This document shows, one piece after another, positions 1 through 64,000 of a stretch of DNA of 64,000 nt; the stretch's first letter is position 1; each line of letters starts with the position of its first letter. The position numbers and the translations under genes are program-made. The notes beneath the pieces are model-generated. The model made no database searches. It saw only the letters and a list, made by a program, of their open reading frames with translations, and was not told the origin of the DNA. The DNA comes from Rickettsiales endosymbiont of Stachyamoeba lipophora. GTDB lineage: Bacteria; Pseudomonadota; Alphaproteobacteria; Rickettsiales; 33-17. Location: NCBI RefSeq assembly GCF_003932735.1, contig NZ_CP033611.1, positions 1,029,501 through 1,093,500 of the forward strand. The letters are read 5' to 3'.

Positions 1-38
1 TATTAGTAAAATACCCATTCTGCTGAAATTTAATGTAG

Positions 39-1487
39 CTACTCTCCCTGGCTCAAAGAGAAACCGAGTTGCCCATCAAAAAGATATAAATTTTCAGTTT
101 TAATTACATCTATTTGAGCTCCATTTAGTTTGTTTAATAATTCAATAATATCTTGATGGGTGCAAATTTTATTTTCGCCAATAGGTACAAATCTTAAGCA
201 CCAATGATCGCAAGTGATATTAATCATCTGGTGGGTCTTAGGCCAAAGGGCAAGTCCCTTAGCTGAAATGCCTTGAAGCCTTAATTTACCATCAGCTAGA
301 GTGTTAATTTTGTTTGCAATGTCATCTGGAGAAGTGTTTTTTATATCTATAAAAATATCACTGCCTACTAATTGTTTATTAACGGTAGGAATATTGCTAA
401 CATGTGTACGGATATTGCCTGGTTGTACTTCCGGATAGCTAACAGGTTTGAATTTGTGCGGTATTTTGCCAAGTCTTTTTACTACGGCTTCTGCAAATTC
501 TTTAGTTCCTGCTTTTTGTTTGCTTAATGCTTGGTTATATATATCTGCAGTATGAATACCTTCCTCAATTGTGCAGCTCCAAGCGTTATGGATTTTTTCA
601 GCAATTTTTGGTTGGCCAATATGAATTAGCATCATTAGCGCACCATGCAAAAGTCCTGAAGGGTTAGCAATATTGTTGCCGGCAATATCAGGTGCTGAAC
701 CATGAATGGCCTCAAATAGAGCATATTCTGTGCCGATATTGGCTGAGCCTGCAAGTCCTACTGATCCTGATACCTCTGCTGCCACATCGGAAATAATATC
801 TCCATATAAATTTGAGGTTACAATTACATCAAAAATATTAGGTCTTGCTGCAATACGCGCAGTTCCTATATCAATAATATAATGTTCGGATTCAAGTTGT
901 GGATAATCTTTTTTTATTTCATCAAAAACTTTATGAAAAATTCCATCCGTCATTTTCATAATGTTATCTTTACTCATACAAGTAACTTTGTGTCTGTTAT
1001 TTTTTACAGCATACTCGAAGGCAAATCTAATAATTTTTTCACACCCTGTGCGTGAGATTAGTTTAAGTGTTTGATACATATCCGTAGTTTGTCTATGCTC
1101 TATACCTGCATATAAATCCTCTTCATTTTCACGAATTATAACTAGATCTATTTCTGGATGTTTAGTGGCAACAAAAGGAGCGTAAGAAATTGTTGGACGA
1201 ATATTGGCAAAAAGACCTAGAGTTTTACGCATAGTTACATTTAGGCTTTTATATCCTCCACCTTGAGGGGTAGTAATGGGGGCTTTTAAAATAACCTTAG
1301 TGCGTTTCAATGATTCCCATGTATTATCACTAATCCCTGATTTATAACCTTTAGTATAAAGATTTTCTCCAACTTCTACAGTTTCAAAATTAATATTAGC
1401 TTTAGCTTCTTTTAATATATATAATACTGCTTCCATTATCTCAGGGCCAATACCATCGCCATATGCAACTGTAATCGATTTAGTCAT
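39..1487 (-). CDS. icd: isocitrate dehydrogenase, long form
   Basis: This is a TCA-cycle enzyme that oxidatively decarboxylates isocitrate to 2-oxoglutarate in the cytosol. The 482-residue product opens with the isocitrate/isopropylmalate dehydrogenase glycine loop (YGDGIGPEI near residues 9-17). It then has the TMRKTLGLFANIRP substrate segment near 85-98, ENEEDLYAGIEH near 120, the metal-binding YGDIISD segment and the nucleotide-binding EAIHGSAPDIAG segment. The last ~140 residues form a C-terminal extension of the kind known from Rickettsia and Thermus enzymes and absent from the ~415-residue E. coli type. The start is ATG and the stop TAG. NADP use is expected from the family but is not decided here. 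Divergent from the flagellin gene. Confidence 0.95.
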   Translation of the reverse strand: MTKSITVAYGDGIGPEIMEAVLYILKEAKANINFETVEVGENLYTKGYKSGISDNTWESLKRTKVILKAPITTPQGGGYKSLNVTMRKTLGLFANIRPTISYAPFVATKHPEIDLVIIRENEEDLYAGIEHRQTTDMYQTLKLISRTGCEKIIRFAFEYAVKNNRHKVTCMSKDNIMKMTDGIFHKVFDEIKKDYPQLESEHYIIDIGTARIAARPNIFDVIVTSNLYGDIISDVAAEVSGSVGLAGSANIGTEYALFEAIHGSAPDIAGNNIANPSGLLHGALMMLIHIGQPKIAEKIHNAWSCTIEEGIHTADIYNQALSKQKAGTKEFAEAVVKRLGKIPHKFKPVSYPEVQPGNIRTHVSNIPTVNKQLVGSDIFIDIKNTSPDDIANKINTLADGKLRLQGISAKGLALWPKTHQMINITCDHWCLRFVPIGENKICTHQDIIELLNKLNGAQIDVIKTENLYLFDGQLGFSLSQGE

Positions 1488-1657
1488 AATAGCTTATCCT
1501 ACTGCAATTTAATCTTATAGTTAATATATTAATATATTTAAGCTTAATGAGCAACTGCATTTGCTGCTAAATAAAAAATCTTCTAAATTTTATAAAGTTA
1601 TTAAAATATTTATTGTTATTAAATATTAAGATGTTAATATATAAGTAACATGGTGAA

Positions 1658-1684
1658 TAACCAGCTTCGGCAAGTAGCTGATAA
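1658..1684 (+). promoter_or_regulatory. putative sigma-28 (FliA-type) flagellin promoter
   Basis: TAAC at 1658-1661 is followed after exactly 15 bases by GCTGATAA at 1677-1684. The known sigma-28 consensus is TAAA-N15-GCCGATAA, so each box has one mismatch. The predicted transcript would start near 1691, just ahead of the AGGAG ribosome-binding site at 1701-1705. Sigma-28 use is inferred from the motif and the gene it precedes; no fliA gene is in the window. Confidence 0.42.
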
Positions 1685-1711
1685 AATTTAATATCCAGGT
1701 AGGAGATTGTT

Positions 1712-3925
1712 ATGGTAAGTATAATTTCTAACGGCGCTGCATCAACTGCACAGGCTAACCTTAAAAAGGCCAATGCTGATTCAGCTGCTTCTATTGCTAG
1801 ACTTTCAAGTGGTGAGAAAATTGATCGTGCTGCAACCGATGTTGCTGCTCTTTCAGTTGGTACCATTATGAGAGCGTCTGTGAGTACATTAGCTTCAGCA
1901 CGTACTAACGCTGCTCAGGCATCAAGCCTGCTTGGTGTGGCTGATGGTTCTTTAAAAATGATTGGTGAAATTCTTCAACGTCAAAAAGCTCTTGCTACTC
2001 AGGCTACTTCCGGTACCTTAGGTGAAAGTGAAAGAGGATTCCTTGATCAAGAATTCCAGCAACTTAAAGAGCAAATTGACCAAATTGCTACTAAAACTAA
2101 CTTTAACGGTGTTAAGTTAATTGATGGTAGTTTGTTTAATCCAGCAAAGGTAACTACTGGTGACCGTGCTAATTCTAGTGCAACAAGTGGTACATTAACT
2201 TTTACAGCTACCGCCGGTGCTGATGATGAGACTCTAACTATTAATGGTGTGACATTTACTTTCCAGGCTGCTGTAGTTAGTGGTGCTAATACTGAGGTTA
2301 TTACGACCGCTGTAGCTGCTGATAATGCTAAAGCATTCTATACAGCAGTTCAAAATACATTAAATTCCATCGATCCAACTGACGCAGCAAGTAAAGTAAG
2401 ACTATCATCATTAGATTTTACTCTAAACGGTGCTAATGTTGTAATCACTACCAAAGCGGGTGGTGCTGCGTTTAATAATGGTGGTACTAAAGTTGTTGCG
2501 GTGGTTGGTAGTGCAGCACTTGGCGCTGGTGCAGTTTTAGTAAACAGTGCCGATGTTGATAATACAACTATATCACTAAGTACAGGTGGGACTGCTGGTG
2601 TGAATGGTGATCTTGCTGCAGGTACTTTTGCAACTGCTGGCGCAACTGCGTATGCAGGTACAGCAACTACTATAACACAGGGGACCAGGGGGGATAATAT
2701 CATTACCGCTATTGATATTGATGCTGCTGCAGTAGCCGGTATGGATAGTAATGCTACTGGCGTAAGTACAGCAGGCGTATCTAATAATAAAGATTTTGTT
2801 GGTAAGTTATCAGGATTTAAGGCAACTTATGTTCAGGATGATTATGTTAACATTAGTATTGAAGTGGGTAATTATACGTATCAAGCTAAGAACGTCAAAA
2901 CAACTCCAGGTACTGCAGGTGCTGCCACAGTTTATCGCTTTGCTTCAATCGAAAATGGTGGTGGATTCTTTGATCTTCAGTTTGAAACAGGTACTAGTTC
3001 AGGTTTAACTACTATGGTGACTGACCAGTCTGCTGCTAATGTTATTGCCTCACGTTTAGACCGAGCTTTTGAAGGCTTAGATTTCTTCCAAAAACGTGAA
3101 GTATCGTCATATGTTGCTGCTGGTACTATTTTCCCAACAGGAAGCTCAACTTCTTCTGGTAACTTAGCTGGTACTAAATTTGAACTCATTAATAATGATT
3201 TTTCAAATGTACAAATTGAGAGCATTAAAGTAAACGGCCCTGTAAGTGGCGGTACTGAAGCAACAATTGAATTTCAAATTAATGGTGAAATCTTTAGAAG
3301 TGGCTATGATGGAGAGGGTACTACTACCGCTCTTACTAACCAGATAACCAATACCACTACTGTTGGTTTTGTAAGTACCACTGATCCTCGTAAGATCTTA
3401 AGGTTTTCTAATAATTCAGGAGCTACAATTGAAATCGATAACGTATCTAAAGCTCAAGGTTTTCAAAAAGCTCTAGAGCGTGCTTTCGGTGTAGGACAAG
3501 GTGGTTCATCACTCTCATTCCAAGTGGGTCTTACTTCTGATGATGCAATTAGTGTTCAGTTGAAAAGCGCCCAAACTAAGGACATGTATATTGACCAAGA
3601 TGGTAACGCTGTAGCCAACGTTAATATTGGCGGTGCAGACGCTGTTAATGCTAATACGGCAGGTACTCTTCTTGATGGAGCAATTAGGTTTGTTACTGCA
3701 TTAAGAGCAGACGTGGGTGCTTTCCAATCAAGGTTTGATTTCTCATCTGCTACTATTGATACTAGTGCTTCAAACTTAGATACAGCTCGTGGTATCTTCT
3801 TAGATACTGACGTTGAAAGTGAATCAACTAAGTTTGCTACATCACAAGTTCGCTTACAAGCTAGTATTTCTGTACTTGCTCAAGCTAACCAAATTCCACA
3901 AAGCTTGCTCAAGCTTATTGGTTAA
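1712..3925 (+). CDS. flagellin with enlarged central domain
   Basis: Structural protein of the flagellar filament, exported by the flagellar type III apparatus. The 737-residue product has a conserved N-terminal D0/D1 helix region (ARLSSGEKIDRAATDVAALSVG near 29-50, then LSVGT and an ALATQATSGT helix). It has a matching C-terminal coiled region with VESESTKFATSQVRLQASISVLAQAN and ends IPQSLLKLIG, as flagellins do. Between them lie about 550 residues rich in Ala, Thr, Gly and Val, with a flagellin-type ETLTINGVTFTF strand near 175. This is longer than the usual 270-500 residues. AGGAG at 1701-1705 supports the ATG at 1712. No other flagellar gene is nearby. The frame is intact, so the gene looks functional. 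Confidence 0.93.
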   Translation: MVSIISNGAASTAQANLKKANADSAASIARLSSGEKIDRAATDVAALSVGTIMRASVSTLASARTNAAQASSLLGVADGSLKMIGEILQRQKALATQATSGTLGESERGFLDQEFQQLKEQIDQIATKTNFNGVKLIDGSLFNPAKVTTGDRANSSATSGTLTFTATAGADDETLTINGVTFTFQAAVVSGANTEVITTAVAADNAKAFYTAVQNTLNSIDPTDAASKVRLSSLDFTLNGANVVITTKAGGAAFNNGGTKVVAVVGSAALGAGAVLVNSADVDNTTISLSTGGTAGVNGDLAAGTFATAGATAYAGTATTITQGTRGDNIITAIDIDAAAVAGMDSNATGVSTAGVSNNKDFVGKLSGFKATYVQDDYVNISIEVGNYTYQAKNVKTTPGTAGAATVYRFASIENGGGFFDLQFETGTSSGLTTMVTDQSAANVIASRLDRAFEGLDFFQKREVSSYVAAGTIFPTGSSTSSGNLAGTKFELINNDFSNVQIESIKVNGPVSGGTEATIEFQINGEIFRSGYDGEGTTTALTNQITNTTTVGFVSTTDPRKILRFSNNSGATIEIDNVSKAQGFQKALERAFGVGQGGSSLSFQVGLTSDDAISVQLKSAQTKDMYIDQDGNAVANVNIGGADAVNANTAGTLLDGAIRFVTALRADVGAFQSRFDFSSATIDTSASNLDTARGIFLDTDVESESTKFATSQVRLQASISVLAQANQIPQSLLKLIG

Positions 3926-3943
3926 GCTAAAAGTCTTGTTTAG

Positions 3944-3978
3944 AAAAAAAGGTGAGAGTTTATGCTCTCACCTTTTTT
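3944..3978 (+). terminator. rho-independent terminator of flagellin
   Basis: A perfect GGTGAGAG/CTCTCACC stem with loop TTTATG is flanked by seven A and six T residues, 18 bases after the flagellin stop codon. It could work in both directions. It makes the flagellin gene a single-gene transcription unit. Confidence 0.92.
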
Positions 3979-4180
3979 GTTAAAGAAACTATTCAAACAA
4001 TCATTTATTAGGTGTAATTAAGCCAATTCCATAATATATAATATACAAATATAATTTATCGTTATTTAGATAATCATTGTAGTATACTTATAGTTAGGTA
4101 GCTGCTTTGGCCTAACCTGTTAAAGTACTATATATATTTTCATTGCCCGATAATCATGCAATCATTTTTGATTTTTGTTA

Positions 4181-6574
4181 TTAATATATTCCATCATTGA
4201 TTCTTTCTGGAACCTCATCGGATTCTTGATTTTCGTTAAATTGTTGGTTGATAGTAGGTTCTGCTCCAATCTTAAATGCTTCTTGGATAACTTCTTTACC
4301 ATCTGCATTGCTGTCAGCTGGTTGCCCCGTACGACTAAAAATATTTATTAACTTTATGCCATTTGGGGGGGTAAAGGGATAATTATCAAGATTGCTTTTT
4401 ATTGATTCCATAAATTCAATAAAGCCTGGAAGAGCATGGGTAGCGCCACTTACACGTTGGCCTAAACTTTTGGGTTGATCATAACCTAAATAGATACCGA
4501 CAACTAATTGGTTGTTACCACCTATATACCAAATATCTTTACTGTCATTGCTAGTACCGGTTTTGCCAAATAAATGCATTTTTAGTTTTAATGCTTTTTG
4601 TGAAGTTCCTCTTGAAACTGCTCCTTCTAAAATTGATAGCATTTGGAAAGCAGTTCTTTCGTCGGTCACAGTCTTATTACTATCTTGGATCATAGGAGTA
4701 CTGCTAATATTATTACAATCTGAGCAATATTTTGCGCTACTTCTTTGAACGCTTATTCCTTGATGGTCGTAAACCTGTTCAATTGCATAGGGTTTAATAT
4801 ATTTTCCTCCATTAGCGATCATAGAGTAGGCAGTTACCATTTTTATTAAGGTGGTTTCAGAGGATCCTAATACTACTGCAAAATTTTTATCAGGATTGTC
4901 ATTAATGCCAAATCTTTTAATAGCTTCCGCAATCTTATTCATGCCTATTTGCTCGGCAATTCGGGCTGTAACTGTATTTCTTGATTTTTCAAGTGCAGTT
5001 CTAAAGGTGATATCTCCTAAAAAGTCTCCTTTATAGTTTTTAGGTCTCCATAAGGGTAGGCCGGGTCCTAAATAGATTTCTACAGGCGCATCAGGGTAGA
5101 TAGTCGTGGGAGAAACCCCAAGCTCTAAAGCTGCAAGATACACAAATGGTTTAATAGTTGAGCCAGGTTGCCTGATAGCTTGGGTGGCTCGATTGAATTC
5201 ACTAACTTTAAAATCAAACCCTCCGCTTAAAGCTAATATTCGGCCACTATTAGGCTCAATTGCTATCATTCCTCCATTAACTTCCGGGACTTGTCTAATA
5301 AAATACTTACCTTGATTGGCTTCCACATAGATTACATCGCCAGGTTTAAATATTTCTGCAAAATTATTAATATTAGTTTTAATCCATTTGTTGTCGGGTA
5401 ACTCTATCTTAATTTCATTGTTTAATAATGTTCTAGCTTTTAGTTGCTGATGATTCACGTTAGTGATGGCTGCAATTTGCCAATTTAAAGGTGGGCTTAT
5501 CTTTAATTGTTTAAGCTGGGTAGGAATATTATTGTGAATATTAATATTAGCTAGCGGTTTTCTAAAAAGGCTAAAAGCTTGGTCGTAATTAACTAATGTG
5601 TTACTTAAAGCTGTTTGAATCTTTTTTTGAAAATCAGAGTTTAGGGTGGTTATTATGCTTAATCCACCTTCGTAAAGTTCCTTATAGCCAAATTTGTCAT
5701 TAATTGTACGTCGGACATGCTCATTAAAATAATCTTGATAGTTATTTTTAATGTGATCTGCAGGATCTACAGTATCGAGCTTGCTCATCATCGCAGGTTT
5801 TGCTTGCTCTTCGTTAATCATGCCTTCTTCATACATCCGATTAATTACATAATCTCTTCTGGCTTTGGCGCGATAATAGTTATTATTAGGGTTGTAATTG
5901 CTTGGTGCTTTAGGTAGTCCTGCTATATAGGCTACTTCTCCTAAAGTAAGTTGATCTATAGGTTTATCAAAATATGCAAGAGCTGCGGCAGCAACTCCAT
6001 ATGCACCTCTACCTAAATATATTTGATTTAAATATAGTTCTAAAATTTTATTTTTAGAATAAACTTGGGTAATTCTAAAAGATAAAATAGCTTCTTTAAT
6101 TTTACGTGTGATAGTTCTTTCATTAGAAAGTAAAAAATTCTTAACTACCTGCTGAGTAATAGTAGAACCACCTACTAATGACTTGTTGCTACCTAAGTTT
6201 AACAGATTTTGAAAAATAGCGCGCAATAAAGAAGTATAATCTACGCCTGGATGAGAATAATAATTCTGATCTTCAGCGGCTATGAACGCATTAACCATAT
6301 TATGCGGAATTTTATTAAAAGGGATATAAATCCTATTTTCAACAAAATATTCGGCAACCAAATTAGCATCTTTATCATAAATCCTAGTGGTTAAGGGGGG
6401 GTTGTAATTAGCAAGCTGTTTATAATCAGGTAATCCATCGTGATAAAACCTTACTAAGTAAAGTAAACTTGCAGCACCTAGTAAGGATAGGCTGAATACA
6501 CTAAAGGAGATGAAATAAAGAAATTTTTTATATATTCTTTTATTATTTTTTTTTGTAATTCTTTTTTTGCTCAT
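4181..6574 (-). CDS. mrcA: penicillin-binding protein 1A, bifunctional
   Basis: Class A penicillin-binding protein that polymerises and cross-links peptidoglycan at the inner membrane. A short basic cytoplasmic N-terminus precedes one membrane segment (about residues 18-40). The GT51 transglycosylase domain follows, with EDQNYYSHPG at 101-110 and GGSTITQQ at 135-142. The transpeptidase domain has the catalytic STIK at 472-475, SRN at 531-533 and KTGT at 671-674. All key residues are intact and the 797-residue length is normal. It lies 9 bases downstream of the amidase gene, so the two are probably co-transcribed. Together with asd in this window it implies that a cell wall is made. Confidence 0.95.
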   Translation of the reverse strand: MSKKRITKKNNKRIYKKFLYFISFSVFSLSLLGAASLLYLVRFYHDGLPDYKQLANYNPPLTTRIYDKDANLVAEYFVENRIYIPFNKIPHNMVNAFIAAEDQNYYSHPGVDYTSLLRAIFQNLLNLGSNKSLVGGSTITQQVVKNFLLSNERTITRKIKEAILSFRITQVYSKNKILELYLNQIYLGRGAYGVAAAALAYFDKPIDQLTLGEVAYIAGLPKAPSNYNPNNNYYRAKARRDYVINRMYEEGMINEEQAKPAMMSKLDTVDPADHIKNNYQDYFNEHVRRTINDKFGYKELYEGGLSIITTLNSDFQKKIQTALSNTLVNYDQAFSLFRKPLANINIHNNIPTQLKQLKISPPLNWQIAAITNVNHQQLKARTLLNNEIKIELPDNKWIKTNINNFAEIFKPGDVIYVEANQGKYFIRQVPEVNGGMIAIEPNSGRILALSGGFDFKVSEFNRATQAIRQPGSTIKPFVYLAALELGVSPTTIYPDAPVEIYLGPGLPLWRPKNYKGDFLGDITFRTALEKSRNTVTARIAEQIGMNKIAEAIKRFGINDNPDKNFAVVLGSSETTLIKMVTAYSMIANGGKYIKPYAIEQVYDHQGISVQRSSAKYCSDCNNISSTPMIQDSNKTVTDERTAFQMLSILEGAVSRGTSQKALKLKMHLFGKTGTSNDSKDIWYIGGNNQLVVGIYLGYDQPKSLGQRVSGATHALPGFIEFMESIKSNLDNYPFTPPNGIKLINIFSRTGQPADSNADGKEVIQEAFKIGAEPTINQQFNENQESDEVPERINDGIY

Positions 6575-6583
6575 TTTATAAAC

Positions 6584-7783
6584 TTATTTATAATGTATTT
6601 TATAATATTTTTCTATAGCATTAACTAAATCATTTAACAGTTTACTTTGATATTGATTTGAAGTTAATAATTTTTCTTCTATAGGATTAGATAAATAACC
6701 TAATTCAATTAACACTGACGGAAATTTGTTAGATTTAAGTACTTTTAAATTTGCATAACGATGTGACTTGTTAAGTAGTTTAATATTCTTGCTAAGCTCG
6801 CTTGTTATAATTTCTGCTAAATAAAATGAATAATTTTGAGTTTGAGAATTAACCATATCATTTATTGCTTCTTTGATCAATGGGTCATCTATGGTGTAAA
6901 AATTATCTACTGGCCCACCATTGTTATCATTATTCTGTTGAGCAATATTGGCTGCATCAATATCAGAGGCCTTATCTGATACGGTATAGACGGATAACCC
7001 TCTCATTTGTGGATCATTATGATAATCTGCGTGTAATGAAATGAATAAATTTGCTTTAAGTCCTTCAGCTTTTTTAACTCTTGTTTGAGGTTTTAAATAG
7101 AGATCCTTATTGCGAGTTAAGTAAATTTTAAAATTTTTATTGTAAGAAAGTTTCTTTTGTAATTCTTGAGCATATTTAAGCATTAAATGTTTTTCAACTA
7201 TTTTATTAGGGCTAACAGTTCCTCTATCTTTACCTCCATGGCCTGGATCAATGACAATAACAAAATTTTGACGCTTATTATCTTTATTTTGCTTTTCTAT
7301 GGAGGGTAATGGCAAATTGGTGGTGTGGTTTTTAATTAAGTCTACCTTTGCTATAGATGTAGGCTTTTTGTTTTTCTTACCATCTTTTCTAAGAGGTAGT
7401 AAATCTATAACTAATCTATGTTGATATCCTGATCTCGGAGCAATGGTAAATATTTTGTAAGTTAGTGGTTTATTAAAAAAAAGTTTTATTTGATTTTGGT
7501 TAATATGGTGGGTGAGGATAATATTTTTTATATTATGAGGATGATTGTTAAGATTGTTTTGAAAATTATTTTTTAATAGCTCTTCTTTGGCTAAGGTGAT
7601 AACAAGGGTGCAATTGTTATAATTTAGAGTGGGGGTTAATTTGTTATCAGATTCTATCACTAATCTGGTTTGTGTATCATTATCTGCCCATCTAATAGTT
7701 AAAATTTTGGCCGATGCAACATTAACCAACGTAAATAATGTGAGAACTAGTAAAAAAGTAGTGGTAAAAAAATATCGTACCAT
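6584..7783 (-). CDS. amiC: AMIN-domain N-acetylmuramoyl-L-alanine amidase
   Basis: Periplasmic zinc amidase that cleaves the bond between muramic acid and the stem peptide, used in daughter-cell separation and wall turnover. A signal peptide (MVRYFFTTTFLLVL, ending near NVASA) is followed by an AMIN-like beta region to about residue 130, a basic linker, and an Amidase_3 domain with IDPGHGGKDRG, the metal-ligand Glu in IVEKH, SLHAD and IELGYLSN. The frame runs five codons further upstream to a TTG, but the ATG at 7783 begins a cleaner signal peptide, giving 399 residues. It is first in a two-gene unit with mrcA. The symbol amiC is by domain architecture; AmiA/B-type naming cannot be excluded. 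Confidence 0.88.
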   Translation of the reverse strand: MVRYFFTTTFLLVLTLFTLVNVASAKILTIRWADNDTQTRLVIESDNKLTPTLNYNNCTLVITLAKEELLKNNFQNNLNNHPHNIKNIILTHHINQNQIKLFFNKPLTYKIFTIAPRSGYQHRLVIDLLPLRKDGKKNKKPTSIAKVDLIKNHTTNLPLPSIEKQNKDNKRQNFVIVIDPGHGGKDRGTVSPNKIVEKHLMLKYAQELQKKLSYNKNFKIYLTRNKDLYLKPQTRVKKAEGLKANLFISLHADYHNDPQMRGLSVYTVSDKASDIDAANIAQQNNDNNGGPVDNFYTIDDPLIKEAINDMVNSQTQNYSFYLAEIITSELSKNIKLLNKSHRYANLKVLKSNKFPSVLIELGYLSNPIEEKLLTSNQYQSKLLNDLVNAIEKYYKIHYK

Positions 7784-8145
7784 CAGAATTAAAATCAATT
7801 TTTTAAATTTTTTGCAAAAATATTCTATAATTGTAGAAAAATGAATTGCAATTTCTCACAAGTGGTAATTTAATGACAAAACAAAACTTAGCATTTTAAT
7901 GTGACAATTAAGTTTAGTTTTAATTACAATATAAAATTCAATATAACAAATGTTTTGCATAAAAATTCTTTTGAATGTTTTTAGATTGCTAATCATAGCA
8001 ACCAGTATCATGCAAAATGTTTGCAAAAAATATTATAAGCAAAAATCTTATTTTTTTGATCTTAATAAGGGCTATTTCTATATATTTTTAAGCAAAATAA
8101 AATTAATTAAATTATATTATTACGATAATTGGGAGAAAAATTTAC
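7784..8145 (+). other. divergent intergenic region between amidase and rne
   Basis: A very AT-rich 362-base region between two divergent genes. It must hold promoters in both directions and the rne leader, but I see no box pair clean enough to assign. A small open frame at 7950-8222 has no ribosome-binding site and overlaps rne, so I do not treat it as a gene. Confidence 0.5.
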
Positions 8146-10266
8146 ATGACAGTCAGGATGTTGGTAGATGCGACGTATTCAGAAGAAACGCGTGTGGCAA
8201 CTTGCTCAAACAATGTTGTTGAAGACTTTGATTTTGAAACTAGTACAAAAAAACAGTTAAAAGGAAATATTTATCTAGGGCGTATAACAAGAATAGAAGG
8301 ATCCTTACAGGCAGCCTTTATAGAATATGGCGCAGGTAAACACGGATTTTTATCATTTTCAGAAATTCATCCGGATTACTATTATTTAGAGGAAGAAGAA
8401 AACGGAAGTTTTGATCCTTATGCGAAACTTAGAAGCATTTTAGAATCACGTGAACTTCTTTTGCCAAGTGTGGCTCCGGAAGATGAGGAAATCCCTATTT
8501 CTAGTTCAGATGTGGAAGAGCCGAATCTGGTTGTTGAACAGCCAGCTCCGGAAATTTTAGAATTGAAAGAGGATAGTTCTTTTGTGGCGGATAGTATAAG
8601 TGAAGAGTTAGATGCAGAACTGCATGACAAATTGCAAAGGCGCCATAAAATTCAAGATGTAATTAAAAAAGATCAGATAATTCTTATTCAGGTGATTAAA
8701 GAGGAGAGGGGTAATAAAGGAGCTTCTTTTACTTCTTATATATCTTTGGCAGGTAGATATTGTGTATTAATGCCTAATAGTATAAGGCAAGGCGGTATTT
8801 CCAGAAGAATAGCTAACCCTGATGCTAGAAGAAGAATTAAAGAGATAATCGATAATCTTAGTTTGCCTGAAGGAGCTGGGGTAATCATTAGAACCGCAGG
8901 AGCAGATAGATCCAAAGGGGAAATTAAGAGAGATTATGAATATTTAGTAAAGCTTTGGAATGAAGTAAGAAAAAAAGTTAGTAGTACTAATGCGCCTGAG
9001 TTTATACATGCTGAGAGTGATCTAATAAAAAGATGCTTAAGAGATAATTACGATAGCTCTGTAGATGAAATCGTAATTCAAGGAGAAAAGGCTTATAAGA
9101 CAGCGAAAGACTTTATAAAAATGATGATGCCTGATCAAATCTCTAAATTAAAGCCTTATAAAAGTAAGGTGCCAATTTTTACTAGATATAAAATAGAAGA
9201 GCAATTATCTTCAATGTTTAGCACTAATGTACCACTACCGGCTGGTGGTTACTTAGTAATTAATCCTACGGAAGCATTAACCTCGGTTGATATTAACTCC
9301 GGTAGATCTACTTCGGAGAGTAATGTAGAGGAAACAGCTCTTAAGACTAATTTAGAGGCTGCGCAAGAAATTGCCCGCCAACTACGATTAAGAGACGTAG
9401 CTGGCTTAGTGGTGGTAGATTTTATTGATATGATAGAGCCAAAAAATCGTGCGGCTGTAGAAAATTGTTTGCGCCAAGCTTTACAAAAAGATCGTGCAAA
9501 AATTCAAGTGAGCAGAATAAGCCCCTTAGGTTTGCTAGAAATGTCCCGTCAAAGATTAAGATCTAGTTTTATGGAGTCGCATACTCATACATGTCAGCAT
9601 TGCCAAGGTAGAGGACGGGTAAGAGTCATTGAAACCATGGCAGTCGAAATTTTAAGAGCGGTTGAAATAGAATTAGTGTATGGAGATTATGAGAGCGTAA
9701 ATGTTCATTTGGGTTTTGAACATGCGGCTTACTTATTTAATTTTCATAAAGCTGATATAACTCAACTCGAATTGAAACATAAAGTTAGGATCTATTTCTT
9801 GCCTTCTGAGCATATTATCGGCGAAGAATATATTATTGAGAAAACTAAAAGATCTAAGCCTTTGAAAAAAGAACAAATTGCTGACGAAGAAAGCGAGATC
9901 GAAGAAGAAGTGGTACGCAGTTATGCTCAACGCCAACCTCGCAAGGATGCTAATGAAGTTATGCGTGATACACAAACAGAATCGGCGTTTGAAGAAGTAA
10001 GCAATGTTGAGGTTATTGAAGGGGTGCTTAAAGCTACTAAAGAAGGGGCTTACCGTAAACCTGCTCGCCAGCGTAATAATCGTCGTAATCGTCATAATAA
10101 GTATAAGAAGCGCAGTACTATGGAAAGAGTTTCTATTAATGATGATCATCATGAGCGTAATGAAGAGAGAGAGCTGGAATACGTAGGAGAGGCTAAGCAT
10201 CCAACATCACGCAATACTAGTGAAACCTCCTTGTTAAAAGAATTATGGAAAAGAATTATTGATTAA
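8146..10266 (+). CDS. rne: ribonuclease E/G
   Basis: Endoribonuclease of the RNase E/G family for mRNA decay and rRNA/tRNA processing. The S1 domain begins near residue 38 (GNIYLGRITRIEGSLQAAF). It is interrupted by an acidic insertion at about 82-165, as in other alphaproteobacterial RNase E proteins. The catalytic DNase-I-like domain carries the two metal-binding aspartates in VDINSGRST (D382) and VVVDFIDM (D425). The Zn-link is CQHC at 483-486. A short acidic, then Arg-rich tail (about 590-690) would bind RNA. At 706 residues it is shorter than E. coli RNase E (1061). GGGAGA supports the ATG at 8146. aroA starts directly after the stop codon. Confidence 0.93.
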   Translation: MTVRMLVDATYSEETRVATCSNNVVEDFDFETSTKKQLKGNIYLGRITRIEGSLQAAFIEYGAGKHGFLSFSEIHPDYYYLEEEENGSFDPYAKLRSILESRELLLPSVAPEDEEIPISSSDVEEPNLVVEQPAPEILELKEDSSFVADSISEELDAELHDKLQRRHKIQDVIKKDQIILIQVIKEERGNKGASFTSYISLAGRYCVLMPNSIRQGGISRRIANPDARRRIKEIIDNLSLPEGAGVIIRTAGADRSKGEIKRDYEYLVKLWNEVRKKVSSTNAPEFIHAESDLIKRCLRDNYDSSVDEIVIQGEKAYKTAKDFIKMMMPDQISKLKPYKSKVPIFTRYKIEEQLSSMFSTNVPLPAGGYLVINPTEALTSVDINSGRSTSESNVEETALKTNLEAAQEIARQLRLRDVAGLVVVDFIDMIEPKNRAAVENCLRQALQKDRAKIQVSRISPLGLLEMSRQRLRSSFMESHTHTCQHCQGRGRVRVIETMAVEILRAVEIELVYGDYESVNVHLGFEHAAYLFNFHKADITQLELKHKVRIYFLPSEHIIGEEYIIEKTKRSKPLKKEQIADEESEIEEEVVRSYAQRQPRKDANEVMRDTQTESAFEEVSNVEVIEGVLKATKEGAYRKPARQRNNRRNRHNKYKKRSTMERVSINDDHHERNEERELEYVGEAKHPTSRNTSETSLLKELWKRIID

Positions 10267-11577
10267 ATGCTGAGACCTTTTCAGTTAGAATGTAACGGCT
10301 TATCAGGGGAAGTGGTAATTCCTGCTGATAAGTCAATACTGCAGCGTGCTTTGATAATTGCTGCAATTTCTCAAGGAAAAACAAGTATTTATGCTCAGAA
10401 TAATTCAGAAGATCTAAAAGATAGTTATAACTGTATAAAATCATTAATCTCGCCGGCAAATTGCATGCAAGCGCAAGAAGGTTATGTTATCCAAGGGGTG
10501 TCAAGATATGGTATTGGCTATAATGATGATATAGTTAACTTTGGTAATTCTGCCACTTTAGCAAGGCTGGTTGTTGGCCTGCTATCTACTTATAATAAGA
10601 TTTTTACTTTTAGCGCGCATGATAATTTAAAAAAACGTTCAATGCTATATCTTATAGATATGCTAAAACAAAATGGTGCTGAATTTTATTCAAACGATTG
10701 TAAGTTCCCTTTTGTAATGAAAGGGGCTAGTGCTGCGCTTCCAATTAAATTTCTTAATCATTATAATTCTGCTCAGCTTAAATCTGCTGCATTGTTAGCT
10801 GGAATTAATACTCCGGGTATTACCGAGATTGTTGAAGAGTGTGAAACCAGAAATCATACGGAAATATTGTTAAGTTTTTTTGGTGCTAGAGTGCAATACC
10901 AAGATCGGATGATTTTACTTGAAGGTTATCCCGAACTTAAAGGGCAGTCATTCTCAGTGCCAGGAGATCCTTCATCTGCAGCATTTTTAATATTAGCTGC
11001 TCTGATTATACCTAACTCGCAAATAACCATTAAGGATGTTTTGTTCGATAAAGTTAGATTAGAGTTCGTTAGTATACTTCAGAAAATGGGGGGTAAGATA
11101 GCAATGGTTAATATAAGAGAAGGTGAACCGTTTAGTAAGGTGGATATACAGGTAGCTTATTCTGTTCTTAATGGAATAGAGATAGAAGGTATTTTGTTTT
11201 CTAAGTTGATTGATGAATATATAGTATTGTCAGTTGCGTGCGCATTTGCTAAAACTAAAAGTGTTATTAAGAATTTAACTCATGGTTTGGTTAATAAGGA
11301 ATCTGATCGTGCTCAGGGCATATTGCTAAATTTAAGAAATTTAGGAGTGGAATGTGAGGTGAGAGGTGAGGATATTATGATTTATCCAGGCAGCTTGAGT
11401 ATTGATAAAGGGCAAATTTTTGATCTTGATGATCATAGAATCTTAATTGCATTTGTTATTGCTCATTTGGCAATTAAAGGTAAGGTAATAGTATCAAAAC
11501 CTTATGTGGCTAACAAAAGTTACCCTGAAATTTGGAAAAATTTATTGTTGCTTAATGTGAAGAAGTCCTCTATTTAA
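10267..11577 (+). CDS. aroA: 3-phosphoshikimate 1-carboxyvinyltransferase (class II EPSP synthase)
   Basis: Sixth step of the shikimate pathway: transfers enolpyruvyl from PEP to shikimate-3-phosphate. Ligand residues are retained: K22, S23 and R27 in ADKSILQR; N94, T97 and R100 in NSATLAR; R124 in LKKRS; NSAQ at 167-170; R195 in ETRNHTE; KESDR and DDHR near the C-terminus. SAQ, TRNHTE and the NSAT site match class II enzymes such as Agrobacterium CP4 rather than E. coli AroA. Alanine occupies the position of E. coli Gly96. KRSM replaces the usual KRPM/ERPI. The ATG follows the rne stop codon without a gap, so translation is probably coupled. The symbol is by reaction. Confidence 0.9.
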   Translation: MLRPFQLECNGLSGEVVIPADKSILQRALIIAAISQGKTSIYAQNNSEDLKDSYNCIKSLISPANCMQAQEGYVIQGVSRYGIGYNDDIVNFGNSATLARLVVGLLSTYNKIFTFSAHDNLKKRSMLYLIDMLKQNGAEFYSNDCKFPFVMKGASAALPIKFLNHYNSAQLKSAALLAGINTPGITEIVEECETRNHTEILLSFFGARVQYQDRMILLEGYPELKGQSFSVPGDPSSAAFLILAALIIPNSQITIKDVLFDKVRLEFVSILQKMGGKIAMVNIREGEPFSKVDIQVAYSVLNGIEIEGILFSKLIDEYIVLSVACAFAKTKSVIKNLTHGLVNKESDRAQGILLNLRNLGVECEVRGEDIMIYPGSLSIDKGQIFDLDDHRILIAFVIAHLAIKGKVIVSKPYVANKSYPEIWKNLLLLNVKKSSI

Positions 11578-11626
11578 ACGCCAAACACAATTTTTGTTAA
11601 TAAAGTTAAACATCTGTTAAAAGTGC

Positions 11627-11655
11627 TTGACGCCAATAAGGCTTTTGATTAGTAT
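11627..11655 (+). promoter_or_regulatory. sigma-70 promoter of the str-S10-spc cluster
   Basis: TTGACG at 11627-11632 and TAGTAT at 11650-11655 are separated by 17 bases. Each differs from consensus at one base, the best match I saw in the window. Transcription would start near 11662, leaving a leader of about 40 bases before rpsL. It sits 49 bases after the aroA stop codon. Confidence 0.8.
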
Positions 11656-11701
11656 CTGCGACTTAGAATTACGAGTATTGTTGAAAAAATTAGGAGAATT
11701 A

Positions 11702-12073
11702 ATGCCTACAGTTAATCAGTTGGTTAGATCACCAAGAAAAAGAAATCAAAGAAACACCAAGTCACCTGCGCTTGTTTCCTGTCCACAAAGACGTGGTGTA
11801 TGTGTAAGGGTTTATACTACAACTCCAAAGAAGCCAAACTCCGCTCTTCGTAAAGTTAGTCGTATTAGGTTAACTTCTACATTTGATGTGATTGGTTACA
11901 TTCCGGGTGAGGGGCATAACTTGCAAGAGCACTCAGTGGTGTTGATTAGAGGCGGAAGGGTAAAGGATTTACCTGGTGTGCGTTATCATGTAATTCGTGG
12001 AACTTTAGATTGTCAAGGTGTTAAAGATAGAAGCCAAGGTAGATCTAAATACGGTACTAAAAAGAAGAAATAA
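11702..12073 (+). CDS. rpsL: 30S ribosomal protein S12
   Basis: S12 lies at the decoding centre of the small subunit. The 123-residue product has [13 protein letters not shown], the [12 protein letters not shown] streptomycin-site loop with the lysine wild type, [13 protein letters not shown] and [13 protein letters not shown]. The frame extends upstream to a TTG at 11627, but that lies inside the promoter. AGGAG at 11692-11696 fixes the ATG at 11702. First gene of the str operon. Confidence 0.97.
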
Positions 12074-12086
12074 TTAGGATTAAATT

Positions 12087-12557
12087 ATGTCAAGACGTCG
12101 TCGTACGAAAAAAAGAATAATAAATACTGATGCTAGATACAATAGTATTGAGGTGGCAAAGTTCATTAATATACTGATGATGAGCGGTAAAAAAGCTGTA
12201 GCAGAAAAAATTGTTTATAGTGCTTTAGATTCAGTTGCTGAGAGGCTCAAAAGAAACCCGTTAGAGATTTTTAAAGAAGCTATTGAAAATTTAAAGCCAC
12301 AGCTTGAAGTTAAATCAAGACGTGTGGGTGGTGCGACTTACCAGGTACCAATAGTGGTTAACCCGGCTCGTGCATTTGCTTTGGCAATTCGTTGGCTCAA
12401 AGATGCGGCTGCTAAAAGATCTGAAAAAACAATGTTTGAACGTCTGGCAGCAGAGTTTAGAGATATTCTTGAGAAGCGTGGCGCTGCGATGAAAAAGCGT
12501 GAAGACACTCATAAGATGGCTGAAGCTAACAAAGCTTTCGTGCATTATAGTTGGTAA
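12087..12557 (+). CDS. rpsG: 30S ribosomal protein S7
   Basis: Nucleates assembly of the 16S rRNA 3' domain at the subunit head. The 156-residue product has MSRRRR at its start, the [15 protein letters not shown] helix, [10 protein letters not shown] and the [15 protein letters not shown] ending typical of S7. It follows rpsL by 13 bases and precedes fusA by 14, the standard str order. Confidence 0.97.
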
Positions 12558-12571
12558 TTTAAAAGGTAATC

Positions 12572-14653
12572 ATGTCAGTTGATAATATTCCATTAGAAAA
12601 ATATCGTAATATTGGTATTTGTGCTCATATTGACGCAGGTAAAACTACTACGACCGAGCGTATATTGTATTATACCGGAAAGACCCATAAAATTGGTGAA
12701 GTTCACGAAGGTGCGGCAACCATGGATTATATGGTGCAGGAGCAAGAACGTGGTATTACTATTAGTTCTGCTGCTACTACTGCAAGATGGAAAGATCATA
12801 GGGTAAATATAATTGATACTCCGGGACACGTAGATTTTACAATTGAAGTGGAGCGCTCAATGCGCGTGCTTGATGGTGCGGTTGCGGTGTTTGATGGTGT
12901 AGCTGGTGTGGAACCTCAATCTGAAACAGTATGGCGTCAAGCTGATAAATACGGGGTGCCTAGAATTTGTTTTGCTAACAAGATGGATCGTGTTGGTGCT
13001 AACTTCTATCGTTGTGTTGAAATGATAGAAAGTAGGCTTGGTGCTAATCCTGCCGTGATCCAACTTCCTATCGGTATCGAAGAAAGTTTTACCGGAGTTG
13101 TAGATCTGGTAGAGATGAAGGGGGTTACCTGGCAGAGTGATGTATTAGGAGCTGAATTTAATGTTGGTGATATTCCTGCTGATTTGGTTGAAAAAGCTAA
13201 TGAATATCATGCTAAATTAGTTGAAACGGTTGTAGAAGCTGATGACGAAATTATGGAAAAATATTTAAGCGGAGAAGAAATTTCTACTGCTGAAATAAAA
13301 AAATGCATCCGTAAGGGGGTGCTTTCCGGGTTGTTTGTTCCTGTGCTTTGTGGTAGTGCCTTTAGAAACAAAGGGATTCAAACTTTGCTTGATGCTGTGG
13401 TTGAATATCTACCAAGCCCGCTTGATGTTCCGTCGGTACAAGGGATTAACCCAAAAACTGAAGCTGAAGAAGCTCGTAAAAGTGATATTAACGAACCTTT
13501 GTCAGCATTGGCATTTAAGGTTATTAACGATCCGTTTGTAGGTTCGCTTACTTTTGTTAGAATATATTCAGGTGTTTTAAATGCAGGTAGTACTGTTTTA
13601 AATACAGTGAAAGATAATAAAGAAAGAGTTGGCCGTATGTTATTAATGCATGCGAACAATAGAGAAGATATTAAAAGTGCAAAAGCTGGTGATATTGTGG
13701 CTCTAGCTGGATTAAAGAATACTACTACGGGTGATACATTATGTGATCCTGATAAGCAAATTATTCTTGAAAGAATGGAATTTCCTGCTCCAGTTATTGA
13801 AGTTGCTGTTGAACCTAAGAGTGCAGCTGATCAAGAAAAAATGGGACTTGCGCTTTCTAAGTTGGTTTCAGAGGATCCATCACTTCATGTTCATACCGAT
13901 CAAGAAACTGGCCAAACTGTACTTAAGGGTATGGGTGAGCTACATCTTGAAATTATCATTGATCGTATGAGAAGAGAATTTAAGGTGGAAGCGAATATTG
14001 GTGCTCCTCAGGTGGCTTATCGCGAAACAATTACAAAAACATACGAAGTTGATTATACTCATAAGAAGCAAACCGGCGGTGCTGGACAATTTGCTCGTAT
14101 CAAAATTATTTTTGAACCGCTTAATCCAGGCGAGGGTTTCAAATTTGAATCTAAAGTTGTTGGTGGTTCTGTTCCTAAAGAATATATACCTGGTGTTCAA
14201 AAAGGACTTGAGGCTATTAAGGATTCAGGAGTACTTGCTGGATACCCGGTTATTGATTTCAAAGCTACCTTAATTGATGGTGCATATCATGATGTGGATT
14301 CTAGCGTGCTTGCTTTTGAAATAGCAACCAAAGCTGCGTTTAGGCAAGCTATGCCAAGTGCTGGTGCTAAATTGCTTGAGCCAATTATGAAAGTTGAAGT
14401 TATTACCCCAGATGAGTATATGGGTGATATTATCGGCGATTTGAACTCGCGTCGTGGTCAGGTGACTGGTATGGAGCAGCGAGGTAATGCTCAGGTTATT
14501 AATGCTCTAGTGCCACTAGCTAGTATGTTTGGATATGTGAACCATCTAAGATCAATGTCTCAAGGTAGAGCGCAGTACACTATGATTTTCGCACATTATG
14601 AGCAAGTGCCTAATAATGTTGCTGATGAAATTATTTCAAAACAGGGTAATTAA
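12572..14653 (+). CDS. fusA: elongation factor G
   Basis: Translocation GTPase that moves tRNA and mRNA through the ribosome after peptide transfer. G1 is [13 protein letters not shown], the switch region [11 protein letters not shown]3 DTPGHVDF, G4 NKMDR and G5 GSAF. Domain IV and the C-terminal [12 protein letters not shown] motif are present. The 693-residue length is normal. It lies between rpsG and tuf in the ancestral order. Confidence 0.97.
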
Positions 14654-14668
14654 AAGGAGTTAGTAAAA

Positions 14669-15859
14669 ATGGCGAAAGCAAAGTTTGAGCGTAATAAGCC
14701 GCACGCAAATATAGGGACCATCGGACACGTAGACCATGGTAAGACCACATTAACAGCGGCAATCACTAAAGTGTTGTCAAAGGCAGGCGGTGCGACGTAT
14801 CGAGGGTATGACCAAATCGACGCAGCACCTGAAGAGAAAGCACGTGGTATAACTATATCAACCTCACACGTAGAATATGAGACAGTAAATAGGCACTATG
14901 CACACGTAGATTGCCCAGGACATGCTGACTATGTAAAGAATATGATCACTGGTGCTGCACAAATGGATGGAGCAATCTTGGTAGTATCAGCTGCTGACGG
15001 TCCAATGCCACAGACTCGTGAGCATATTTTGCTTGCACGTCAAGTAGGTGTACCGGCGATGGTAGTGTTCTTGAACAAAGTAGATATGGTTGATGATCCT
15101 GAATTATTAGACCTAGTAGAAATGGAAGTAAGAGAATTATTATCCAAATATGATTTCCCAGGTGATGATATACCGATAATCCGTGGTTCAGCGCTTGCAG
15201 CGTTAGATGGTGATAATGAGGAAATAGGTGAGAATGCAATTCTTAAACTTATGGAAGCAGTAGATAGCTATATTCCAACTCCAGCACGTCCAGTAGACAA
15301 GCCGTTCTTAATGCCGATTGAAGATGTGTTCTCAATTTCAGGACGTGGTACTGTAGTAACCGGCCGTATCGAACGTGGTATTGTCAAAGTTGGTGAAGAA
15401 GTAGAGATCATTGGTATTAATGCGACCCAAAAAACTACTTGTACTGGTGTAGAAATGTTCCGTAAGCTACTTGATGAAGGTCAAGCTGGTGATAACGTTG
15501 GTGTATTACTCCGTGGTACCAAACGTGAAGATGTGGAACGTGGACAAGTTCTTGCTAAACCAGGCAGTATAACTCCACATACTAACTTCGAAGCTGAAGT
15601 GTATGTATTAAGTAAAGAAGAAGGTGGAAGACATACCCCGTTCTTTGCAAATTATCGTCCACAATTCTATTTCAGAACTACCGACGTGACTGGTATTGTA
15701 AATTTACCAGAAGGAAAAGAAATGGTGATGCCAGGTGATAACCTTAAAATCACTGTGGAATTAATTGCACCAATCGCAATGGAAGAAGGTTTAAGATTCG
15801 CTATCCGTGAGGGTGGTAGAACCGTTGGCGCTGGTGTGGTTGCTAAAATTTTAAAATAG
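14669..15859 (+). CDS. tuf: elongation factor Tu
   Basis: GTPase that delivers aminoacyl-tRNA to the ribosomal A site. G1 is [11 protein letters not shown]3 DCPGHADY and G4 NKVD. All three domains are complete in 396 residues. AAGGAG precedes the ATG. Roughly the first two thirds of the gene prefers GTA, GCA and CCA codons, and the last third returns to the GTT/GCT-rich usage of its neighbours (see findings). It directly follows fusA and leads into the S10 genes. Another copy elsewhere in the genome cannot be excluded. Confidence 0.97.
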
Positions 15860-15882
15860 TTAAAAAAATATTGAGTAAAAAT

Positions 15883-16200
15883 ATGAATAATCAGCAGATC
15901 AGAATAAGGTTGCAATCGTATGACTCTACATTGGTAGATCATGCTTCCTTAGAGATATATAATACTGCGGTAAGAACTGGAGCGGAAATTTCCGGTCCAA
16001 TTCCAATGCCGACTCAAACTCAAATTTATACTGTTAAACGTTCTCCTCATATTGATAAGGAGTCGCAAGAACAGTTTAAATTAACTACTCATACTAGAGT
16101 TTTATATATTGTACCATCTCCTCAAACAGTGGAGTCATTAATGAAACTGGAACTACCAGCTGGTGTTGAAGTTAAAATTAAATTGATGGAGGCAGCATAA
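15883..16200 (+). CDS. rpsJ: 30S ribosomal protein S10
   Basis: S10 is a small-subunit head protein and also the transcription antitermination factor NusE. It has [24 protein letters not shown] and [16 protein letters not shown]. An in-frame TTG at 15871 would add four residues, but the ATG at 15883 gives 105 residues and the expected [10 protein letters not shown] start. Its TAA shares a base with the ATG of rplC (TAATG), implying coupled translation. Confidence 0.95.
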
Positions 16201-16937
16201 TGGCAAAAGCATCCAAGATAATTGAAACTGGACAAAAACAACGTACCGGATTAATTTTCAAAAAAATTGGTATGACTTCGGTTATATTTGATAATGGTAA
16301 CGTGGTGCCATGTACTGTGCTTGAGTTTGAACCTCAATTCGTAGTAGGTGTATTAACCGCTAAAAGAAATGGTTATAATGCTCTTCAATTGGCATGTGGC
16401 AAAATCAAAAAGAAAAATGTAGCAAAGCCGCAATTGGGTCATTTTGCTAAAGCTAAAGTAGAACCTAAAAAAATATCTAAGGAATTTTTAGTTTCTGAGG
16501 ATGCGCTGTTACCAATTGGTACTCAGCTTAAAATTGAGCATTTCAAAGTGGGTCAATTTGTTGATATCGTTGGAACTGCCATTGGTAAGGGTTTTGCTGG
16601 TGTAATGAAGAGATGGAATTTTAGAGGGCTTGAAGCAACGCATGGTGTATCAATTACTCATAGATCTCATGGTTCTACCGGTCAATGTCAAGATCCTGGT
16701 AAGGTATTTAAGAATAAAAAAATGGCTGGACAACTGGGTAATAATAAGGTAACAATACACAACTTAATGATTGTGGATATTGATCTTGAAAGATCCTTGG
16801 TTTTAGTAAAGGGTGCCGTACCTGGTAAAAAAGGGTCGTATGTATTTGCAAAAGATGCTGTAAAAAAAGTTTTAGGCGCAAATCTTCCGTATCCAGCTTC
16901 CATAATTGAAAACGCAGATGCCGAAAGTGCAGCGTAG
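16200..16937 (+). CDS. rplC: 50S ribosomal protein L3
   Basis: Early 23S rRNA-binding protein near the peptidyl-transferase centre. The 245-residue product has FKKIGMTSVIFDNG at the start, the GKGFAGVMKRWNF loop, THGVSITHRSHGSTGQ and KMAGQLGNNKVTIHNL. It is a little longer than E. coli L3 (209) through an N-terminal and a C-terminal tail, as in other alphaproteobacteria. Overlaps the rpsJ stop by one base. Confidence 0.96.
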   Translation: MAKASKIIETGQKQRTGLIFKKIGMTSVIFDNGNVVPCTVLEFEPQFVVGVLTAKRNGYNALQLACGKIKKKNVAKPQLGHFAKAKVEPKKISKEFLVSEDALLPIGTQLKIEHFKVGQFVDIVGTAIGKGFAGVMKRWNFRGLEATHGVSITHRSHGSTGQCQDPGKVFKNKKMAGQLGNNKVTIHNLMIVDIDLERSLVLVKGAVPGKKGSYVFAKDAVKKVLGANLPYPASIIENADAESAA

Positions 16938-16962
16938 CAGAAGATATTGTAAGGTTTAAGCA

Positions 16963-17583
16963 ATGGATATAAGTATAGTTAATTTATCAAACGAAGTGAT
17001 TGATAAGGTTCAGTTAAGCGAAGATATTTTCGGTTATGAATCAAGGCCTGATATATTGCATAGAGTAGTATTATGGCAGCTTGCAAAACGCCAAGCTGGT
17101 ACTCATAAAACGAAAGGGATATCAGAGTTATCTGGGACTACTAAAAAACCGTATGCTCAGAAGGGTACCGGACGTGCCCGCCAGGGTAGTTTACGTTCGC
17201 CTCAATTTAGAGGTGGTGCGGTTATATTTGGACCGGTAGTAAGAAGTCATGCGATTAGTCTTCCAAAAAAGATGCGCAAGTTAGGATTGTGTCATGCATT
17301 GTCCGATAAGCATCAAGGTGGAAGTTTGATTGTTGTGGATAATTTAGATTTGGAAAATGGCAAAACTGCAGAATTAAATAATATCATAAAAAAATTTAAT
17401 TTTGATTCAGTATTGTTTGTTGATCAAAATAATCAAAGTGAAAAATTTAAAAGGGCTTGTAGTAATTTAATCAATATAGATGTTTTACCAGTAATGGGTT
17501 TAAACGTATATGATATTTTACGTCATAAAAATCTTGTTATTACTAAGCAAGCGCTTGTTGAAATTGAGGAGCGCTTACAATGA
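16963..17583 (+). CDS. rplD: 50S ribosomal protein L4
   Basis: Large-subunit protein lining the exit tunnel; in enterobacteria it also autoregulates the S10 operon. It has the extended loop with KPYAQKGTGRARQGSLRSPQFRGG, which reaches into the tunnel, and a normal C-terminal globular part (206 residues). The stop overlaps the rplW start as ATGA. Confidence 0.96.
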   Translation: MDISIVNLSNEVIDKVQLSEDIFGYESRPDILHRVVLWQLAKRQAGTHKTKGISELSGTTKKPYAQKGTGRARQGSLRSPQFRGGAVIFGPVVRSHAISLPKKMRKLGLCHALSDKHQGGSLIVVDNLDLENGKTAELNNIIKKFNFDSVLFVDQNNQSEKFKRACSNLINIDVLPVMGLNVYDILRHKNLVITKQALVEIEERLQ

Positions 17584-17873
17584 GAAAGACATCAGTTTAT
17601 CAAGTATTGCTCTCTCCTGTAGTTTCTGAAAAATCAACATTACTTCAAGAGCAAAATAAATATATGTTTAATGTTGCGATTGTTGCGAATAAACAGCAAG
17701 TTAAAAAAGCTGTCGAAGAGATTTTCAAGGTTAAAGTAACAGGAGTTAATATTGCTAATCGACCAGGTAAGGTGAAACGTTTTCGTGGAATTATCGGTCA
17801 AAGAAGTGATAGAAAAATAGCAATAGTTACGTTAGAAAGTAATCAAACTATAGATTTAGCTGCAGGTATATAA
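17580..17873 (+). CDS. rplW: 50S ribosomal protein L23
   Basis: L23 sits at the tunnel exit, where trigger factor and SRP dock. The 97-residue product has [32 protein letters not shown] and the basic [13 protein letters not shown] loop. ATGA overlap with rplD. Confidence 0.96.
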
Positions 17874-17874
17874 T

Positions 17875-18711
17875 ATGAGTTTAAAAACTTATAATCCAAC
17901 TACTCCAGGTCAGCGTCAACTGATTTTAATTGATAGATCGGAGTTATGGAAAGGCGATCCGTTTAAAAAACTTACTGAAGGTAAATCTTCTACTGGTGGT
18001 AGGAATAACTTAGGTCGTATTACTACTAGGCATAGAGGCGGTGGTCATAAAAAGCTTTACAGAATAATTGATTTCAAGCGTCAGAAGCTTGACGTTACTG
18101 CTGTAATAGAAAGAATAGAATATGATCCCAATAGAACTTGTTTTATCGCATTAGTTAAATATGAAGATGGAGAGCATGCGTATATTTTGGCTCCACAAAA
18201 GTTAGCTATTGGGGATAAAATTATTTCTAGCAAAAATGCTGATATTAAAATTGGTAACGCTATGCCATTATCAGGAATTCCGGTTGGTACTATGATCCAT
18301 AATGTGGAACTTAGACCTGGTAAGGGTGGTCAGTTAGCTCGTGCTGCTGGTAGTTATGCTCAAATAGTTGGTAAAGATGCTGGATATGTGATGATTAAGT
18401 TAAGATCCGGTGAAGTTCGTATTATTAAAGCTGAGTGTATGGCAACTATTGGAGTTTTATCGAATCAAGATCATCAAAATACTAACCATGGTAAAGCCGG
18501 ACGAAGCAGATGGTTGGGTGTAAGACCTACCGTTCGTGGTGTTGCTATGAATCCGATTGATCACCCGCATGGTGGTGGTGAAGGTAAAACTTCTGGTGGT
18601 AGACATCCTGTTTCACCATGGGGTAAAAAGACCAAAGGTAAGAAGACCAGAAGAAATAAGAGAACAAGTAAATTTATAATTCGTTCAAGACATCAGAATA
18701 GGGGTAAATAA
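17875..18711 (+). CDS. rplB: 50S ribosomal protein L2
   Basis: Primary 23S rRNA-binding protein needed for subunit association and peptidyl transfer. The 278-residue product has [18 protein letters not shown], the SH3-like middle and the conserved [15 protein letters not shown] loop with its functional histidine. The TAA overlaps the rpsS ATG by one base. Confidence 0.97.
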
Positions 18712-18992
18712 TGGCTAGATCAATAAGAAAAGGTCCGTTTGTTGATCCTTATGTGATCAAAAAGGTAAAGGCTGTTAAGGAGTCTGGTAAACTATCCACA
18801 GTTATTAAAACTTGGTCCAGACGTTCGGTTATATTACCAATGTTTGTTGGTTTAAATTTTGCTGTTCATAATGGTAAGAAGTTTATTCCAGTTCATGTGA
18901 AAGAGGAAATGGTTGGTTTCAAATTTGGTGAATTTGCACCTACAAGAACTTTCTATGGCCATGGTGCTGACAAGAAAGCAAAGAAAGGTTAG
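18711..18992 (+). CDS. rpsS: 30S ribosomal protein S19
   Basis: Small-subunit head protein that pairs with S13. The 93-residue product begins [12 protein letters not shown] and has [14 protein letters not shown] and [16 protein letters not shown] coupling with rplB, and 2 bases from rplV. Confidence 0.97.
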
Positions 18993-18994
18993 TT

Positions 18995-19348
18995 ATGACT
19001 GATACATTAAGATTATCTAAAGCAAAATTAGGTGTGGTAAGAACCAGTCCGATTAAGCTTAATAATGTTGCTAAGCTTATTCGTGGATTAAAAGCAGATG
19101 CTGCTTTGTTGCAACTTAAGTTTTGTAAAAAACGTATTTCAACCGAAGTTAGAAAATGTTTACTTTCAGCAATTGCAAATGCTGAAAATAATCATGGTAT
19201 GAACATCGATGATTTATATATTGACCGCATAGAGGTAGGAAAATCAATTCTTATGAAAAGATTTCGTGCTCGTGCTAGAGGTAAAGGTGCAAAAATCGAA
19301 AAATTCTTTAGCAATATAACCATTTTATTAAAAGAACGTAAGGCATAG
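18995..19348 (+). CDS. rplV: 50S ribosomal protein L22
   Basis: Exit-tunnel protein with a long beta hairpin; the macrolide-site loop near the C-terminus (RARGKGAKIEK) is present. The 117-residue product has RTSPIKLNNVAKLIRGL and CLLSAIANAENN, where many homologues have LKSAIANAENN. It lies in normal S10 order before rpsC. Confidence 0.95.
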   Translation: MTDTLRLSKAKLGVVRTSPIKLNNVAKLIRGLKADAALLQLKFCKKRISTEVRKCLLSAIANAENNHGMNIDDLYIDRIEVGKSILMKRFRARARGKGAKIEKFFSNITILLKERKA

Positions 19349-19356
19349 GATAAATT

Positions 19357-20004
19357 ATGGGTCAGAAGTGTAATCCAATAGGTGCTCGTTTAGGAATCAA
19401 AAAAGCTAACGGACAAGTTCGTAACTGGGATTTTGTTTTTTATTGCGCTGATAGAAATGAATATGCAAAAAGGCTACATGAAGCATTAAAAATCAGAAGC
19501 TTTTTGTTTACAAGATTGAAATCTGCAGGTGTAAGCAAGGTTGGTATCGAAGGTACGGCTGGTAAGCTTAAGGTAGATATTCATACATCGCGCCCTGGTG
19601 TGGTAATTGGTAAAAAAGGTTCTGATATTGATGTGATCAAAAAAGAGCTTGCCAAATTTACAAAAGATGATATTCATTTGAACATCGTTGAAGTTAGGAA
19701 GCCTGAAGTTGATGCAAATATTGTTGCTCAATCTATTGCTTATCAAATTGAAAAAAGGGTTTCTGTAAAAAGAGCTATGAAGTCTGCGATCCAGCAGGCG
19801 ATGAAGTATAACGCTCTTGGAATCAAAGTTATAGTTTCTGGTCGCTTAGGTGGTGCAGAGATTGCAAGAACTGAGAGATATCATGAGGGTCGTGTACCTC
19901 TTCATACATTTAGAGCTGATGTGGATTATGCATTAGCTGAAGCTCACACTACTTACGGTGTAATTGGTGTTAAAGTTTGGATTTATAGATCTGATAATTA
20001 TTAA
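19357..20004 (+). CDS. rpsC: 30S ribosomal protein S3
   Basis: Lines the mRNA entry channel with S4 and S5. It begins [14 protein letters not shown] and has the KH domain with [14 protein letters not shown], then [13 protein letters not shown] and the [15 protein letters not shown] segment. 215 residues, complete. Confidence 0.97.
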
Positions 20005-20022
20005 TAATTTAGGAAAAATGAG

Positions 20023-20448
20023 ATGTTAGCTCCTAAAAAAACACGTTATAGAAAAGCCCATAAGGGAAGAATTCATGGTAATGCAAAGGGTGGCTTTTCT
20101 GTTAGTTTTGGTACTTTTGGTTTGAAAGCTTTACAGCCAGAAAGAATTACCGCTCGCCAAATTGAAGCGGCCAGAAGAGCAATTATGCGTTATATAAAGC
20201 GTTCGGGCAAATTATGGATAAGAATTTTCCCGGATATTCCTGTTTCTAAAAAGCCTGCAGAGGTGAGAATGGGAAGTGGTAAGGGTTCTCCAGAGTATTT
20301 CGTAGTAAGAGTTAAGCCTGGCAAGGTTTTGTTTGAGCTGGATGGTGTTAGTGAAGAATTGGCACGTGGTGCATTTGATAAAGCTTCTGCAAAACTTCCA
20401 ATTAAAACAAAATTTGTTAAAGCTGTTGGAGAGGAAGTAAATGGCTAA
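20023..20448 (+). CDS. rplP: 50S ribosomal protein L16
   Basis: L16 organises the A-site tRNA elbow region. The 141-residue product has [38 protein letters not shown], the RVRIFP-type sequence [14 protein letters not shown], and [12 protein letters not shown]. It overlaps the start of rpmC by 8 bases. Confidence 0.97.
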
Positions 20449-20656
20449 TAAAAAAATGCAAGAAATTAATTCTTGTGCAAAAGAGCAAATTCTTGAACAG
20501 CTTAAAATGGTTGACAAGGAAATGATGAATATTCGTTTTCAAAGAGTCACTTCGGAATTTAAAAATACTGCTCGCATAAGAGATTTAAAAAAACAAAAAG
20601 CTCGTTTGTTAACATTGTTTAATCAAAAATTTAAGCGGAGTAAATCCAGTGCCTAA
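20441..20656 (+). CDS. rpmC: 50S ribosomal protein L29
   Basis: Two-helix tunnel-exit protein. The 71-residue product has [32 protein letters not shown] in two parts matching the EL..LR.Q......N..R....R..IARI pattern of L29. Both ends overlap neighbours: 8 bases with rplP and 8 with rpsQ. Confidence 0.92.
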
Positions 20657-20894
20657 ACGCGTATTGACAGGTGTAGTGGTTAGTGATAAACCTAATAAAA
20701 CAGCTGTAATTAAAGTTACTCGTCGTATTAAACATCCAATTTACAAAAAGACAGTAACAGTAACAAAAAAATATTCTGTACATGACGAAAATAATGAATG
20801 TCATATGGGTGACTTTGTGACATTTGAAGAGTCTTCTCCTATTTCTAAAACCAAGAAATGGAAAGTTACAAATATTGCTAAGTCAGAACAATAA
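20649..20894 (+). CDS. rpsQ: 30S ribosomal protein S17
   Basis: Early-binding small-subunit protein with an OB fold. The 81-residue product has RVLTGVVVSDKPNKTAVI, RRIKHPIYKKTV and the HDENNECHMGDFVTFEE segment. It starts with GTG at 20649, inside the end of rpmC. GCGGAG about 8 bases upstream supports that start. Confidence 0.95.
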   Translation: MPKRVLTGVVVSDKPNKTAVIKVTRRIKHPIYKKTVTVTKKYSVHDENNECHMGDFVTFEESSPISKTKKWKVTNIAKSEQ

Positions 20895-20917
20895 TTTGAA
20901 TTTATAGTAGGTTTCTT

Positions 20918-21286
20918 ATGATTCAGATGGGTACACGTCTTGAAGTTGCAGATAATTCTGGAGCTAGTGAGATTGAATGTATTAAAGTTTTAGGTGGCTC
21001 AAAAAAATATATTGCAGGTATTGGTGAAATTATCAAAGTATCTGTGAAAAAGGCTGCTCCTAGAACTAAGGTTAAAAAGGGTGAGATTTACTTTGCTGTA
21101 ATAGTAAGGATAAAAAAAGAAATAAGAAGACCTGATGGGAGCTTTATCAAGTTTGATAAAAATGCTGCTGTATTGCTTAATAAGCAATATGAACCTATCG
21201 GAACTCGTATATTTGGCCCAGTAGTTAGAGAATTGCGTGCAGGTGGTTTTATGAAAATAATATCATTAGCCGAAGAGGTGTTATAA
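20918..21286 (+). CDS. rplN: 50S ribosomal protein L14
   Basis: Subunit-interface protein that binds the silencing factor RsfS. The 122-residue product starts [27 protein letters not shown] and has [26 protein letters not shown] and [13 protein letters not shown]. First of the spc-type genes, with no gap in the cluster. Confidence 0.97.
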
Positions 21287-21288
21287 TT

Positions 21289-21597
21289 ATGAATAAATTT
21301 AAGAAAAACGATTTAATAGTAGTTATTACGGGCAAAGATCGTGGCAAAGAAGGTAAAATTCTTAAGGTTATACCTAAAGATAGTAAGGTGATTGTTGAGA
21401 ATATTAACACGGTTACTAAACATGAAAAGCCAAGTTATTCATCAGCCGGTGGTAAAATAAAAAAGCCAATGCCGCTTGATTGGTCTAATGTTGCGCATAA
21501 AGATCCCAAGTCTGGTAAACCATCACGTGTTAAATTTGTAATACTTGATGGTGAGAAGAAAAGAGTTTTGGTCAAATCAGGTGAAAAGCTTGACTAA
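21289..21597 (+). CDS. rplX: 50S ribosomal protein L24
   Basis: Assembly initiator of the large subunit. The 102-residue product has a KOW motif (VITGKDRGKEGKILKVIP) and VIVENINTVTKHEKPS. It starts 2 bases after rplN. Confidence 0.96.
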   Translation: MNKFKKNDLIVVITGKDRGKEGKILKVIPKDSKVIVENINTVTKHEKPSYSSAGGKIKKPMPLDWSNVAHKDPKSGKPSRVKFVILDGEKKRVLVKSGEKLD

Positions 21598-21615
21598 GTA
21601 ATTTAGGTTAAAAAT

Positions 21616-22170
21616 ATGACTGCTAGTAAATTAAAAAACTATAAAGAAAAGTATAAAACTGAAGTTGTTAAAAAACTTCAAGAAAAGTTTAAATATACAA
21701 ATGTAATGCAAATTCCAAAAATTGTTAAAATTGTAGTTAATATTGGATATGGGGAAGCTGCACAAAATTCAAAATTAATGGATAATGCAGTTAAAGATTT
21801 AACTTTAATAGCTGCTCAAAAACCAGTGGTTACTAAAGCAAGAAAGTCTATTGCTTCATTTAAGTTGCGTGAAAATATGCCGATTGGTTGTATGGTAACT
21901 TTGCGTGGTGATAAAATGTATAGTTTCTTAGAAAGGCTTGTGTTAGTTGCCTTACCAAGGGCAAGAGATTTTAAAGGATTTTCTAAAAAATCTTTTGATG
22001 GCCGTGGTAATTTAACAATTGGTGTTAAAGAGCAAATTATTTTCCCGGAAATTGATTACGATAAGATTGATAAAGTTAGAGGTTTAGATATTACCATCGT
22101 TACTACAGCTACTTCTAATGACGAAGGTTATGAGCTTTTAAAATTATTTAATATACCTTTTTATAACTAA
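21616..22170 (+). CDS. rplE: 50S ribosomal protein L5
   Basis: 5S rRNA-binding protein of the central protuberance. The 184-residue product has [64 protein letters not shown] and [19 protein letters not shown]. Complete. Confidence 0.97.
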
Positions 22171-22181
22171 AGAAGGAAGTT

Positions 22182-22487
22182 ATGGCGAAACGTAGTGCTA
22201 TTCAAAAAAATAATAAAAGAAAAAAACTATCCAATGGACAGTTTTTAAAAAGACAAAATTTACAACAACAATGTAAAGACGAGAATCTACCTCTTAGTGA
22301 ACGTTTCGAAGCAGCGCAAAAACTTGCTGAGCTTCCAAGAGATGGCTCATATATTAGAGTTAGAAATCGTTGTGAAATAACAGGCAGACCAAGAGGTTTT
22401 TATAGAGATTTTAAAATGTCTCGTATTGCATTAAGATCACTTGCTAATCTTGGGTTGCTTACTGGTGTTAAAAAGGCAAGTTGGTAG
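22182..22487 (+). CDS. rpsN: 30S ribosomal protein S14, zinc-free type
   Basis: Small-subunit head protein. The 101-residue product is the long, zinc-independent form: it has no CxxC pairs. It has [33 protein letters not shown] and ends GVKKASW. Confidence 0.96.
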
Positions 22488-22496
22488 GAGCGAATT

Positions 22497-22886
22497 ATGT
22501 TAACTGATATTGTTGCAGATTCATTAACAAGAATTAGAAATGCTCAAATGGCAATGTTGTCATATGTTGAGATTTCATTCTCAACTTTTTTAGAAGAGAT
22601 TATGGAAGTTCTTAAGGAATCTGGTTATATATCTGACTATGAAGTTATCGGTGAAGTTAAAAAGATTATTCGAATTAATCTTAAATATCATAACGGTAAA
22701 TCTGTTATTTCTCAGATAAAAAGATGTTCCAAGCCTGGTAAAAGAGAGTATGTTCAAATTAAAAATTTACCAAAATACTTTAATGGCTTGGGTATATACA
22801 TTTTATCTACGCCTAAGGGTGTTATGACTGATCATAAAGCTCGACATTTAAATGTTGGTGGCGAATTAATTTGTTGCGTATTCTAA
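22497..22886 (+). CDS. rpsH: 30S ribosomal protein S8
   Basis: Binds the 16S rRNA central domain; in E. coli it also represses the spc operon. The 129-residue product starts MLTDIVADSLTRIRNAQ and ends with STPKGVMTDHKARHLNVGGELIC. Complete and in order. Confidence 0.97.
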   Translation: MLTDIVADSLTRIRNAQMAMLSYVEISFSTFLEEIMEVLKESGYISDYEVIGEVKKIIRINLKYHNGKSVISQIKRCSKPGKREYVQIKNLPKYFNGLGIYILSTPKGVMTDHKARHLNVGGELICCVF

Positions 22887-22895
22887 GGTATAGTT

Positions 22896-23456
22896 ATGTC
22901 AAGAATTGGAAAATTACCTGTTAATATACCTAATGGTGTTAATGTTACAGTAGATAAAAATAATTTAGTTACTGTTAAGGGACCTAGAGGTGAACTTTCT
23001 GCGGTTATTAATAAGCTTATAAATGTTACCTTGGAAGATAATAAAGTTATCGTATGGCCAAGAGATCTTGATGACATTAAAAATTTAAAGTCACTTGATC
23101 GTAAAGCAAAAAGCTTATGGGGTCTTTCAAGAACCTTAATTAGTAATATGATTAAAGGTGTAAGTGATGGCTTTACTAGAGAATTGGAAGTAAATGGTGT
23201 TGGTTTCCGTGTAGCTACTGATGGTAAAATATTAAGTCTAAGTCTTGGTTATAGCCATACTATTAAATATCAAGTTCCAAAAGGTATTGGCGTAACGGTA
23301 GTACAAAATAAAGTTACTATTGCTGGTATTTCAAAGCAAGAAGTTGGTTCAGTGGCCGCTAAGATTAGATCCTTTAAAGTTCCTGAGCCTTATAAAGGTA
23401 AGGGTATTAAATATTCTGATGAGACTATCTTAAGAAAAGAAGGCAAGAAAAAATAA
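22896..23456 (+). CDS. rplF: 50S ribosomal protein L6
   Basis: Large-subunit protein near the factor-binding site. The 186-residue product has MSRIGKLPVNIPNGV, SRTLISNMIKGVSDGFTRELEVNGVGFR in two blocks, and the conserved end PEPYKGKGIKYSDE. A 9-10 residue insertion lies near WPRDLDD. Confidence 0.96.
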   Translation: MSRIGKLPVNIPNGVNVTVDKNNLVTVKGPRGELSAVINKLINVTLEDNKVIVWPRDLDDIKNLKSLDRKAKSLWGLSRTLISNMIKGVSDGFTRELEVNGVGFRVATDGKILSLSLGYSHTIKYQVPKGIGVTVVQNKVTIAGISKQEVGSVAAKIRSFKVPEPYKGKGIKYSDETILRKEGKKK

Positions 23457-23477
23457 TATTAATAATTGGGTATCTAT

Positions 23478-23837
23478 ATGGTTAATCCAACATTACGTGC
23501 TGAAAGACGTAAGCAAAGAGAAAGAGCAAAAATTAGGCGAGTTTCTAAAAGACCGAGATTATCTGTTTTTGTTTCAAATAATCATACTTATGTTCAGATT
23601 ATCGATGATCAAGAACATAAGACTTTAATATCTGCATCTACTGTTGAGACAGAGCTAGCCAAAGAGTTTTCAAATGCAAGAAATATTGACGCTGCATTTA
23701 AAATGGGTGAAATAATTGCAGAACGTGCTTTAAAAAATGGTATTACTAAAGTTGTGTTTGACAAAGGTGGTAAGCCATATCATGGTCGTATCAAGGCAAT
23801 TGCTGAAGGTGCAAGAAACAAAAAATTAGATTTCTAA
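23478..23837 (+). CDS. rplR: 50S ribosomal protein L18
   Basis: 5S rRNA-binding protein working with L5. The 119-residue product has RPRLSVFVSNNHTYVQIIDD, the AFKMGEIIAERALKNGITKVVFDKGG segment and YHGRIKAIAEGAR. The frame reaches an upstream TTG at 23466, but MVNPTLRAERRK from the ATG at 23478 fits the family. Confidence 0.95.
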   Translation: MVNPTLRAERRKQRERAKIRRVSKRPRLSVFVSNNHTYVQIIDDQEHKTLISASTVETELAKEFSNARNIDAAFKMGEIIAERALKNGITKVVFDKGGKPYHGRIKAIAEGARNKKLDF

Positions 23838-23846
23838 GGTATATTT

Positions 23847-24425
23847 ATGGTGAGAATATCAAAGAAAGAGAAGCAGGTAACTGAATCAAATTTCAAAGAA
23901 TATGCGGTTTCGTATAAAAGAGTAACTAAAGTAGTTAAGGGTGGCCGTAAATTTAGCTTAACTGCATTGTTTGTAGTTGGAGATCAGAAAGGCAATGTTG
24001 GTTTTGGACATGGTAAAGCTCCTGAAGTTGCTGATGCAAAGAAAAAAGCTATAAACCAAGCTAGAAAAAATATCGTAAGAGTGCCATTAAAAGAGAATCG
24101 TACTTTACATCATGATGTGATAGGGGTATATGGTGCTTCTCGTGTTATTCTGCGTTCAGCTCCTCCAGGTACTGGTATTATTGCTGGTGGTGAAGTACGT
24201 AAAGTATTAGCTGCACTTGGTGTGCAAGACGTAGTAGGAAAATCAACTGGTTCTAATAACGAAAATAATATTATTAGAGCAACCTTTGATGCATTATTAA
24301 AGCTAAGCTCACCTAAGCATATTGCTGAAAAAAGAAATAAAAAGGTAAGCGAAATCATTAGTAATCGTGAATCAACTGTAAATCATAAGAGTATTGAAAA
24401 TGAAGTTGAAAATAACACAAATTAA
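23847..24425 (+). CDS. rpsE: 30S ribosomal protein S5
   Basis: Decoding-fidelity protein at the mRNA entry channel. It has KVVKGGRKFSLTALFVVGDQKGNVGFG with the spectinomycin-site loop, HDVIGVYGASRVILRSAPPGTG and GVQDVVGKSTGS. 192 residues with a variable C-terminal tail that overlaps rpmD by 26 bases. Confidence 0.97.
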   Translation: MVRISKKEKQVTESNFKEYAVSYKRVTKVVKGGRKFSLTALFVVGDQKGNVGFGHGKAPEVADAKKKAINQARKNIVRVPLKENRTLHHDVIGVYGASRVILRSAPPGTGIIAGGEVRKVLAALGVQDVVGKSTGSNNENNIIRATFDALLKLSSPKHIAEKRNKKVSEIISNRESTVNHKSIENEVENNTN

Positions 24426-24582
24426 AAGCGCTAATAGAAGACCTGAAGATCAACAAGTTACTCTTACTGCTTTAGGTTTAAAAATGAATAAATGTGCGGT
24501 TCATGAAGATACTTCTTCAATCAGGGGCATGATTTTTAAAGTTAAGCACTTGATTAAAGTTGAAGAAGTTAATAATAATTAA
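24400..24582 (+). CDS. rpmD: 50S ribosomal protein L30
   Basis: Small large-subunit protein. From the ATG at 24400 it has 60 residues: KLKITQIKSANRRPEDQQ, then TLTALGLKMN and SSIRGMIFKVKHLIKVEE, the L30 pattern with one extra N-terminal residue or so. A TTG at 24394 would add two residues. The start lies inside rpsE. Confidence 0.92.
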   Translation: MKLKITQIKSANRRPEDQQVTLTALGLKMNKCAVHEDTSSIRGMIFKVKHLIKVEEVNNN

Positions 24583-24603
24583 AATATAAAATAGAGTTAG
24601 ATT

Positions 24604-25053
24604 ATGGAATTACATCATCTTTTTCCTATGCCAGGTTCAGTTAAAAAAAGAAAGCTTCTCGGTAGAGGGATAGGTTCTGGTAAAGGTAAAACTTGTGGTA
24701 GAGGTACTAAAGGTCAAAAATCGCGTTCTGGTGTATCTATTAATGGATTCGAAGGTGGTCAAATGCCTATCCACAGAAGACTTCCTAAAAGAGGCTTTTC
24801 TAGTATCAACAAACAAGAATATCAATTAATTAATTTAGCTGATATTCAATATTTAGCAGATTCTGGTGTGATAAAAAAAGATAGTAATATTACCAGAGAG
24901 TTTTTACTTGAAATCGGATTGGTTAATAATTTAAGAACGCCTATTAAGCTCTTGGCTGATGGTGAATTAACTATAGCGCTTACATTTAATTTGGATGCTT
25001 ACTCCAGTAAAGCTAAAGAGTTAATAACTGCAGCTGGTGGTCAAATAGCTTAA
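24604..25053 (+). CDS. rplO: 50S ribosomal protein L15
   Basis: Late-assembly large-subunit protein. The basic N-terminal tail has [21 protein letters not shown] and [18 protein letters not shown]; the C-terminal domain ends with a [11 protein letters not shown] helix. 149 residues; followed by secY as usual. Confidence 0.96.
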
Positions 25054-25068
25054 TTTCTATATATAGAT

Positions 25069-26400
25069 ATGAAATCTTCACATTTAAATCATTTAAATTC
25101 TAATTATCTTGCTAGTATAAAGCAAATCCAGAAAAAAGTTTTTCTGGTTTTGCTTATGCTTATTGTATATCGGGTTGGTTGTTATATTCCTTTGCCGGGA
25201 ATAGACGCCAAAGTTCTTGAATCACTTTTTCAAAAAAATCAAGCTGGTTTGCTTGGTATGTTTGATATGATTTCAGGTGGATCTTTAGGGCGTATGACCA
25301 TTTTTGCTTTAGCAATTATGCCGTATATTACTGCTTCTATTATTATGCAGCTCTTATCGGTTGTAGTTAAAGATTTGGAAACTTTAAAAAAAGATGGCGA
25401 AGCGGGCCGTAGGAAAATAAGCCAATATACCCGTTATCTTACTATCTTATTATGTATAGTGCAGTCTTATGGTATATCGGTTGCTTTAGAAAACATGTCA
25501 ACTGAGCTAGGTAGCTTGGTTTTGATTCCGGGTCCTTTATTTAAAATTATTACAATGACATCGTTAACTGCAGGAACCATCTTTTTGATGTGGTTAGCTG
25601 ATAGAATCTCATTGCAAAACATTGGTAATGGAACTTCATTATTAATTTTTTCTGGAATAATTTCAGGCTTGCCAAATGGGATATTCAATTTATTTAACTT
25701 GGGTAAGACAGGAGCTGTTTCAGGATTGTCAATAATTTTTATAATTGCATTTGCTGCATTGTTGTTGACAGTGGTAGTTTGTTTTGAGAGATCCTCACGC
25801 AAACTTTTTGTACAATACCCTAAGCGCCAAGTTGGTAATAGAGTATATGGAGGGCAATCTTCATTTTTACCACTTAAGCTAAATCCAGCAGGTGTTATCC
25901 CTCCTATTTTTGCTAGTTCGTTGTTACTTTTTCCATTAACTATTGTAAATTTTAGCAATAAACAATTTGAATCGGAATGGTTAAACTGGTTAATTACTAA
26001 TTTAGCCCATGGTAGGTTGTTATATATAGTATTATATACGCTGCTTATAGTATTTTTCTGTTTCTTTTATAGTACTATAACAATTAATCCTCAGGAAACT
26101 GCTGATAATTTGAAAAAAAATGGTGCTATTATACCTGGTAAAAAGCCTGGAGAAGCTACTGCAAAGTATATTGAATATATTGTTAATAGGATTACAGCTG
26201 TTGGTGCAGTATATTTGGTTTTAGTATGTTTGTTCCCAGAAATTTTAGTGTCTAATTTCTCTATTCCCTTTTATTTAGGGGGCACTAGCATTTTAATTGT
26301 TGTTAATGTCATTATGGATGGGTTTACTCAAATACAAACCCATCTATTTGTGGGTCAATATCATTCTTTAGTAAAGAAACACGAAAATAAGAAAAGGTAA
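25069..26400 (+). CDS. secY: preprotein translocase subunit SecY
   Basis: Channel of the Sec translocon in the inner membrane. The 443-residue product has ten hydrophobic segments, with GCYIPLPGID before the plug, SGGSLGRMTIFALAIMPYITASIIMQLL around TM2, FERSSRKLFVQYPKRQVG in the cytosolic loop, PAGVIPPIFASSLL, NPQETADNLKKNGAIIPG and PFYLGGTSILIVVNV. Complete. Confidence 0.97.
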   Translation: MKSSHLNHLNSNYLASIKQIQKKVFLVLLMLIVYRVGCYIPLPGIDAKVLESLFQKNQAGLLGMFDMISGGSLGRMTIFALAIMPYITASIIMQLLSVVVKDLETLKKDGEAGRRKISQYTRYLTILLCIVQSYGISVALENMSTELGSLVLIPGPLFKIITMTSLTAGTIFLMWLADRISLQNIGNGTSLLIFSGIISGLPNGIFNLFNLGKTGAVSGLSIIFIIAFAALLLTVVVCFERSSRKLFVQYPKRQVGNRVYGGQSSFLPLKLNPAGVIPPIFASSLLLFPLTIVNFSNKQFESEWLNWLITNLAHGRLLYIVLYTLLIVFFCFFYSTITINPQETADNLKKNGAIIPGKKPGEATAKYIEYIVNRITAVGAVYLVLVCLFPEILVSNFSIPFYLGGTSILIVVNVIMDGFTQIQTHLFVGQYHSLVKKHENKKR

Positions 26401-26402
26401 AA

Positions 26403-27041
26403 ATGATTATTGTTTTCTTAGGACCTCCTGGTTCAGGTAAAGGTACTCAGTCATCTATTTTATGTAAGAAATTTAATTTAAAGAAAATTTCTACAGGAGA
26501 TATTTTTCGTGAATTATCTGTGCAAGATACTGCTCTTGCTCGTGAGGTAACGCAAGTTATGTCAAGTGGCGGTTTGATAGATGATAATTTGGTTACTAAA
26601 GTGTTAATTGATCATTTAGAAACTAAAAACTTACAAGATCATTATTTATTAGATGGTTTTCCTAGGACTTTAAAACAAGCTCTTTATTATGATAAATATC
26701 TTGTAGAAAAAAATAAAACAATTACTAAGGCTTTCTTTTTAGATGTGCCGGAGAGCTTGCTTGTGAATAGGGTAAGCTCGCGTATTACTTGTAGTAATTG
26801 TGGAGAGGTGTTTAATATCAATCAAAATATTAAACAATGTAGTAATTGCGGTTCTGAACAATTATCAATACGAAAAGATGATAATATTGAAATCGTACAG
26901 AAACGTATAGAAAACTATAAAGCTCAAACGCTGCCGATTATTGATTTTTATCATAATCGTAACCTGTTGGTTACTATAGATGGTTCGTTACCAATTAATA
27001 TAGTAACTGAAGAAATTATTAGTCATATAAGTTTTGTTTAA
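26403..27041 (+). CDS. adk: adenylate kinase with Cys4 zinc-type lid
   Basis: Interconverts ATP + AMP and 2 ADP. The P-loop is GPPGSGKGTQ at 8-17, followed by STGDIFRE and LLDGFPRTLKQA. The lid carries CSNC (130-133) and CSNC (146-149), the four-cysteine zinc pattern of Gram-positive and some other enzymes, which stabilises the fold. 212 residues. It sits between secY and rpsM, as in many alphaproteobacteria. Confidence 0.95.
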   Translation: MIIVFLGPPGSGKGTQSSILCKKFNLKKISTGDIFRELSVQDTALAREVTQVMSSGGLIDDNLVTKVLIDHLETKNLQDHYLLDGFPRTLKQALYYDKYLVEKNKTITKAFFLDVPESLLVNRVSSRITCSNCGEVFNINQNIKQCSNCGSEQLSIRKDDNIEIVQKRIENYKAQTLPIIDFYHNRNLLVTIDGSLPINIVTEEIISHISFV

Positions 27042-27046
27042 TTTTG

Positions 27047-27074
27047 TTGACTTGTAGCCTTTTTTTAATAGAAT
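27047..27074 (+). promoter_or_regulatory. putative promoter of the rpsM-rpsK-rpoA-rplQ genes
   Basis: TTGACT at 27047-27052 and TAGAAT at 27069-27074 are 16 bases apart, in the only sizeable gap (75 bases) of this part of the cluster. AAGGAG before the rpsM start follows 30 bases later. It would let alpha-operon genes be transcribed independently of the upstream genes. Confidence 0.6.
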
Positions 27075-27116
27075 ATGCAGTCATTGTTAAATTAATGAAT
27101 TGTTAAGGAGATAATC

Positions 27117-27485
27117 GTGGCACGAATTGCCGGTGTTAACGTACCAACAAATAAAAGAGTAATTATTGCTCTTACCTATATCCATGGAATAGGAAGTGCT
27201 AGAGCTGCAACAATTTGTAAAGATTTGAAAATTGAGAATCTGAGAAGAATTAATCAGCTTACTGACCAAGAAATTATCGAAATACGAGAGTATATTGAGA
27301 AAAGCTTTATGGTTGAGGGTGACTTAAGACGTAAAGTAGCTATGGATATTAAGAAGCTAATTGATTTAGGTTCTTATCGTGGCGTAAGACATCGTAAGAG
27401 ATTACCTGTTCGCGGTCAAAGAACTCATACTAATGCTCGTACTCGTAAAGGAAAAGCTAAGCCAATTGCTGGTAAGAAAAAATAG
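27117..27485 (+). CDS. rpsM: 30S ribosomal protein S13
   Basis: Head protein contacting the P-site tRNA and the subunit bridge. The 122-residue product has [25 protein letters not shown] and the basic tail [21 protein letters not shown]. It starts with GTG; AAGGAG at 27105-27110 supports it. Confidence 0.97.
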
Positions 27486-27491
27486 GTTTGT

Positions 27492-27869
27492 ATGGTAAAG
27501 AAAGTTAAAAAAGAAAAGAAGTATGTTGCTGTAGGTAACGCATATGTTACTACCAGTTTTAACAATACTAAAATTACTATTACTGATACTAACGGTAATG
27601 TGATTGCATGGTGTTCTTCTGGAATTAATAAATTCAAAGGTGCAAAAAAGTCTACTCCTTTTGCTGCACAAACTAATGCCGAGATAGCATGTAAGAAAGC
27701 CAGGGATTTTGGACTTAAAAATATTATTTATTTATATATTAAAGGTCCTGGTGCAGGTAAAGAATCAGCAGCACGTGTTATATCGCAATATTTTAAAGTG
27801 CAATATATTAAGGAAATTACACCTGTTCCGCATAATGGATGCAGACCGCGTAAAAAACGTAGAGTGTAA
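27492..27869 (+). CDS. rpsK: 30S ribosomal protein S11
   Basis: Platform protein at the exit of mRNA. The 125-residue product has NAYVTTSFNNTKITITDTNGNVIAWCSSG, the GPGAGKESAARVI segment and the C-terminal PVPHNGCRPRKKRRV. Complete. Confidence 0.97.
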   Translation: MVKKVKKEKKYVAVGNAYVTTSFNNTKITITDTNGNVIAWCSSGINKFKGAKKSTPFAAQTNAEIACKKARDFGLKNIIYLYIKGPGAGKESAARVISQYFKVQYIKEITPVPHNGCRPRKKRRV

Positions 27870-27907
27870 ATGAATTTATTTTATATTAAATAATAGGACT
27901 TAAGGCT

Positions 27908-28933
27908 ATGTTTTTATTATCAAAAGCTTGGAACGATTTAATTAAGCCATCGTCTATTAATTACAATGCTAGTAAATATAATGCTAATATTGCAGATGTA
28001 GTTATTGAACCTTTGGAAAGAGGGTTTGGAATAACATTAGGTAATGCACTAAGAAGAGTATTGTTATCTTCTCTTCAAGGCTGTGCCGTTACAGCTGTTA
28101 AAATTGATGGTGTATTACATGAATTTTCTCCCATTCCTGGCGTTAAAGAAGATGCAACTGATGTTATTTTAAACTTGAAATCTTTAGTGATAAAAAATCA
28201 TTCTAACGATAGAAAGAAATTACGTTTGTCTGTAACCGGTCCTTGTGAAGTAACTGCCTCGATGATTGAAACATCTGGAGATGTAGAAATTTTAAATCCG
28301 GATTTAGTAATCTGTAATTTAGACGTTAATGCCTCACTTAATATGGAAATTTACTGCACTAATGGTAAAGGTTATGTGACTGCAGCAAATAATAAAAAAG
28401 CAGATGATCCTATTGGATTAATAGCTGTTGATTCATTGTTTAGCCCAGTTAGGAAGGTAAACTATAAAATAGAAAATAGTCGTGTAGGCCAAGTAACTGA
28501 CTATGATAAGCTTATTTTAAATGTTGAGACTAATGCTGCTATTGATCCCGAGACTGCTGTTGGGGTTGCAGCTAGAATTTTACAAGATCAATTTCAAGTG
28601 TTCATTAACTTCCAAGAGCAAGAAGTGGTTAAGCACGAAGAAGAAGAGCCTGAAATTAAAATTGATCCACGCTTACTTAAAAAGGTCGATGATCTTGAGT
28701 TGTCAGTTAGATCACAGAATTGTCTTAAAAATGAAAACATTGTTTATATTGGTGATTTGGTTAGAAAGACTGAAGGTGAGATGCTTAAAACTCCAAATTT
28801 TGGCCGTAAATCCTTAAATGAAATCAAAGAAGTATTAACTGCAATGGGTCTTAAATTTGGAATGGATGTACCAAATTGGCCTCCAGAAAATATTGAAGAA
28901 TTATCCAAAAAATTTGAAGATCCATACAATTAA
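27908..28933 (+). CDS. rpoA: RNA polymerase alpha subunit
   Basis: Assembles RNA polymerase and contacts UP elements and activators. The N-terminal domain has [25 protein letters not shown]; the linker at about 240-255 is acidic; the C-terminal domain has [16 protein letters not shown] and [17 protein letters not shown]. The full two-domain form is kept in 341 residues. Confidence 0.97.
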
Positions 28934-28946
28934 TTAGGTTGTTGAT

Positions 28947-29321
28947 ATGAAACACAATAAAAATACAAAAAAACTTAATAGAACCTCTGCTCATCGTAAG
29001 GCTCTATTAAATAATTTAGTGCTTGCTCTGTTTGAACATGAGCAGATTAAAACTACTGTACCTAAGGCAAAATTTCTTAAACCATTTGCTGAGAAGTTAA
29101 TTTCATTAGGTAGAATTGATACTTTGCACAATAGAAGAAAAGCTTTATCCGTGCTCAAAAATGAAATGTTAGTTAACAAGCTGTTTACAGTTTTTGCTGA
29201 TCGTTATAAAACTCGCCCAGGTGGTTATACTAGGATTTTAAAAGCTGGATTTAGATACGGTGATATGGCTCCGGTAGCTTACATACAACTGGTAGATTCA
29301 GATAAGCTTGCACAAGCTTAG
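28947..29321 (+). CDS. rplQ: 50S ribosomal protein L17
   Basis: Large-subunit protein near the tunnel exit. The 124-residue product has KKLNRTSAHRKALLNNLVLALFEHEQIKTT in two blocks, then AKFLKPFAEKLISLG and YTRILKAGFRYGDMAPVAYIQLV. Last gene of the cluster. Confidence 0.96.
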   Translation: MKHNKNTKKLNRTSAHRKALLNNLVLALFEHEQIKTTVPKAKFLKPFAEKLISLGRIDTLHNRRKALSVLKNEMLVNKLFTVFADRYKTRPGGYTRILKAGFRYGDMAPVAYIQLVDSDKLAQA

Positions 29322-29323
29322 TT

Positions 29324-29352
29324 AAAAAAAGGGAGGTGACTCCCTTTTTTTA
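29324..29352 (+). terminator. rho-independent terminator of the ribosomal cluster
   Basis: A GGGAG/CTCCC stem with a GTGA loop, preceded by seven A and followed by seven T residues, begins 3 bases after the rplQ stop codon. Confidence 0.92.
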
Positions 29353-30651
29353 TTTCTTACATTTCTTTTGTCTTATTATAATGGTTCCTAAAGCATAGCA
29401 CAGTTATATAGCGTACTATACTTGCTATACTCTCCCAAAAATGATCGTGAATTTTAACCCTTTGTTTTCCAACCGGTTGATAAATATCTGCTCATTATAT
29501 AAAACTTTGTAATTAAAAGAGTTATTTTAGGGCTTTTTGTTTAACTTTATTGTATTTAAGATATGTAATTAGTTAGTATAGATAGAATTGCATTAGCCGT
29601 ATAGAACTAATCTTAACTTCAATTTTTGTTTGCTATAGTTTCAAGTTTTACTGTATTTCTTATTAAAAATTTATAATCTTCTATTAATTAATAATCTCAT
29701 TTTGGTGCCAGCTTGACTATACATTATTTTAATATTATTTGGGTAACTGTGTAAAATACAAGAATAAAATCTATCGGTATTTTTGTAAATATTATTATGT
29801 TGCTATGCAACAGAGCGGCTAAAATTACTAGAATTCGTATGAGGGATATGGCTGCGTTTATTGCTGAAAAATGGGCTGGAACATTGGGTTAAAGTTGAAG
29901 ATAAATTATTTTTGCACCCATATTTATTATGGTATAATTTTTTAAAGATAGATCGGAAATTAAAAGGGATGCTATAACTTTAGTAATTTCTAAAAAGATT
30001 GCTTCTGTGTTTCAAGGGTTGTGATCCAGGTTTTAGGCTTTAATAATAGGTTATGTAAGGTAAACTAATATGCGGCCAAGCTCATTTTCTTTAGTTGAGA
30101 TTAATATATTTAGCTAAAAACGATGTTTTCCAGGATAGGTTTTTCTAGATTTGTTGTAATTTGCATATGTTGAAAAGCTCATGCATTTTAACTTTCCTGT
30201 CATCTTCTGAAAAAAATGTTATTACGTTGTTCTTTTATATTTGTTGGGTTGCTCATAACTACATCTTGTATATAGAGTTTGTATACCGTCTAAATTTTAA
30301 CTATCACTACCTTAATTAATCTGCCAATTTATATAATAATTGTTTAAGATAGACTTGGCTGTGTATCTTGATTAACTTCAAATTCTATTTTGTCTTGCAA
30401 GTTATTTAAATTAGGAACAAGTGAATATATCTATATTTAGAGATGATAATAGAATATAGTAAGCAGTAATGAAATAAATTATTGAGAAACAATTTACTTC
30501 AGCTAATGTAGCTCGTTCTTCTATATCTCTTGAGTATGCAATGAGCCTAATTATAGAGTGAGCACAACAGAGTGAATCTCTTGACTGCTAAATATATCTG
30601 GATTAGCTTATCAACATTAGTGGTTTGTAAATAAATATAAAAGTTATTAAT
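29353..30651 (+). other. 1.3-kb gene-poor decayed stretch
   Basis: No open frame of gene length is present on either strand. Short stretches look coding: MRDMAAFIAEKWAGTLG near 29840-29890, RSEIKRDAITLVISKKI near 29955-30005, and ANVARSSISLEYAMSLIIE near 30500-30560. Each ends at stops and I cannot assign a family. The likeliest reading is old pseudogene debris between rplQ and SURF1. Confidence 0.45.
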
Positions 30652-31362
30652 ATGATGAAGAAAAAAAGTAAATTAATATTACCATGTATTAGTTTTGGGA
30701 TAATGTTTGTAATTTTAATTTTTTTAGGTGCCTGGCAGTTAAAACGGCTGGATTATAAAGAACATCTTATACAAGGAATTCAAGCAAAAACAGATCTTCC
30801 AATAATGGAAATTAGCTGCAAAGATTTAGAGCGTAATTTTAATCAAGATTCGTTTTATCGCAAAATTAAAATCAACGGCCATTATGATAATTCAGAGAAT
30901 CTATTTGTTTATGCGGGACCTATGGCTATTAGAGGTAAACCTGGGTATTTTATGCTAAGTAAATTTATATGTGATGATGGCACTAATCTGCTTGTTAATC
31001 AGGGATGGGTTGAAACTTCACATTTAAATAGTTATAAAAATAATGACCCAGCGGTAAATGTAAATTTAAATGCAACAATAATGCCATCAGAAAAACCAGG
31101 GACTTTTACTCCAGAAAATGAATTAAACAAAAATATCTGGTATTATATTGATATTAAACAGGCAGCAAAACATTGGAAAACAGATTTTTCTAATTTTTAT
31201 CTAATGCGCTCGTATGAAAATAGTATTTATCCTATCGGCAAAAACCCTTCCCCTAATTTAAAAAATAATCATCTGTCTTATGCCATTACCTGGTTTAGTT
31301 TAGCTATAATTTTAGCGGGTATATTTTATTTTAGATTTATTTCCTCCCCTAGATCATCATAA
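30652..31362 (+). CDS. SURF1 family cytochrome c oxidase assembly protein
   Basis: Inner-membrane assembly factor for cytochrome c oxidase, probably helping haem insertion into subunit I. The 236-residue product has two membrane segments, about residues 9-27 and 212-230. GAWQLKRLDYKEHLI lies after the first; GHYDNSENLFVYAGP, GYFMLSKFI and LLVNQGWVE form the periplasmic domain; HLSYAITWFSLA precedes the end. This is the SHY1/SURF1 layout. No ribosome-binding site is visible; a second ATG follows at once. It stands alone between long gene-poor stretches, with no cox genes nearby. Confidence 0.9.
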   Translation: MMKKKSKLILPCISFGIMFVILIFLGAWQLKRLDYKEHLIQGIQAKTDLPIMEISCKDLERNFNQDSFYRKIKINGHYDNSENLFVYAGPMAIRGKPGYFMLSKFICDDGTNLLVNQGWVETSHLNSYKNNDPAVNVNLNATIMPSEKPGTFTPENELNKNIWYYIDIKQAAKHWKTDFSNFYLMRSYENSIYPIGKNPSPNLKNNHLSYAITWFSLAIILAGIFYFRFISSPRSS

Positions 31363-31989
31363 ATTATATCTTTTATTGCGTGGATTTAGTTCATGTAATA
31401 ACTATGTTAGCGTATGAACTCTTGTGAGATTGTTTGATATTAACAAAAAATATATAATCATAAATATGACCCAATTTGTGCTTAAATCTTTATTGGTAAT
31501 AGTTAGAATAAATTTTTGCGAAGCTGATATGTTATATAAAACCAGTAATAGCAAATACTATGAAAAATAAACTTGGATTCTGTATGCCCACTATGATGAT
31601 TAAAGCTACTGAGTAAAGTGTAACCCTTGCATCATGTTAGCAAGCAAGGTAACAAACTTTGTAAGTTTAAATAGTACATAGTATAATTGGCTTAATAAAT
31701 AGTTGATCAAGGGCTGAATAATCGGTCCTTTATCGTTTAATATCAATTTACTAGTGCTTGAGAAATAAAGATTAGTTCGTTATTCATCAAGAATGAGCTT
31801 AGTTTGAAATGGTAATAAAATTTTTTTTAAAATTATTATAGTTGTTTTAAGTTTATCAGCTAGAGGTTAATAAATTTTTGAAAAATACAAAGCTAACTAT
31901 AAATTTCAATCGACAAAATATCGTGTGGTGTGGTTATATTCGAGCTGGTAAGCAAATAACGAAATAATTTAAATTTTTGCAATATAGTC
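31363..31989 (+). other. gene-poor intergenic stretch
   Basis: 627 AT-rich bases with no credible gene. A 36-codon frame starting near 31467 (MTQFVLKSLLV) has no recognisable family or ribosome-binding site. Presumably decayed sequence plus the promoter of the next gene. Confidence 0.45.
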
Positions 31990-33387
31990 ATGATAAATCA
32001 TAGTGTTTTATACTGTTTAATTTTTCTTGAGGGTTATATTGTATTATCCATAGAGCTTTTAGCTATAAGATTGCTCATCCCTTTTGTGGGAGGAGGAATT
32101 GAAGTGATTTCTATAATAATTAGCAGTATTTTGCTTCCTCTAGCCTGTGGTTATTATTACGCTGGCAATTTAGGCTCTAAGCAAAGACATTTATCTATAC
32201 GGCGTATTTTACTGCGAAACTTGTTTGTAGCTTTAATTTTTTGTACTTTAGGCCTGTCATACATAATTCAAAGTCTATTTTTCCTTAGTATTGATTTAAT
32301 AGGAATTAAAAATCATATTTTACAAACCGTAATATTCTCTATGCTTTTTTTAGTATTGCCAACTTTCTTGTTAGGACAAATTATTCCGTTAGTTAGTAAT
32401 TATTTTAATACTCAAAAACTCGGTGTAGTGGCAGGAAGAATTTTATTCTTTTCAACTACCGGGTCGTTTGCTGGGTCTATTTTAACTACTGTCGTATTGA
32501 TGATGATTATAGGGGTCAATAATACGGTTATATTAGTAATGGGGCTTATGTTGTTATTAATTATAATGCTCAGTCGAAGAATTTATAATTTAACAGTGAT
32601 ATATTCTATAATAGTATGTGCTATTGGAGTGATGCTTAATCATACGAGTGTATTTCGTAATGCAAATATTGTATCTAACAACGCCTACAATATGATCAGC
32701 ATTACACATGATGAGATTAATGATATTAGTAATATGTATATTAATCATTCCAATTCATCACGTTTTAGCTCTGAAAATGCAAACAAATTTAAATATATAG
32801 CCTACATAGAAGATAATTTTATAAAACCCATCCTTGCAGGTAAACAAAAAAGAATATTAGTTATTGGGGCAGGAGGGTTTACACTAGGATATGAAGATAA
32901 TAAAAATTTATATAGTTTTGTAGATATTGACCCTGATCTTAAGAAGGTTGCAGAAGAGCATTTTTTACCTCATAAAATGGGGCCTAATAAGAAATTTATA
33001 TCAATATCCGCAAGGTCATTTCTTAGAAAAAATATAGATAAGTTTGATTTGGTTATTTTGGATGTATATTCGCACGCAATTTCGGTTCCTCAAGAATGCC
33101 TTACTAAAGAATATTTTGAACAAGTAAAAAATATAATAGCAGAGGATGGTATTTTAGTTGCTAATGTAATTGCACAACCTAATTTTAAAGATAAGTATAG
33201 TCTTCGCGTACACAACACTCTTAGCTCTGTATTTAATCCTCACTCTAGACAAATAATACAAAACTTTGACCCTTGGGATAAAAATAATTCCCGAGCTACT
33301 AATAATGTATATATTTATTTTAATAATAAAGAAATAGATAACCAAATTTATACTGATAACAAAAATACAGCTGCTATTGATAAATAG
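31990..33387 (+). CDS. membrane-bound spermidine synthase-like protein
   Basis: The N-terminal ~215 residues form about six to seven hydrophobic segments (from LIFLEGYIVLSIELLAIRLL). The C-terminal part is a Rossmann methyltransferase-like domain of spermidine-synthase type, with ILVIGAGGFTLGYEDN, FVDIDPDLKKVAEEHF, FDLVILDVYSH and CLTKEYFEQVKNII. This is the fused membrane/SpeE-like architecture found in many bacteria. The loop contains FVDIDP, and the DxxS segment after LDVY ends SHAISVP. Whether it makes polyamines is unknown; many such fusions have no shown activity. 465 residues; stands alone, convergent with parC. Confidence 0.75.
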   Translation: MINHSVLYCLIFLEGYIVLSIELLAIRLLIPFVGGGIEVISIIISSILLPLACGYYYAGNLGSKQRHLSIRRILLRNLFVALIFCTLGLSYIIQSLFFLSIDLIGIKNHILQTVIFSMLFLVLPTFLLGQIIPLVSNYFNTQKLGVVAGRILFFSTTGSFAGSILTTVVLMMIIGVNNTVILVMGLMLLLIIMLSRRIYNLTVIYSIIVCAIGVMLNHTSVFRNANIVSNNAYNMISITHDEINDISNMYINHSNSSRFSSENANKFKYIAYIEDNFIKPILAGKQKRILVIGAGGFTLGYEDNKNLYSFVDIDPDLKKVAEEHFLPHKMGPNKKFISISARSFLRKNIDKFDLVILDVYSHAISVPQECLTKEYFEQVKNIIAEDGILVANVIAQPNFKDKYSLRVHNTLSSVFNPHSRQIIQNFDPWDKNNSRATNNVYIYFNNKEIDNQIYTDNKNTAAIDK

Positions 33388-33413
33388 CTCGGTTACACTA
33401 TTTTTGTAAGATT

Positions 33414-35639
33414 TTATCCCTCTCTTATATTCCTAAACTTATTATTTCTAGGCATACCCAGCGGAGCCATTCTACCAACTGATGCCCTATTACCAGTGTA
33501 AGGAGTGAGGTCTGTTAAGGTTTTATTGCCGTATTTAAGCCCTTCCTGTTGATTAAAAATAGTAATATCACTAATATTGCCATCTTTATATTTTTGTAAG
33601 GTTACCCCTTGGCCTTTACGCATAACCGGAATTTGGGTAATTGGGAAGATTAGCAGCTTTCTGTTTTGCCCGATCACTGCGACCATATCTCCCTTAATAA
33701 TTTGTACAAAAATAAGCTTATCTTCTCCTGAAATATCAGCAATTTGCTTACCATTTTTAGTTTGGGCAATTACATTACTCATTTCAGTAATAAAGCCTTT
33801 GTTGTTACTACTGGCTAAGAGAATTTTGTGTTCCGGATTATATTCAAAAATTTCTAAAATGTCATCCTCCGGTACAAGATCGAGAATTATTCTAATAGGT
33901 TCGCCGGCACCTTTGCCGCTAGGGATCTTATCGGCATTTAAAGTAAAAAATTTACCTTTTAAGGAGCTTACAATAATTTTTTCAGTATTATGAGTTGGTA
34001 AAATAAATTTTACATTGTCACCATCTTTAAAGTTATTATCACTGATCTCGCTTTGATGCCCTTTTAATGACTTTAACCAACCTTTTTGGGAAATGATTAC
34101 AGTAATTGGCTCTTTTTCAATAAAAGCATCGATGTTAATATTAACAACTTTAAGTTCTTGATCGATTATTTCGGTTCTTCTGTTGCTTAAAGCAGGGTTT
34201 TTCTCAAAGTTAGTTTTCAGTTCTTTAATTTCTTTGTTTAAAACTTTTTCTAGTTTTTTAGTATCATTTAAGATTGATTCTAATTCTTGTTTTTCACTAT
34301 TTAAGCTATCTTGCTCTTTTTTGATCTCAATTTCCTCAAGCTTTCTTAAGGACCGTAAGCGGATATTTAAAATAGCTTCTGCTTGTTTCTCGGTAATGCT
34401 GAAGGTTTTAATGAGTTCAGCTTTTGGTTCGTCACTCTCACGAATGATTTTAATGACGTGATCAATATTTAAATGAGCAATTAATAATCCGGCTAAAGTC
34501 TCTAGCCTATCATTAATATTGCGGAGGCGGAATTGGGATCTTTTGGTAATAATTTCTCGTCTAAATTTTAAAAACTCACTAAGCACTTCCTTAAGTGACA
34601 TAACTCTTGGTGCAAGATTTGGATCAAGCACGTTTAAATTTAAATTAAATCTGGTCTCAAGTTCAGTCAGTTTATACAAAGACTCCATTAGTAACTCGGC
34701 ATCTACCCCTTTATTTTTAGGTTCAATTATAATCCTAATATCTTCGGTAGATTCATCTCGAATATTACCAATTAAAGCTAACCTTTTATCTTTGAGTAGA
34801 TCTGCTAGCTTTTCAATCAACCTGGATTTGTTTACTTGATAAGGAATTTCAGTAATAATAATTTGATACATATTATGGGATAAATTTTCTATTTCCCAAC
34901 GAGCCCTAATTTTAAAGCTTCCCTTGCCAGTTTTGTATGTCTCAGTAATTGATTGCCTGGTTTCATACATAAGTCCACCAGTAGGAAAATCTGGACCAAT
35001 TATAAAGTTGGTCAATTGCTCATGACTAATTTCGGCATTATGGCTTAAGGCTATTAGTGCATCACAAATTTCTAGAATATTATGGGGTGGAATACTTGTG
35101 GCCATACCAACAGCGATACCTTCGGATCCATTGGCAAGTAAATTTGGAAATAAAGCAGGCAAAACCTCAGGTTCTTGGTCGCTACCGTCATAATTTGGTC
35201 TAAACCCTACAGTTTCATTTTCTAGGTCGGCAAGCAGTAAGGTTGAAGTGTAGGTTAATTTTGATTCAGTATAACGCATGGCTGCAGCGTTATCGCCATC
35301 AATTGAACCAAAGTTCCCTTGGCCTTCTATCAGCGGATATCTTAATGAAAAATCTTGAGCAAGTCTTACTAACGTATCATAAACGGCAGCGTCACCATGA
35401 GGATGGAATTTACCTATTACATCACCCACTACACGGGCGCATTTTTTAAAGCCTGATTTAGGATCAAGCTTGAGTTCGTGCATAGCGTAAAGCAACCTTC
35501 TATGCACCGGTTTTAGACCATCTCTTACATCAGGTAATGAGCGCGACATAATAGTGGAAAGTGCATAAGATAAATAACGGCTGCTTAGTGCGTTACTAAA
35601 ACTTTCATTTTCAATAGTTTCTTTATTTTCTGGATCCAT
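33414..35639 (-). CDS. parC: DNA topoisomerase IV subunit A
   Basis: Decatenates daughter chromosomes with ParE. The DNA-gate domain has [30 protein letters not shown] and the catalytic tyrosine in [10 protein letters not shown] coiled-coil tower (about 420-490) and beta-pinwheel repeats near [15 protein letters not shown] follow. At 741 residues from the ATG at 35639 (a TTG five codons upstream is less likely) it fits ParC rather than the ~900-residue GyrA. The quinolone-site serine is alanine, while the acidic partner (D in VYD) is kept. It is followed on the chromosome by recO on the same strand, which lies upstream in transcription. Confidence 0.88.
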
Positions 35640-35717
35640 GGATATAAAACTCAATTAATACGGAACTGTAGCGTGTGACTAATTTATAGGCTAAAAGCAA
35701 GTATTTCAATATTATAC

Positions 35718-36449
35718 TTACATATTATGCTTGATTAAAATAAAATGATTTAAAATTTGTTGAAGATAATGTTTAAAAATTGAAGGTTTGGTTAATTCAC
35801 GATTGCGATATAAAAATTTTTCTATAAAAAAACTATTTACTTTAAGCATCTCTACTAATGAGCTTGCTGAATGATCACCTTGCAAAAATTGTGGCATAGT
35901 AAATAATTTATCTTGATAGGGATCTCCTGCTTGCTTAGAAACCGCGCGCCCAGTTTTAGGAGAAAGATAAATTAATTCTTCTTTGCTGCCGCTAGCTGCA
36001 CATTCGGTATAATCTAGCCTATAACCGCTGATTGATAGATAAGTTAATAACAGCATATTTAATTCTAACAAAGGAGAAGTGCTATTTTTTATTTTAGCAA
36101 TAAAATCTTGAATTTGCATATAAATTTTGGGTTCTGGTTGGTATAATGGGGTGGTTTCATTAACTAAATTTAAAGAACAAAGCAATATGTTTAACAATAG
36201 TGAATTATCAAAAAATTCAATATCCAATGCTTGCTGCAATTCTAGCTTGATAAAAGTAAGTTTGTGACCTTGTTTTATTTTAAAGTTGGCCACCACCTCA
36301 TTGCCAATAGAGGCAATAAACTTATTCTTGTTAGCATACCGATATAGAGTACTAATCAGACCATGCTCTTTGGTAAAAATATTAAGTACAAAAGAATGTT
36401 CTCCGTAACATTTTTTGCTTAAAATAATGCCTTCATCGTTTAAATTCAT
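35718..36449 (-). CDS. recO: DNA repair protein RecO
   Basis: Mediator that loads RecA on SSB-coated DNA in the RecFOR pathway. The N-terminal OB fold has GIILSKKCYGEHSFVLNIFTKEHGLIS and IASIGNEVVANFKIKQG; a helical domain follows with LLTYLSISGYRLDYTECAASG and YLSPKTGRAVSKQAG. The zinc-type cysteines of many RecO proteins are reduced to one here. 243 residues. The ATG overlaps the stop of the TlpA-like gene (ATGA), so both are in one transcript. Confidence 0.86.
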   Translation of the reverse strand: MNLNDEGIILSKKCYGEHSFVLNIFTKEHGLISTLYRYANKNKFIASIGNEVVANFKIKQGHKLTFIKLELQQALDIEFFDNSLLLNILLCSLNLVNETTPLYQPEPKIYMQIQDFIAKIKNSTSPLLELNMLLLTYLSISGYRLDYTECAASGSKEELIYLSPKTGRAVSKQAGDPYQDKLFTMPQFLQGDHSASSLVEMLKVNSFFIEKFLYRNRELTKPSIFKHYLQQILNHFILIKHNM

Positions 36450-36970
36450 ATTGGTTTTTCGGCTGTAAGCTGGTCAAGAGATTTTCTAATTTTTGGGTCT
36501 TTCCAGTTTACCGTACCTGGTAGTATTTCTATAATATTATAATTTTTATCAACAATGAAACTAAAAGGTAGCGATTTAATTAACATTTTCTTAAAAAGTG
36601 CATTTTTAGGATCTACAAAAATTTCTAGATGTTTGATATTATACTTTTTATAATAGTCTTTGATAATTTCTAAATCTTTAAAGTCTTCTGAGATTGCTAT
36701 CACTTTAAGCGGTTTTTTGCGATAATCTTTTTGAAGTTGATCTAATTCTTGTAACTCAAGATAGCTTGGTTGAAACCAGGTAGCCCAAAAATGAACTATT
36801 AGCACATTTTCATCATATTTTTCAAAATTAATTTGTTCATTTTTAGCAGTTAAAAAGCTGCTTTCGCTATCAAGCTTATCAGCATGTGCTATTAGGCTTA
36901 GGTTTAAGGTTAACAAAAATATCGCTAGTTTTGCAATAAGCATATTGACAATTTTCATAAAATCTTTCAT
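36446..36970 (-). CDS. TlpA-like thioredoxin-fold protein without CXXC
   Basis: A periplasmic thioredoxin-fold protein (174 residues). It has a signal sequence (MLIAKLAIFLLTLNLSLIAHA), then the AhpC/TlpA pattern: LIVHFWATW, LQELDQLQKDY, VIAISEDF and SLPFSFIVDKNYNIIEILPG with the cis-proline loop. The active-site position reads WFQPS where family members have WCxPC, so both redox cysteines are absent and disulfide exchange is impossible. A holdase, binding or regulatory role is conceivable, but unknown. The open frame extends upstream to 37045 across the tRNA gene, so I place the start at 36970; 36958 is also possible. Overlaps recO by four bases. Confidence 0.75.
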   Translation of the reverse strand: MKDFMKIVNMLIAKLAIFLLTLNLSLIAHADKLDSESSFLTAKNEQINFEKYDENVLIVHFWATWFQPSYLELQELDQLQKDYRKKPLKVIAISEDFKDLEIIKDYYKKYNIKHLEIFVDPKNALFKKMLIKSLPFSFIVDKNYNIIEILPGTVNWKDPKIRKSLDQLTAEKPI

Positions 36971-36973
36971 AAC
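36945..36973 (+). promoter_or_regulatory. putative promoter of the CAU tRNA
   Basis: A perfect TTGACA at 36945-36950 and CATAAC at 36968-36973 are 17 bases apart. Transcription would start near 36980, nine bases before the tRNA. It overlaps the first codons of the TlpA-like gene on the opposite strand. Confidence 0.5.
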
Positions 36974-36988
36974 CTCTGTATCAATTGT

Positions 36989-37063
36989 GGCTGGGTAGCT
37001 CAGTGGTAGAGCAGGGGAATCATAATCCCTTGGTCGGGGGTTCAAATCCCTCCCTAGCCACCA
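36989..37063 (+). tRNA. tRNA with CAU anticodon (elongator Met or lysidine Ile)
   Basis: A full cloverleaf: acceptor GGCTGGG/CCTAGCC with one G-U pair, D arm GCTC..GAGC, anticodon arm GGGGA/TCCCT with loop ATCATAA, T arm GGGGG..CCCTC region, and encoded CCA. The anticodon is CAU. It is not the initiator: it has a paired first base and no three G-C pairs next to the anticodon loop. The CTTGGTCG segment recalls tRNA-Ile2, whose C34 is changed to lysidine, while the T arm recalls elongator Met; I cannot decide. It lies between two genes of the other strand. Confidence 0.93.
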
Positions 37064-37066
37064 ATT

Positions 37067-38062
37067 TTATTCAGTTTCTCTAGTGAGTTCCTCAGCAATC
37101 TGCACTGCATTTAGAGCGGCACCTTTGCGGATATTATCACCTACAATCCACATGTTTAAACCATAATCAACTGATTCATCAATTCTGATTCTTGAAATCA
37201 TTATTTCATCGCTTTTTACAATTTCCATGGGTGTGGTGAAATCATCTTCGTCAACTAGCACTCCAGGGGCTGTAGTTAATGCATTTTTAGCTTTATCTAA
37301 ATCGATCTTATCATGAAACTCTACATTAAGTGATATAGAGTGTCCAATAAACACCGGTACTCTAACGCAGGTAGCAGTGACTTTAATATTTCCACCTAAT
37401 ACCTTCCTGGTTTCTTCTACAATTTTTTGCTCTTCTTCAGTAGCGCCGTTCGGTAAATAATCACCAATTTTAGCAAGAATATTAAAGGCAATTTGTTTTT
37501 CAAATATTTTATGTTCGGCTTGTTGATACATTATAGTAGATTTAGTTTGGTTGAATAATTCATCCATGGCTTTTTTGCCGGCACCAGAAACAGATTGATA
37601 AGTTGAAATTACAATCCTTTTAATTTTAGCAAGATTCATTAATGGTTTTAAAGCAAGCACAATCGGTATCACCACACAATTTGGATTGGCTATTAATTTT
37701 TCATTGCCTAATGCGTCTAAGTTAACTTCTGGAACAATTAAAGGAATATTATGTTCCATTCTAAAGGCAGAACTGTTATCAATTACAAAGCAGCCAGCTT
37801 GCGCAGCCTTTTCAGCATAATTCTTTGAAACATTACTTCCTGCAGAAAATAGTGCAATATCAACTTTACTAAAATCAAAATCTTCAAGTGATTCTACTTT
37901 TAAAATTTCAACCTCTCCAAAACTTACGTCTTTACCGGCGGACCTTCTTGAAGCCACTGCATAAACCTTTTCTACTGGGAATTCTCTTTCGCTTAGTAAA
38001 GCAAGCATTTCTCTTCCTACAGCGCCAGTTGCACCTACTATTGCTACATTATATTTTTGCAC
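37067..38062 (-). CDS. asd: aspartate-semialdehyde dehydrogenase
   Basis: Reduces aspartyl phosphate to aspartate semialdehyde, the branch point to diaminopimelate, lysine, threonine and methionine. It has NADP-loop VGATGAVGREML, FSAGSNVSK, the catalytic Cys129 in NPNCVV, the SGAGKKAMDEL segment, and the FIGHS histidine. 331 residues. The start is GTG with AGG a few bases upstream. With PBP1A and the amidase it supports synthesis of peptidoglycan. It stands alone, next to the tRNA on the other strand. Confidence 0.93.
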   Translation of the reverse strand: MQKYNVAIVGATGAVGREMLALLSEREFPVEKVYAVASRRSAGKDVSFGEVEILKVESLEDFDFSKVDIALFSAGSNVSKNYAEKAAQAGCFVIDNSSAFRMEHNIPLIVPEVNLDALGNEKLIANPNCVVIPIVLALKPLMNLAKIKRIVISTYQSVSGAGKKAMDELFNQTKSTIMYQQAEHKIFEKQIAFNILAKIGDYLPNGATEEEQKIVEETRKVLGGNIKVTATCVRVPVFIGHSISLNVEFHDKIDLDKAKNALTTAPGVLVDEDDFTTPMEIVKSDEIMISRIRIDESVDYGLNMWIVGDNIRKGAALNAVQIAEELTRETE

Positions 38063-38169
38063 TTTTAACCTGTTGTTTATAATTATTATAGAGGTACATT
38101 AATATTTTAGTTTGAATATGCAATTATAAAGATCTAAAATATTAAAAAATAACCTATTAACAAAATATT

Positions 38170-38751
38170 ATGCGCCGAATGTGGTCTTGTATAATTAAGT
38201 TTCTCCTTCCAATGCTTGTTTTAAATATTGAGCTTTATGCGCAGAACTTAAATTATTATAATATATTTGATTTTAAAGTTACGCTGCTTGATGGTAAAGA
38301 GCTTGATCTGGAAACTGAAAAAGGAAAAGTATTATTAATTATAAACGTGCCTGCAAAATGCGGGTTTACCGGACAATTGCAGCAGCTGGAACAAGTGTGG
38401 CAGCAGTATAAAGATAGGGGGTTGTTAATGATTGCTATTCCTTCAAATGATTTTAATGATAAGCAAGCATCAACTAATAAAGTGGATGATAAAGAATGTA
38501 AGCTTGATCAAATTGCTACTTTTCCAATAGCAGCGCCGTCTAAAGTTATTGGAGATAATGCTCATCCAATTTATCAATGGCTTAAAGCTAGTAGGGGTAT
38601 GGCAAGTATACCTGAAAATGATTATTTCAAAGTTATAATAGATTCTGATGGAGAGATAAAGGAAACCTATGGTAACAATATCTCTATCCTTTCGTCTAGT
38701 ATAATCAAATCTATAGAAAATAGCATATCTAGAATTATCCCAAATTACTAG
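38170..38751 (+). CDS. glutathione peroxidase-like exported protein with altered tetrad
   Basis: A thioredoxin-fold peroxidase of the GPx family (193 residues) with an N-terminal signal sequence (IIKFLLPMLVLNIELYAQ), so probably periplasmic. The peroxidatic cysteine is C64 in VPAKCGFTG. The Gln of the catalytic tetrad is D94 (PSNDFND), a change common in bacterial members. The WNF motif that supplies Trp and Asn reads ENDYF here, so these two are also replaced. HPIYQWLK matches the family. Activity may be low, or the substrate or reductant different. Its TAG stop overlaps the stop of the convergent PAP2 gene in the palindrome CTAG. Confidence 0.75.
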   Translation: MRRMWSCIIKFLLPMLVLNIELYAQNLNYYNIFDFKVTLLDGKELDLETEKGKVLLIINVPAKCGFTGQLQQLEQVWQQYKDRGLLMIAIPSNDFNDKQASTNKVDDKECKLDQIATFPIAAPSKVIGDNAHPIYQWLKASRGMASIPENDYFKVIIDSDGEIKETYGNNISILSSSIIKSIENSISRIIPNY

Positions 38752-39419
38752 CGTTTATGGCTTTTGATAATTTTTAATTTAATCAGGCCAATACTTAGTA
38801 AGTAAAACCAAAGATAGGCAATTAAGATTGAAGCAATGCTATCGCTTAACCAGTGAAGACCTGCGAATAATCGATTGAAAATCAATATGGTAGTGATGAA
38901 AACTACTATTCCTTTAAGTAATTTTTCTTTAGTTAAGCTGGTACAAGCTAAGTACCAATAAGTGGTAGCTAAAGCATGGCCGCTTGGCATTGAACTGCGG
39001 GAAAATTGTCTAAATTCAAATTGGGGAAAGAATTGCTTTAGCTCTACAAAATTGCCAATTGCCAAGCTGGGTGATGGCCTAAGAAAAACCTTTTCAATTT
39101 GATAATGTGCAAACATAATTGCAAATTGTAGCCAAATACTAGCTAAAATAACAAACCTTAAGGCATTCCATGGTTCTTTGGATCTGGCAATTATTACACC
39201 GAGTATTGACAACATTACCACCATATTAAGGTATTTTTCTCGCGGGTGATTAAGAATTGCCCAAAAGGATCCGTGAATATTATTTAAAGCTAATGACTTA
39301 TTAAGAATGGTAAAAACCGGTAGGTCTAAAAAGGTTAAACTAATAATCAGCAATATACTAAGCAAAAAGTAATGTAATAAAAACTTCTTTAAACAAATTT
39401 GTTCCATGATCCTATTCAT
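38748..39419 (-). CDS. PAP2 superfamily membrane phosphatase
   Basis: Membrane phosphatase of the PAP2 type, acting on lipid phosphates such as undecaprenyl diphosphate, phosphatidate or lipid A. Motif 1 is represented by KVFLRPSPS, motif 2 by SSMPSGH, and motif 3 by NRLFAGLHWLSDS, with the catalytic histidines present. About six hydrophobic segments lie in 223 residues. The exact substrate cannot be told. A wall-recycling role would fit with mrcA and amiC, but that is inference. Confidence 0.8.
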   Translation of the reverse strand: MNRIMEQICLKKFLLHYFLLSILLIISLTFLDLPVFTILNKSLALNNIHGSFWAILNHPREKYLNMVVMLSILGVIIARSKEPWNALRFVILASIWLQFAIMFAHYQIEKVFLRPSPSLAIGNFVELKQFFPQFEFRQFSRSSMPSGHALATTYWYLACTSLTKEKLLKGIVVFITTILIFNRLFAGLHWLSDSIASILIAYLWFYLLSIGLIKLKIIKSHKR

Positions 39420-39743
39420 ATTATAAGTGGTATTTTAAGCCTAAGCTATTTAGCCAAATGTGAGGTGTAAAGTAAATGCCTGAAGCTTGTAATTTCTGCT
39501 AAATAAGCTGTCTTAAATAATTTTATGAGTATTTGTATATAATATAACTTAGATTATAGCAACATTGGGATGAAAATTAGCTGATCTTGTTTTTATATAA
39601 GTATTAGTTAGCACGGTTGCTTTAATCCTACGATGAATAGATATAAACTGCTAATTCTATAATTAGATTTGCCTTGCGTTAAATACTAATATATAAATTT
39701 ATTTTATTATAATAATATTCATTAAAAAAACTAATGTAAATTA
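39420..39743 (+). other. intergenic region before the histidine kinase
   Basis: 324 bases between divergent genes, AT-rich, with no open frame of note. It should hold the kinase promoter, but no box pair is clear enough to name. Confidence 0.4.
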
Positions 39744-41618
39744 ATGATCTTTAGAAATAATCGGTATAGTCTCAGTAAGAACTATTTATATTTTACTACT
39801 GCTATTAGCTTAATTATTTTGATGTTTTATTTGTGGGTTGGTTGGCTCAACTACAATAAAATTAAAAGTGATTATCGTAATGAATTGCAGTCGGAGTTAT
39901 ATGCTATTGATGCTGAAATCATTAGAGCATTAGATTATATTTCCTATCTGTCTATCTTTATTGAAAATCAGGTAAAACATTATAATAGCGGTTTAAAGAA
40001 TGAGGCTGAGTTAGCAGATTTAGCCAAATTATTTGTTAAGTTGGATTATGATTATCGTAAACTGAATCTGCCTCCCATTTCACGATTTACCTGGGTAAAT
40101 CCAAATAGAGAAATTATTATTAATAGCCAGTTGGGTTTGCTAAGCAAAGATAAAATTGTAAGCTTGGCTCATAGAAAAAGTATTTATTTTGCGCGTAAAA
40201 ATCCATCTAAAGTAGTGGTGGATGAACCATCTTATGGTACCCTTTCTAAGATTTATTTGTTGCCGGTGGTGAAGGCGGTATGCGATAATATTACCGGGGA
40301 GTTGATTGGCTATATTAATATTGGGTTATCAATCGGAGGGCTATCTAAGTATTTTGAAGGTTCAATGAATACTAAAGAAATTTCCTATATTATATTTACT
40401 GAAAGCGGTACGGTTATCACCCAATCGTCCAAGCATAAAATTAAAGTTCCCAAAACATTTTTTATAGAGGAATTTGCAAATGGCATTCCTAAAAAGCTGA
40501 AATTTAATGGGGTTGAGTACGCAGCTGTTTATAAGTCATCCAAATATCCAGTAATTATTGCTGTAGGATACTATCCTTCAGTTATATGGGCTGATATTAA
40601 AAACAGTTTAAGTCTGCAGATAGCTCCTTTTATATTAATGTGTATTTTGTTTATTGTCATTCTTTATGAATTTCGTAACCGCTTATTTAAGCCGCTGTTT
40701 AATTTAACTAAATGTGCGGATGAAATTTCTAGAGGGAATTTAGATGTAGAAATTCCGCAATTAGAAGTAATTGAGCTAGATAACTTTGCTACCCAGCTTG
40801 GTAAAATTAAAAGTTATATTAATGAAATTATTGAGATTGAAAATCAACTACGGTTTGCCAAGCTAGAGGCAGACCGAGCTAATAATGCAAAATCCCAGTT
40901 TTTAGCTAATATGAGTCACGAACTTAGAACACCGCTTTTTACGGTTACGGGTTATGCTGAAGCCATTAAAGAACAAATTTATGGCCCGGTTGGGCAGGAA
41001 TATTTAATTGCTTCAGATAATATACTTTATGCAGGCCGCCATTTACTTACCTTAATTAATGATATTTTAGATTTATCTAAAGCTGAAGCTGGTAGTATGG
41101 AATTGCATGAAGATTATATTGATGTAGTAAAAAACATTACTGGGTGTCTGCAATTTATTTTGCAAATGGCAAATAAGAAAAATATTAAAGTGATTAACCA
41201 ATCAGATGAAATGTTACCTCTTTTATATGCGGATGAGCTAAGATTTAGGCAAATTATTTTAAATATTATCTCTAATGCAATTAAATTTACAGACACAAAT
41301 GGGTTAATAACTATTAACACTTTTATAGATAATAATAGCCAGCTGAAAATTTTAATTAAAGATAATGGGGTGGGCGTAGATGAAGGTGAGATACCACTGA
41401 TATTATCAGAATTTGGTCAGGCCCGTAATGCTTATTTACGTACGGATTATCAAGGCACGGGGCTGGGATTACCTCTTGCTATTAAATTTACCAAGATGCA
41501 TGGTGGCCAATTAGATTTTCATTCGGAAGTTGGTAAAGGAACTGAGGTTATAATTACTTTCCCTGCTTTCCGTTTAAAAAGAGAGTGTGAGAATAATGAA
41601 CAGCTTAGGATAGTTTAG
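39744..41618 (+). CDS. membrane sensor histidine kinase
   Basis: Two-component sensor kinase (624 residues). A first membrane segment at about 16-36 and a second at about 290-308 flank a ~250-residue periplasmic sensor domain, probably of the Cache type by size. A HAMP-like segment and a short coiled coil lead to the HisKA domain with NMSHELRTPL, phospho-acceptor H392. The ATPase domain has the N box (NIISNAIKFT), G1 (DNGVGV) and G2 (GTGLGLPLA). No receiver domain is attached and no response regulator is adjacent. The kinase core resembles the PleC/DivJ-type alphaproteobacterial kinases, so a cell-cycle role is possible. Confidence 0.85.
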   Translation: MIFRNNRYSLSKNYLYFTTAISLIILMFYLWVGWLNYNKIKSDYRNELQSELYAIDAEIIRALDYISYLSIFIENQVKHYNSGLKNEAELADLAKLFVKLDYDYRKLNLPPISRFTWVNPNREIIINSQLGLLSKDKIVSLAHRKSIYFARKNPSKVVVDEPSYGTLSKIYLLPVVKAVCDNITGELIGYINIGLSIGGLSKYFEGSMNTKEISYIIFTESGTVITQSSKHKIKVPKTFFIEEFANGIPKKLKFNGVEYAAVYKSSKYPVIIAVGYYPSVIWADIKNSLSLQIAPFILMCILFIVILYEFRNRLFKPLFNLTKCADEISRGNLDVEIPQLEVIELDNFATQLGKIKSYINEIIEIENQLRFAKLEADRANNAKSQFLANMSHELRTPLFTVTGYAEAIKEQIYGPVGQEYLIASDNILYAGRHLLTLINDILDLSKAEAGSMELHEDYIDVVKNITGCLQFILQMANKKNIKVINQSDEMLPLLYADELRFRQIILNIISNAIKFTDTNGLITINTFIDNNSQLKILIKDNGVGVDEGEIPLILSEFGQARNAYLRTDYQGTGLGLPLAIKFTKMHGGQLDFHSEVGKGTEVIITFPAFRLKRECENNEQLRIV

Positions 41619-41714
41619 CTTAGTTATTAGCTAGGATGCATGTAATAAGCTGTGAATCCCTATAATTTTTTATCATTAAGTTTAACGTATTGCGGTAGGT
41701 TTTGTCTGAAGGGT

Positions 41715-42050
41715 TTTAAATCAAATTTTGAGAAATATCTGTTTCATTTTTCTTAGAACATATACGGTATGCCTCTCGGCCCAGCTATTTTTTTGATTGC
41801 TATGCCATTCCCTGGCAATTAATTCAAAAGAGTTATCAGAGTTTAATTGTTGCTGAACTTTTTCTTCCTTTTTAACTACCGAAGGATCAATATTATTTAC
41901 AGGCTGCCTTTTGGCTTGCAGGCTCTTTTCTCTTTACCACCAAAGCGATATTTCAAACGCCAATACTTGCTGCTACTCGGCATAACCTCAAGGTATAATC
42001 CCTTCTCATCGGACAGTTTACGGGCTTTATCGCTAGGTTTAGCATGTATC
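41715..42050 (-). pseudogene. remnant of a second P4-type integrase (N-terminal part)
   Basis: Reading the minus strand in shifted frames gives AKPSDKARKLSDEKGLYLEV, SSKYWRLKYRFGGKEK, then after a deletion of about 60 bases DPSVVKKEEKVQQQL and ELIAREWHSNQKNSWAERH. These align with residues ~8-125 of the intact integrase at 52532-53716, but many residues differ, so it is an older relative and not a fresh copy. The C-terminal catalytic domain is missing. It lies in the same orientation relative to the att copy at 42226 as the intact integrase does to the tRNA. This marks a tandem second element. Confidence 0.85.
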
Positions 42051-42058
42051 CGTTAGCA

Positions 42059-42098
42059 TGGGGGCATCTCCATTAATGCGGAGGAATTGTTGCCCCCA
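42059..42098. repeat. inverted repeat, putative arm sites of the remnant integrase
   Basis: TGGGGGCA at 42059-42066 is matched by TGCCCCCA at 42091-42098, a perfect 8-base inverted pair, followed by GGCCCC and ACCCCC runs up to about 42118. GC-rich runs are rare in this window. The position between the integrase remnant and the att copy suggests arm-type binding sites of that integrase. This is inference. Confidence 0.4.
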
Positions 42099-42225
42099 AT
42101 TATGGCCCCAAATACCCCCGGATGTTAATATACTATGTTGGATATTATTGGACGATGATTTAACTCAAAAGGCGCTTTTTATCAAGGGTTTCTGGATTAT
42201 ATTGGACTTTGTAAGATATGAAGCT

Positions 42226-42240
42226 GGCGGTGGGGTGGCG
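42226..42240. other. distal attachment site, degenerate tRNA-Ser 3' end
   Basis: GGCGG-TGGGGTGG matches the terminal GGCGGATGGGGTGG of the tRNA-Ser gene on this strand with one base missing. The similarity continues about 80 bases to the left (from 42147) against 53802-53879, including GGCGCTTTTT.TCAAGGGTT and GAAGCTGGCGG. That flank belongs to the older element and shows the two att regions share ancestry. Confidence 0.65.
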
Positions 42241-42300
42241 TTCATATTATAGGTGAAGTAGCTTGATTTCCCTAAGGTTGTTATTTAGGTTATTTACAAG

Positions 42301-42320
42301 GTACCCTCAAAAGTACCCAC
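42301..42320. repeat. putative integrase arm sites, distal end
   Basis: GTACCCTC at 42301-42308 and GTACCCAC at 42313-42320 are direct repeats with 12-base spacing, 60-80 bases inside the att copy. The same GTACCCAC occurs near the other end of the element at 53746-53753. Paired repeats inside both ends fit arm-type integrase sites. Confidence 0.5.
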
Positions 42321-42483
42321 AGAAGATTTTTTGTATTACAGGTTCTTGCTGATTTTTGTAAAAATTTATCTGCTAGTGTTCTTATAGTCTTATATGAAAA
42401 TTGCTATAATAAATATTTGTTTGAAATATTTTCTCTCTAAATTATAAGTTAATAATCTAAACTGATAAAGCTTATAAAAAACA

Positions 42484-43623
42484 ATGGAAGAAGCAAAAAA
42501 GATAAAAAAGTATAAGAAATTTAAATCCCTAAAATATCCATTCGGTTTTGATAAAAATGAAGAAATCTTTTATCCATGGGTTTGGGATAAAGTACAAAAG
42601 AAGAAACTTCCAAATGATAAAATTCAAACAGGCAATAAATGCAATTTAACATATAAAAATGTAAAGCTATCTTATGCTAAAAACTCTGAAACACCTCATT
42701 TTAAATCTCAAAAAGGAGAAAACATAAATCAAGAAAATCAAGCTTCGATAAATATGAGTGCTTCTCACTATTTAACCCAGTTGTTAGTTCAGAAAAAAAA
42801 GGAAGTACCAATACCAAGCACACAAAGATATTTAATTAATCAAAATATTTTGAATAACTGGTTATATGACGGGCATAAAATATTTCATAGAAAGAATAAA
42901 GCAAAAGAATACTATAATTTCAAGGAATTTATTTTAGAGCAAACTAAGTTTAATGAGCAAAAAGATTATAAACATAATCTTTTAGAGATAGATTATGGTG
43001 GAGAATATTTTGGCATCCATAGTATAGAGATCAATATTTCAGGTGCTAATTTAATTGATAATGCAGTAAATCATGATCTCATAAAAAATAAATTAACTCA
43101 TGATCAAGAGGTGACTTCATTTAGAAAAAAAGTATTCGATATAGTTGCTTATGATATTAATATAGAACCTATACTCATAATAGAAATTATTGTTAATTCT
43201 GATATTACGGAAGAGAAATATGAATTAATGAAAATGATTGATATTCCAAGTATTAAGGTTAATATTAAGGAGCTTGATCCATATGATCCCGAGACGGCTT
43301 ACCCATTAACACATGATAATAGCTCGTGGGTCCATAATCCTAAATTCGAAAATGAAATAAATTTATTATCCCAAATAGCGCAGATACAATTAGCGAAAAA
43401 TTACGAGATTTATCTCAAAGAGCAGAAGGAAAAGCTTAGTTTATTATTCATACCAGAAGTGCAAGATTATACTAATCTGGCATCCCAAATTACTGAAGTT
43501 ATTCAAATAAAAGAGCAATCATTAGAACCAACTTTTCAACCTACTGTAGATCGAGCTAAATTATCTATCTTTCAAAGACTCATATCTTTTCTGAAATATA
43601 ATTGGTTTAAAATAAGATGGTAA
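42484..43623 (+). CDS. putative CoiA-like nuclease, satellite cargo
   Basis: A 379-residue protein I cannot assign firmly. The layout recalls competence protein CoiA and related proteins: an N-terminal region with a short CxL...KLSYAKNS.TPHF segment (about 53-73) like the degenerate zinc/HFAH region, a SASHYLTQLLVQKKK segment like the family's H.xxK helix, then FDIVAYD (D219) and IIEIIVNS (E234) followed by EEKYELMKMIDIPSIKVNI, which matches the D...EIxVTH...eK...IPxIEI nuclease pattern. The catalytic Gln/Lys after the Glu is not obvious. It is the outermost gene at the distal end, convergent with the R-M genes, where satellites carry defence cargo. It is also very Lys/Asn-rich. Confidence 0.4.
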   Translation: MEEAKKIKKYKKFKSLKYPFGFDKNEEIFYPWVWDKVQKKKLPNDKIQTGNKCNLTYKNVKLSYAKNSETPHFKSQKGENINQENQASINMSASHYLTQLLVQKKKEVPIPSTQRYLINQNILNNWLYDGHKIFHRKNKAKEYYNFKEFILEQTKFNEQKDYKHNLLEIDYGGEYFGIHSIEINISGANLIDNAVNHDLIKNKLTHDQEVTSFRKKVFDIVAYDINIEPILIIEIIVNSDITEEKYELMKMIDIPSIKVNIKELDPYDPETAYPLTHDNSSWVHNPKFENEINLLSQIAQIQLAKNYEIYLKEQKEKLSLLFIPEVQDYTNLASQITEVIQIKEQSLEPTFQPTVDRAKLSIFQRLISFLKYNWFKIRW

Positions 43624-43637
43624 GATAAATTAAATTA

Positions 43638-44621
43638 TCAAAAAGCATCCTCCATTGATGTTGCGCTTCTTAATTTTTCATATGTTGTATATCTATGTCC
43701 CTGTGAAGCCTTAACCCTACCATTAGGAACCAACCTTAGTGGTTTAATTTCTTGGGGAGCTTCAGAAAAATATACAATATATTTGTCGGTATCTTTGTAA
43801 GGTTTAATAGACTGTATTTTTGCAATATGAGTTATAGCCGAAATAGGTGCAACCTGATACAGCGCAAGGTATTTGAGATTTGGTATTATAGCAGCACTAA
43901 TTCTTAAAGCCCACCAACAATGTTGCTTAATAAAAACTTCCTCTACTCCCCATGGTTTTGCCGAAGCAACAATTGTATCAATATCACTCACCGCAATATC
44001 TTGTTTAGACAATTTAAGCGATTGCTGAATTTCCTCTAAAAACGGTGTGAACTTATAAATACATTCGTTCTTAGAATTTTTAAACCTTTCAAGAGTAATA
44101 ACCTCTATAGGAAAATTAAATTTATTTTTTAAAACGGCCGCAAGCTTATCATGAATTTGATCAATTATTACAAGTATGCAAAACTCCTGCCCAAAAATAA
44201 GATGCTCAAGCATTCTATCAATATTAGGAAAGTTGGAATTTCTAAGATAATTTTGACAAATTTCATTTATCTCTTTATCGCTCTCAATAGTTTCTCTAAG
44301 AATTTTCTTAACTAAAAGCCCATCATCTTCATATGATAAATTAATTCTCAACAATTGAGAGGCAATGTGCCTTATAGAATCATGTGACGCCAGTTCAACT
44401 TCAACAACATACAGCCTTGGTTTATTAGGGCTACTAAAGTCTAACAAATACCCATCAGGAATACTTTGATGTTGATTTTTCTTACCCAAACGCTTTTTAA
44501 TATTAAGATAAATGTGGTCCTTACCAAAAAGTTTATTGCGAACTTCCCATACAGCTTCCTCAAGCTCTGTTTCTAAAGAAAAAGGAAATTCATAGTATTC
44601 ATGTTTATTATTCCAGAGCAT
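43638..44621 (-). CDS. PD-(D/E)XK-like partner of the type IIG enzyme
   Basis: A 327-residue protein of unknown function. An N-terminal nuclease-like core has PDG (D56) and, after a beta strand, VVEVELASHDSIRHIASQLLR; the E74-x-E76 pattern stands where E-x-K is usual. A separate C-terminal domain (about 215-327) has YLALYQVAPISAITHIA, IKPLRLVP and QGHRYTTYEKLRSA. I have seen such a tail in other nuclease-type proteins but cannot name it. Its ATG overlaps the stop of the R-M gene (TAATG), so the two are co-translated and probably act together, as restriction subunit, specificity helper or modified-DNA sensor. Confidence 0.5.
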   Translation of the reverse strand: MLWNNKHEYYEFPFSLETELEEAVWEVRNKLFGKDHIYLNIKKRLGKKNQHQSIPDGYLLDFSSPNKPRLYVVEVELASHDSIRHIASQLLRINLSYEDDGLLVKKILRETIESDKEINEICQNYLRNSNFPNIDRMLEHLIFGQEFCILVIIDQIHDKLAAVLKNKFNFPIEVITLERFKNSKNECIYKFTPFLEEIQQSLKLSKQDIAVSDIDTIVASAKPWGVEEVFIKQHCWWALRISAAIIPNLKYLALYQVAPISAITHIAKIQSIKPYKDTDKYIVYFSEAPQEIKPLRLVPNGRVKASQGHRYTTYEKLRSATSMEDAF

Positions 44622-47600
44622 TATTTCCTCACACTATCTTCAACAATCCTAATTTCCTCATCTGTAAGACCGTAGAGTTTGTAGACTATGGCATTTATTT
44701 CTTTGTCGGTTGCTTCAATCTGCCTTTGAATTTTGGTTTTGTCATTGGGGTTATTGGTGGATAGAAGCTTCTTATTCAGCTCAAGCATATTTTCTGCAAG
44801 TGAGGATAGTTTATCATGAATGGCTTTGTCTGGTTTTTTGGATAGGTCGAGTTTTGGGATTGGGAAAGCCTCTAAATATCTGTTTTGAAATCTAAAATAT
44901 CCACCACGTAATGTATGTGCAGTTTGCGCAATGAAAAACTTCAATATACTAGAATTAAGTAAACCCAAGTAAAATAATTTTGATCCCATACTATCCGTTA
45001 TAGAAATAGTATATACTGTAGTAGTATGGTACATTGTACCATCAGCATCGAATGTTAAATTTGGTGAATTTGCAATTTCAGGAGTCATGATTTTAGGTGT
45101 AGCAAACTCTACTAAATTTTTAGGATAAATATACGCATAAAAATTCTCATGCTTCATCCTACTATTTTCACGTTTCTCCAGCTCGTCTTTATTTTCTAGT
45201 AGATATTGCCATCCGAGGGGATAATTAGCTTTCAAGTAATCTTGCGACATTAAATTTGCTTTGCCATTTTCAAGAAGGTATGGAAATATCACAACATTTT
45301 TAGGTGATGGTTTACTGTATCTTTTAACATCCTTACCCATCAAAAATGGTTTTATTAAATCATTTTCAATTTCTATTTCTTTATCTAAGGATTTTGAATA
45401 ACACGTTGAGGTATGTTTAGATTGCTTTATTAACTCTAAAACATAAATTTTATCAGCGCTTGTTTGTAACCCAACAAATATCTTTCTAGTAACATCTTTA
45501 AGCCTTAGTGGTAATTTAGAGATTGTATCTAATACTTTTTGCTTATCATTGGATAAAAAATGCCAATTATTATCAACTTCAGGCTGGTTTAGTGAAATAA
45601 AATTTTTATTTAAGGTTTTATCATTTTTAATATTTAGGGCAATATCTGATTCTAGTATTGCATAGTCAAACTTTTTATTAAATGCTTTTTTAAGGATAGT
45701 AATAGCGGTATAGGTAGTTGCTCCATCAAATATTTGAGCACTACCGAAACTAACAATTTTGTGCAAAGCTTTATTACTCGCTAAGTAGTTTCTTAGCTTT
45801 TGCCCCATTTCAGATTGGAAAAATTTATGAGGCTGGATAAAGCCTAAGTAGCCTTTAGATTTAAGCAAGCTGAACCCTTTTTCATTAAATAAAATGTATA
45901 TATCAAAGTTTTTATCAGCAGACATATATTCGGATTTAAAGTAAGCTACTGAACTGCCAAACATTTCCTGTAAAGTTTGAATACGTGCATACGGCGGATT
46001 TCCCACTACTGCATCAAAACCGCCATCTTTGAATACCAGAGGAAACTCGCTTTGCCAGTCAAACGGGTTTACGCGTGTCTTTTCTTCTTCTGATTGATTT
46101 GGATATTTACTATAAAAATCTGTTCCTACTAAAGAATTACCGCATTTTATATTATCCCCTAAATCAGGTAATGCTCTTTCTTTAAATAACTTAAGCTGCT
46201 CGCCTACAGTTTCCTGGGTTTCATTCTCTAAAACCTTAATAAGCAGTGATAGCTTACTTACCTCAACAGCCTGTGAATCAATATCCACTCCGTAAATATT
46301 ATTGGTAAGGATTTTTTTGCGTTCGGAAATAGTTAACTTATAATTACTGTCCCCAATTTTATAGAACTTATCCTTATACTTTTTAGGGTGGTTTACATAA
46401 TAATCTAAATGCCAGTTAAGTAAAAATTGGTAAGCTCCTAGTAAGAATGAGCCTGAACCACAGGCAGGGTCAAGCACTCTTATCATGCTTACTTGTTCTG
46501 GCGTTTTATCTTTAAGTAATTCACCTATAGTATTTTTAATAATATAATCGACAATATAGCTTGGAGTGTAATATACCCCTCCGGCTTTTTTCACTTCAGG
46601 CTTTTGTTCAATTTTTACACTTTTACCAGTAGAAGATACAGTAATTACCTGTCCTAAAAATCTTTCATAAATATTACCCAAAATTTCAGGAGGTAGAGCT
46701 GAAAATTCATAGGGACACGGATAATACATTGAAGCGATAATTTCCTTTAATGGTTTATCATCAATTTTAAGATTAGGAGTTATAGAATCTTGATAATTAG
46801 CTCTGCCTTTTTCTAATTTAAAATGAAATAGGCCGGAATTATATTTATCATCTGCTTCTCTAAAAACATTACGAACTAGCTTTTGATATATATCTTTATT
46901 TTTGGAAGTATTAAGTAATCTATTCTCATCTTCAATTTTTCTATCTTCACAAATTCTTAGGAATATAAGACGATCAATGATCATCTGAACTGCGTAGTTT
47001 AAATCTTTTTCGGCTATTGAGTGATTATTAGAAATAATGTTTTTAGCAAGCAACTCACGCCATTTTTCAATATCTTTTAAAAACTCTTCATCTACCGGAA
47101 TAACACCTTTTTTAGGGCGCTTTTCTACAAAATGATCAAAGGAACCTTTAAGAATGGCATCCTTTGAAAATACTCCTGCTATCTCATCCCATTTATCAAT
47201 ATACTCATCAAAGGTATAATGCATGATAATAGAATTGCTGGGCTTATCATCATGCAAAGGTTTTATACGCGTATCGTAAACTGCAAATTCTTTAAAGTTG
47301 GTAATAATGCTAATAGGTAGTTTAGCGTTCCAGCCATATTTTCTAATTTGCAGAACTGATTTTTCATCTTTTGCTATGTTGATTGTAGGCTTTTTTGCTT
47401 CTACAAAAAACTTTCGAACTCCGCCTATCCTAAAAGTATAATCAGGCCTTTTTAAAGATTCCTCAGATGACTTAATAATATCTTCAGTGACAACTTCTCT
47501 ATAACTTGGAGAGTACCCTTCTTTGTTTCTTATATCCCAATTAAGAGCTTCAAAAAGTGAATCAATATAGTCAGTTCTAGTTTGGGCTTCGTTATAGCTG

Positions 47601-47671
47601 TTAATTTTGCCTAGATGCATTAAATGATCAAACTTTTCTACTAGATGCTTTATCGAATTGGGCACTGTCAT
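44621..47671 (-). CDS. type IIG restriction-modification enzyme
   Basis: A 1016-residue fused nuclease-methyltransferase. The N-terminal domain has a PD-(D/E)XK core, RPDYTF (D77) and FVEAKKP (E91, K93). A helical connector (about 200-365) leads to an N6-adenine methyltransferase with YYTPSYIVDYI, motif I VLDPACGSGSF (401-409) and motif IV GNPPY (557-561). A C-terminal target-recognition region (about 730-960) ends with LRGGYFRFQNRYLEAFPIP. Such enzymes methylate their site and cut unmodified phage DNA. All catalytic residues are intact. It ends in TAATG overlap with the partner gene. Defence cargo of the satellite. Confidence 0.82.
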   Translation of the reverse strand: MTVPNSIKHLVEKFDHLMHLGKINSYNEAQTRTDYIDSLFEALNWDIRNKEGYSPSYREVVTEDIIKSSEESLKRPDYTFRIGGVRKFFVEAKKPTINIAKDEKSVLQIRKYGWNAKLPISIITNFKEFAVYDTRIKPLHDDKPSNSIIMHYTFDEYIDKWDEIAGVFSKDAILKGSFDHFVEKRPKKGVIPVDEEFLKDIEKWRELLAKNIISNNHSIAEKDLNYAVQMIIDRLIFLRICEDRKIEDENRLLNTSKNKDIYQKLVRNVFREADDKYNSGLFHFKLEKGRANYQDSITPNLKIDDKPLKEIIASMYYPCPYEFSALPPEILGNIYERFLGQVITVSSTGKSVKIEQKPEVKKAGGVYYTPSYIVDYIIKNTIGELLKDKTPEQVSMIRVLDPACGSGSFLLGAYQFLLNWHLDYYVNHPKKYKDKFYKIGDSNYKLTISERKKILTNNIYGVDIDSQAVEVSKLSLLIKVLENETQETVGEQLKLFKERALPDLGDNIKCGNSLVGTDFYSKYPNQSEEEKTRVNPFDWQSEFPLVFKDGGFDAVVGNPPYARIQTLQEMFGSSVAYFKSEYMSADKNFDIYILFNEKGFSLLKSKGYLGFIQPHKFFQSEMGQKLRNYLASNKALHKIVSFGSAQIFDGATTYTAITILKKAFNKKFDYAILESDIALNIKNDKTLNKNFISLNQPEVDNNWHFLSNDKQKVLDTISKLPLRLKDVTRKIFVGLQTSADKIYVLELIKQSKHTSTCYSKSLDKEIEIENDLIKPFLMGKDVKRYSKPSPKNVVIFPYLLENGKANLMSQDYLKANYPLGWQYLLENKDELEKRENSRMKHENFYAYIYPKNLVEFATPKIMTPEIANSPNLTFDADGTMYHTTTVYTISITDSMGSKLFYLGLLNSSILKFFIAQTAHTLRGGYFRFQNRYLEAFPIPKLDLSKKPDKAIHDKLSSLAENMLELNKKLLSTNNPNDKTKIQRQIEATDKEINAIVYKLYGLTDEEIRIVEDSVRK

Positions 47672-47766
47672 TGTTAACTCATTAATACAAATATATTAAT
47701 ATGTTAACCTATAAAGATATATTTCTCAATTTCTAATTTATTAAGGATGTTGGGCGGTTGCTTATA

Positions 47767-48177
47767 TTATTCTTTATCTTGAATCAATATCCTTCTAGCC
47801 ATTTCTTTTAAAGCTTCATTATTAATTTTCAGCAATGGTTTTGTATTAGTATGTTCAACAGCTAAAACTTTATCTGTCTGACCAAGATAAACTTTACCGA
47901 GATGAATTAACATTTTTATGTTACCATCCATTGCTACTTCCATTTGTTTCATTCTGATTAAGAAGTTTCTAAGAGCATAACCTTGGTCAAAGCTTGCTTT
48001 AGTATCAATATCTTTTAGTAACGTTCCATAAAATGCATCATTTGATAAACCTAAGTAATGACGAATACCTTCTTTAGAGCAATTCATGGCAGCTAAACAT
48101 ATTATCTTATCTTTATCATCTTTCCTTAGTATGGTTTTACTGCGTGGTCTACCCTTTGGATTATTCGATTTCCTCAC
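47767..48177 (-). CDS. small HTH protein resembling phage terminase small subunit
   Basis: A 136-residue basic protein. It starts with KSNNPKGRPRSK, typical of small terminase and phage HTH proteins. A helix-turn-helix follows (IICLAAMNCSKEGIRHYLGLSNDAFYGTLL), then a helical part with MDGNIKMLIHLGKVYLGQTDK. The start is GTG, with CGGAG upstream. In satellites of the PICI type a TerS homologue redirects a helper phage's packaging; that role here is inference. A general phage-type DNA-binding regulator is the alternative. Confidence 0.45.
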   Translation of the reverse strand: MRKSNNPKGRPRSKTILRKDDKDKIICLAAMNCSKEGIRHYLGLSNDAFYGTLLKDIDTKASFDQGYALRNFLIRMKQMEVAMDGNIKMLIHLGKVYLGQTDKVLAVEHTNTKPLLKINNEALKEMARRILIQDKE

Positions 48178-48199
48178 TTTTTACTCCGTTAACTAAAAT

Positions 48200-48613
48200 T
48201 TAATTATTACCAATACCCCACCTTTTAAATGTTTGAATAGTTTGTACATATTGTTCTTCTGGTGGGTTAGAGCTACCTTTTAATAATAGTTCATTTTCAA
48301 GGTAAAGGCTTGTTATTTCATTAAAGGCAGCTTTCTTTGCTTCATTGATATCTACTCCACCATCATAATACATTATACTTACTCGTTCTTCATATAATTC
48401 TTGGTAATACTCTTTTGAAGTATGTGAATTATTTAGTATCAACAAGCTTTTAATGCTTAGTATTTGCTGGGTGGCGCAGGTGGCGTTATTTTGGTAATTA
48501 TTATAATTGTTTATAATAGCTAATTTGTAATCATTTAGGAAACCTGTGGGTTTTACCTGAGTTAAATTAGTATTTTCTGTAATATTACATAATTTGTTTG
48601 AAAACTGTGCCAC
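48200..48613 (-). CDS. hypothetical satellite protein
   Basis: A 137-residue protein with no family I recognise. It is mostly helical, Asn-rich in the first third (NNYNNYQNN), and ends with EEQYVQTIQTFKRWGIGNN. The GTG start overlaps a GGTGG ribosome-binding region. It lies 10 bases after the helicase gene and 22 before the TerS-like gene, so it is part of the replication operon. Confidence 0.6.
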   Translation of the reverse strand: MAQFSNKLCNITENTNLTQVKPTGFLNDYKLAIINNYNNYQNNATCATQQILSIKSLLILNNSHTSKEYYQELYEERVSIMYYDGGVDINEAKKAAFNEITSLYLENELLLKGSSNPPEEQYVQTIQTFKRWGIGNN

Positions 48614-48623
48614 CGTGCCACCT

Positions 48624-50210
48624 TTAATATGTGTTGTTTAATTTAATGCCTTGAAGTAAACGTTTGCCTTGTTCTCCTTTGACTGGCATAACATTAAACT
48701 TCTTTAGTCTGATAGTAAGTTTTTGATGTGAGTAAGGCATTTTATGTCCATTATCTTCTGCCCAACTTTGGTATCGCTGATATAGTTCTTTAGACGATAC
48801 TTTGCCTTCACCTAAGGTGCAACATTGCTCAAGAAATTGTAATATTTGATCTGTAGCATGCTTCCATTCTCGAATTAATTCATCTGAAGAAGGAGGAATA
48901 GAGAAATGACCACGGCTTAATAATCCTTCTAAAGCGTTTAGTATTAGATTAAAGATGCCAGCCTTTTCTTGTTCCAATTTTTTTGGAAGAACGGTATCAA
49001 TTTCCTCCCTTTTAAATTTTCGGTTAAAAGGAAGTATAATTGCTCTGCGGTCAATTGCATCACTATGGTCCCTGGAGTGAGGTAGATGGTTAGTAGAAAA
49101 TACTGGAGTTGCATAAGGTTCAAATTCGAAAGGTTCTTGATATTTACGCTGAGCTATCATTCTTTCTCCTGAAGTTATAGTTTTAATAGCTTCATCTGGA
49201 AGTTGCTCTCCTTCTGCTATTTCGGTAACAATGTTAGCTAGCTTGCCGTGTAATTCTGCAGTTAGAAACTTATCTGCAAGTTGAGAAAGTTTTACAGAGG
49301 ATATATTATCAGCACCTAACAAGCTCTTTATTATGTTTAGTAATACTGATTTGCCATTGCCTCCTTCACCAACTAAGATAAAGAATTTTTCAAATCTACA
49401 GTCTTTAAGAAGCATGTATCCCATCATCTCTAGTATTAATATCTTTTTGATTTCTTTATCTGGATCGTAAGCAAAAATTTCTTCTAAAAATTGCTCACAT
49501 CTAGGTGCAGTAGCATTGGGATCATAATCAACATTTAAACAAGTCGTATTATACAAAGATTTATCATGAGACTTTTCGGTAAACTTCCCTTCTTCCCATA
49601 CTAAGCGAAGGTTTTTTGCAATGATTGATTCAATATCCTGATCAAGTTTAATATTAGGATCATATAATTCTGTTTTAATTAAATCTAAAATTGACTCAGA
49701 TTTTTGCTTAGATATATAGTTAGAGCTTCTTAACGTATGGGAGATAATCTTTTTAACTTCTCTTTCGCTAATTTTTTCCCATTTACACTTTTTATATTTA
49801 TATGGTTTGTCATTGATATATTTAATATCCTTTCTTGATAAAGAATTGATCACCTTATTGGCGATAGCTAATTGGTTCTCAATTAAATAATATATCTTCC
49901 AATCTATGCCCTTATTTTGGCAGTATTCCTCAAGTTCTTCCAATAATTCACTTACAGGTAATTTATGTTCATTTGCTAATAAACTGAGCATTTCGAGTTG
50001 TTGTTTCTTAGTAAGTTTATAACAAAGGATCGTTTGTTCGGCTTCTATCAAAAATTCTTTGTTTTGCTTGATAGGTTTTGTAGAAAGATCTATGCTATAA
50101 GTGATGCTAGGTAAGTTATTTCTTATCCATTCAGCTGTGATGCCTCCTTCAAAGGCATCACATAAATCATAACCACTAGGTGTATTATTAAAGTTAGCTG
50201 GTAATATCAT
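48624..50210 (-). CDS. P4-family primase/helicase (helicase part)
   Basis: Superfamily 3-type replication helicase as found in P4 alpha and phage D5-like proteins. A helical N-terminal domain (about 60-270, the D5 region) precedes Walker A in LVGEGGNGKSVLL (281-288), a sensor region with FEPYATPVFSTNHLPHSRD and DRRAIILPF, and a C-terminal winged helix (ELYQRYQSWAEDNGH). 528 residues. The priming part is not in this protein; it is in the two genes upstream. The start lies 17 bases inside the Toprim gene, so translation is coupled. Drives replication of the excised element, by inference. Confidence 0.88.
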   Translation of the reverse strand: MILPANFNNTPSGYDLCDAFEGGITAEWIRNNLPSITYSIDLSTKPIKQNKEFLIEAEQTILCYKLTKKQQLEMLSLLANEHKLPVSELLEELEEYCQNKGIDWKIYYLIENQLAIANKVINSLSRKDIKYINDKPYKYKKCKWEKISEREVKKIISHTLRSSNYISKQKSESILDLIKTELYDPNIKLDQDIESIIAKNLRLVWEEGKFTEKSHDKSLYNTTCLNVDYDPNATAPRCEQFLEEIFAYDPDKEIKKILILEMMGYMLLKDCRFEKFFILVGEGGNGKSVLLNIIKSLLGADNISSVKLSQLADKFLTAELHGKLANIVTEIAEGEQLPDEAIKTITSGERMIAQRKYQEPFEFEPYATPVFSTNHLPHSRDHSDAIDRRAIILPFNRKFKREEIDTVLPKKLEQEKAGIFNLILNALEGLLSRGHFSIPPSSDELIREWKHATDQILQFLEQCCTLGEGKVSSKELYQRYQSWAEDNGHKMPYSHQKLTIRLKKFNVMPVKGEQGKRLLQGIKLNNTY

Positions 50211-50766
50211 TTTTTAGCTCCCACAGTTTTTCAGTTTGTATAATATTAATTTCTTTCACTCTGATATTTTTTAGAATTTCAATAACCTTATTGTAGTACT
50301 TAATGCCAGCTTCATCGCAATCATAGCTTATGTATACAATACGGTTGTGTAGTATACTCCAATCAGATTTATCAGCTGCATTGCTTCCTCCAGATGAGGT
50401 GGTTGCTACCCATTCTGGAAAAGCTTTTTTTGCTGCTTCTGCGGTTTTTTCTCCTTCAACTATTAAAATAGATTTTTCTGGATAATGAATAATATCAGGA
50501 AGGTTATATAGAGGCCTTATAAAATCTGGCCATTTGTTAACCCATGTGTATGTGCCAGTTAAAAATTCTACATAGCAGTAAGGAAATATTTTTTTATCAT
50601 TTTGACCAGGTTTTGGTCCCTTAATATTTCTGCGTAACACATAGAAGCTTAATTTGTTAATATCAACATAATAAGGATATATGCTACTAGGCTCAATCTT
50701 CTTTAGAATATCACTAAAGCAATTAGCATCTTCAGGAACTATGTTAAGCACTCGTTTGATATTCAT
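50194..50766 (-). CDS. Toprim-domain primase protein
   Basis: A 190-residue protein with a Toprim domain: ILIVEGEKTAEAAKKAFP supplies the conserved Glu, and YISYDCDEAG the DxD pair. It follows a ~90-residue N-terminal region. It is the catalytic-looking half of what is usually one P4-like primase with the zinc-domain protein upstream; the two overlap by ATGA. It overlaps the helicase start by 17 bases. Confidence 0.78.
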   Translation of the reverse strand: MNIKRVLNIVPEDANCFSDILKKIEPSSIYPYYVDINKLSFYVLRRNIKGPKPGQNDKKIFPYCYVEFLTGTYTWVNKWPDFIRPLYNLPDIIHYPEKSILIVEGEKTAEAAKKAFPEWVATTSSGGSNAADKSDWSILHNRIVYISYDCDEAGIKYYNKVIEILKNIRVKEINIIQTEKLWELKNDITS

Positions 50767-51077
50767 ATCCTTTCTCCTATAATATCTAACAATTCAAGCA
50801 GAGCTTCTTTTTGGGATTTGCGGCTTAGGTATGCATAGAAGGAAATTATATCATTTCCCCCGATGCCTTCAGCAAATTCACACCATTTACCTGTTCTTAA
50901 GTTAAATTTGAAAGAACCTAAATGTTTATCAGCTCTATTAGGATTAGTAGCTACATATTCATTACCAATCACTTTCCCACCAGGAAGTATCCTGGGTAAA
51001 ATGCTGCTATGATTTCTCTCTAGAATGGCTCTGCCTTTTTGAAAGATATCTTTTTTGTAAGAATATTTCTTTCTCAT
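50763..51077 (-). CDS. primase N-terminal zinc-domain-like protein
   Basis: A 104-residue protein matching the N-terminal part of satellite and phage primases: RILPGGKVIGNEYVATNPNRADK, then GSFKFNLRTGKWCEFAEG and GGNDIISFYAYLS. Only one cysteine is left, so zinc binding is doubtful. The stop overlaps the Toprim gene as ATGA and the start overlaps alpA as TAATG. The two primase halves seem to be separate genes rather than a frameshift, because both junctions have clean coupling. Confidence 0.65.
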   Translation of the reverse strand: MRKKYSYKKDIFQKGRAILERNHSSILPRILPGGKVIGNEYVATNPNRADKHLGSFKFNLRTGKWCEFAEGIGGNDIISFYAYLSRKSQKEALLELLDIIGERI

Positions 51078-51295
51078 TACATTTCTCCTTGTTCTTGGTT
51101 AAATTTATTAATCAAGGCTGTAATGTCTTCTGCACGCCATGCAGTAATACGAGGGCCAAGTTTAACAGGCTGCGGAAAGCGACCTGCCTTGACGCCTGCC
51201 CACCAAGTGGATTTGCCCACAGGGATAACCTGTAAGATAATTGGAAGCCGGATGTATCCGATTTCTGGTATGTAACATCTATTTTTACAAGTCAT
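51077..51295 (-). CDS. alpA: AlpA-family transcriptional regulator
   Basis: A 72-residue MerR-like winged-helix protein of the AlpA type: EIGYIRLPIIL, then VGKSTWWAGVKAGRFPQPVKLGPRITAWRAEDITALI, with the typical GRFP and W(R)xxDI. In P4 and PICI elements AlpA proteins activate integrase/excision or replication genes. First gene of the replication operon; TAATG overlap with the primase gene. Confidence 0.85.
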   Translation of the reverse strand: MTCKNRCYIPEIGYIRLPIILQVIPVGKSTWWAGVKAGRFPQPVKLGPRITAWRAEDITALINKFNQEQGEM

Positions 51296-51382
51296 AATTA
51301 AACCTTATTTTTAAATTAAATATATTCAGAAAATAAATATTTTAAGGTTTATAATATATAACAGAAAAGCTTGCCGCCGTTC

Positions 51383-51481
51383 TAGGAATAAAGGAGGAAG
51401 TAAGGAAAAAAGGAATGCTTAGGGATAGGCTAGGGAAGGATTAAGGGCAAATTGAGGATATAACAAGGAAGAAATAGGGAT
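51383..51481. repeat. helically phased AGG repeats, candidate ori or operator
   Basis: A purine-rich tract upstream of alpA with AGG/GGG steps. Those at 51412, 51422, 51433, 51445, 51456, 51467 and 51477 are spaced 10, 11, 12, 11, 11 and 10 bases, close to one helical turn. No coding frame runs through it. A replication origin with iterons or a regulator-binding array for AlpA are the obvious possibilities. This is inference. Confidence 0.4.
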
Positions 51482-51512
51482 AAATTATAAGCTTAGATGA
51501 TTGGACAATATG

Positions 51513-52502
51513 TTACTTTCTCTCCTTTTTTAATTCTGAGACTTTATTCATATAGCTTTTATATTCTCTTGGTACATCATCACCTTGAGAATTAACAATT
51601 ATAATACATTTACCATGTTTAATATCTTTGATATCTTCATATGCTAGGCTATTGTTTGTCTTTTTATCTTGAATAAATTTGCATAATTGCTTTGCATTTG
51701 GAGTTTGTCGATTCTCAATATAGTAATCATTGAATGGTAATAAAATTATAGATTTTAAACTATCATCTCTTGATAAAGTTTGGTTGTTATTTGGTTTATT
51801 TGAATTACTATATCCATAGTTTTGAATTATATCATTTAATTCATTATTTTTACTTTGTAATACAGTTATTTTTTGTTCAGATTCATATTGATAATTTTTA
51901 TATCTTTCTTCCCAATCAATAAAATTACTATGCTTTTTTAATAATTCCTCAAGCTCATTAGGAACCTCTAAATCATTATTTTTAGCCCATAATATAAAAT
52001 CTGCTGGTTTTATTGGGTTTGTTAGCGCCCCTGTGCCTAGTGCTCTATATGCAAGTAAGTAAAGTTGAGCATAATGAGCAGAAAATTTATTTGGATTTAC
52101 ATATTGTATTGTTCTCTCCATGGTGTGAACATGCGGGTCGCACGAGAAGAAGCTTCCTATGCTATACTGTAAAGCGATAGGATCTAATCCAAATATTAGA
52201 GCGATGGCTTCATCTGTTCTCCAAGTGGGTAGCTTAGCATAAAATTCAAAATTAACTTTTTTTGTAGAAGGTGGGAAATCATATTGCTTTTCTATCTTGC
52301 TGTATTCTTCATAAAACTCTTGTTCAGAAAGTGATCTTAATTTTATTTCATATTCTTTTGCGTTATCCAGATATAATTGATCATTGGTAGAGAATTCATG
52401 ATTAAGTCGGCATGATTCTCTATAAATCTTTTGCCTAAATGGAAAAGCATACTGTATTAAATACTGCATTTTATCTTCTCTATCTTTGCATACAATAGTC
52501 AT
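51513..52502 (-). CDS. hypothetical satellite protein with coiled coil
   Basis: A 329-residue protein without a family I can name. It has a WRTDEAIALIFGLDP segment (about 95-109) that recurs in proteins encoded next to integrases of such elements, a PADFILWAKNND stretch and a predicted coiled coil at about 205-235. A GAGAAG ribosome-binding site favours the ATG at 52469 (318 residues) over 52502. It lies between the integrase and the phased repeats, so a role in excision or replication control is possible. Confidence 0.65.
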   Translation of the reverse strand: MTIVCKDREDKMQYLIQYAFPFRQKIYRESCRLNHEFSTNDQLYLDNAKEYEIKLRSLSEQEFYEEYSKIEKQYDFPPSTKKVNFEFYAKLPTWRTDEAIALIFGLDPIALQYSIGSFFSCDPHVHTMERTIQYVNPNKFSAHYAQLYLLAYRALGTGALTNPIKPADFILWAKNNDLEVPNELEELLKKHSNFIDWEERYKNYQYESEQKITVLQSKNNELNDIIQNYGYSNSNKPNNNQTLSRDDSLKSIILLPFNDYYIENRQTPNAKQLCKFIQDKKTNNSLAYEDIKDIKHGKCIIIVNSQGDDVPREYKSYMNKVSELKKERK

Positions 52503-52531
52503 ATTATTACCATAAGTTGGGTTGTTTTTTG

Positions 52532-53716
52532 TTATCTATTTATTTCTATCAATGCGTATAAATAATCCGCCCACCATTGCATCATTTCTCGGCGCTCTGG
52601 TAAATACTGGGCATGGTTATAGCTTGCTCGTACTTTATTACGTTCGGCATGAGCAAGTTGTCTTTCTATAATATCCGGTCTAAATCCGTGCTCATTGAGA
52701 ATAGTGGAGGCTGTAGCTCTGAAACCATGGGGAGTTGCTCTACTATGATAACCCATCCGATACATAGCATATAGTAGCGTATTCTCGCTTATAAAGCTTA
52801 ATGGTTTATTGCGATTAGTAAATAAATGCTCTCTATAACCACTTATTAGCTTTAATTCTTGTATGATATCTATTGCTTGATTTGATAAAGGTACAATGTG
52901 AGGTTCACGCATCTTCATTCGTTCTGCGGGTATACGCCATTCTTTCTTTTCTAAATCGATTTCTTCCCACCTAGCACCTCTTAATTCCCCTGTGCGTACA
53001 AATGTAAGTATCAATAACTTTAAAGCTAATTTTGTTTGTAAATCCCCATCATATAATGCAAGCTTTTCTAAAAATTCTGGTAGTTCCTTTGCTTCCAACC
53101 TTGAATAATGTTCTTTTTTACGAGTTTGGAGAGCTCCTCGTAGATCAGATGAAATATCACGTTCTGCTCTGCCCGTTGCAACAGCATATCTAAAAATTTG
53201 TCCGCAAGTTTGTAGCGCTCGCTTGGCAATATCAATAGCTCCTCTTTTTTCTATATCTCGTAATACTAAAAGTAATTCGGGTGGTGTAACAGTATTGATT
53301 GATTTGAAGCCAAGTTTAGGAAATATATCAGCTTCTAATCTTCTTAGAACATAATTGGCATGCCTTTCTGCCCAGCTATTTTTCTGATTGTTATGCCACT
53401 CTCTAGCTATTAGTTCTAAAGAATTCTCAGTGTCTAACTGTTGCTGAATTTTTTCTTCTTTTTTCACAACAGAAGGGTCTAAATTAGCTCTAATAAGTTT
53501 ACGCGTTTTATCACATTTATCTCTAGCTTCTTTGAGCGAGGTTTCTGGATAAACTCCAAAAGAAATTTCTTTTTCTTTGCCACCAAATCTATATCTAAAA
53601 CGCCAATATTTACTACCAGTAGGCTTTACTAGTAGGCAAAGTCCTTTTCCATCTGCTAATCTATATTGCTTCTCTAAAGGTTTAGCATGTTTAATGGTAA
53701 TATCATTAAGTGACAT
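52532..53716 (-). CDS. int: P4-type tyrosine recombinase (integrase)
   Basis: Site-specific recombinase for integration at the adjacent tRNA-Ser. An N-terminal arm-binding domain (AKPLEKQYRLADGKGLCL, YWRFRYRFGGKEKEISFG) is followed by a core-binding domain and the catalytic domain with R in RTGELRGARW, HGFR, HAERN and the nucleophile Tyr in RASYNHAQY. All catalytic residues are present. From the ATG at 53716 (MSLNDITIKHAKP) it has 394 residues; the frame runs on to a GTG at 53761 that overlaps the arm repeats. Transcribed away from the tRNA. Confidence 0.93.
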   Translation of the reverse strand: MSLNDITIKHAKPLEKQYRLADGKGLCLLVKPTGSKYWRFRYRFGGKEKEISFGVYPETSLKEARDKCDKTRKLIRANLDPSVVKKEEKIQQQLDTENSLELIAREWHNNQKNSWAERHANYVLRRLEADIFPKLGFKSINTVTPPELLLVLRDIEKRGAIDIAKRALQTCGQIFRYAVATGRAERDISSDLRGALQTRKKEHYSRLEAKELPEFLEKLALYDGDLQTKLALKLLILTFVRTGELRGARWEEIDLEKKEWRIPAERMKMREPHIVPLSNQAIDIIQELKLISGYREHLFTNRNKPLSFISENTLLYAMYRMGYHSRATPHGFRATASTILNEHGFRPDIIERQLAHAERNKVRASYNHAQYLPERREMMQWWADYLYALIEINR

Positions 53717-53745
53717 GTGGGTATCTATTATATATTTCTCAATTG

Positions 53746-53765
53746 GTACCCACATAGTCACCCAT
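53746..53765. repeat. putative integrase arm sites, tRNA-proximal end
   Basis: GTACCCAC at 53746-53753, a related GTCACCCAT at 53758-53766 and an inverted copy (GTGGGTAT) near 53717-53724 lie just upstream of the integrase start. The same GTACCC(A/T)C unit is repeated inside the distal end at 42301-42320. Confidence 0.5.
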
Positions 53766-53876
53766 AAAATCTCTGGTTTTAGTGGGATGATATTAAATCA
53801 TATTGGACAATGATTTAGCCTAATAGGCGCTTTTTGTCAAGGGTTCCTGGATTTTATAGGGCTGTATAAGATAAGA

Positions 53877-53894
53877 AGCTGGCGGATGGGGTGG
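53877..53894. other. tRNA-proximal attachment site
   Basis: The 3' end of the tRNA-Ser gene (GCTGGCGGATGGGGTGG on this strand) matches the distal site at 42222-42240 with one base missing. The tRNA stays complete, as is usual for P4-type integration. Confidence 0.65.
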
Positions 53895-53969
53895 GATTCG
53901 AACCCACGGTACGGTCACCCGCACGCCGGTTTTCAAGACCGGTGCCTTCAACCACTCGGCCACCCATCC
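53880..53969 (-). tRNA. tRNA-Ser (UGA)
   Basis: A 90-base class II tRNA: acceptor GGATGGG/CCCATCC, anticodon arm CCGGT/ACCGG with loop CTTGAAA (anticodon TGA), a long variable arm (GTGCGGGTGACCGTACC region), T arm GTGGG/CCCAC, discriminator G and encoded CCA. The variable arm and G73 confirm serine. Its 3' end is the attachment site of the satellite. Confidence 0.97.
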
Positions 53970-53987
53970 GTTTTTGGTAATGCAATT

Positions 53988-54016
53988 TTAATATCATAGT
54001 TATTTTTTTTTGACAA
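53988..54016 (-). promoter_or_regulatory. putative promoter of tRNA-Ser
   Basis: On the minus strand, TTGTCA (54011-54016) and TATTAA (53988-53993) are 17 bases apart, and the tRNA begins 19 bases after the second box. A run of eight A residues fills part of the spacer. Confidence 0.5.
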
Positions 54017-54300
54017 GTGTATAGTTAAGCGTGATAGATGGTAGGGAATAAAACGTTATAACTATACTTAGCAATGAATAGGAGCCATATATATCATGTT
54101 GCTCGATATATTTTGCTTTTTATAGTCTTTTGTTACCACTATGCTCTCTTTTGAAGAAAGCCGCTAAGCTTCTATGAGATGTATAAAGTGGCTAGTAAGT
54201 AATGTATGCTGCTTATCTTGCTATCTTCTTACAGAATCTTGATAAACTTATGTTAAGTTTGAAAATAATAGCCTAGAAAGAACTGGGCCATTAAGCTTAT
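54017..54300. other. intergenic stretch before the deformylase gene
   Basis: The space between tRNA-Ser and the deformylase-like gene totals 331 bases. Apart from the tRNA promoter I see no gene or clear signal. Confidence 0.4.
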
Positions 54301-54825
54301 TTATTTAAACATCTTTCTTTTTTGCTTCTGCAATTTTTCTAGCATCATTGATCGTTTCAGTGGAGGGGCGTAATCTAAAAATGTTTTACCTAAAGTGTAA
54401 TCAATTTCGTGTTGAATACAGGTTGCAAGTAAGCCGCTTGCTTCAATAATATTTTCTTGATTGTTTAGATCTTGATATATTAATTTAATATTTTTAGGGC
54501 GAGAAATAGTTACAAACGTTTTTGGAAAGGAGATAGATCCTTCTGTATAGCTAAATAATTCAGTGGAATGTTCGATTATTTCAGGGTTAATCATTACGAG
54601 TGGATTTCTAGTAGTCACATCATCTTTTTTGTAATTAACATCGATTACTATTATCCGTTTTAATACGCCAACTTGAGTGGCTGCCATGCCTATTCCCTGA
54701 TGAAAGTAAACGGTATCTATTAAGTCGGCAGCAAGCTTTGTAATGGTCTCATCAATAATGATGATGTTTTGAGAACGTTGTTTGTAAATTGGATCGGGAG
54801 CTATAATTAAAGGTAAAATTGCCAT
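54301..54825 (-). CDS. peptide deformylase-like protein lacking metal ligands
   Basis: A 174-residue member of the peptide deformylase family, which removes formyl groups from new proteins. Motif 1 is GIGMAATQVG. Motif 2 reads EGSIS instead of EGCLS, so the metal-ligand cysteine is Ser97. Motif 3 reads HEIDY instead of HExDH, so the second histidine is Tyr143; only H139 and the catalytic Glu140 remain. With two of three ligands gone, classical activity is unlikely. The frame is intact and otherwise well conserved, so it may have another role, or be early in decay. A true def gene is expected elsewhere. A second def fragment lies directly upstream. Confidence 0.85.
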   Translation of the reverse strand: MAILPLIIAPDPIYKQRSQNIIIIDETITKLAADLIDTVYFHQGIGMAATQVGVLKRIIVIDVNYKKDDVTTRNPLVMINPEIIEHSTELFSYTEGSISFPKTFVTISRPKNIKLIYQDLNNQENIIEASGLLATCIQHEIDYTLGKTFLDYAPPLKRSMMLEKLQKQKRKMFK

Positions 54826-54881
54826 AGATGCTATTTTCTTAATATTTAAATGTTAGAGATTATTGCGCTTTTTTGACGATA

Positions 54882-55032
54882 TTATACAATGTTGAGTAAT
54901 TGAACAGATGCTATATAATTTATAAATAGCTTACCATTTAAATGATCAACTTTATGCTGAATAATTCTTGCAAGATACCCCTTAGCCGCTTCTTATATTA
55001 ACTTGCCTGTAAGATCATAAGCGGAATAATAA
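54882..55032 (-). pseudogene. fragment of a second peptide deformylase gene
   Basis: On the minus strand a frame with one stop codon reads YYSAYDLTGKLI, stop, then EAAKGYLARIIQHKVDHLNGK and LFINYI. This is the C-terminal third of a deformylase: D.tG, the GxLAR helix and motif 3, here HKVDH with the catalytic Glu changed to Lys but both histidines kept. Motifs 1 and 2 are gone. It was in tandem with the gene at 54301-54825. Confidence 0.8.
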
Positions 55033-55581
55033 CTTTTTCAAGTAAGCAATATAGATAATAAAATCTTGGAATGATATGTTTAACGCTAGTATTTATTGTC
55101 ATTATTGAAGCTCTATAATAATATAATTTTTCATAAATATAGATAATAACAAAAATATACAGAGCAAAGATTAATTCCTATAATGATTGGTAAGTTTTAT
55201 ATTAAATGGTTGGGATGAAACATTATTTTTTTCAGATAAGAGTTTGTTTATTGCACTTTTTATGCACGAGGAATTAGCGCTGTAAATGTTTTATCAGCAG
55301 AAAGTGCTTTAAAGATGTTTCTTTGGCTGAAAATATACAAGAAAAAGATAAGGTAGCTTATTGAGCAGATAGCTGAAATAGGCGGCGGCCTACTAAACAT
55401 GCCCAATAAGATTTTAGAGTACTCCAGATGTGTATTTATGACCTAGATGATTTTGTATTGGCAAGTTGCCATATGACCATACCTTAAATGCAAGAGTTAT
55501 AACACCGTGGATTTAAAGCTGTGGTAAAGAATTTTTCAATTGTTATGGGCGAAAATTTTACTAAATATATCAGGATTGTGA
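55033..55581. other. gene-poor stretch with a coding trace
   Basis: No intact gene. On the plus strand a frame near 55260-55430 reads ARGISAVNVLSAESALKMF, then, past a stop, LIEQIAEIGGGLLNMPNK. It looks like an old coding sequence, but I cannot assign it. The 5' part of the def pseudogene has been lost here. Confidence 0.4.
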
Positions 55582-56310
55582 ATGAGTGATAATTCCTATT
55601 TTATTGAGTACCAAGATACTATCATTAATCTTCAATTATTATTTTGTAACCGCAAAACTTTAGGGATTACAGTTTATCCTAACAAATCGGTGGTAGTAAG
55701 AGCTCCTAAAGGAAAAAAACCGGAAGATGTGATATTAAAAGTTAAAAATAAAGCTGCTTGGATTAAGGGCAAGCTAGATAGCTATGCACAAGCAATTGTT
55801 TCTAGAACGGAAAAAAAATATATAGAGCATGAGATACATCCGTTTTTAGGAAAATCATATCGGTTAAAAATAGAGAAGGGGTTGATTAATTCAGCTAGGT
55901 TGGTCGAGGGTTATATTGTTATAACATGTGCAGGGTTAGTTACAGTTTGTAAAATCAAGAGTTCTCTAGAGAAATGGTATCACTTACAGGCTTATAATAA
56001 ATTTCATGAAATTATTGAAAAATGTTGTGAGCAAATTAAATTATCTTCTCAGTTAAAGCCAAAACTTATCTTAACAAATGTGAAATCCTTTTGGGGTAGC
56101 ATGTCTACTAAGGGTGTAATGAAGTTGAATATTCAACTAATTAAATATCCTGAAGAATGTATTGAATATGTAGTGATGCATGAATTATGTCATATCTTCC
56201 ATCATAATCATGGAGCCGGGTTTTATAAATTGTTGGTAGAGTATCTGCCAGATTGGAAAGCAAGAAAACATAAACTCAGGTTGTTAGCTCAGCAGCACTA
56301 TATATCTTGA
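55582..56310 (+). CDS. YgjP-like zinc metallopeptidase-domain protein
   Basis: A 242-residue protein of the YgjP/DUF45 type. The N-terminal part has TLGITVYPNKSVVVRAPKG and AAWIKGKLDSY; the C-terminal part has LTNVKSFWGSMSTKG and the metal site VVMHELCHIFHHNHG (HExxH plus a downstream His), then LPDWKARK. Family members are often found beside type I R-M genes or alone; their substrate is unknown. It stands alone here. Starts with ATG and no strong ribosome-binding site. Confidence 0.85.
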   Translation: MSDNSYFIEYQDTIINLQLLFCNRKTLGITVYPNKSVVVRAPKGKKPEDVILKVKNKAAWIKGKLDSYAQAIVSRTEKKYIEHEIHPFLGKSYRLKIEKGLINSARLVEGYIVITCAGLVTVCKIKSSLEKWYHLQAYNKFHEIIEKCCEQIKLSSQLKPKLILTNVKSFWGSMSTKGVMKLNIQLIKYPEECIEYVVMHELCHIFHHNHGAGFYKLLVEYLPDWKARKHKLRLLAQQHYIS

Positions 56311-56743
56311 TTCTAATCTTATAGTATGGAGACCTTACTTAGTATAGCTACTAAATTATTATTTTTAACTTCTCAAATTATACTGTTAACGTATACGGCT
56401 TTAAAATTGTCTAATATATCTTAGGTTATATTTCTTATAAAAAGCTCTTTTAGTATGATTACCTACTAATATAAAAATATTTTTGAAGTAAGCCCTCTGT
56501 TATGCTAAAATATTTGTTCGTTTTCATCTAACAATATGTATTAAGCCTCAATTGTTCAAAAATCTTTGCAGAATCTAGAATAAATTTTTATTAATATTCA
56601 AAAATGAGTATCTTCATTTCGGAGATCTCAATTTAATAATCATTGTAAACATGCCATTCTATACTGTAATAGGGGTTGTATAGGTAAATTTTCTGCCATT
56701 TTTACAATTTTCTTTTTCCTTATCTCATAGCTGGGTGTTCTGC
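56311..56743. other. gene-poor intergenic stretch
   Basis: 433 AT-rich bases between convergent genes. I see no open frame, tRNA or clear terminator. Confidence 0.4.
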
Positions 56744-57721
56744 TTATTTTATTTTGGTTTGGGTTGATATAGTTTTCTTTGATTCAGATAAACGTTTTAA
56801 GAAAGCTTTCAGCTGATCTTTTATAATGGAAAAATCAAATGGACTTTTTTTGTGGCTCTTAGCCTGTTTTTCAAGAGCTTCAATGGCTTTGTTTAAGCTT
56901 GCATACTCTTCATCTTTGCCAGCATATCCAAGCTCTCTTGCTCGTTCGAGTTCATGTCGTGTGCTACTCATCAGCTTCAATGCTGCCTCTCTATCTTTTT
57001 CGTGTTTTTCTTCTGCCATTGCTAACATGAGTTTGGCATTGATTATAGGAAGTGGTAGCACTTGATCGACAACAACTAAGGTATGAATTGCTACATCTAG
57101 CTCTGTAATTGATTCATTGATCTTCTTTTGATCTAGTAAACGTGCGGCTTCTTTTAGTGCTGTTGGATACATAGCTAAAGGTAAGTTATAAGTACGAATA
57201 TTAATTTCACTCCGTAGTATATCCAATAGCAAGCGTGCTTCAGGATAATTTTTATTGCCTAATAATTTCTCCGCGTCTTTGCTGATCTCCTTAATATTTT
57301 GTATAATTACAGGAGCGGTGTCGATTAACTTAACTTCAAAATCTATTGGCAGTATAGACTTTTCTGGGTAGCGGGCTAGCAAGATGTTGATTTTACCAGT
57401 TGCATGTTCAATGGCAGTTAAAGCTTCATTTTCTTGTCCCTTATTAAGAGCGGTTAGAGCTTTTTTGGTTTCCTCTAAAGACTCTATTGCATCGCGTACA
57501 AGTGTTTTTCGCGCTTCCTCTTTGGCTTGCTCATGTTGTTGTTCAATTTCTGAGCGGGCTAGCGCTTCGCTTTGAGCTTGTGAGGTTTGAAAATTGTCAG
57601 CAAAGGACAGCGCTTGTGGCAGATAAGGGGTTGAAGTGGATATGGAAAGAATTATGCTTAACCACGAAACTCGTAGAGTTTTAAAAATAAGTATAATGGG
57701 TTTAAATGTGAATGGATTCAT
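56744..57721 (-). CDS. YfdX family stress protein
   Basis: A 325-residue exported protein of the YfdX family. A signal sequence (about 1-41, ending PQALSFA) precedes a helical domain with IESLEETKKALTALNKGQ, ARYPEKSILPIDFEVKLID, PLAMYPTALKEAARLL and VVDQVLPLPIINAKLMLA, the recognisable core of the family. A charged helical tail follows. YfdX proteins are periplasmic, linked to acid and heat stress. AAGGAG gives a strong ribosome-binding site. Last gene of the BON-HdeD-YfdX unit, 62 bases after hdeD. Base use is less AT-rich than its neighbours. Confidence 0.85.
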   Translation of the reverse strand: MNPFTFKPIILIFKTLRVSWLSIILSISTSTPYLPQALSFADNFQTSQAQSEALARSEIEQQHEQAKEEARKTLVRDAIESLEETKKALTALNKGQENEALTAIEHATGKINILLARYPEKSILPIDFEVKLIDTAPVIIQNIKEISKDAEKLLGNKNYPEARLLLDILRSEINIRTYNLPLAMYPTALKEAARLLDQKKINESITELDVAIHTLVVVDQVLPLPIINAKLMLAMAEEKHEKDREAALKLMSSTRHELERARELGYAGKDEEYASLNKAIEALEKQAKSHKKSPFDFSIIKDQLKAFLKRLSESKKTISTQTKIK

Positions 57722-57783
57722 AATGAAACTCCTTTTGATTGTTATATTACTAAATGATATTGTTTGTATATTGCTTGATTAAG

Positions 57784-58401
57784 TTACCTCCATGTTGGTG
57801 TTGGGGTTCTTTCTAGATTAAACAGCTTAAAAGCTAGCAGTAGTAACACAATGCCGGAAATACAGGCGTTAGAACCGATAAACAAACCTAATGTTATTAG
57901 GCTAGCCATTGGGTTAAGCCAGAGTAGTATAAGAACGCTTATCCCAACTATTATAGAAAGGGCGCCACTTAATCCAAGAAGCCATTCCCCTTGAATTTCT
58001 TGGCGTAACCTTACCGCTGCAGCAATCTCTGAAATACCAGTGGAAATGGACCAAATTGAAAGTGTAGTCCACAAAAATGCCATAAGACCTATGGAGGATA
58101 TCTGAGGTTTAACCAGCATAGTAAGTCCGGCTATGATGCCAAGCACTCCTGAAAGTACCAATCCTCCCCAATGATGTCCTTTGCTGGCTCGATTGATACC
58201 GGAGATTAAACTAAAAATACCATCCATGATAGTGTAGATACCAAAGATGATCGTCATAACTACTATAGTTGTAATTGGCATATATATAGCTATGCCACCG
58301 AAAATAATGGAAATAATACCACGTAGAGCAAAAACCCACCAATTTGGTGCCAGGGAGCAAAGGTTAGATTGTGGAGTGCCATGCTTTAAATTTTTTTTCA
58401 T
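57784..58401 (-). CDS. hdeD: HdeD family membrane protein
   Basis: A 205-residue inner-membrane protein of the HdeD/DUF308 family, known from acid-resistance loci. It has six hydrophobic segments, with NWWVFALRGIISIIFGGIA at the start, MDGIFSLISGI, HHWGGLVLSGVLGIIAGL and GEWLLGLSGALSIIVG. The BON gene ends 8 bases before it, so both share a transcript. The molecular function of the family is not known. Confidence 0.88.
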   Translation of the reverse strand: MKKNLKHGTPQSNLCSLAPNWWVFALRGIISIIFGGIAIYMPITTIVVMTIIFGIYTIMDGIFSLISGINRASKGHHWGGLVLSGVLGIIAGLTMLVKPQISSIGLMAFLWTTLSIWSISTGISEIAAAVRLRQEIQGEWLLGLSGALSIIVGISVLILLWLNPMASLITLGLFIGSNACISGIVLLLLAFKLFNLERTPTPTWR

Positions 58402-58409
58402 GATATACC

Positions 58410-59066
58410 TTATAAACCAATTGTAAGTAGATCATTTACCGTGGTAACCACAGGTGTAAACCAAGCTGCTATTTTAGCTTCTTCTGCTTCATTAAGATTT
58501 CTTCCCCTAGCTTGTAAAGTGGCTGCGTTTATATTAACATCGGCTTCAATGTTGTTTGTGTAAATCCTGGCATTGCGCTCAAATTCTTTAATGAAATCTT
58601 CTTTTATATTAGCTGGCGGGGTATTAGATGTTACAATAATATTATTGGTAATGTTGGTTATACCGGTGATATAGCTCACTGCCTTTTTAGCTCTCTCTTT
58701 TTGAAAATAATATTCCACCTCGCCGGTTAAGATTAAGTGGCCATTTTCTACCGTTACTTTAATATCTTCAGCTGTGACAAAGATATTCCAACGTAAGGCA
58801 TTCATTGCGCTTTGGACTATATAAGCATCGCTGCGTTTATAAGTGGCGGTTAAATCTACCTCTAATTGATTCACCACCACTTTTATATTTTCGATCTTTT
58901 TTGCTACTTCTTCTGCAATATATTTTTCTGGATAGCTTTTTACTTTTCCTTTAAAGATAACTGCTCCGTTATTTTTAATAAAAATGGTGATGCCCGATTC
59001 ATCAAGGTTTGGTTCAACTTTTAATTTATCCATAATCTTGGTATGTAATTTATCGTAATGTTTCAT
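58410..59066 (-). CDS. BON-domain protein (OsmY-like)
   Basis: A 218-residue protein with three BON-like repeats: about 10-70 (ITIFIKNNGAVIFKGKVKS), 78-148 (IKVTVENGHLILTGEVEYY) and 155-216 (ADVNINAATLQARGRNLN). BON domains bind phospholipid surfaces. No clear signal peptide is present, unlike E. coli OsmY, so it may act in the cytoplasm, or be exported another way. First gene of the stress operon; AAGG lies before the ATG. Confidence 0.85.
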   Translation of the reverse strand: MKHYDKLHTKIMDKLKVEPNLDESGITIFIKNNGAVIFKGKVKSYPEKYIAEEVAKKIENIKVVVNQLEVDLTATYKRSDAYIVQSAMNALRWNIFVTAEDIKVTVENGHLILTGEVEYYFQKERAKKAVSYITGITNITNNIIVTSNTPPANIKEDFIKEFERNARIYTNNIEADVNINAATLQARGRNLNEAEEAKIAAWFTPVVTTVNDLLTIGL

Positions 59067-59374
59067 GCTATAACCTTAAATAAAAATGGTTAAAATTTTT
59101 ACTTTAATCTTTGTTGCTTATGTCTTTATATTGTGCAGTGTATAATTAAAATTGAATTGAAGGCTAAGTTAAGTTTGATAAAGTTTATACGTTTATGAGG
59201 AGCTGAATTGCGGGCAATAGAGCAGGACACCTTATAAATGATTGCTGAGGCAAGGAATGAATTTAATACTTAACAAATAAGTGACTTGTAAAAAATAAGC
59301 ACAAAATTAACTATGCGGCTTAGCTTAATAGAAATGGAGTAAACAAAAATATCTATCAATGAAAGCTATAAGTT
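59067..59374. other. upstream region of the stress operon
   Basis: 308 bases. Plus-strand codons near 59200-59340 (AELRAIEQDTL, MIAEARNEFNT, LTMRLSLIEME) separated by stops look like decayed coding sequence of unknown origin. The promoter of the BON-HdeD-YfdX unit should lie here, but no clean boxes are seen. Confidence 0.4.
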
Positions 59375-60058
59375 TTAATTCGGTGAAATACCAATATTAT
59401 TATCGGAAGATTGATTGTGAGTTTTATAATGGCCAATTAAATAATAACCTACATAAAAGAGTGGCGTGCTTAAAATTGAAATAATAATTTTAAAGAATAA
59501 GTTATCCCAAAAAATTACTGCAAATTGGTCACGTGCAATAATATTAAAAGCATAAAGTAATGATTGTACACAGATATTATCTACAATTTGAGCAATGATG
59601 GTGCTTAAATTATTACGAAGCCAAATATGTTTATTTCCGGTAATGTTTTTAATGAATACAAAGATTTTTACATCAATTATTTGCCCTATTGCTACGGCTG
59701 TTAGAGAAGCAAAAAAAGCTAAGTAAAATACTCCAAATACTTTATCAAAAAGTTGATTATCTACTTTTGACCAAGTAGTAGCAGGCAGGAAATTGCATCC
59801 CATTACCATTAACATAATAATGGTGGCAATAATTATCCCATTTCTAATAGTATTAAAGGCATAGGCCTTGCCATAAAACTCAGAGATAAGATCACTTATA
59901 ATAAAAGTAATAGGATAAAGCAATACTCCTACTGAAATTTCAAAATTGTAAATTCCAAAAAAATTAAGCGTTATATATTTCTGAAAAATCAAATTAGCCG
60001 TAACAATTGACGTAGCAAACAAGCTGCTTAAAAATGTGTACAAAAAATTTTGATTCAT
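59375..60058 (-). CDS. yhhQ: queuosine precursor transporter (VUT family)
   Basis: A 227-residue inner-membrane protein of the YhhQ/VUT family, which imports 7-deazaguanine precursors for tRNA queuosine. Six hydrophobic segments. Family motifs are ILVTANLIFQKY-like at the start (SIVTANLIFQKY), GVLLYPITFIISDLISEFYG, VAIGQIIDVKIF and LSTIIAQIVDNICVQ. Typical of Rickettsiales that salvage the precursor from the host. Stands alone. Confidence 0.85.
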   Translation of the reverse strand: MNQNFLYTFLSSLFATSIVTANLIFQKYITLNFFGIYNFEISVGVLLYPITFIISDLISEFYGKAYAFNTIRNGIIIATIIMLMVMGCNFLPATTWSKVDNQLFDKVFGVFYLAFFASLTAVAIGQIIDVKIFVFIKNITGNKHIWLRNNLSTIIAQIVDNICVQSLLYAFNIIARDQFAVIFWDNLFFKIIISILSTPLFYVGYYLIGHYKTHNQSSDNNIGISPN

Positions 60059-60197
60059 TAATAACTATTGTTGTAATTAAAAAATGAATATAGCAAAAAT
60101 CAAGAATTAGAAAAGTTTTTCTTATATGAAATTATAGGTTAAGTTGTAAGGTTAGAAGTGATAATACACATAGAATATATATCACATTATGGAATGT

Positions 60198-60334
60198 ATG
60201 TTTTTGGCAATTGAGCAGAATGATAATATTTTGCTGATAAAAACTAAAGGAGCCTACTAAGCTAAATGCCTGGCAGTTGGCCTAGAAGCAGGTTAACAAG
60301 GGAAGTGCAAAAAGAAACGGGTTTGTATAATTAA
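60198..60334 (+). pseudogene. NUDIX hydrolase fragment
   Basis: From the ATG at 60198 the frame reads MFLAIEQNDNILLIKTKGAY and then meets a stop. In shifted frames GLEAG and then RLTREVQKETGLY (60290-60328) complete a NUDIX box of the REVxEETG type. At least two frameshifts and stops are present. The fragment stands between yhhQ and clpA in 526 gene-free bases; a further frame near 60410-60520 (VEVIAGKLKGNEED) may belong to it. Confidence 0.65.
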
Positions 60335-60584
60335 TTTAAAACAATTAGTTACTTATATCCATTTTCATTGAATAAATAAGCAATATGTATAGGTACCATA
60401 TATAAGTGGAAGTAATAGCTGGTAAGCTTAAAGGTAATGAGGAAGATTTTGGACTCAAAGGGGCTAGCTGCAAAAGAGCTTTAATAACTGCCTTTTGTAA
60501 AATATTGTATTGATAATTATATATAAACTAGAATACAACACAATAATTTATCAGCTCTATTGAGTTCACAAAACGGATTATATT

Positions 60585-62897
60585 TTAATTTATTTCAAAA
60601 TCAATCTCACCATTTTTACAATCAATATAAACTTTCCCACCCTTATTAAGCCTGCCAAACAAAATTTCATCTGCTAGATTTTTCTTAATATTGTTATCAA
60701 TCACTCTTTCTAGTGGGCGTGCGCCATTTAATTGATCAAAACCTTTTTCAATTAAGAAGCTTACCGCATTATCTGACAAATCAATTTCAACATGTTTAGT
60801 AAGTAACTGCTCTTTTAGTTGCTCGATAAATTTATTTACCACGTGGTTAATAGTATCATTAGTTAATGGTTCAAACGGAATTATAGCATCCAGCCTATTT
60901 AAAAATTCAGGAGTAAATACGCGATTAATAGCTTCTTTTGAATCGTTACCGCTAATATCTCGGCTAAAACCCATTGGAGCTTTGGTTAATTCTTTTGCTC
61001 CAACATTAGAAGTCATAATTATAATAGTATTACAGAAGCTTATTTGTTTTCCTGTATGGTCAGTAAGATTACCATAATCCATCACTTGTAATAATATGTT
61101 ATAGATATCTGAATCGGCCTTCTCAATTTCATCAAACAATACTACTGAATAGGGAGTTTTAGTAACGGCATCAGTTAAAATTCCCCCTTGGTCAAACCCT
61201 ACATATCCTGGAGGAGTACCTATAAGTTTTGAGATAGAATGACGTTCCATATATTCTGACATATCAATACGAATAAGTTCCATATCAATAAAGCTAGATA
61301 GCTTTTTAGCGAGCTCGGTTTTGCCTACGCCGGTAGGTCCAGAGAATAAATAACAGCCAATAGGCTTTTTAGTTTGCCTAAGTCCTGCGCGAGAGAGTTT
61401 GATTGCAGAGCATAAAGCTTCAATTGCTTTATCTTGACCATAAATGGTTTGCTTTAAATTTGATTCTAAATTCTGTAGTTTATGAGATTCATCTTGGGTT
61501 AAAGATTGAATTGGTACATTGGCAATTTTGGCAACAATTCTTTCTATATCGTCAATTGTAACATATTTACGTTTTTTGTTAGAATTAAGCTTAACATGTG
61601 CGCCTGCCTCATCCATAACATCAATTGCTTTATCCGGTAATTGTTTTTGATTGATGTAACGGTCAGCTAATTGTACAGCGGCTTCTATAGTGCCGTCTTT
61701 GTAATTAATTTTATGGAACTTTTCATAATGACCTTTTAACCCATAAAGAATTTTGATGCTCTCAGGTATAGAAGTAGATTCTACTACAATTTTTTGAAAT
61801 CTTCTTACTAAAGCATGATCTTTTTCAAAATGATTGGAATATTCTTTAAAAGTTGTAGAGCCTATGCATCTAAAGTTTCCGCGGCTTAAAGCTGGTTTAA
61901 GTAGGTTGCTTGCGTCAAGCGATCCTCCAGAGGTTGCACCTGCACCAATGATAGTATGAATTTCATCAATAAAGAGAATTGATTCGGGTAGTTTTTCAAT
62001 TTCGCGTATTACTGATTTGATTCTTTCTTCAAAATCTCCGCGATATCTAGTGCCAGCAAGTAAGGCACCCATGTCTAAAGAATAAATGACAGCTTTGTGT
62101 AAACTGTGTGGCACTTGCTTGTTTACTATCCTTTGAGCAAGTCCCTCTACCATAGCAGTTTTACCTACGCCTGGATCACCTATAAATAATGGATTATTTT
62201 TACTACGGCGTGAAAGGATTTCAATAGCACGGCCCACTTCGTTTTCACGTCCTATTAGTGGATCTATTTCGCCTTGTATGGCCTGCTTGTTAACATTTAC
62301 GCAATATAAGTCAAGAGGATTATTGCTTGGTTTGGCTTCTTTAATGCTAGGGGTGGGGTTAATTATCTCAAATTTATGTGTTTTGCCTGAATTATTATTG
62401 GGTTCATTTTGACTGTTATCATTTAAATTTAAGTGATATTGTTGGTTGCTCGCTGTCTGTTGTTTGGTAACACCATGCATTAAATAATTAAGTACATCTA
62501 ATTTAGTAATATGATGTTCGTTCATACAAATTACTGCAAAAGAATCCTGCTCATTAAAAATTTCAGCAAATACATGAATTCCACATACCTCTTTTTGTCC
62601 AGCATTATGAGCGTTGATGGTTGCTCGGTGAACAATTTTTTGTAAAGATTCTGAGAGACCAATTTCAAAGGGGAGTTGAAGATTTTGGATATTTAAACCT
62701 TTGGTATGGCTTAGATAGTTTTTAAGCTTATTAATCACTACTTCTGGATTAACTCCGCATCCACGGATGATAGAATATACGTCTGGATCATCAAGTAAAG
62801 CAAGTAATAAATGCTCAATTAACGCAAACTGATGCTTAAAATCCCTAGCATATTCTATGGTTCTATTTAAGCATAATTCCAAGCTTCTTGAAATCAT
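60585..62897 (-). CDS. clpA: ATP-dependent Clp protease ATP-binding subunit ClpA
   Basis: AAA+ unfoldase that feeds substrates to ClpP. The N-domain has two repeats (SLELCLNRTIEYARDFKHQ, IVHRATINAHNAGQKEV). The first AAA module has GDPGVGKTAMVEGLA and LFIDEIHTIIGAGAT, the second FSGPTGVGKTELAK and LFDEIEKAD. The middle domain is short, which fits ClpA rather than ClpB. From the ATG at 62897, with AAAGAG upstream, it has 770 residues; the frame reaches a TTG at 62918. The usual upstream partner clpS is not here. Confidence 0.93.
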   Translation of the reverse strand: MISRSLELCLNRTIEYARDFKHQFALIEHLLLALLDDPDVYSIIRGCGVNPEVVINKLKNYLSHTKGLNIQNLQLPFEIGLSESLQKIVHRATINAHNAGQKEVCGIHVFAEIFNEQDSFAVICMNEHHITKLDVLNYLMHGVTKQQTASNQQYHLNLNDNSQNEPNNNSGKTHKFEIINPTPSIKEAKPSNNPLDLYCVNVNKQAIQGEIDPLIGRENEVGRAIEILSRRSKNNPLFIGDPGVGKTAMVEGLAQRIVNKQVPHSLHKAVIYSLDMGALLAGTRYRGDFEERIKSVIREIEKLPESILFIDEIHTIIGAGATSGGSLDASNLLKPALSRGNFRCIGSTTFKEYSNHFEKDHALVRRFQKIVVESTSIPESIKILYGLKGHYEKFHKINYKDGTIEAAVQLADRYINQKQLPDKAIDVMDEAGAHVKLNSNKKRKYVTIDDIERIVAKIANVPIQSLTQDESHKLQNLESNLKQTIYGQDKAIEALCSAIKLSRAGLRQTKKPIGCYLFSGPTGVGKTELAKKLSSFIDMELIRIDMSEYMERHSISKLIGTPPGYVGFDQGGILTDAVTKTPYSVVLFDEIEKADSDIYNILLQVMDYGNLTDHTGKQISFCNTIIIMTSNVGAKELTKAPMGFSRDISGNDSKEAINRVFTPEFLNRLDAIIPFEPLTNDTINHVVNKFIEQLKEQLLTKHVEIDLSDNAVSFLIEKGFDQLNGARPLERVIDNNIKKNLADEILFGRLNKGGKVYIDCKNGEIDFEIN

Positions 62898-63384
62898 ATT
62901 GACTCTTTGGTTAAACAATTAATAATTAAATTATTACCTGTTCAAAAAGATAACTCAAGTTAAATTTTTACTTAAATATGAAAAACTTAATAAATTTATA
63001 ATGTGGTAACTTTATTAGTTTTGGGAGGTTAAATTAGCCTTAATGGTTAGTTGTAGAGGTAAGCGATAATTCATGCATTATTGGAGATAGAATATCTAAT
63101 ATATTAATTGTTATAGGGTGGCATAGTACTTTAAGTATAATATGGTTTGCTTGGGCGCATGTATTTTACGAAGTGAAAATATTTTAATTTTTATAAATAA
63201 CTGCTATTTGATAATATTGTTAGATGAAAATGAATAAATATTTTAATGATTACAGGCAATAATGCTATGACAATAGGTTTTATTTAAGAACACTTCACAC
63301 AGCCTATTGCTGGCTGCTCTGCAATAGTAATATGATATTTTATGAATTAAAAGTTATGAGTTTTAAAAAATATTGCAAATAACA
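62898..63384. other. gene-free region upstream of clpA
   Basis: 487 AT-rich bases between clpA and the TonB-like gene on the same strand. No clpS, no other open frame and no clear terminator are seen. Confidence 0.4.
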
Positions 63385-63948
63385 TTATTGCTCAATTTCT
63401 ACAGGAATATGAAAATGATAATGATAATCTTTTGGAAAGTGCATAGGTATTGGAAGAAATTTATGAAGATGTTTTAATATTTTGATTAAGTTTTGATTTG
63501 ATATTTCATCTTCGCTTTCTTCGGCTAATATTATATTTTCTATATCTCCATCTTTATTTAGAGTGAATTGTAAAATAAATTTTCCATTTACTTGATAAGC
63601 ATCTACATGTTTTTCAAGTACCATGCCTACTTGGTTGGTAAGCTGATCTTCATAATTTTTTAAAATTTCTTTGCTGGATTGTTGAATTTTATCAGATTGT
63701 TCTGAGATTAGATTGCGGGGGTTTTTAGTACTAGTTTTGATTGTTTCATTAAGTTTTTTGTTGCTAGCTTCGTTTTCTGAAGGAATGGAGAGATAATTTA
63801 AATAAACAATATTTTCTAAAGGTTTGTTATCAATAATTTTATGATGAATAAATATTTCAAAAAAAATAGGTACAATAATAATTAAATGAAATGCTATTGA
63901 AAATAGCCAAAAATGATGAGATTTTAAAACTATCTGCTCACGGGTCAG
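63385..63948 (-). CDS. TonB C-terminal-domain protein without a standard start codon
   Basis: The frame is open from the stop at 63385 to the window edge. It encodes a membrane segment (HFWLFSIAFHLIIIVPIFF), a Lys/Asn/Ser-rich linker and a TonB/TolA-like C-terminal domain (NGKFILQFTLNKDGDIENIIL, then LPIPMHFP). This is the layout of an energy transducer spanning the periplasm. No ATG, GTG or TTG is in frame ahead of the membrane segment after the terminator at 63964-63990; the first internal ATG (63624) would lose membrane segment and linker. A CTG (63948) or an ATA (63933, after GTGAG) may serve, or the start was lost recently. 187 residues from the CTG. Confidence 0.6.
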   Translation of the reverse strand: MTREQIVLKSHHFWLFSIAFHLIIIVPIFFEIFIHHKIIDNKPLENIVYLNYLSIPSENEASNKKLNETIKTSTKNPRNLISEQSDKIQQSSKEILKNYEDQLTNQVGMVLEKHVDAYQVNGKFILQFTLNKDGDIENIILAEESEDEISNQNLIKILKHLHKFLPIPMHFPKDYHYHFHIPVEIEQ

Positions 63949-63963
63949 TAAGTTGAATAAATT

Positions 63964-63990
63964 AAAAAAGTCCGGCTTGTAATGCCGGAC
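63964..63990 (-). terminator. rho-independent terminator of a gene beyond the window
   Basis: On the minus strand GTCCGGC and GCCGGAC form a perfect 7-base stem around ATTACAA, followed by six T residues. It should end the transcript of a gene to the right of the window. It lies inside the open frame of the TonB-like protein and argues that this protein starts after it. Confidence 0.85.
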
Positions 63991-64000
63991 ATTCTCAAGT

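Follow-up and report, generated by a model that had tools for sequence, protein, structure and literature searches.

An element of ~11.6 kb (42,244-53,880), inserted at tRNA-Ser(TGA) in the window (the whole 64,000-nucleotide stretch of DNA that was analysed), is probably a PICI-type phage satellite, a reading to which we give odds of about three in four. The PICI type was chosen because a small terminase (TerS) is present, and the P4 type was set aside because psu, sid and delta were not matched. The initial annotation had proposed a complete P4/PICI-like satellite. The satellite itself was supported by the gene set and by the synteny of TerS relatives with the large terminase (TerL) in prophages of the order, in a phage and in IMG/VR contigs, while only the PICI half of the label was kept. 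The genes of the element are intact ORFs, but given the degraded left att copy it may not be complete.

The coupled array described earlier, with integrase, AlpA, Toprim, helicase and TerS on the minus strand, was confirmed by coordinates and families. The gaps between genes range from -17 to +29 bp, except that the 329-aa ORF and AlpA stand 217 bp apart. Starting from the tRNA, the first gene encodes a P4-type tyrosine integrase of 409 aa (52,532-53,761; PF00589, PF22022 and PF13356, with NF007246 at 2.8e-89, under its cut-off), followed by a 329-aa ORF (51,513-52,502) with no family in Pfam, PADLOC, NCBIfam or PHROGs, and a 72-aa AlpA-type excisionase or regulator (51,077-51,295; PF05930, 27.1 bits against a cut-off of 21). 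A 104-aa ORF (50,763-51,077) lies at the position of the N-terminal part of a primase, and is followed by a Toprim primase part of 190 aa (50,194-50,766; PF01751 at 28.3 bits, above cut-off, and phrog_239 at 1.1e-9) and the C-terminal part of a P4-family primase/helicase of 528 aa with D5_N and DUF5906 domains (48,624-50,210; TIGR01613, E 3.8e-69; PF19263, PF08706). The primase had been described as split; this stands for the Toprim and helicase parts, whereas the 104-aa ORF showed no family above cut-off in Pfam or NCBIfam (NF005477 weakly, E 0.038) and no zinc motif in its sequence, although it is 86-88% identical to its homologue in genome G001. The P4-family primase is split in this element and accompanied by TerS, which P4, to our knowledge, does not carry.

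A 137-aa ORF (48,200-48,613) is conserved directly ahead of TerS, with homologues in G001 (64% identical) and in locus L034 (a 91-aa ORF, 39% identical across 57 aa). It matched no family in Pfam, PHROGs, PADLOC or NCBIfam and no phage, and of 173 pattern stretches found for it in viral contigs none was confirmed. Next come a 14-bp sequence, the TerS box TTTAGTTAACGGAG (48,184-48,197, minus strand), and the 136-aa TerS homologue with a GTG start (47,767-48,177). Beyond TerS lies a type IIG restriction enzyme-methyltransferase of 1016 aa (44,621-47,671, minus strand; PADLOC REase_MTase_IIG at 2.5e-259, with Eco57I, TaqI_C and HSDR_N), considered as cargo and absent from the initial annotation. 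The last two ORFs have no assigned function and no family above cut-off in Pfam, PHROGs, PADLOC or NCBIfam: a 327-aa ORF (43,638-44,621, minus strand) overlapping the type IIG gene by 1 bp, the C-terminal part of which resembles two plasmid proteins with a GIY-YIG annotation (41-43% identity), and a 379-aa cargo ORF on the plus strand (42,484-43,623) with no plasmid match. Pfam and PHROGs were scanned with all 11 ORFs, NCBIfam with all except the Toprim ORF and PADLOC with all except the helicase. As had been claimed from the sequence, capsid, portal and conjugation genes are absent in the sense that Pfam and PHROGs gave no match to capsid, portal, large-terminase, relaxase or T4SS families among the 11 ORFs; neither were structural or lytic gene families found in them. 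A conjugative or mobilizable element (no relaxase or T4SS match) and a prophage remnant (no structural gene) were rejected on these results.

The TerS-like protein was upheld by homology, and its identity as a TerS homologue is supported by the genes next to its relatives. On its own, the protein is recognised by no TerS model of Pfam or PHROGs, its only PHROGs match being phrog_12540 (unknown function) at E 0.029. Its homologues in the prophages of G110 and G196:C2 overlap the start of TerL, as does its relative PSYG_00040 of Psychrobacter phage pOW20-A, and these three relatives match phrog_309/phrog_606, terminase small subunit. Among the best 80 of 416 confirmed IMG/VR loci, 68 had TerL downstream in the same orientation, and in 53 it started within 300 bp of the TerS relative, both counts being without a random-locus baseline; ten of the 80 had no TerL and two had too little downstream DNA. 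These 80 loci also served to refine the TerL profile, whose matches rose from 50 in the first round to 70 in the last. Weaker relatives were detected within the order, one in G196:C3 and two in G193 (E 2.5e-6 to 5.4e-5), and no TerL match was present in the 13-20 kb read around these three; therefore the family may also have a role outside packaging loci. An AlphaFold model of the window TerS was all-helical (pLDDT 87.7, pTM 0.61). Foldseek gave no PDB match at E <0.001 (best E 0.19), and in fold comparison the best Z was 5.6, with an unrelated chain scoring 5.2. One PDB match, 8vd6 (E 1.9e-15), reflects a repeated HTH and is uninformative on TerS. A two-row TerS alignment gave 46 pattern stretches in viral contigs, none of them confirmed, and a class-wide search matched 3 of 385 genomes, the own genome among them.

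At the right end, the integrase gene adjoins the host tRNA-Ser(TGA) gene (53,880-53,969, minus strand; ARAGORN), the 3' end of which is the attachment site on the integrase side. Of the two tRNA-Ser 3' ends reported initially, this one is full, whereas the left copy (~42,220-42,244, minus strand), the putative distal att site by comparison with the full tRNA, is poor: its tRNA part departs from the full gene by a gap and two mismatches, and exact identity never extends beyond 11 bp. It sits within ~560 bp of homology between 41,684-42,244 and 53,269-53,900, which also contains an integrase remnant, not noticed previously. The alignment of 41,684-42,230 (minus strand) to 53,269-53,886 marks this as the decayed 5' part of an integrase, interrupted by stops and frameshifts, with the DNA upstream of it, both from a related element that was there earlier; two pieces of the region are 71% identical to an element in G002. 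Because the left copy lies in homology that includes this broken integrase, the left boundary is, as read from the alignment, the scar of a tandem insertion, and excision of the element may have been lost through the degradation of that att copy.

TerS loci were found four times in the 1.74-Mb genome of the window (G000), once in the related genome G001 and twice in another related genome, G002. They differ in their replication genes, and the TerS box is identical ahead of all seven TerS copies (pattern search over 262 genomes, with a reversed-pattern control). Apart from TerS and its leader, no DNA of the window element recurs at the three remaining loci of its genome. The TerS of locus L033 is 81% identical to that of G001 (86% at the DNA level), although these elements have no further DNA in common, and between the window and G001 the helicases are 67% identical but the TerS proteins 45%. 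On these grounds a TerS cassette is shown, by comparison of the sequences, to recur and to be exchanged between elements. In all pairs computed between the window element and its relatives, dN was lower than dS. Two of the other elements in G000 have perfect flanking repeats, of 49 bp at tRNA-Met and of 48 bp at tRNA-Ala, the latter element spanning 36.5 kb, which is large for a satellite, and carrying an NRPS cluster. For the G001 element, neither an integrase nor a second att copy was found.

The initial annotation had advised a search of related genomes for the same block at tRNA-Ser; the orthologous tRNA-Ser(TGA) genes in G001, G002 and G008 have no adjoining element related to that of the window, and an ancestral fixed locus was rejected accordingly. 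The window integrase is 72-74% identical to that of a G002 element at tRNA-Ser(GGA), and related TerS elements occupy different tRNA genes. Therefore, neither of the two findings named beforehand as speaking against a satellite, structural or conjugation genes within the element or the same gene order at a non-att position in all relatives, was encountered.

The helicase profile matched 11 of 262 genomes. A phage-type TerS profile detected no TerS at the helicase loci of seven further genomes (G022 and six others, with G087 left out), a result to be read with the profile's blindness to fragments, since the cut fragments of TerS in G002 escaped it as well. Helicase scans gave 17 distant loci in viral contigs and just five distant helicases in genome contigs, where the own and near genomes were possibly left out. 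Among solved structures the sole match of the helicase profile was 7ola/7om0, 'DNA primase' (E 5.2e-19), which we take to be PriRep1 of SaPI5.

For comparison with known systems, the reference gene order of PICIs was taken from excerpts of PMC6092414. As described there, Gram-negative PICIs such as EcCICFT073 resemble the window element in having an integrase, AlpA, a primase/replicase, sometimes terS, accessory genes, a size of ~15 kb or less and no structural genes. Compared with these excerpts, our element differs in its host order, in a primase/helicase spread over three ORFs, in its type IIG cargo and in a TerS that the models do not recognise alone. The features of PICI membership found here are an integrase with an att site (distal copy degraded), AlpA, a primase/replicase, a TerS homologue and a lack of structural and lytic genes; a capsid-forming PICI would have its own capsid genes, for which Pfam, PHROGs and NCBIfam gave no match in the element. 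P4-like satellites (PMC8628076) share the P4-type integrase, AlpA, P4-family helicase and defence cargo, but psu, sid and delta were unmatched here (11 ORFs in Pfam and PHROGs, 10 in NCBIfam), and a P4 satellite proper was rejected. With SaPIs the element would share the logic of TerS-directed packaging, whereas a Stl-type repressor and capsid-size genes were not identified in the element. Within the same presumed order, RAGE elements and GTA genes have been described (PMC10732058); the window element has no conjugation genes, and the GTA-like set lies outside it. For the WO-like Islands of Wolbachia (PMC9203015), an interaction with intact phage, or parasitism on it, has been suggested; unlike our element, they are described as remnants of prophages that contain structural modules or associated genes. 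A literature search for satellites in Rickettsiales gave hints only.

If the element is a PICI-type satellite, its integrase would insert it at tRNA-Ser and excise it again, AlpA serving as the excisionase or as an activator, after which Toprim and the P4-type helicase would replicate the circular form. Its own TerS could then bind the element DNA, probably near the TerS box as a putative site, and direct the large terminase and capsid of a helper phage to package it. The type IIG cargo may protect the host from other phages.

The helper is where the satellite reading was put to the check that the initial annotation had advised, and no helper prophage was found in G000, G001 or G002 with the terminase families searched. 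Searches for TerL with phrog_2, phrog_9, PF03237 and PF04466 gave none in these genomes. However, the same four missed a GTA-like TerL, which was revealed by a weak local match (E 3e-4) and confirmed by later searches, so that a negative family search is not proof of absence; phrog_9 matched 0 of the 6 genomes searched, leaving no positive control among those six, and 4 of 14 control genomes. Each of the three genomes yielded a single TerL, the GTA-like one. Of 262 genomes from the order, 201 have a TerL of this type, which adjoins a portal in G193 and G196, and G000 also encodes a portal, protease, capsid and GTA-gp10-type protein, part of an order-wide GTA-like gene set elsewhere in the genome. 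It could therefore be envisaged that the element's TerS redirects this packaging machine of the bacterium to the element, and 4 of the best 80 of 416 IMG/VR TerS relatives do adjoin a TerL matching the GTA-like one (E <1e-30). We regard this as very improbable, as most TerL neighbours of the relatives are closer to another TerL type, the pattern search over 262 genomes placed no TerS box near the GTA-like cluster, only part of the TerL families was searched, and the capacity of GTA heads is often below 11.6 kb, with one related TerS element reaching 36.5 kb. An extension, in which box and TerS form one exchangeable packaging cassette of a guild of differently built elements, one moving an NRPS cluster, and in which this guild may parasitize the GTA of the bacterium and not a phage, is a similarly long shot; it was suggested because only GTA-like large terminase and capsid genes were found in these genomes.

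The lack of a detected helper also agrees with an integrative defence or mobilizable island, in which the TerS-family HTH protein is an acquired regulator and spread takes place by conjugation in trans, natural uptake or homologous recombination. The type IIG cargo, the size and NRPS cluster of the tRNA-Ala element and the three weaker relatives without TerL fit such an island, and P4-type primases and AlpA occur in non-satellite elements too. It is nevertheless unlikely in our judgement, given that no relaxase or T4SS gene was matched among the 11 ORFs, that the part of the window element found again at three further loci of G000 is TerS with its leader and not the cargo, and that TerS relatives on phage contigs mostly stand ahead of TerL. 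A satellite relic that has lost its mobility has somewhat better prospects, although still doubtful: the degraded left att copy and the decayed second integrase beside it point that way, while the intact ORFs and the low dN relative to dS argue against it.

The mobile DNA known in Rickettsiales consists mainly of RAGE elements, transposons, plasmids and WO-type prophages. To this, the PICI-type reading of the window element would add evidence, at the level of sequence, for TerS-carrying satellites circulating in a Rickettsiales-like lineage. Finding TerS at four loci of a genome of 1.74 Mb would imply repeated contact with unseen helper phages, or use of the GTA machinery, and the common 14-bp box together with the exchanged TerS could serve as a handle for finding the helper. 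The recurrence of this packaging gene at three other loci, on elements of different build, suggests that the lineage is a target of phages and that these are exploited in turn.

The genome (G000) is a single contig of 1.74 Mb, of which the window covers C1:1029501-1093500; there the integrase of the element adjoins tRNA-Ser(TGA) and is followed by a 329-aa ORF, AlpA, a 104-aa ORF, Toprim, a P4-family helicase, a 137-aa ORF and the TerS-like ORF (47767-48177, minus strand, 136 aa), as the initial annotation had described for its main genes. Intergenic spacing ranges from -17 to +29 bp, except for 217 bp preceding AlpA. The cargo after TerS consists of a 1016-aa type IIG restriction-modification enzyme (PADLOC E 2.5e-259), a 327-aa ORF overlapping the type IIG gene by 1 bp and, beyond it on the opposite strand to the array, a 379-aa ORF. 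None of the 11 ORFs scanned matched structural, lytic, relaxase or T4SS families, upholding among these ORFs the claim that phage structural and conjugation genes are lacking. Elsewhere in the window, a 737-aa flagellin-like protein (1712-3925) was recognised by eye in this presumed Rickettsiales genome.

The TerS-like protein had no direct match to any TerS family. A two-row TerS profile matched 7 of the 262 genomes of the order, and two of the homologues (G110:C44 and G196:C2) overlap the beginning of TerL and match phrog_309 or phrog_606 (terminase small subunit), with a portal gene after TerL in G110. The homologue in Psychrobacter phage pOW20-A also matches phrog_606 (2e-13), and the next gene is annotated as terminase large subunit. 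Weaker profile matches, one in G196:C3 and two in G193, had no TerL match in the stretches examined, nor did the G081 match in the 3.2 kb that could be examined; these loci count against TerS-TerL pairing. In a tblastn search with the TerS-like protein of the window, 6 of 50,697 phage records matched at E <=1 (best 1e-6); among the three regions examined in detail, TerL lies further on along the same strand in Pelagibacter phage HTVC112P (~1.4 kb) and Bradyrhizobium phage BDU-MI-1 (~3.3 kb). IMG/VR yielded 416 confirmed TerS candidates and, in the best 80 of these, the TerL profile located TerL no more than 300 bp downstream in 53 and at a greater distance, also downstream and on the same strand, in 15; it found none in 10, and 2 were not judgeable. 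With the AlphaFold model (pLDDT 87.7, pTM 0.61), the VIA fold match to Sf6 TerS is only suggestive, because its top score (Z 5.6) is close to that of an unrelated archaeal protein (5.2); the phage protein 2ao9 scored 5.0. Among the 50 BFVD matches listed, at least three were 'terminase small subunit' entries (E 0.01 to 0.03).

The element had been placed between two copies of a tRNA-Ser 3' end. The right copy stood, at tRNA-Ser(TGA), whereas the left one is weak, its longest exact run being at most 11 bp. This left copy sits within ~560 bp homologous to the right-hand integrase region, where the integrase frame is interrupted by stops and frameshifts, and two pieces of this stretch are 71% identical to an element of the related genome G002. 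An older element may therefore once have occupied the same tRNA-Ser, with the present one arriving later at the tRNA end and the scar between them decaying. At the tRNA-Ser(TGA) orthologues of G001, G002 and G008, checked by anticodon, no element related to that of the window adjoins in the 18-19 kb surveyed of each, so this is not a fixed locus in these genomes.

G000 carries four TerS loci, G001 one and G002 two, and their backbones differ. Beside the P4-type helicase element at tRNA-Ser, G000 has a 12.5 kb element (L035:4912-17453) with integrase, Toprim, an AAA_25 protein and TerS between perfect 49-bp tRNA-Met repeats; it also codes for a 1258-aa ankyrin-NUDIX protein. A third, of 36.5 kb with Toprim and DUF3987, spans G000:C1:1573206-1609719 (L034:7178-20000, L158 and L033:1-8719); it is bounded by perfect 48-bp repeats of tRNA-Ala (1573206 and 1609672), and the integrase adjoins the far repeat. 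Inside it is an NRPS cluster with two large NRPS ORFs (4493 and 2125 aa), a CmlA-type hydroxylase, a phosphopantetheinyl transferase and an ABC transporter. The fourth TerS, in L033, lies ~5 kb past that far repeat, and no integrase belonging to it was identified; we infer a tandem remnant, because this TerS is 81% identical (86% in DNA) to that of the G001 element, a window-type block adjoining tRNA-Ala. In G002, a window-type helicase and integrase adjoin tRNA-Ser(GGA) on C16, and a Toprim-DUF3987 element adjoins tRNA-Met on C20. In another family of the order, L182:2529-6999 (G065:C116) holds an integrase 51% identical to that of the window and a P4-type helicase near tRNA-Glu, with no TerS match in L182; it is possibly a further satellite.

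Between the window element and the other three G000 loci, DNA matches (blastn E <=1e-5) were confined to TerS and the preceding 27-53 bp. Directly upstream of TerS, TTTAGTTAACGGAG is common to all seven copies and, across the 262 genomes, this pattern occurs in four: at every TerS site of G000 (4), G001 (1) and G002 (2), and a single time in G259 within an apparent coding stretch, presumably purL. The reversed pattern, as a control, occurred 18 times in 16 genomes (at most twice per genome, never in G000 or G002), showing that a 14-mer of such make-up arises by chance and that the weight lies in its position at every TerS. This box may serve in packaging or be bound by a regulator, or it may simply be the ribosome-binding leader. 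Over 240 bp, the two TerS fragments of G002 show 96.25% identity, with nothing else matching between their contig ends, and L033 and G001 share no DNA besides TerS and the tRNA-Ala end in the parts compared. Window and G001 helicases are 67% identical and their TerS 45%; dS was high, partly near saturation, in several comparisons. As TerS and its leader alone are shared across unlike backbones, and TerS and helicase identities are discordant, the pair behaves in these comparisons as an exchangeable cassette.

While the element is described by gene identity and comparative patterns, the steps of its cycle are proposed by analogy with PICI biology, as far as the accessible part of PMC6092414 covers it. 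Int and AlpA would drive excision and integration, Toprim and the helicase would replicate the element, TerS would tag its DNA for a foreign TerL, and the type IIG enzyme could possibly protect the host. The P4-satellite definition was taken from the accessible part of PMC8628076. No TerS satellite from Rickettsiales was found described among the listed results of the open-access literature searched, and Rickettsiales, satellite and 'terminase small subunit' together gave no match there. In the portions available, PMC9560607 merely raises the possibility that Wolbachia plasmids are satellite-like, and PMC9203015 describes WO-like Islands as relic prophage pieces that may interact with or parasitize intact phage.

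The prophage that the initial annotation suggested seeking in the same genome did not emerge: family searches found no TerL of phrog_2, phrog_9, PF03237 or PF04466 type in G000, G001 or G002, while the phrog_2 search recovered the prophages of G110 and G196. Such searches can overlook divergent terminases, and in this way missed the one TerL of another type that each of the three genomes carries (phrog_38 in G000; L187:17928-19328). This type is present in 201 of the 262 genomes and adjoins a portal in G193 and G196; its spread across the order, together with the initial annotation and the general character of G000, is the basis for presuming a Rickettsiales genome. The lone L187 TerL is preceded by a 148-aa ORF that extends into the start of the TerL gene and may encode the corresponding TerS. 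The head genes are grouped separately (L157:6536-11646, ~691.5-696.6 kb of G000), comprising portal, prohead protease, HK97 capsid and a GTA-gp10-type protein. With the widespread TerL, they agree with the GTA gene sets reported in the accessible part of PMC10732058, where GTA genes are widespread in alphaproteobacteria including Rickettsiales and occur in all Orientia genomes examined; according to a proposal in PMC10299305 (accessible part), a GTA may also be among the particles of Wolbachia. The resident virion genes found are thus GTA-like. A phage that is not integrated in this genome probably serves as the helper; the GTA itself is the less likely candidate.
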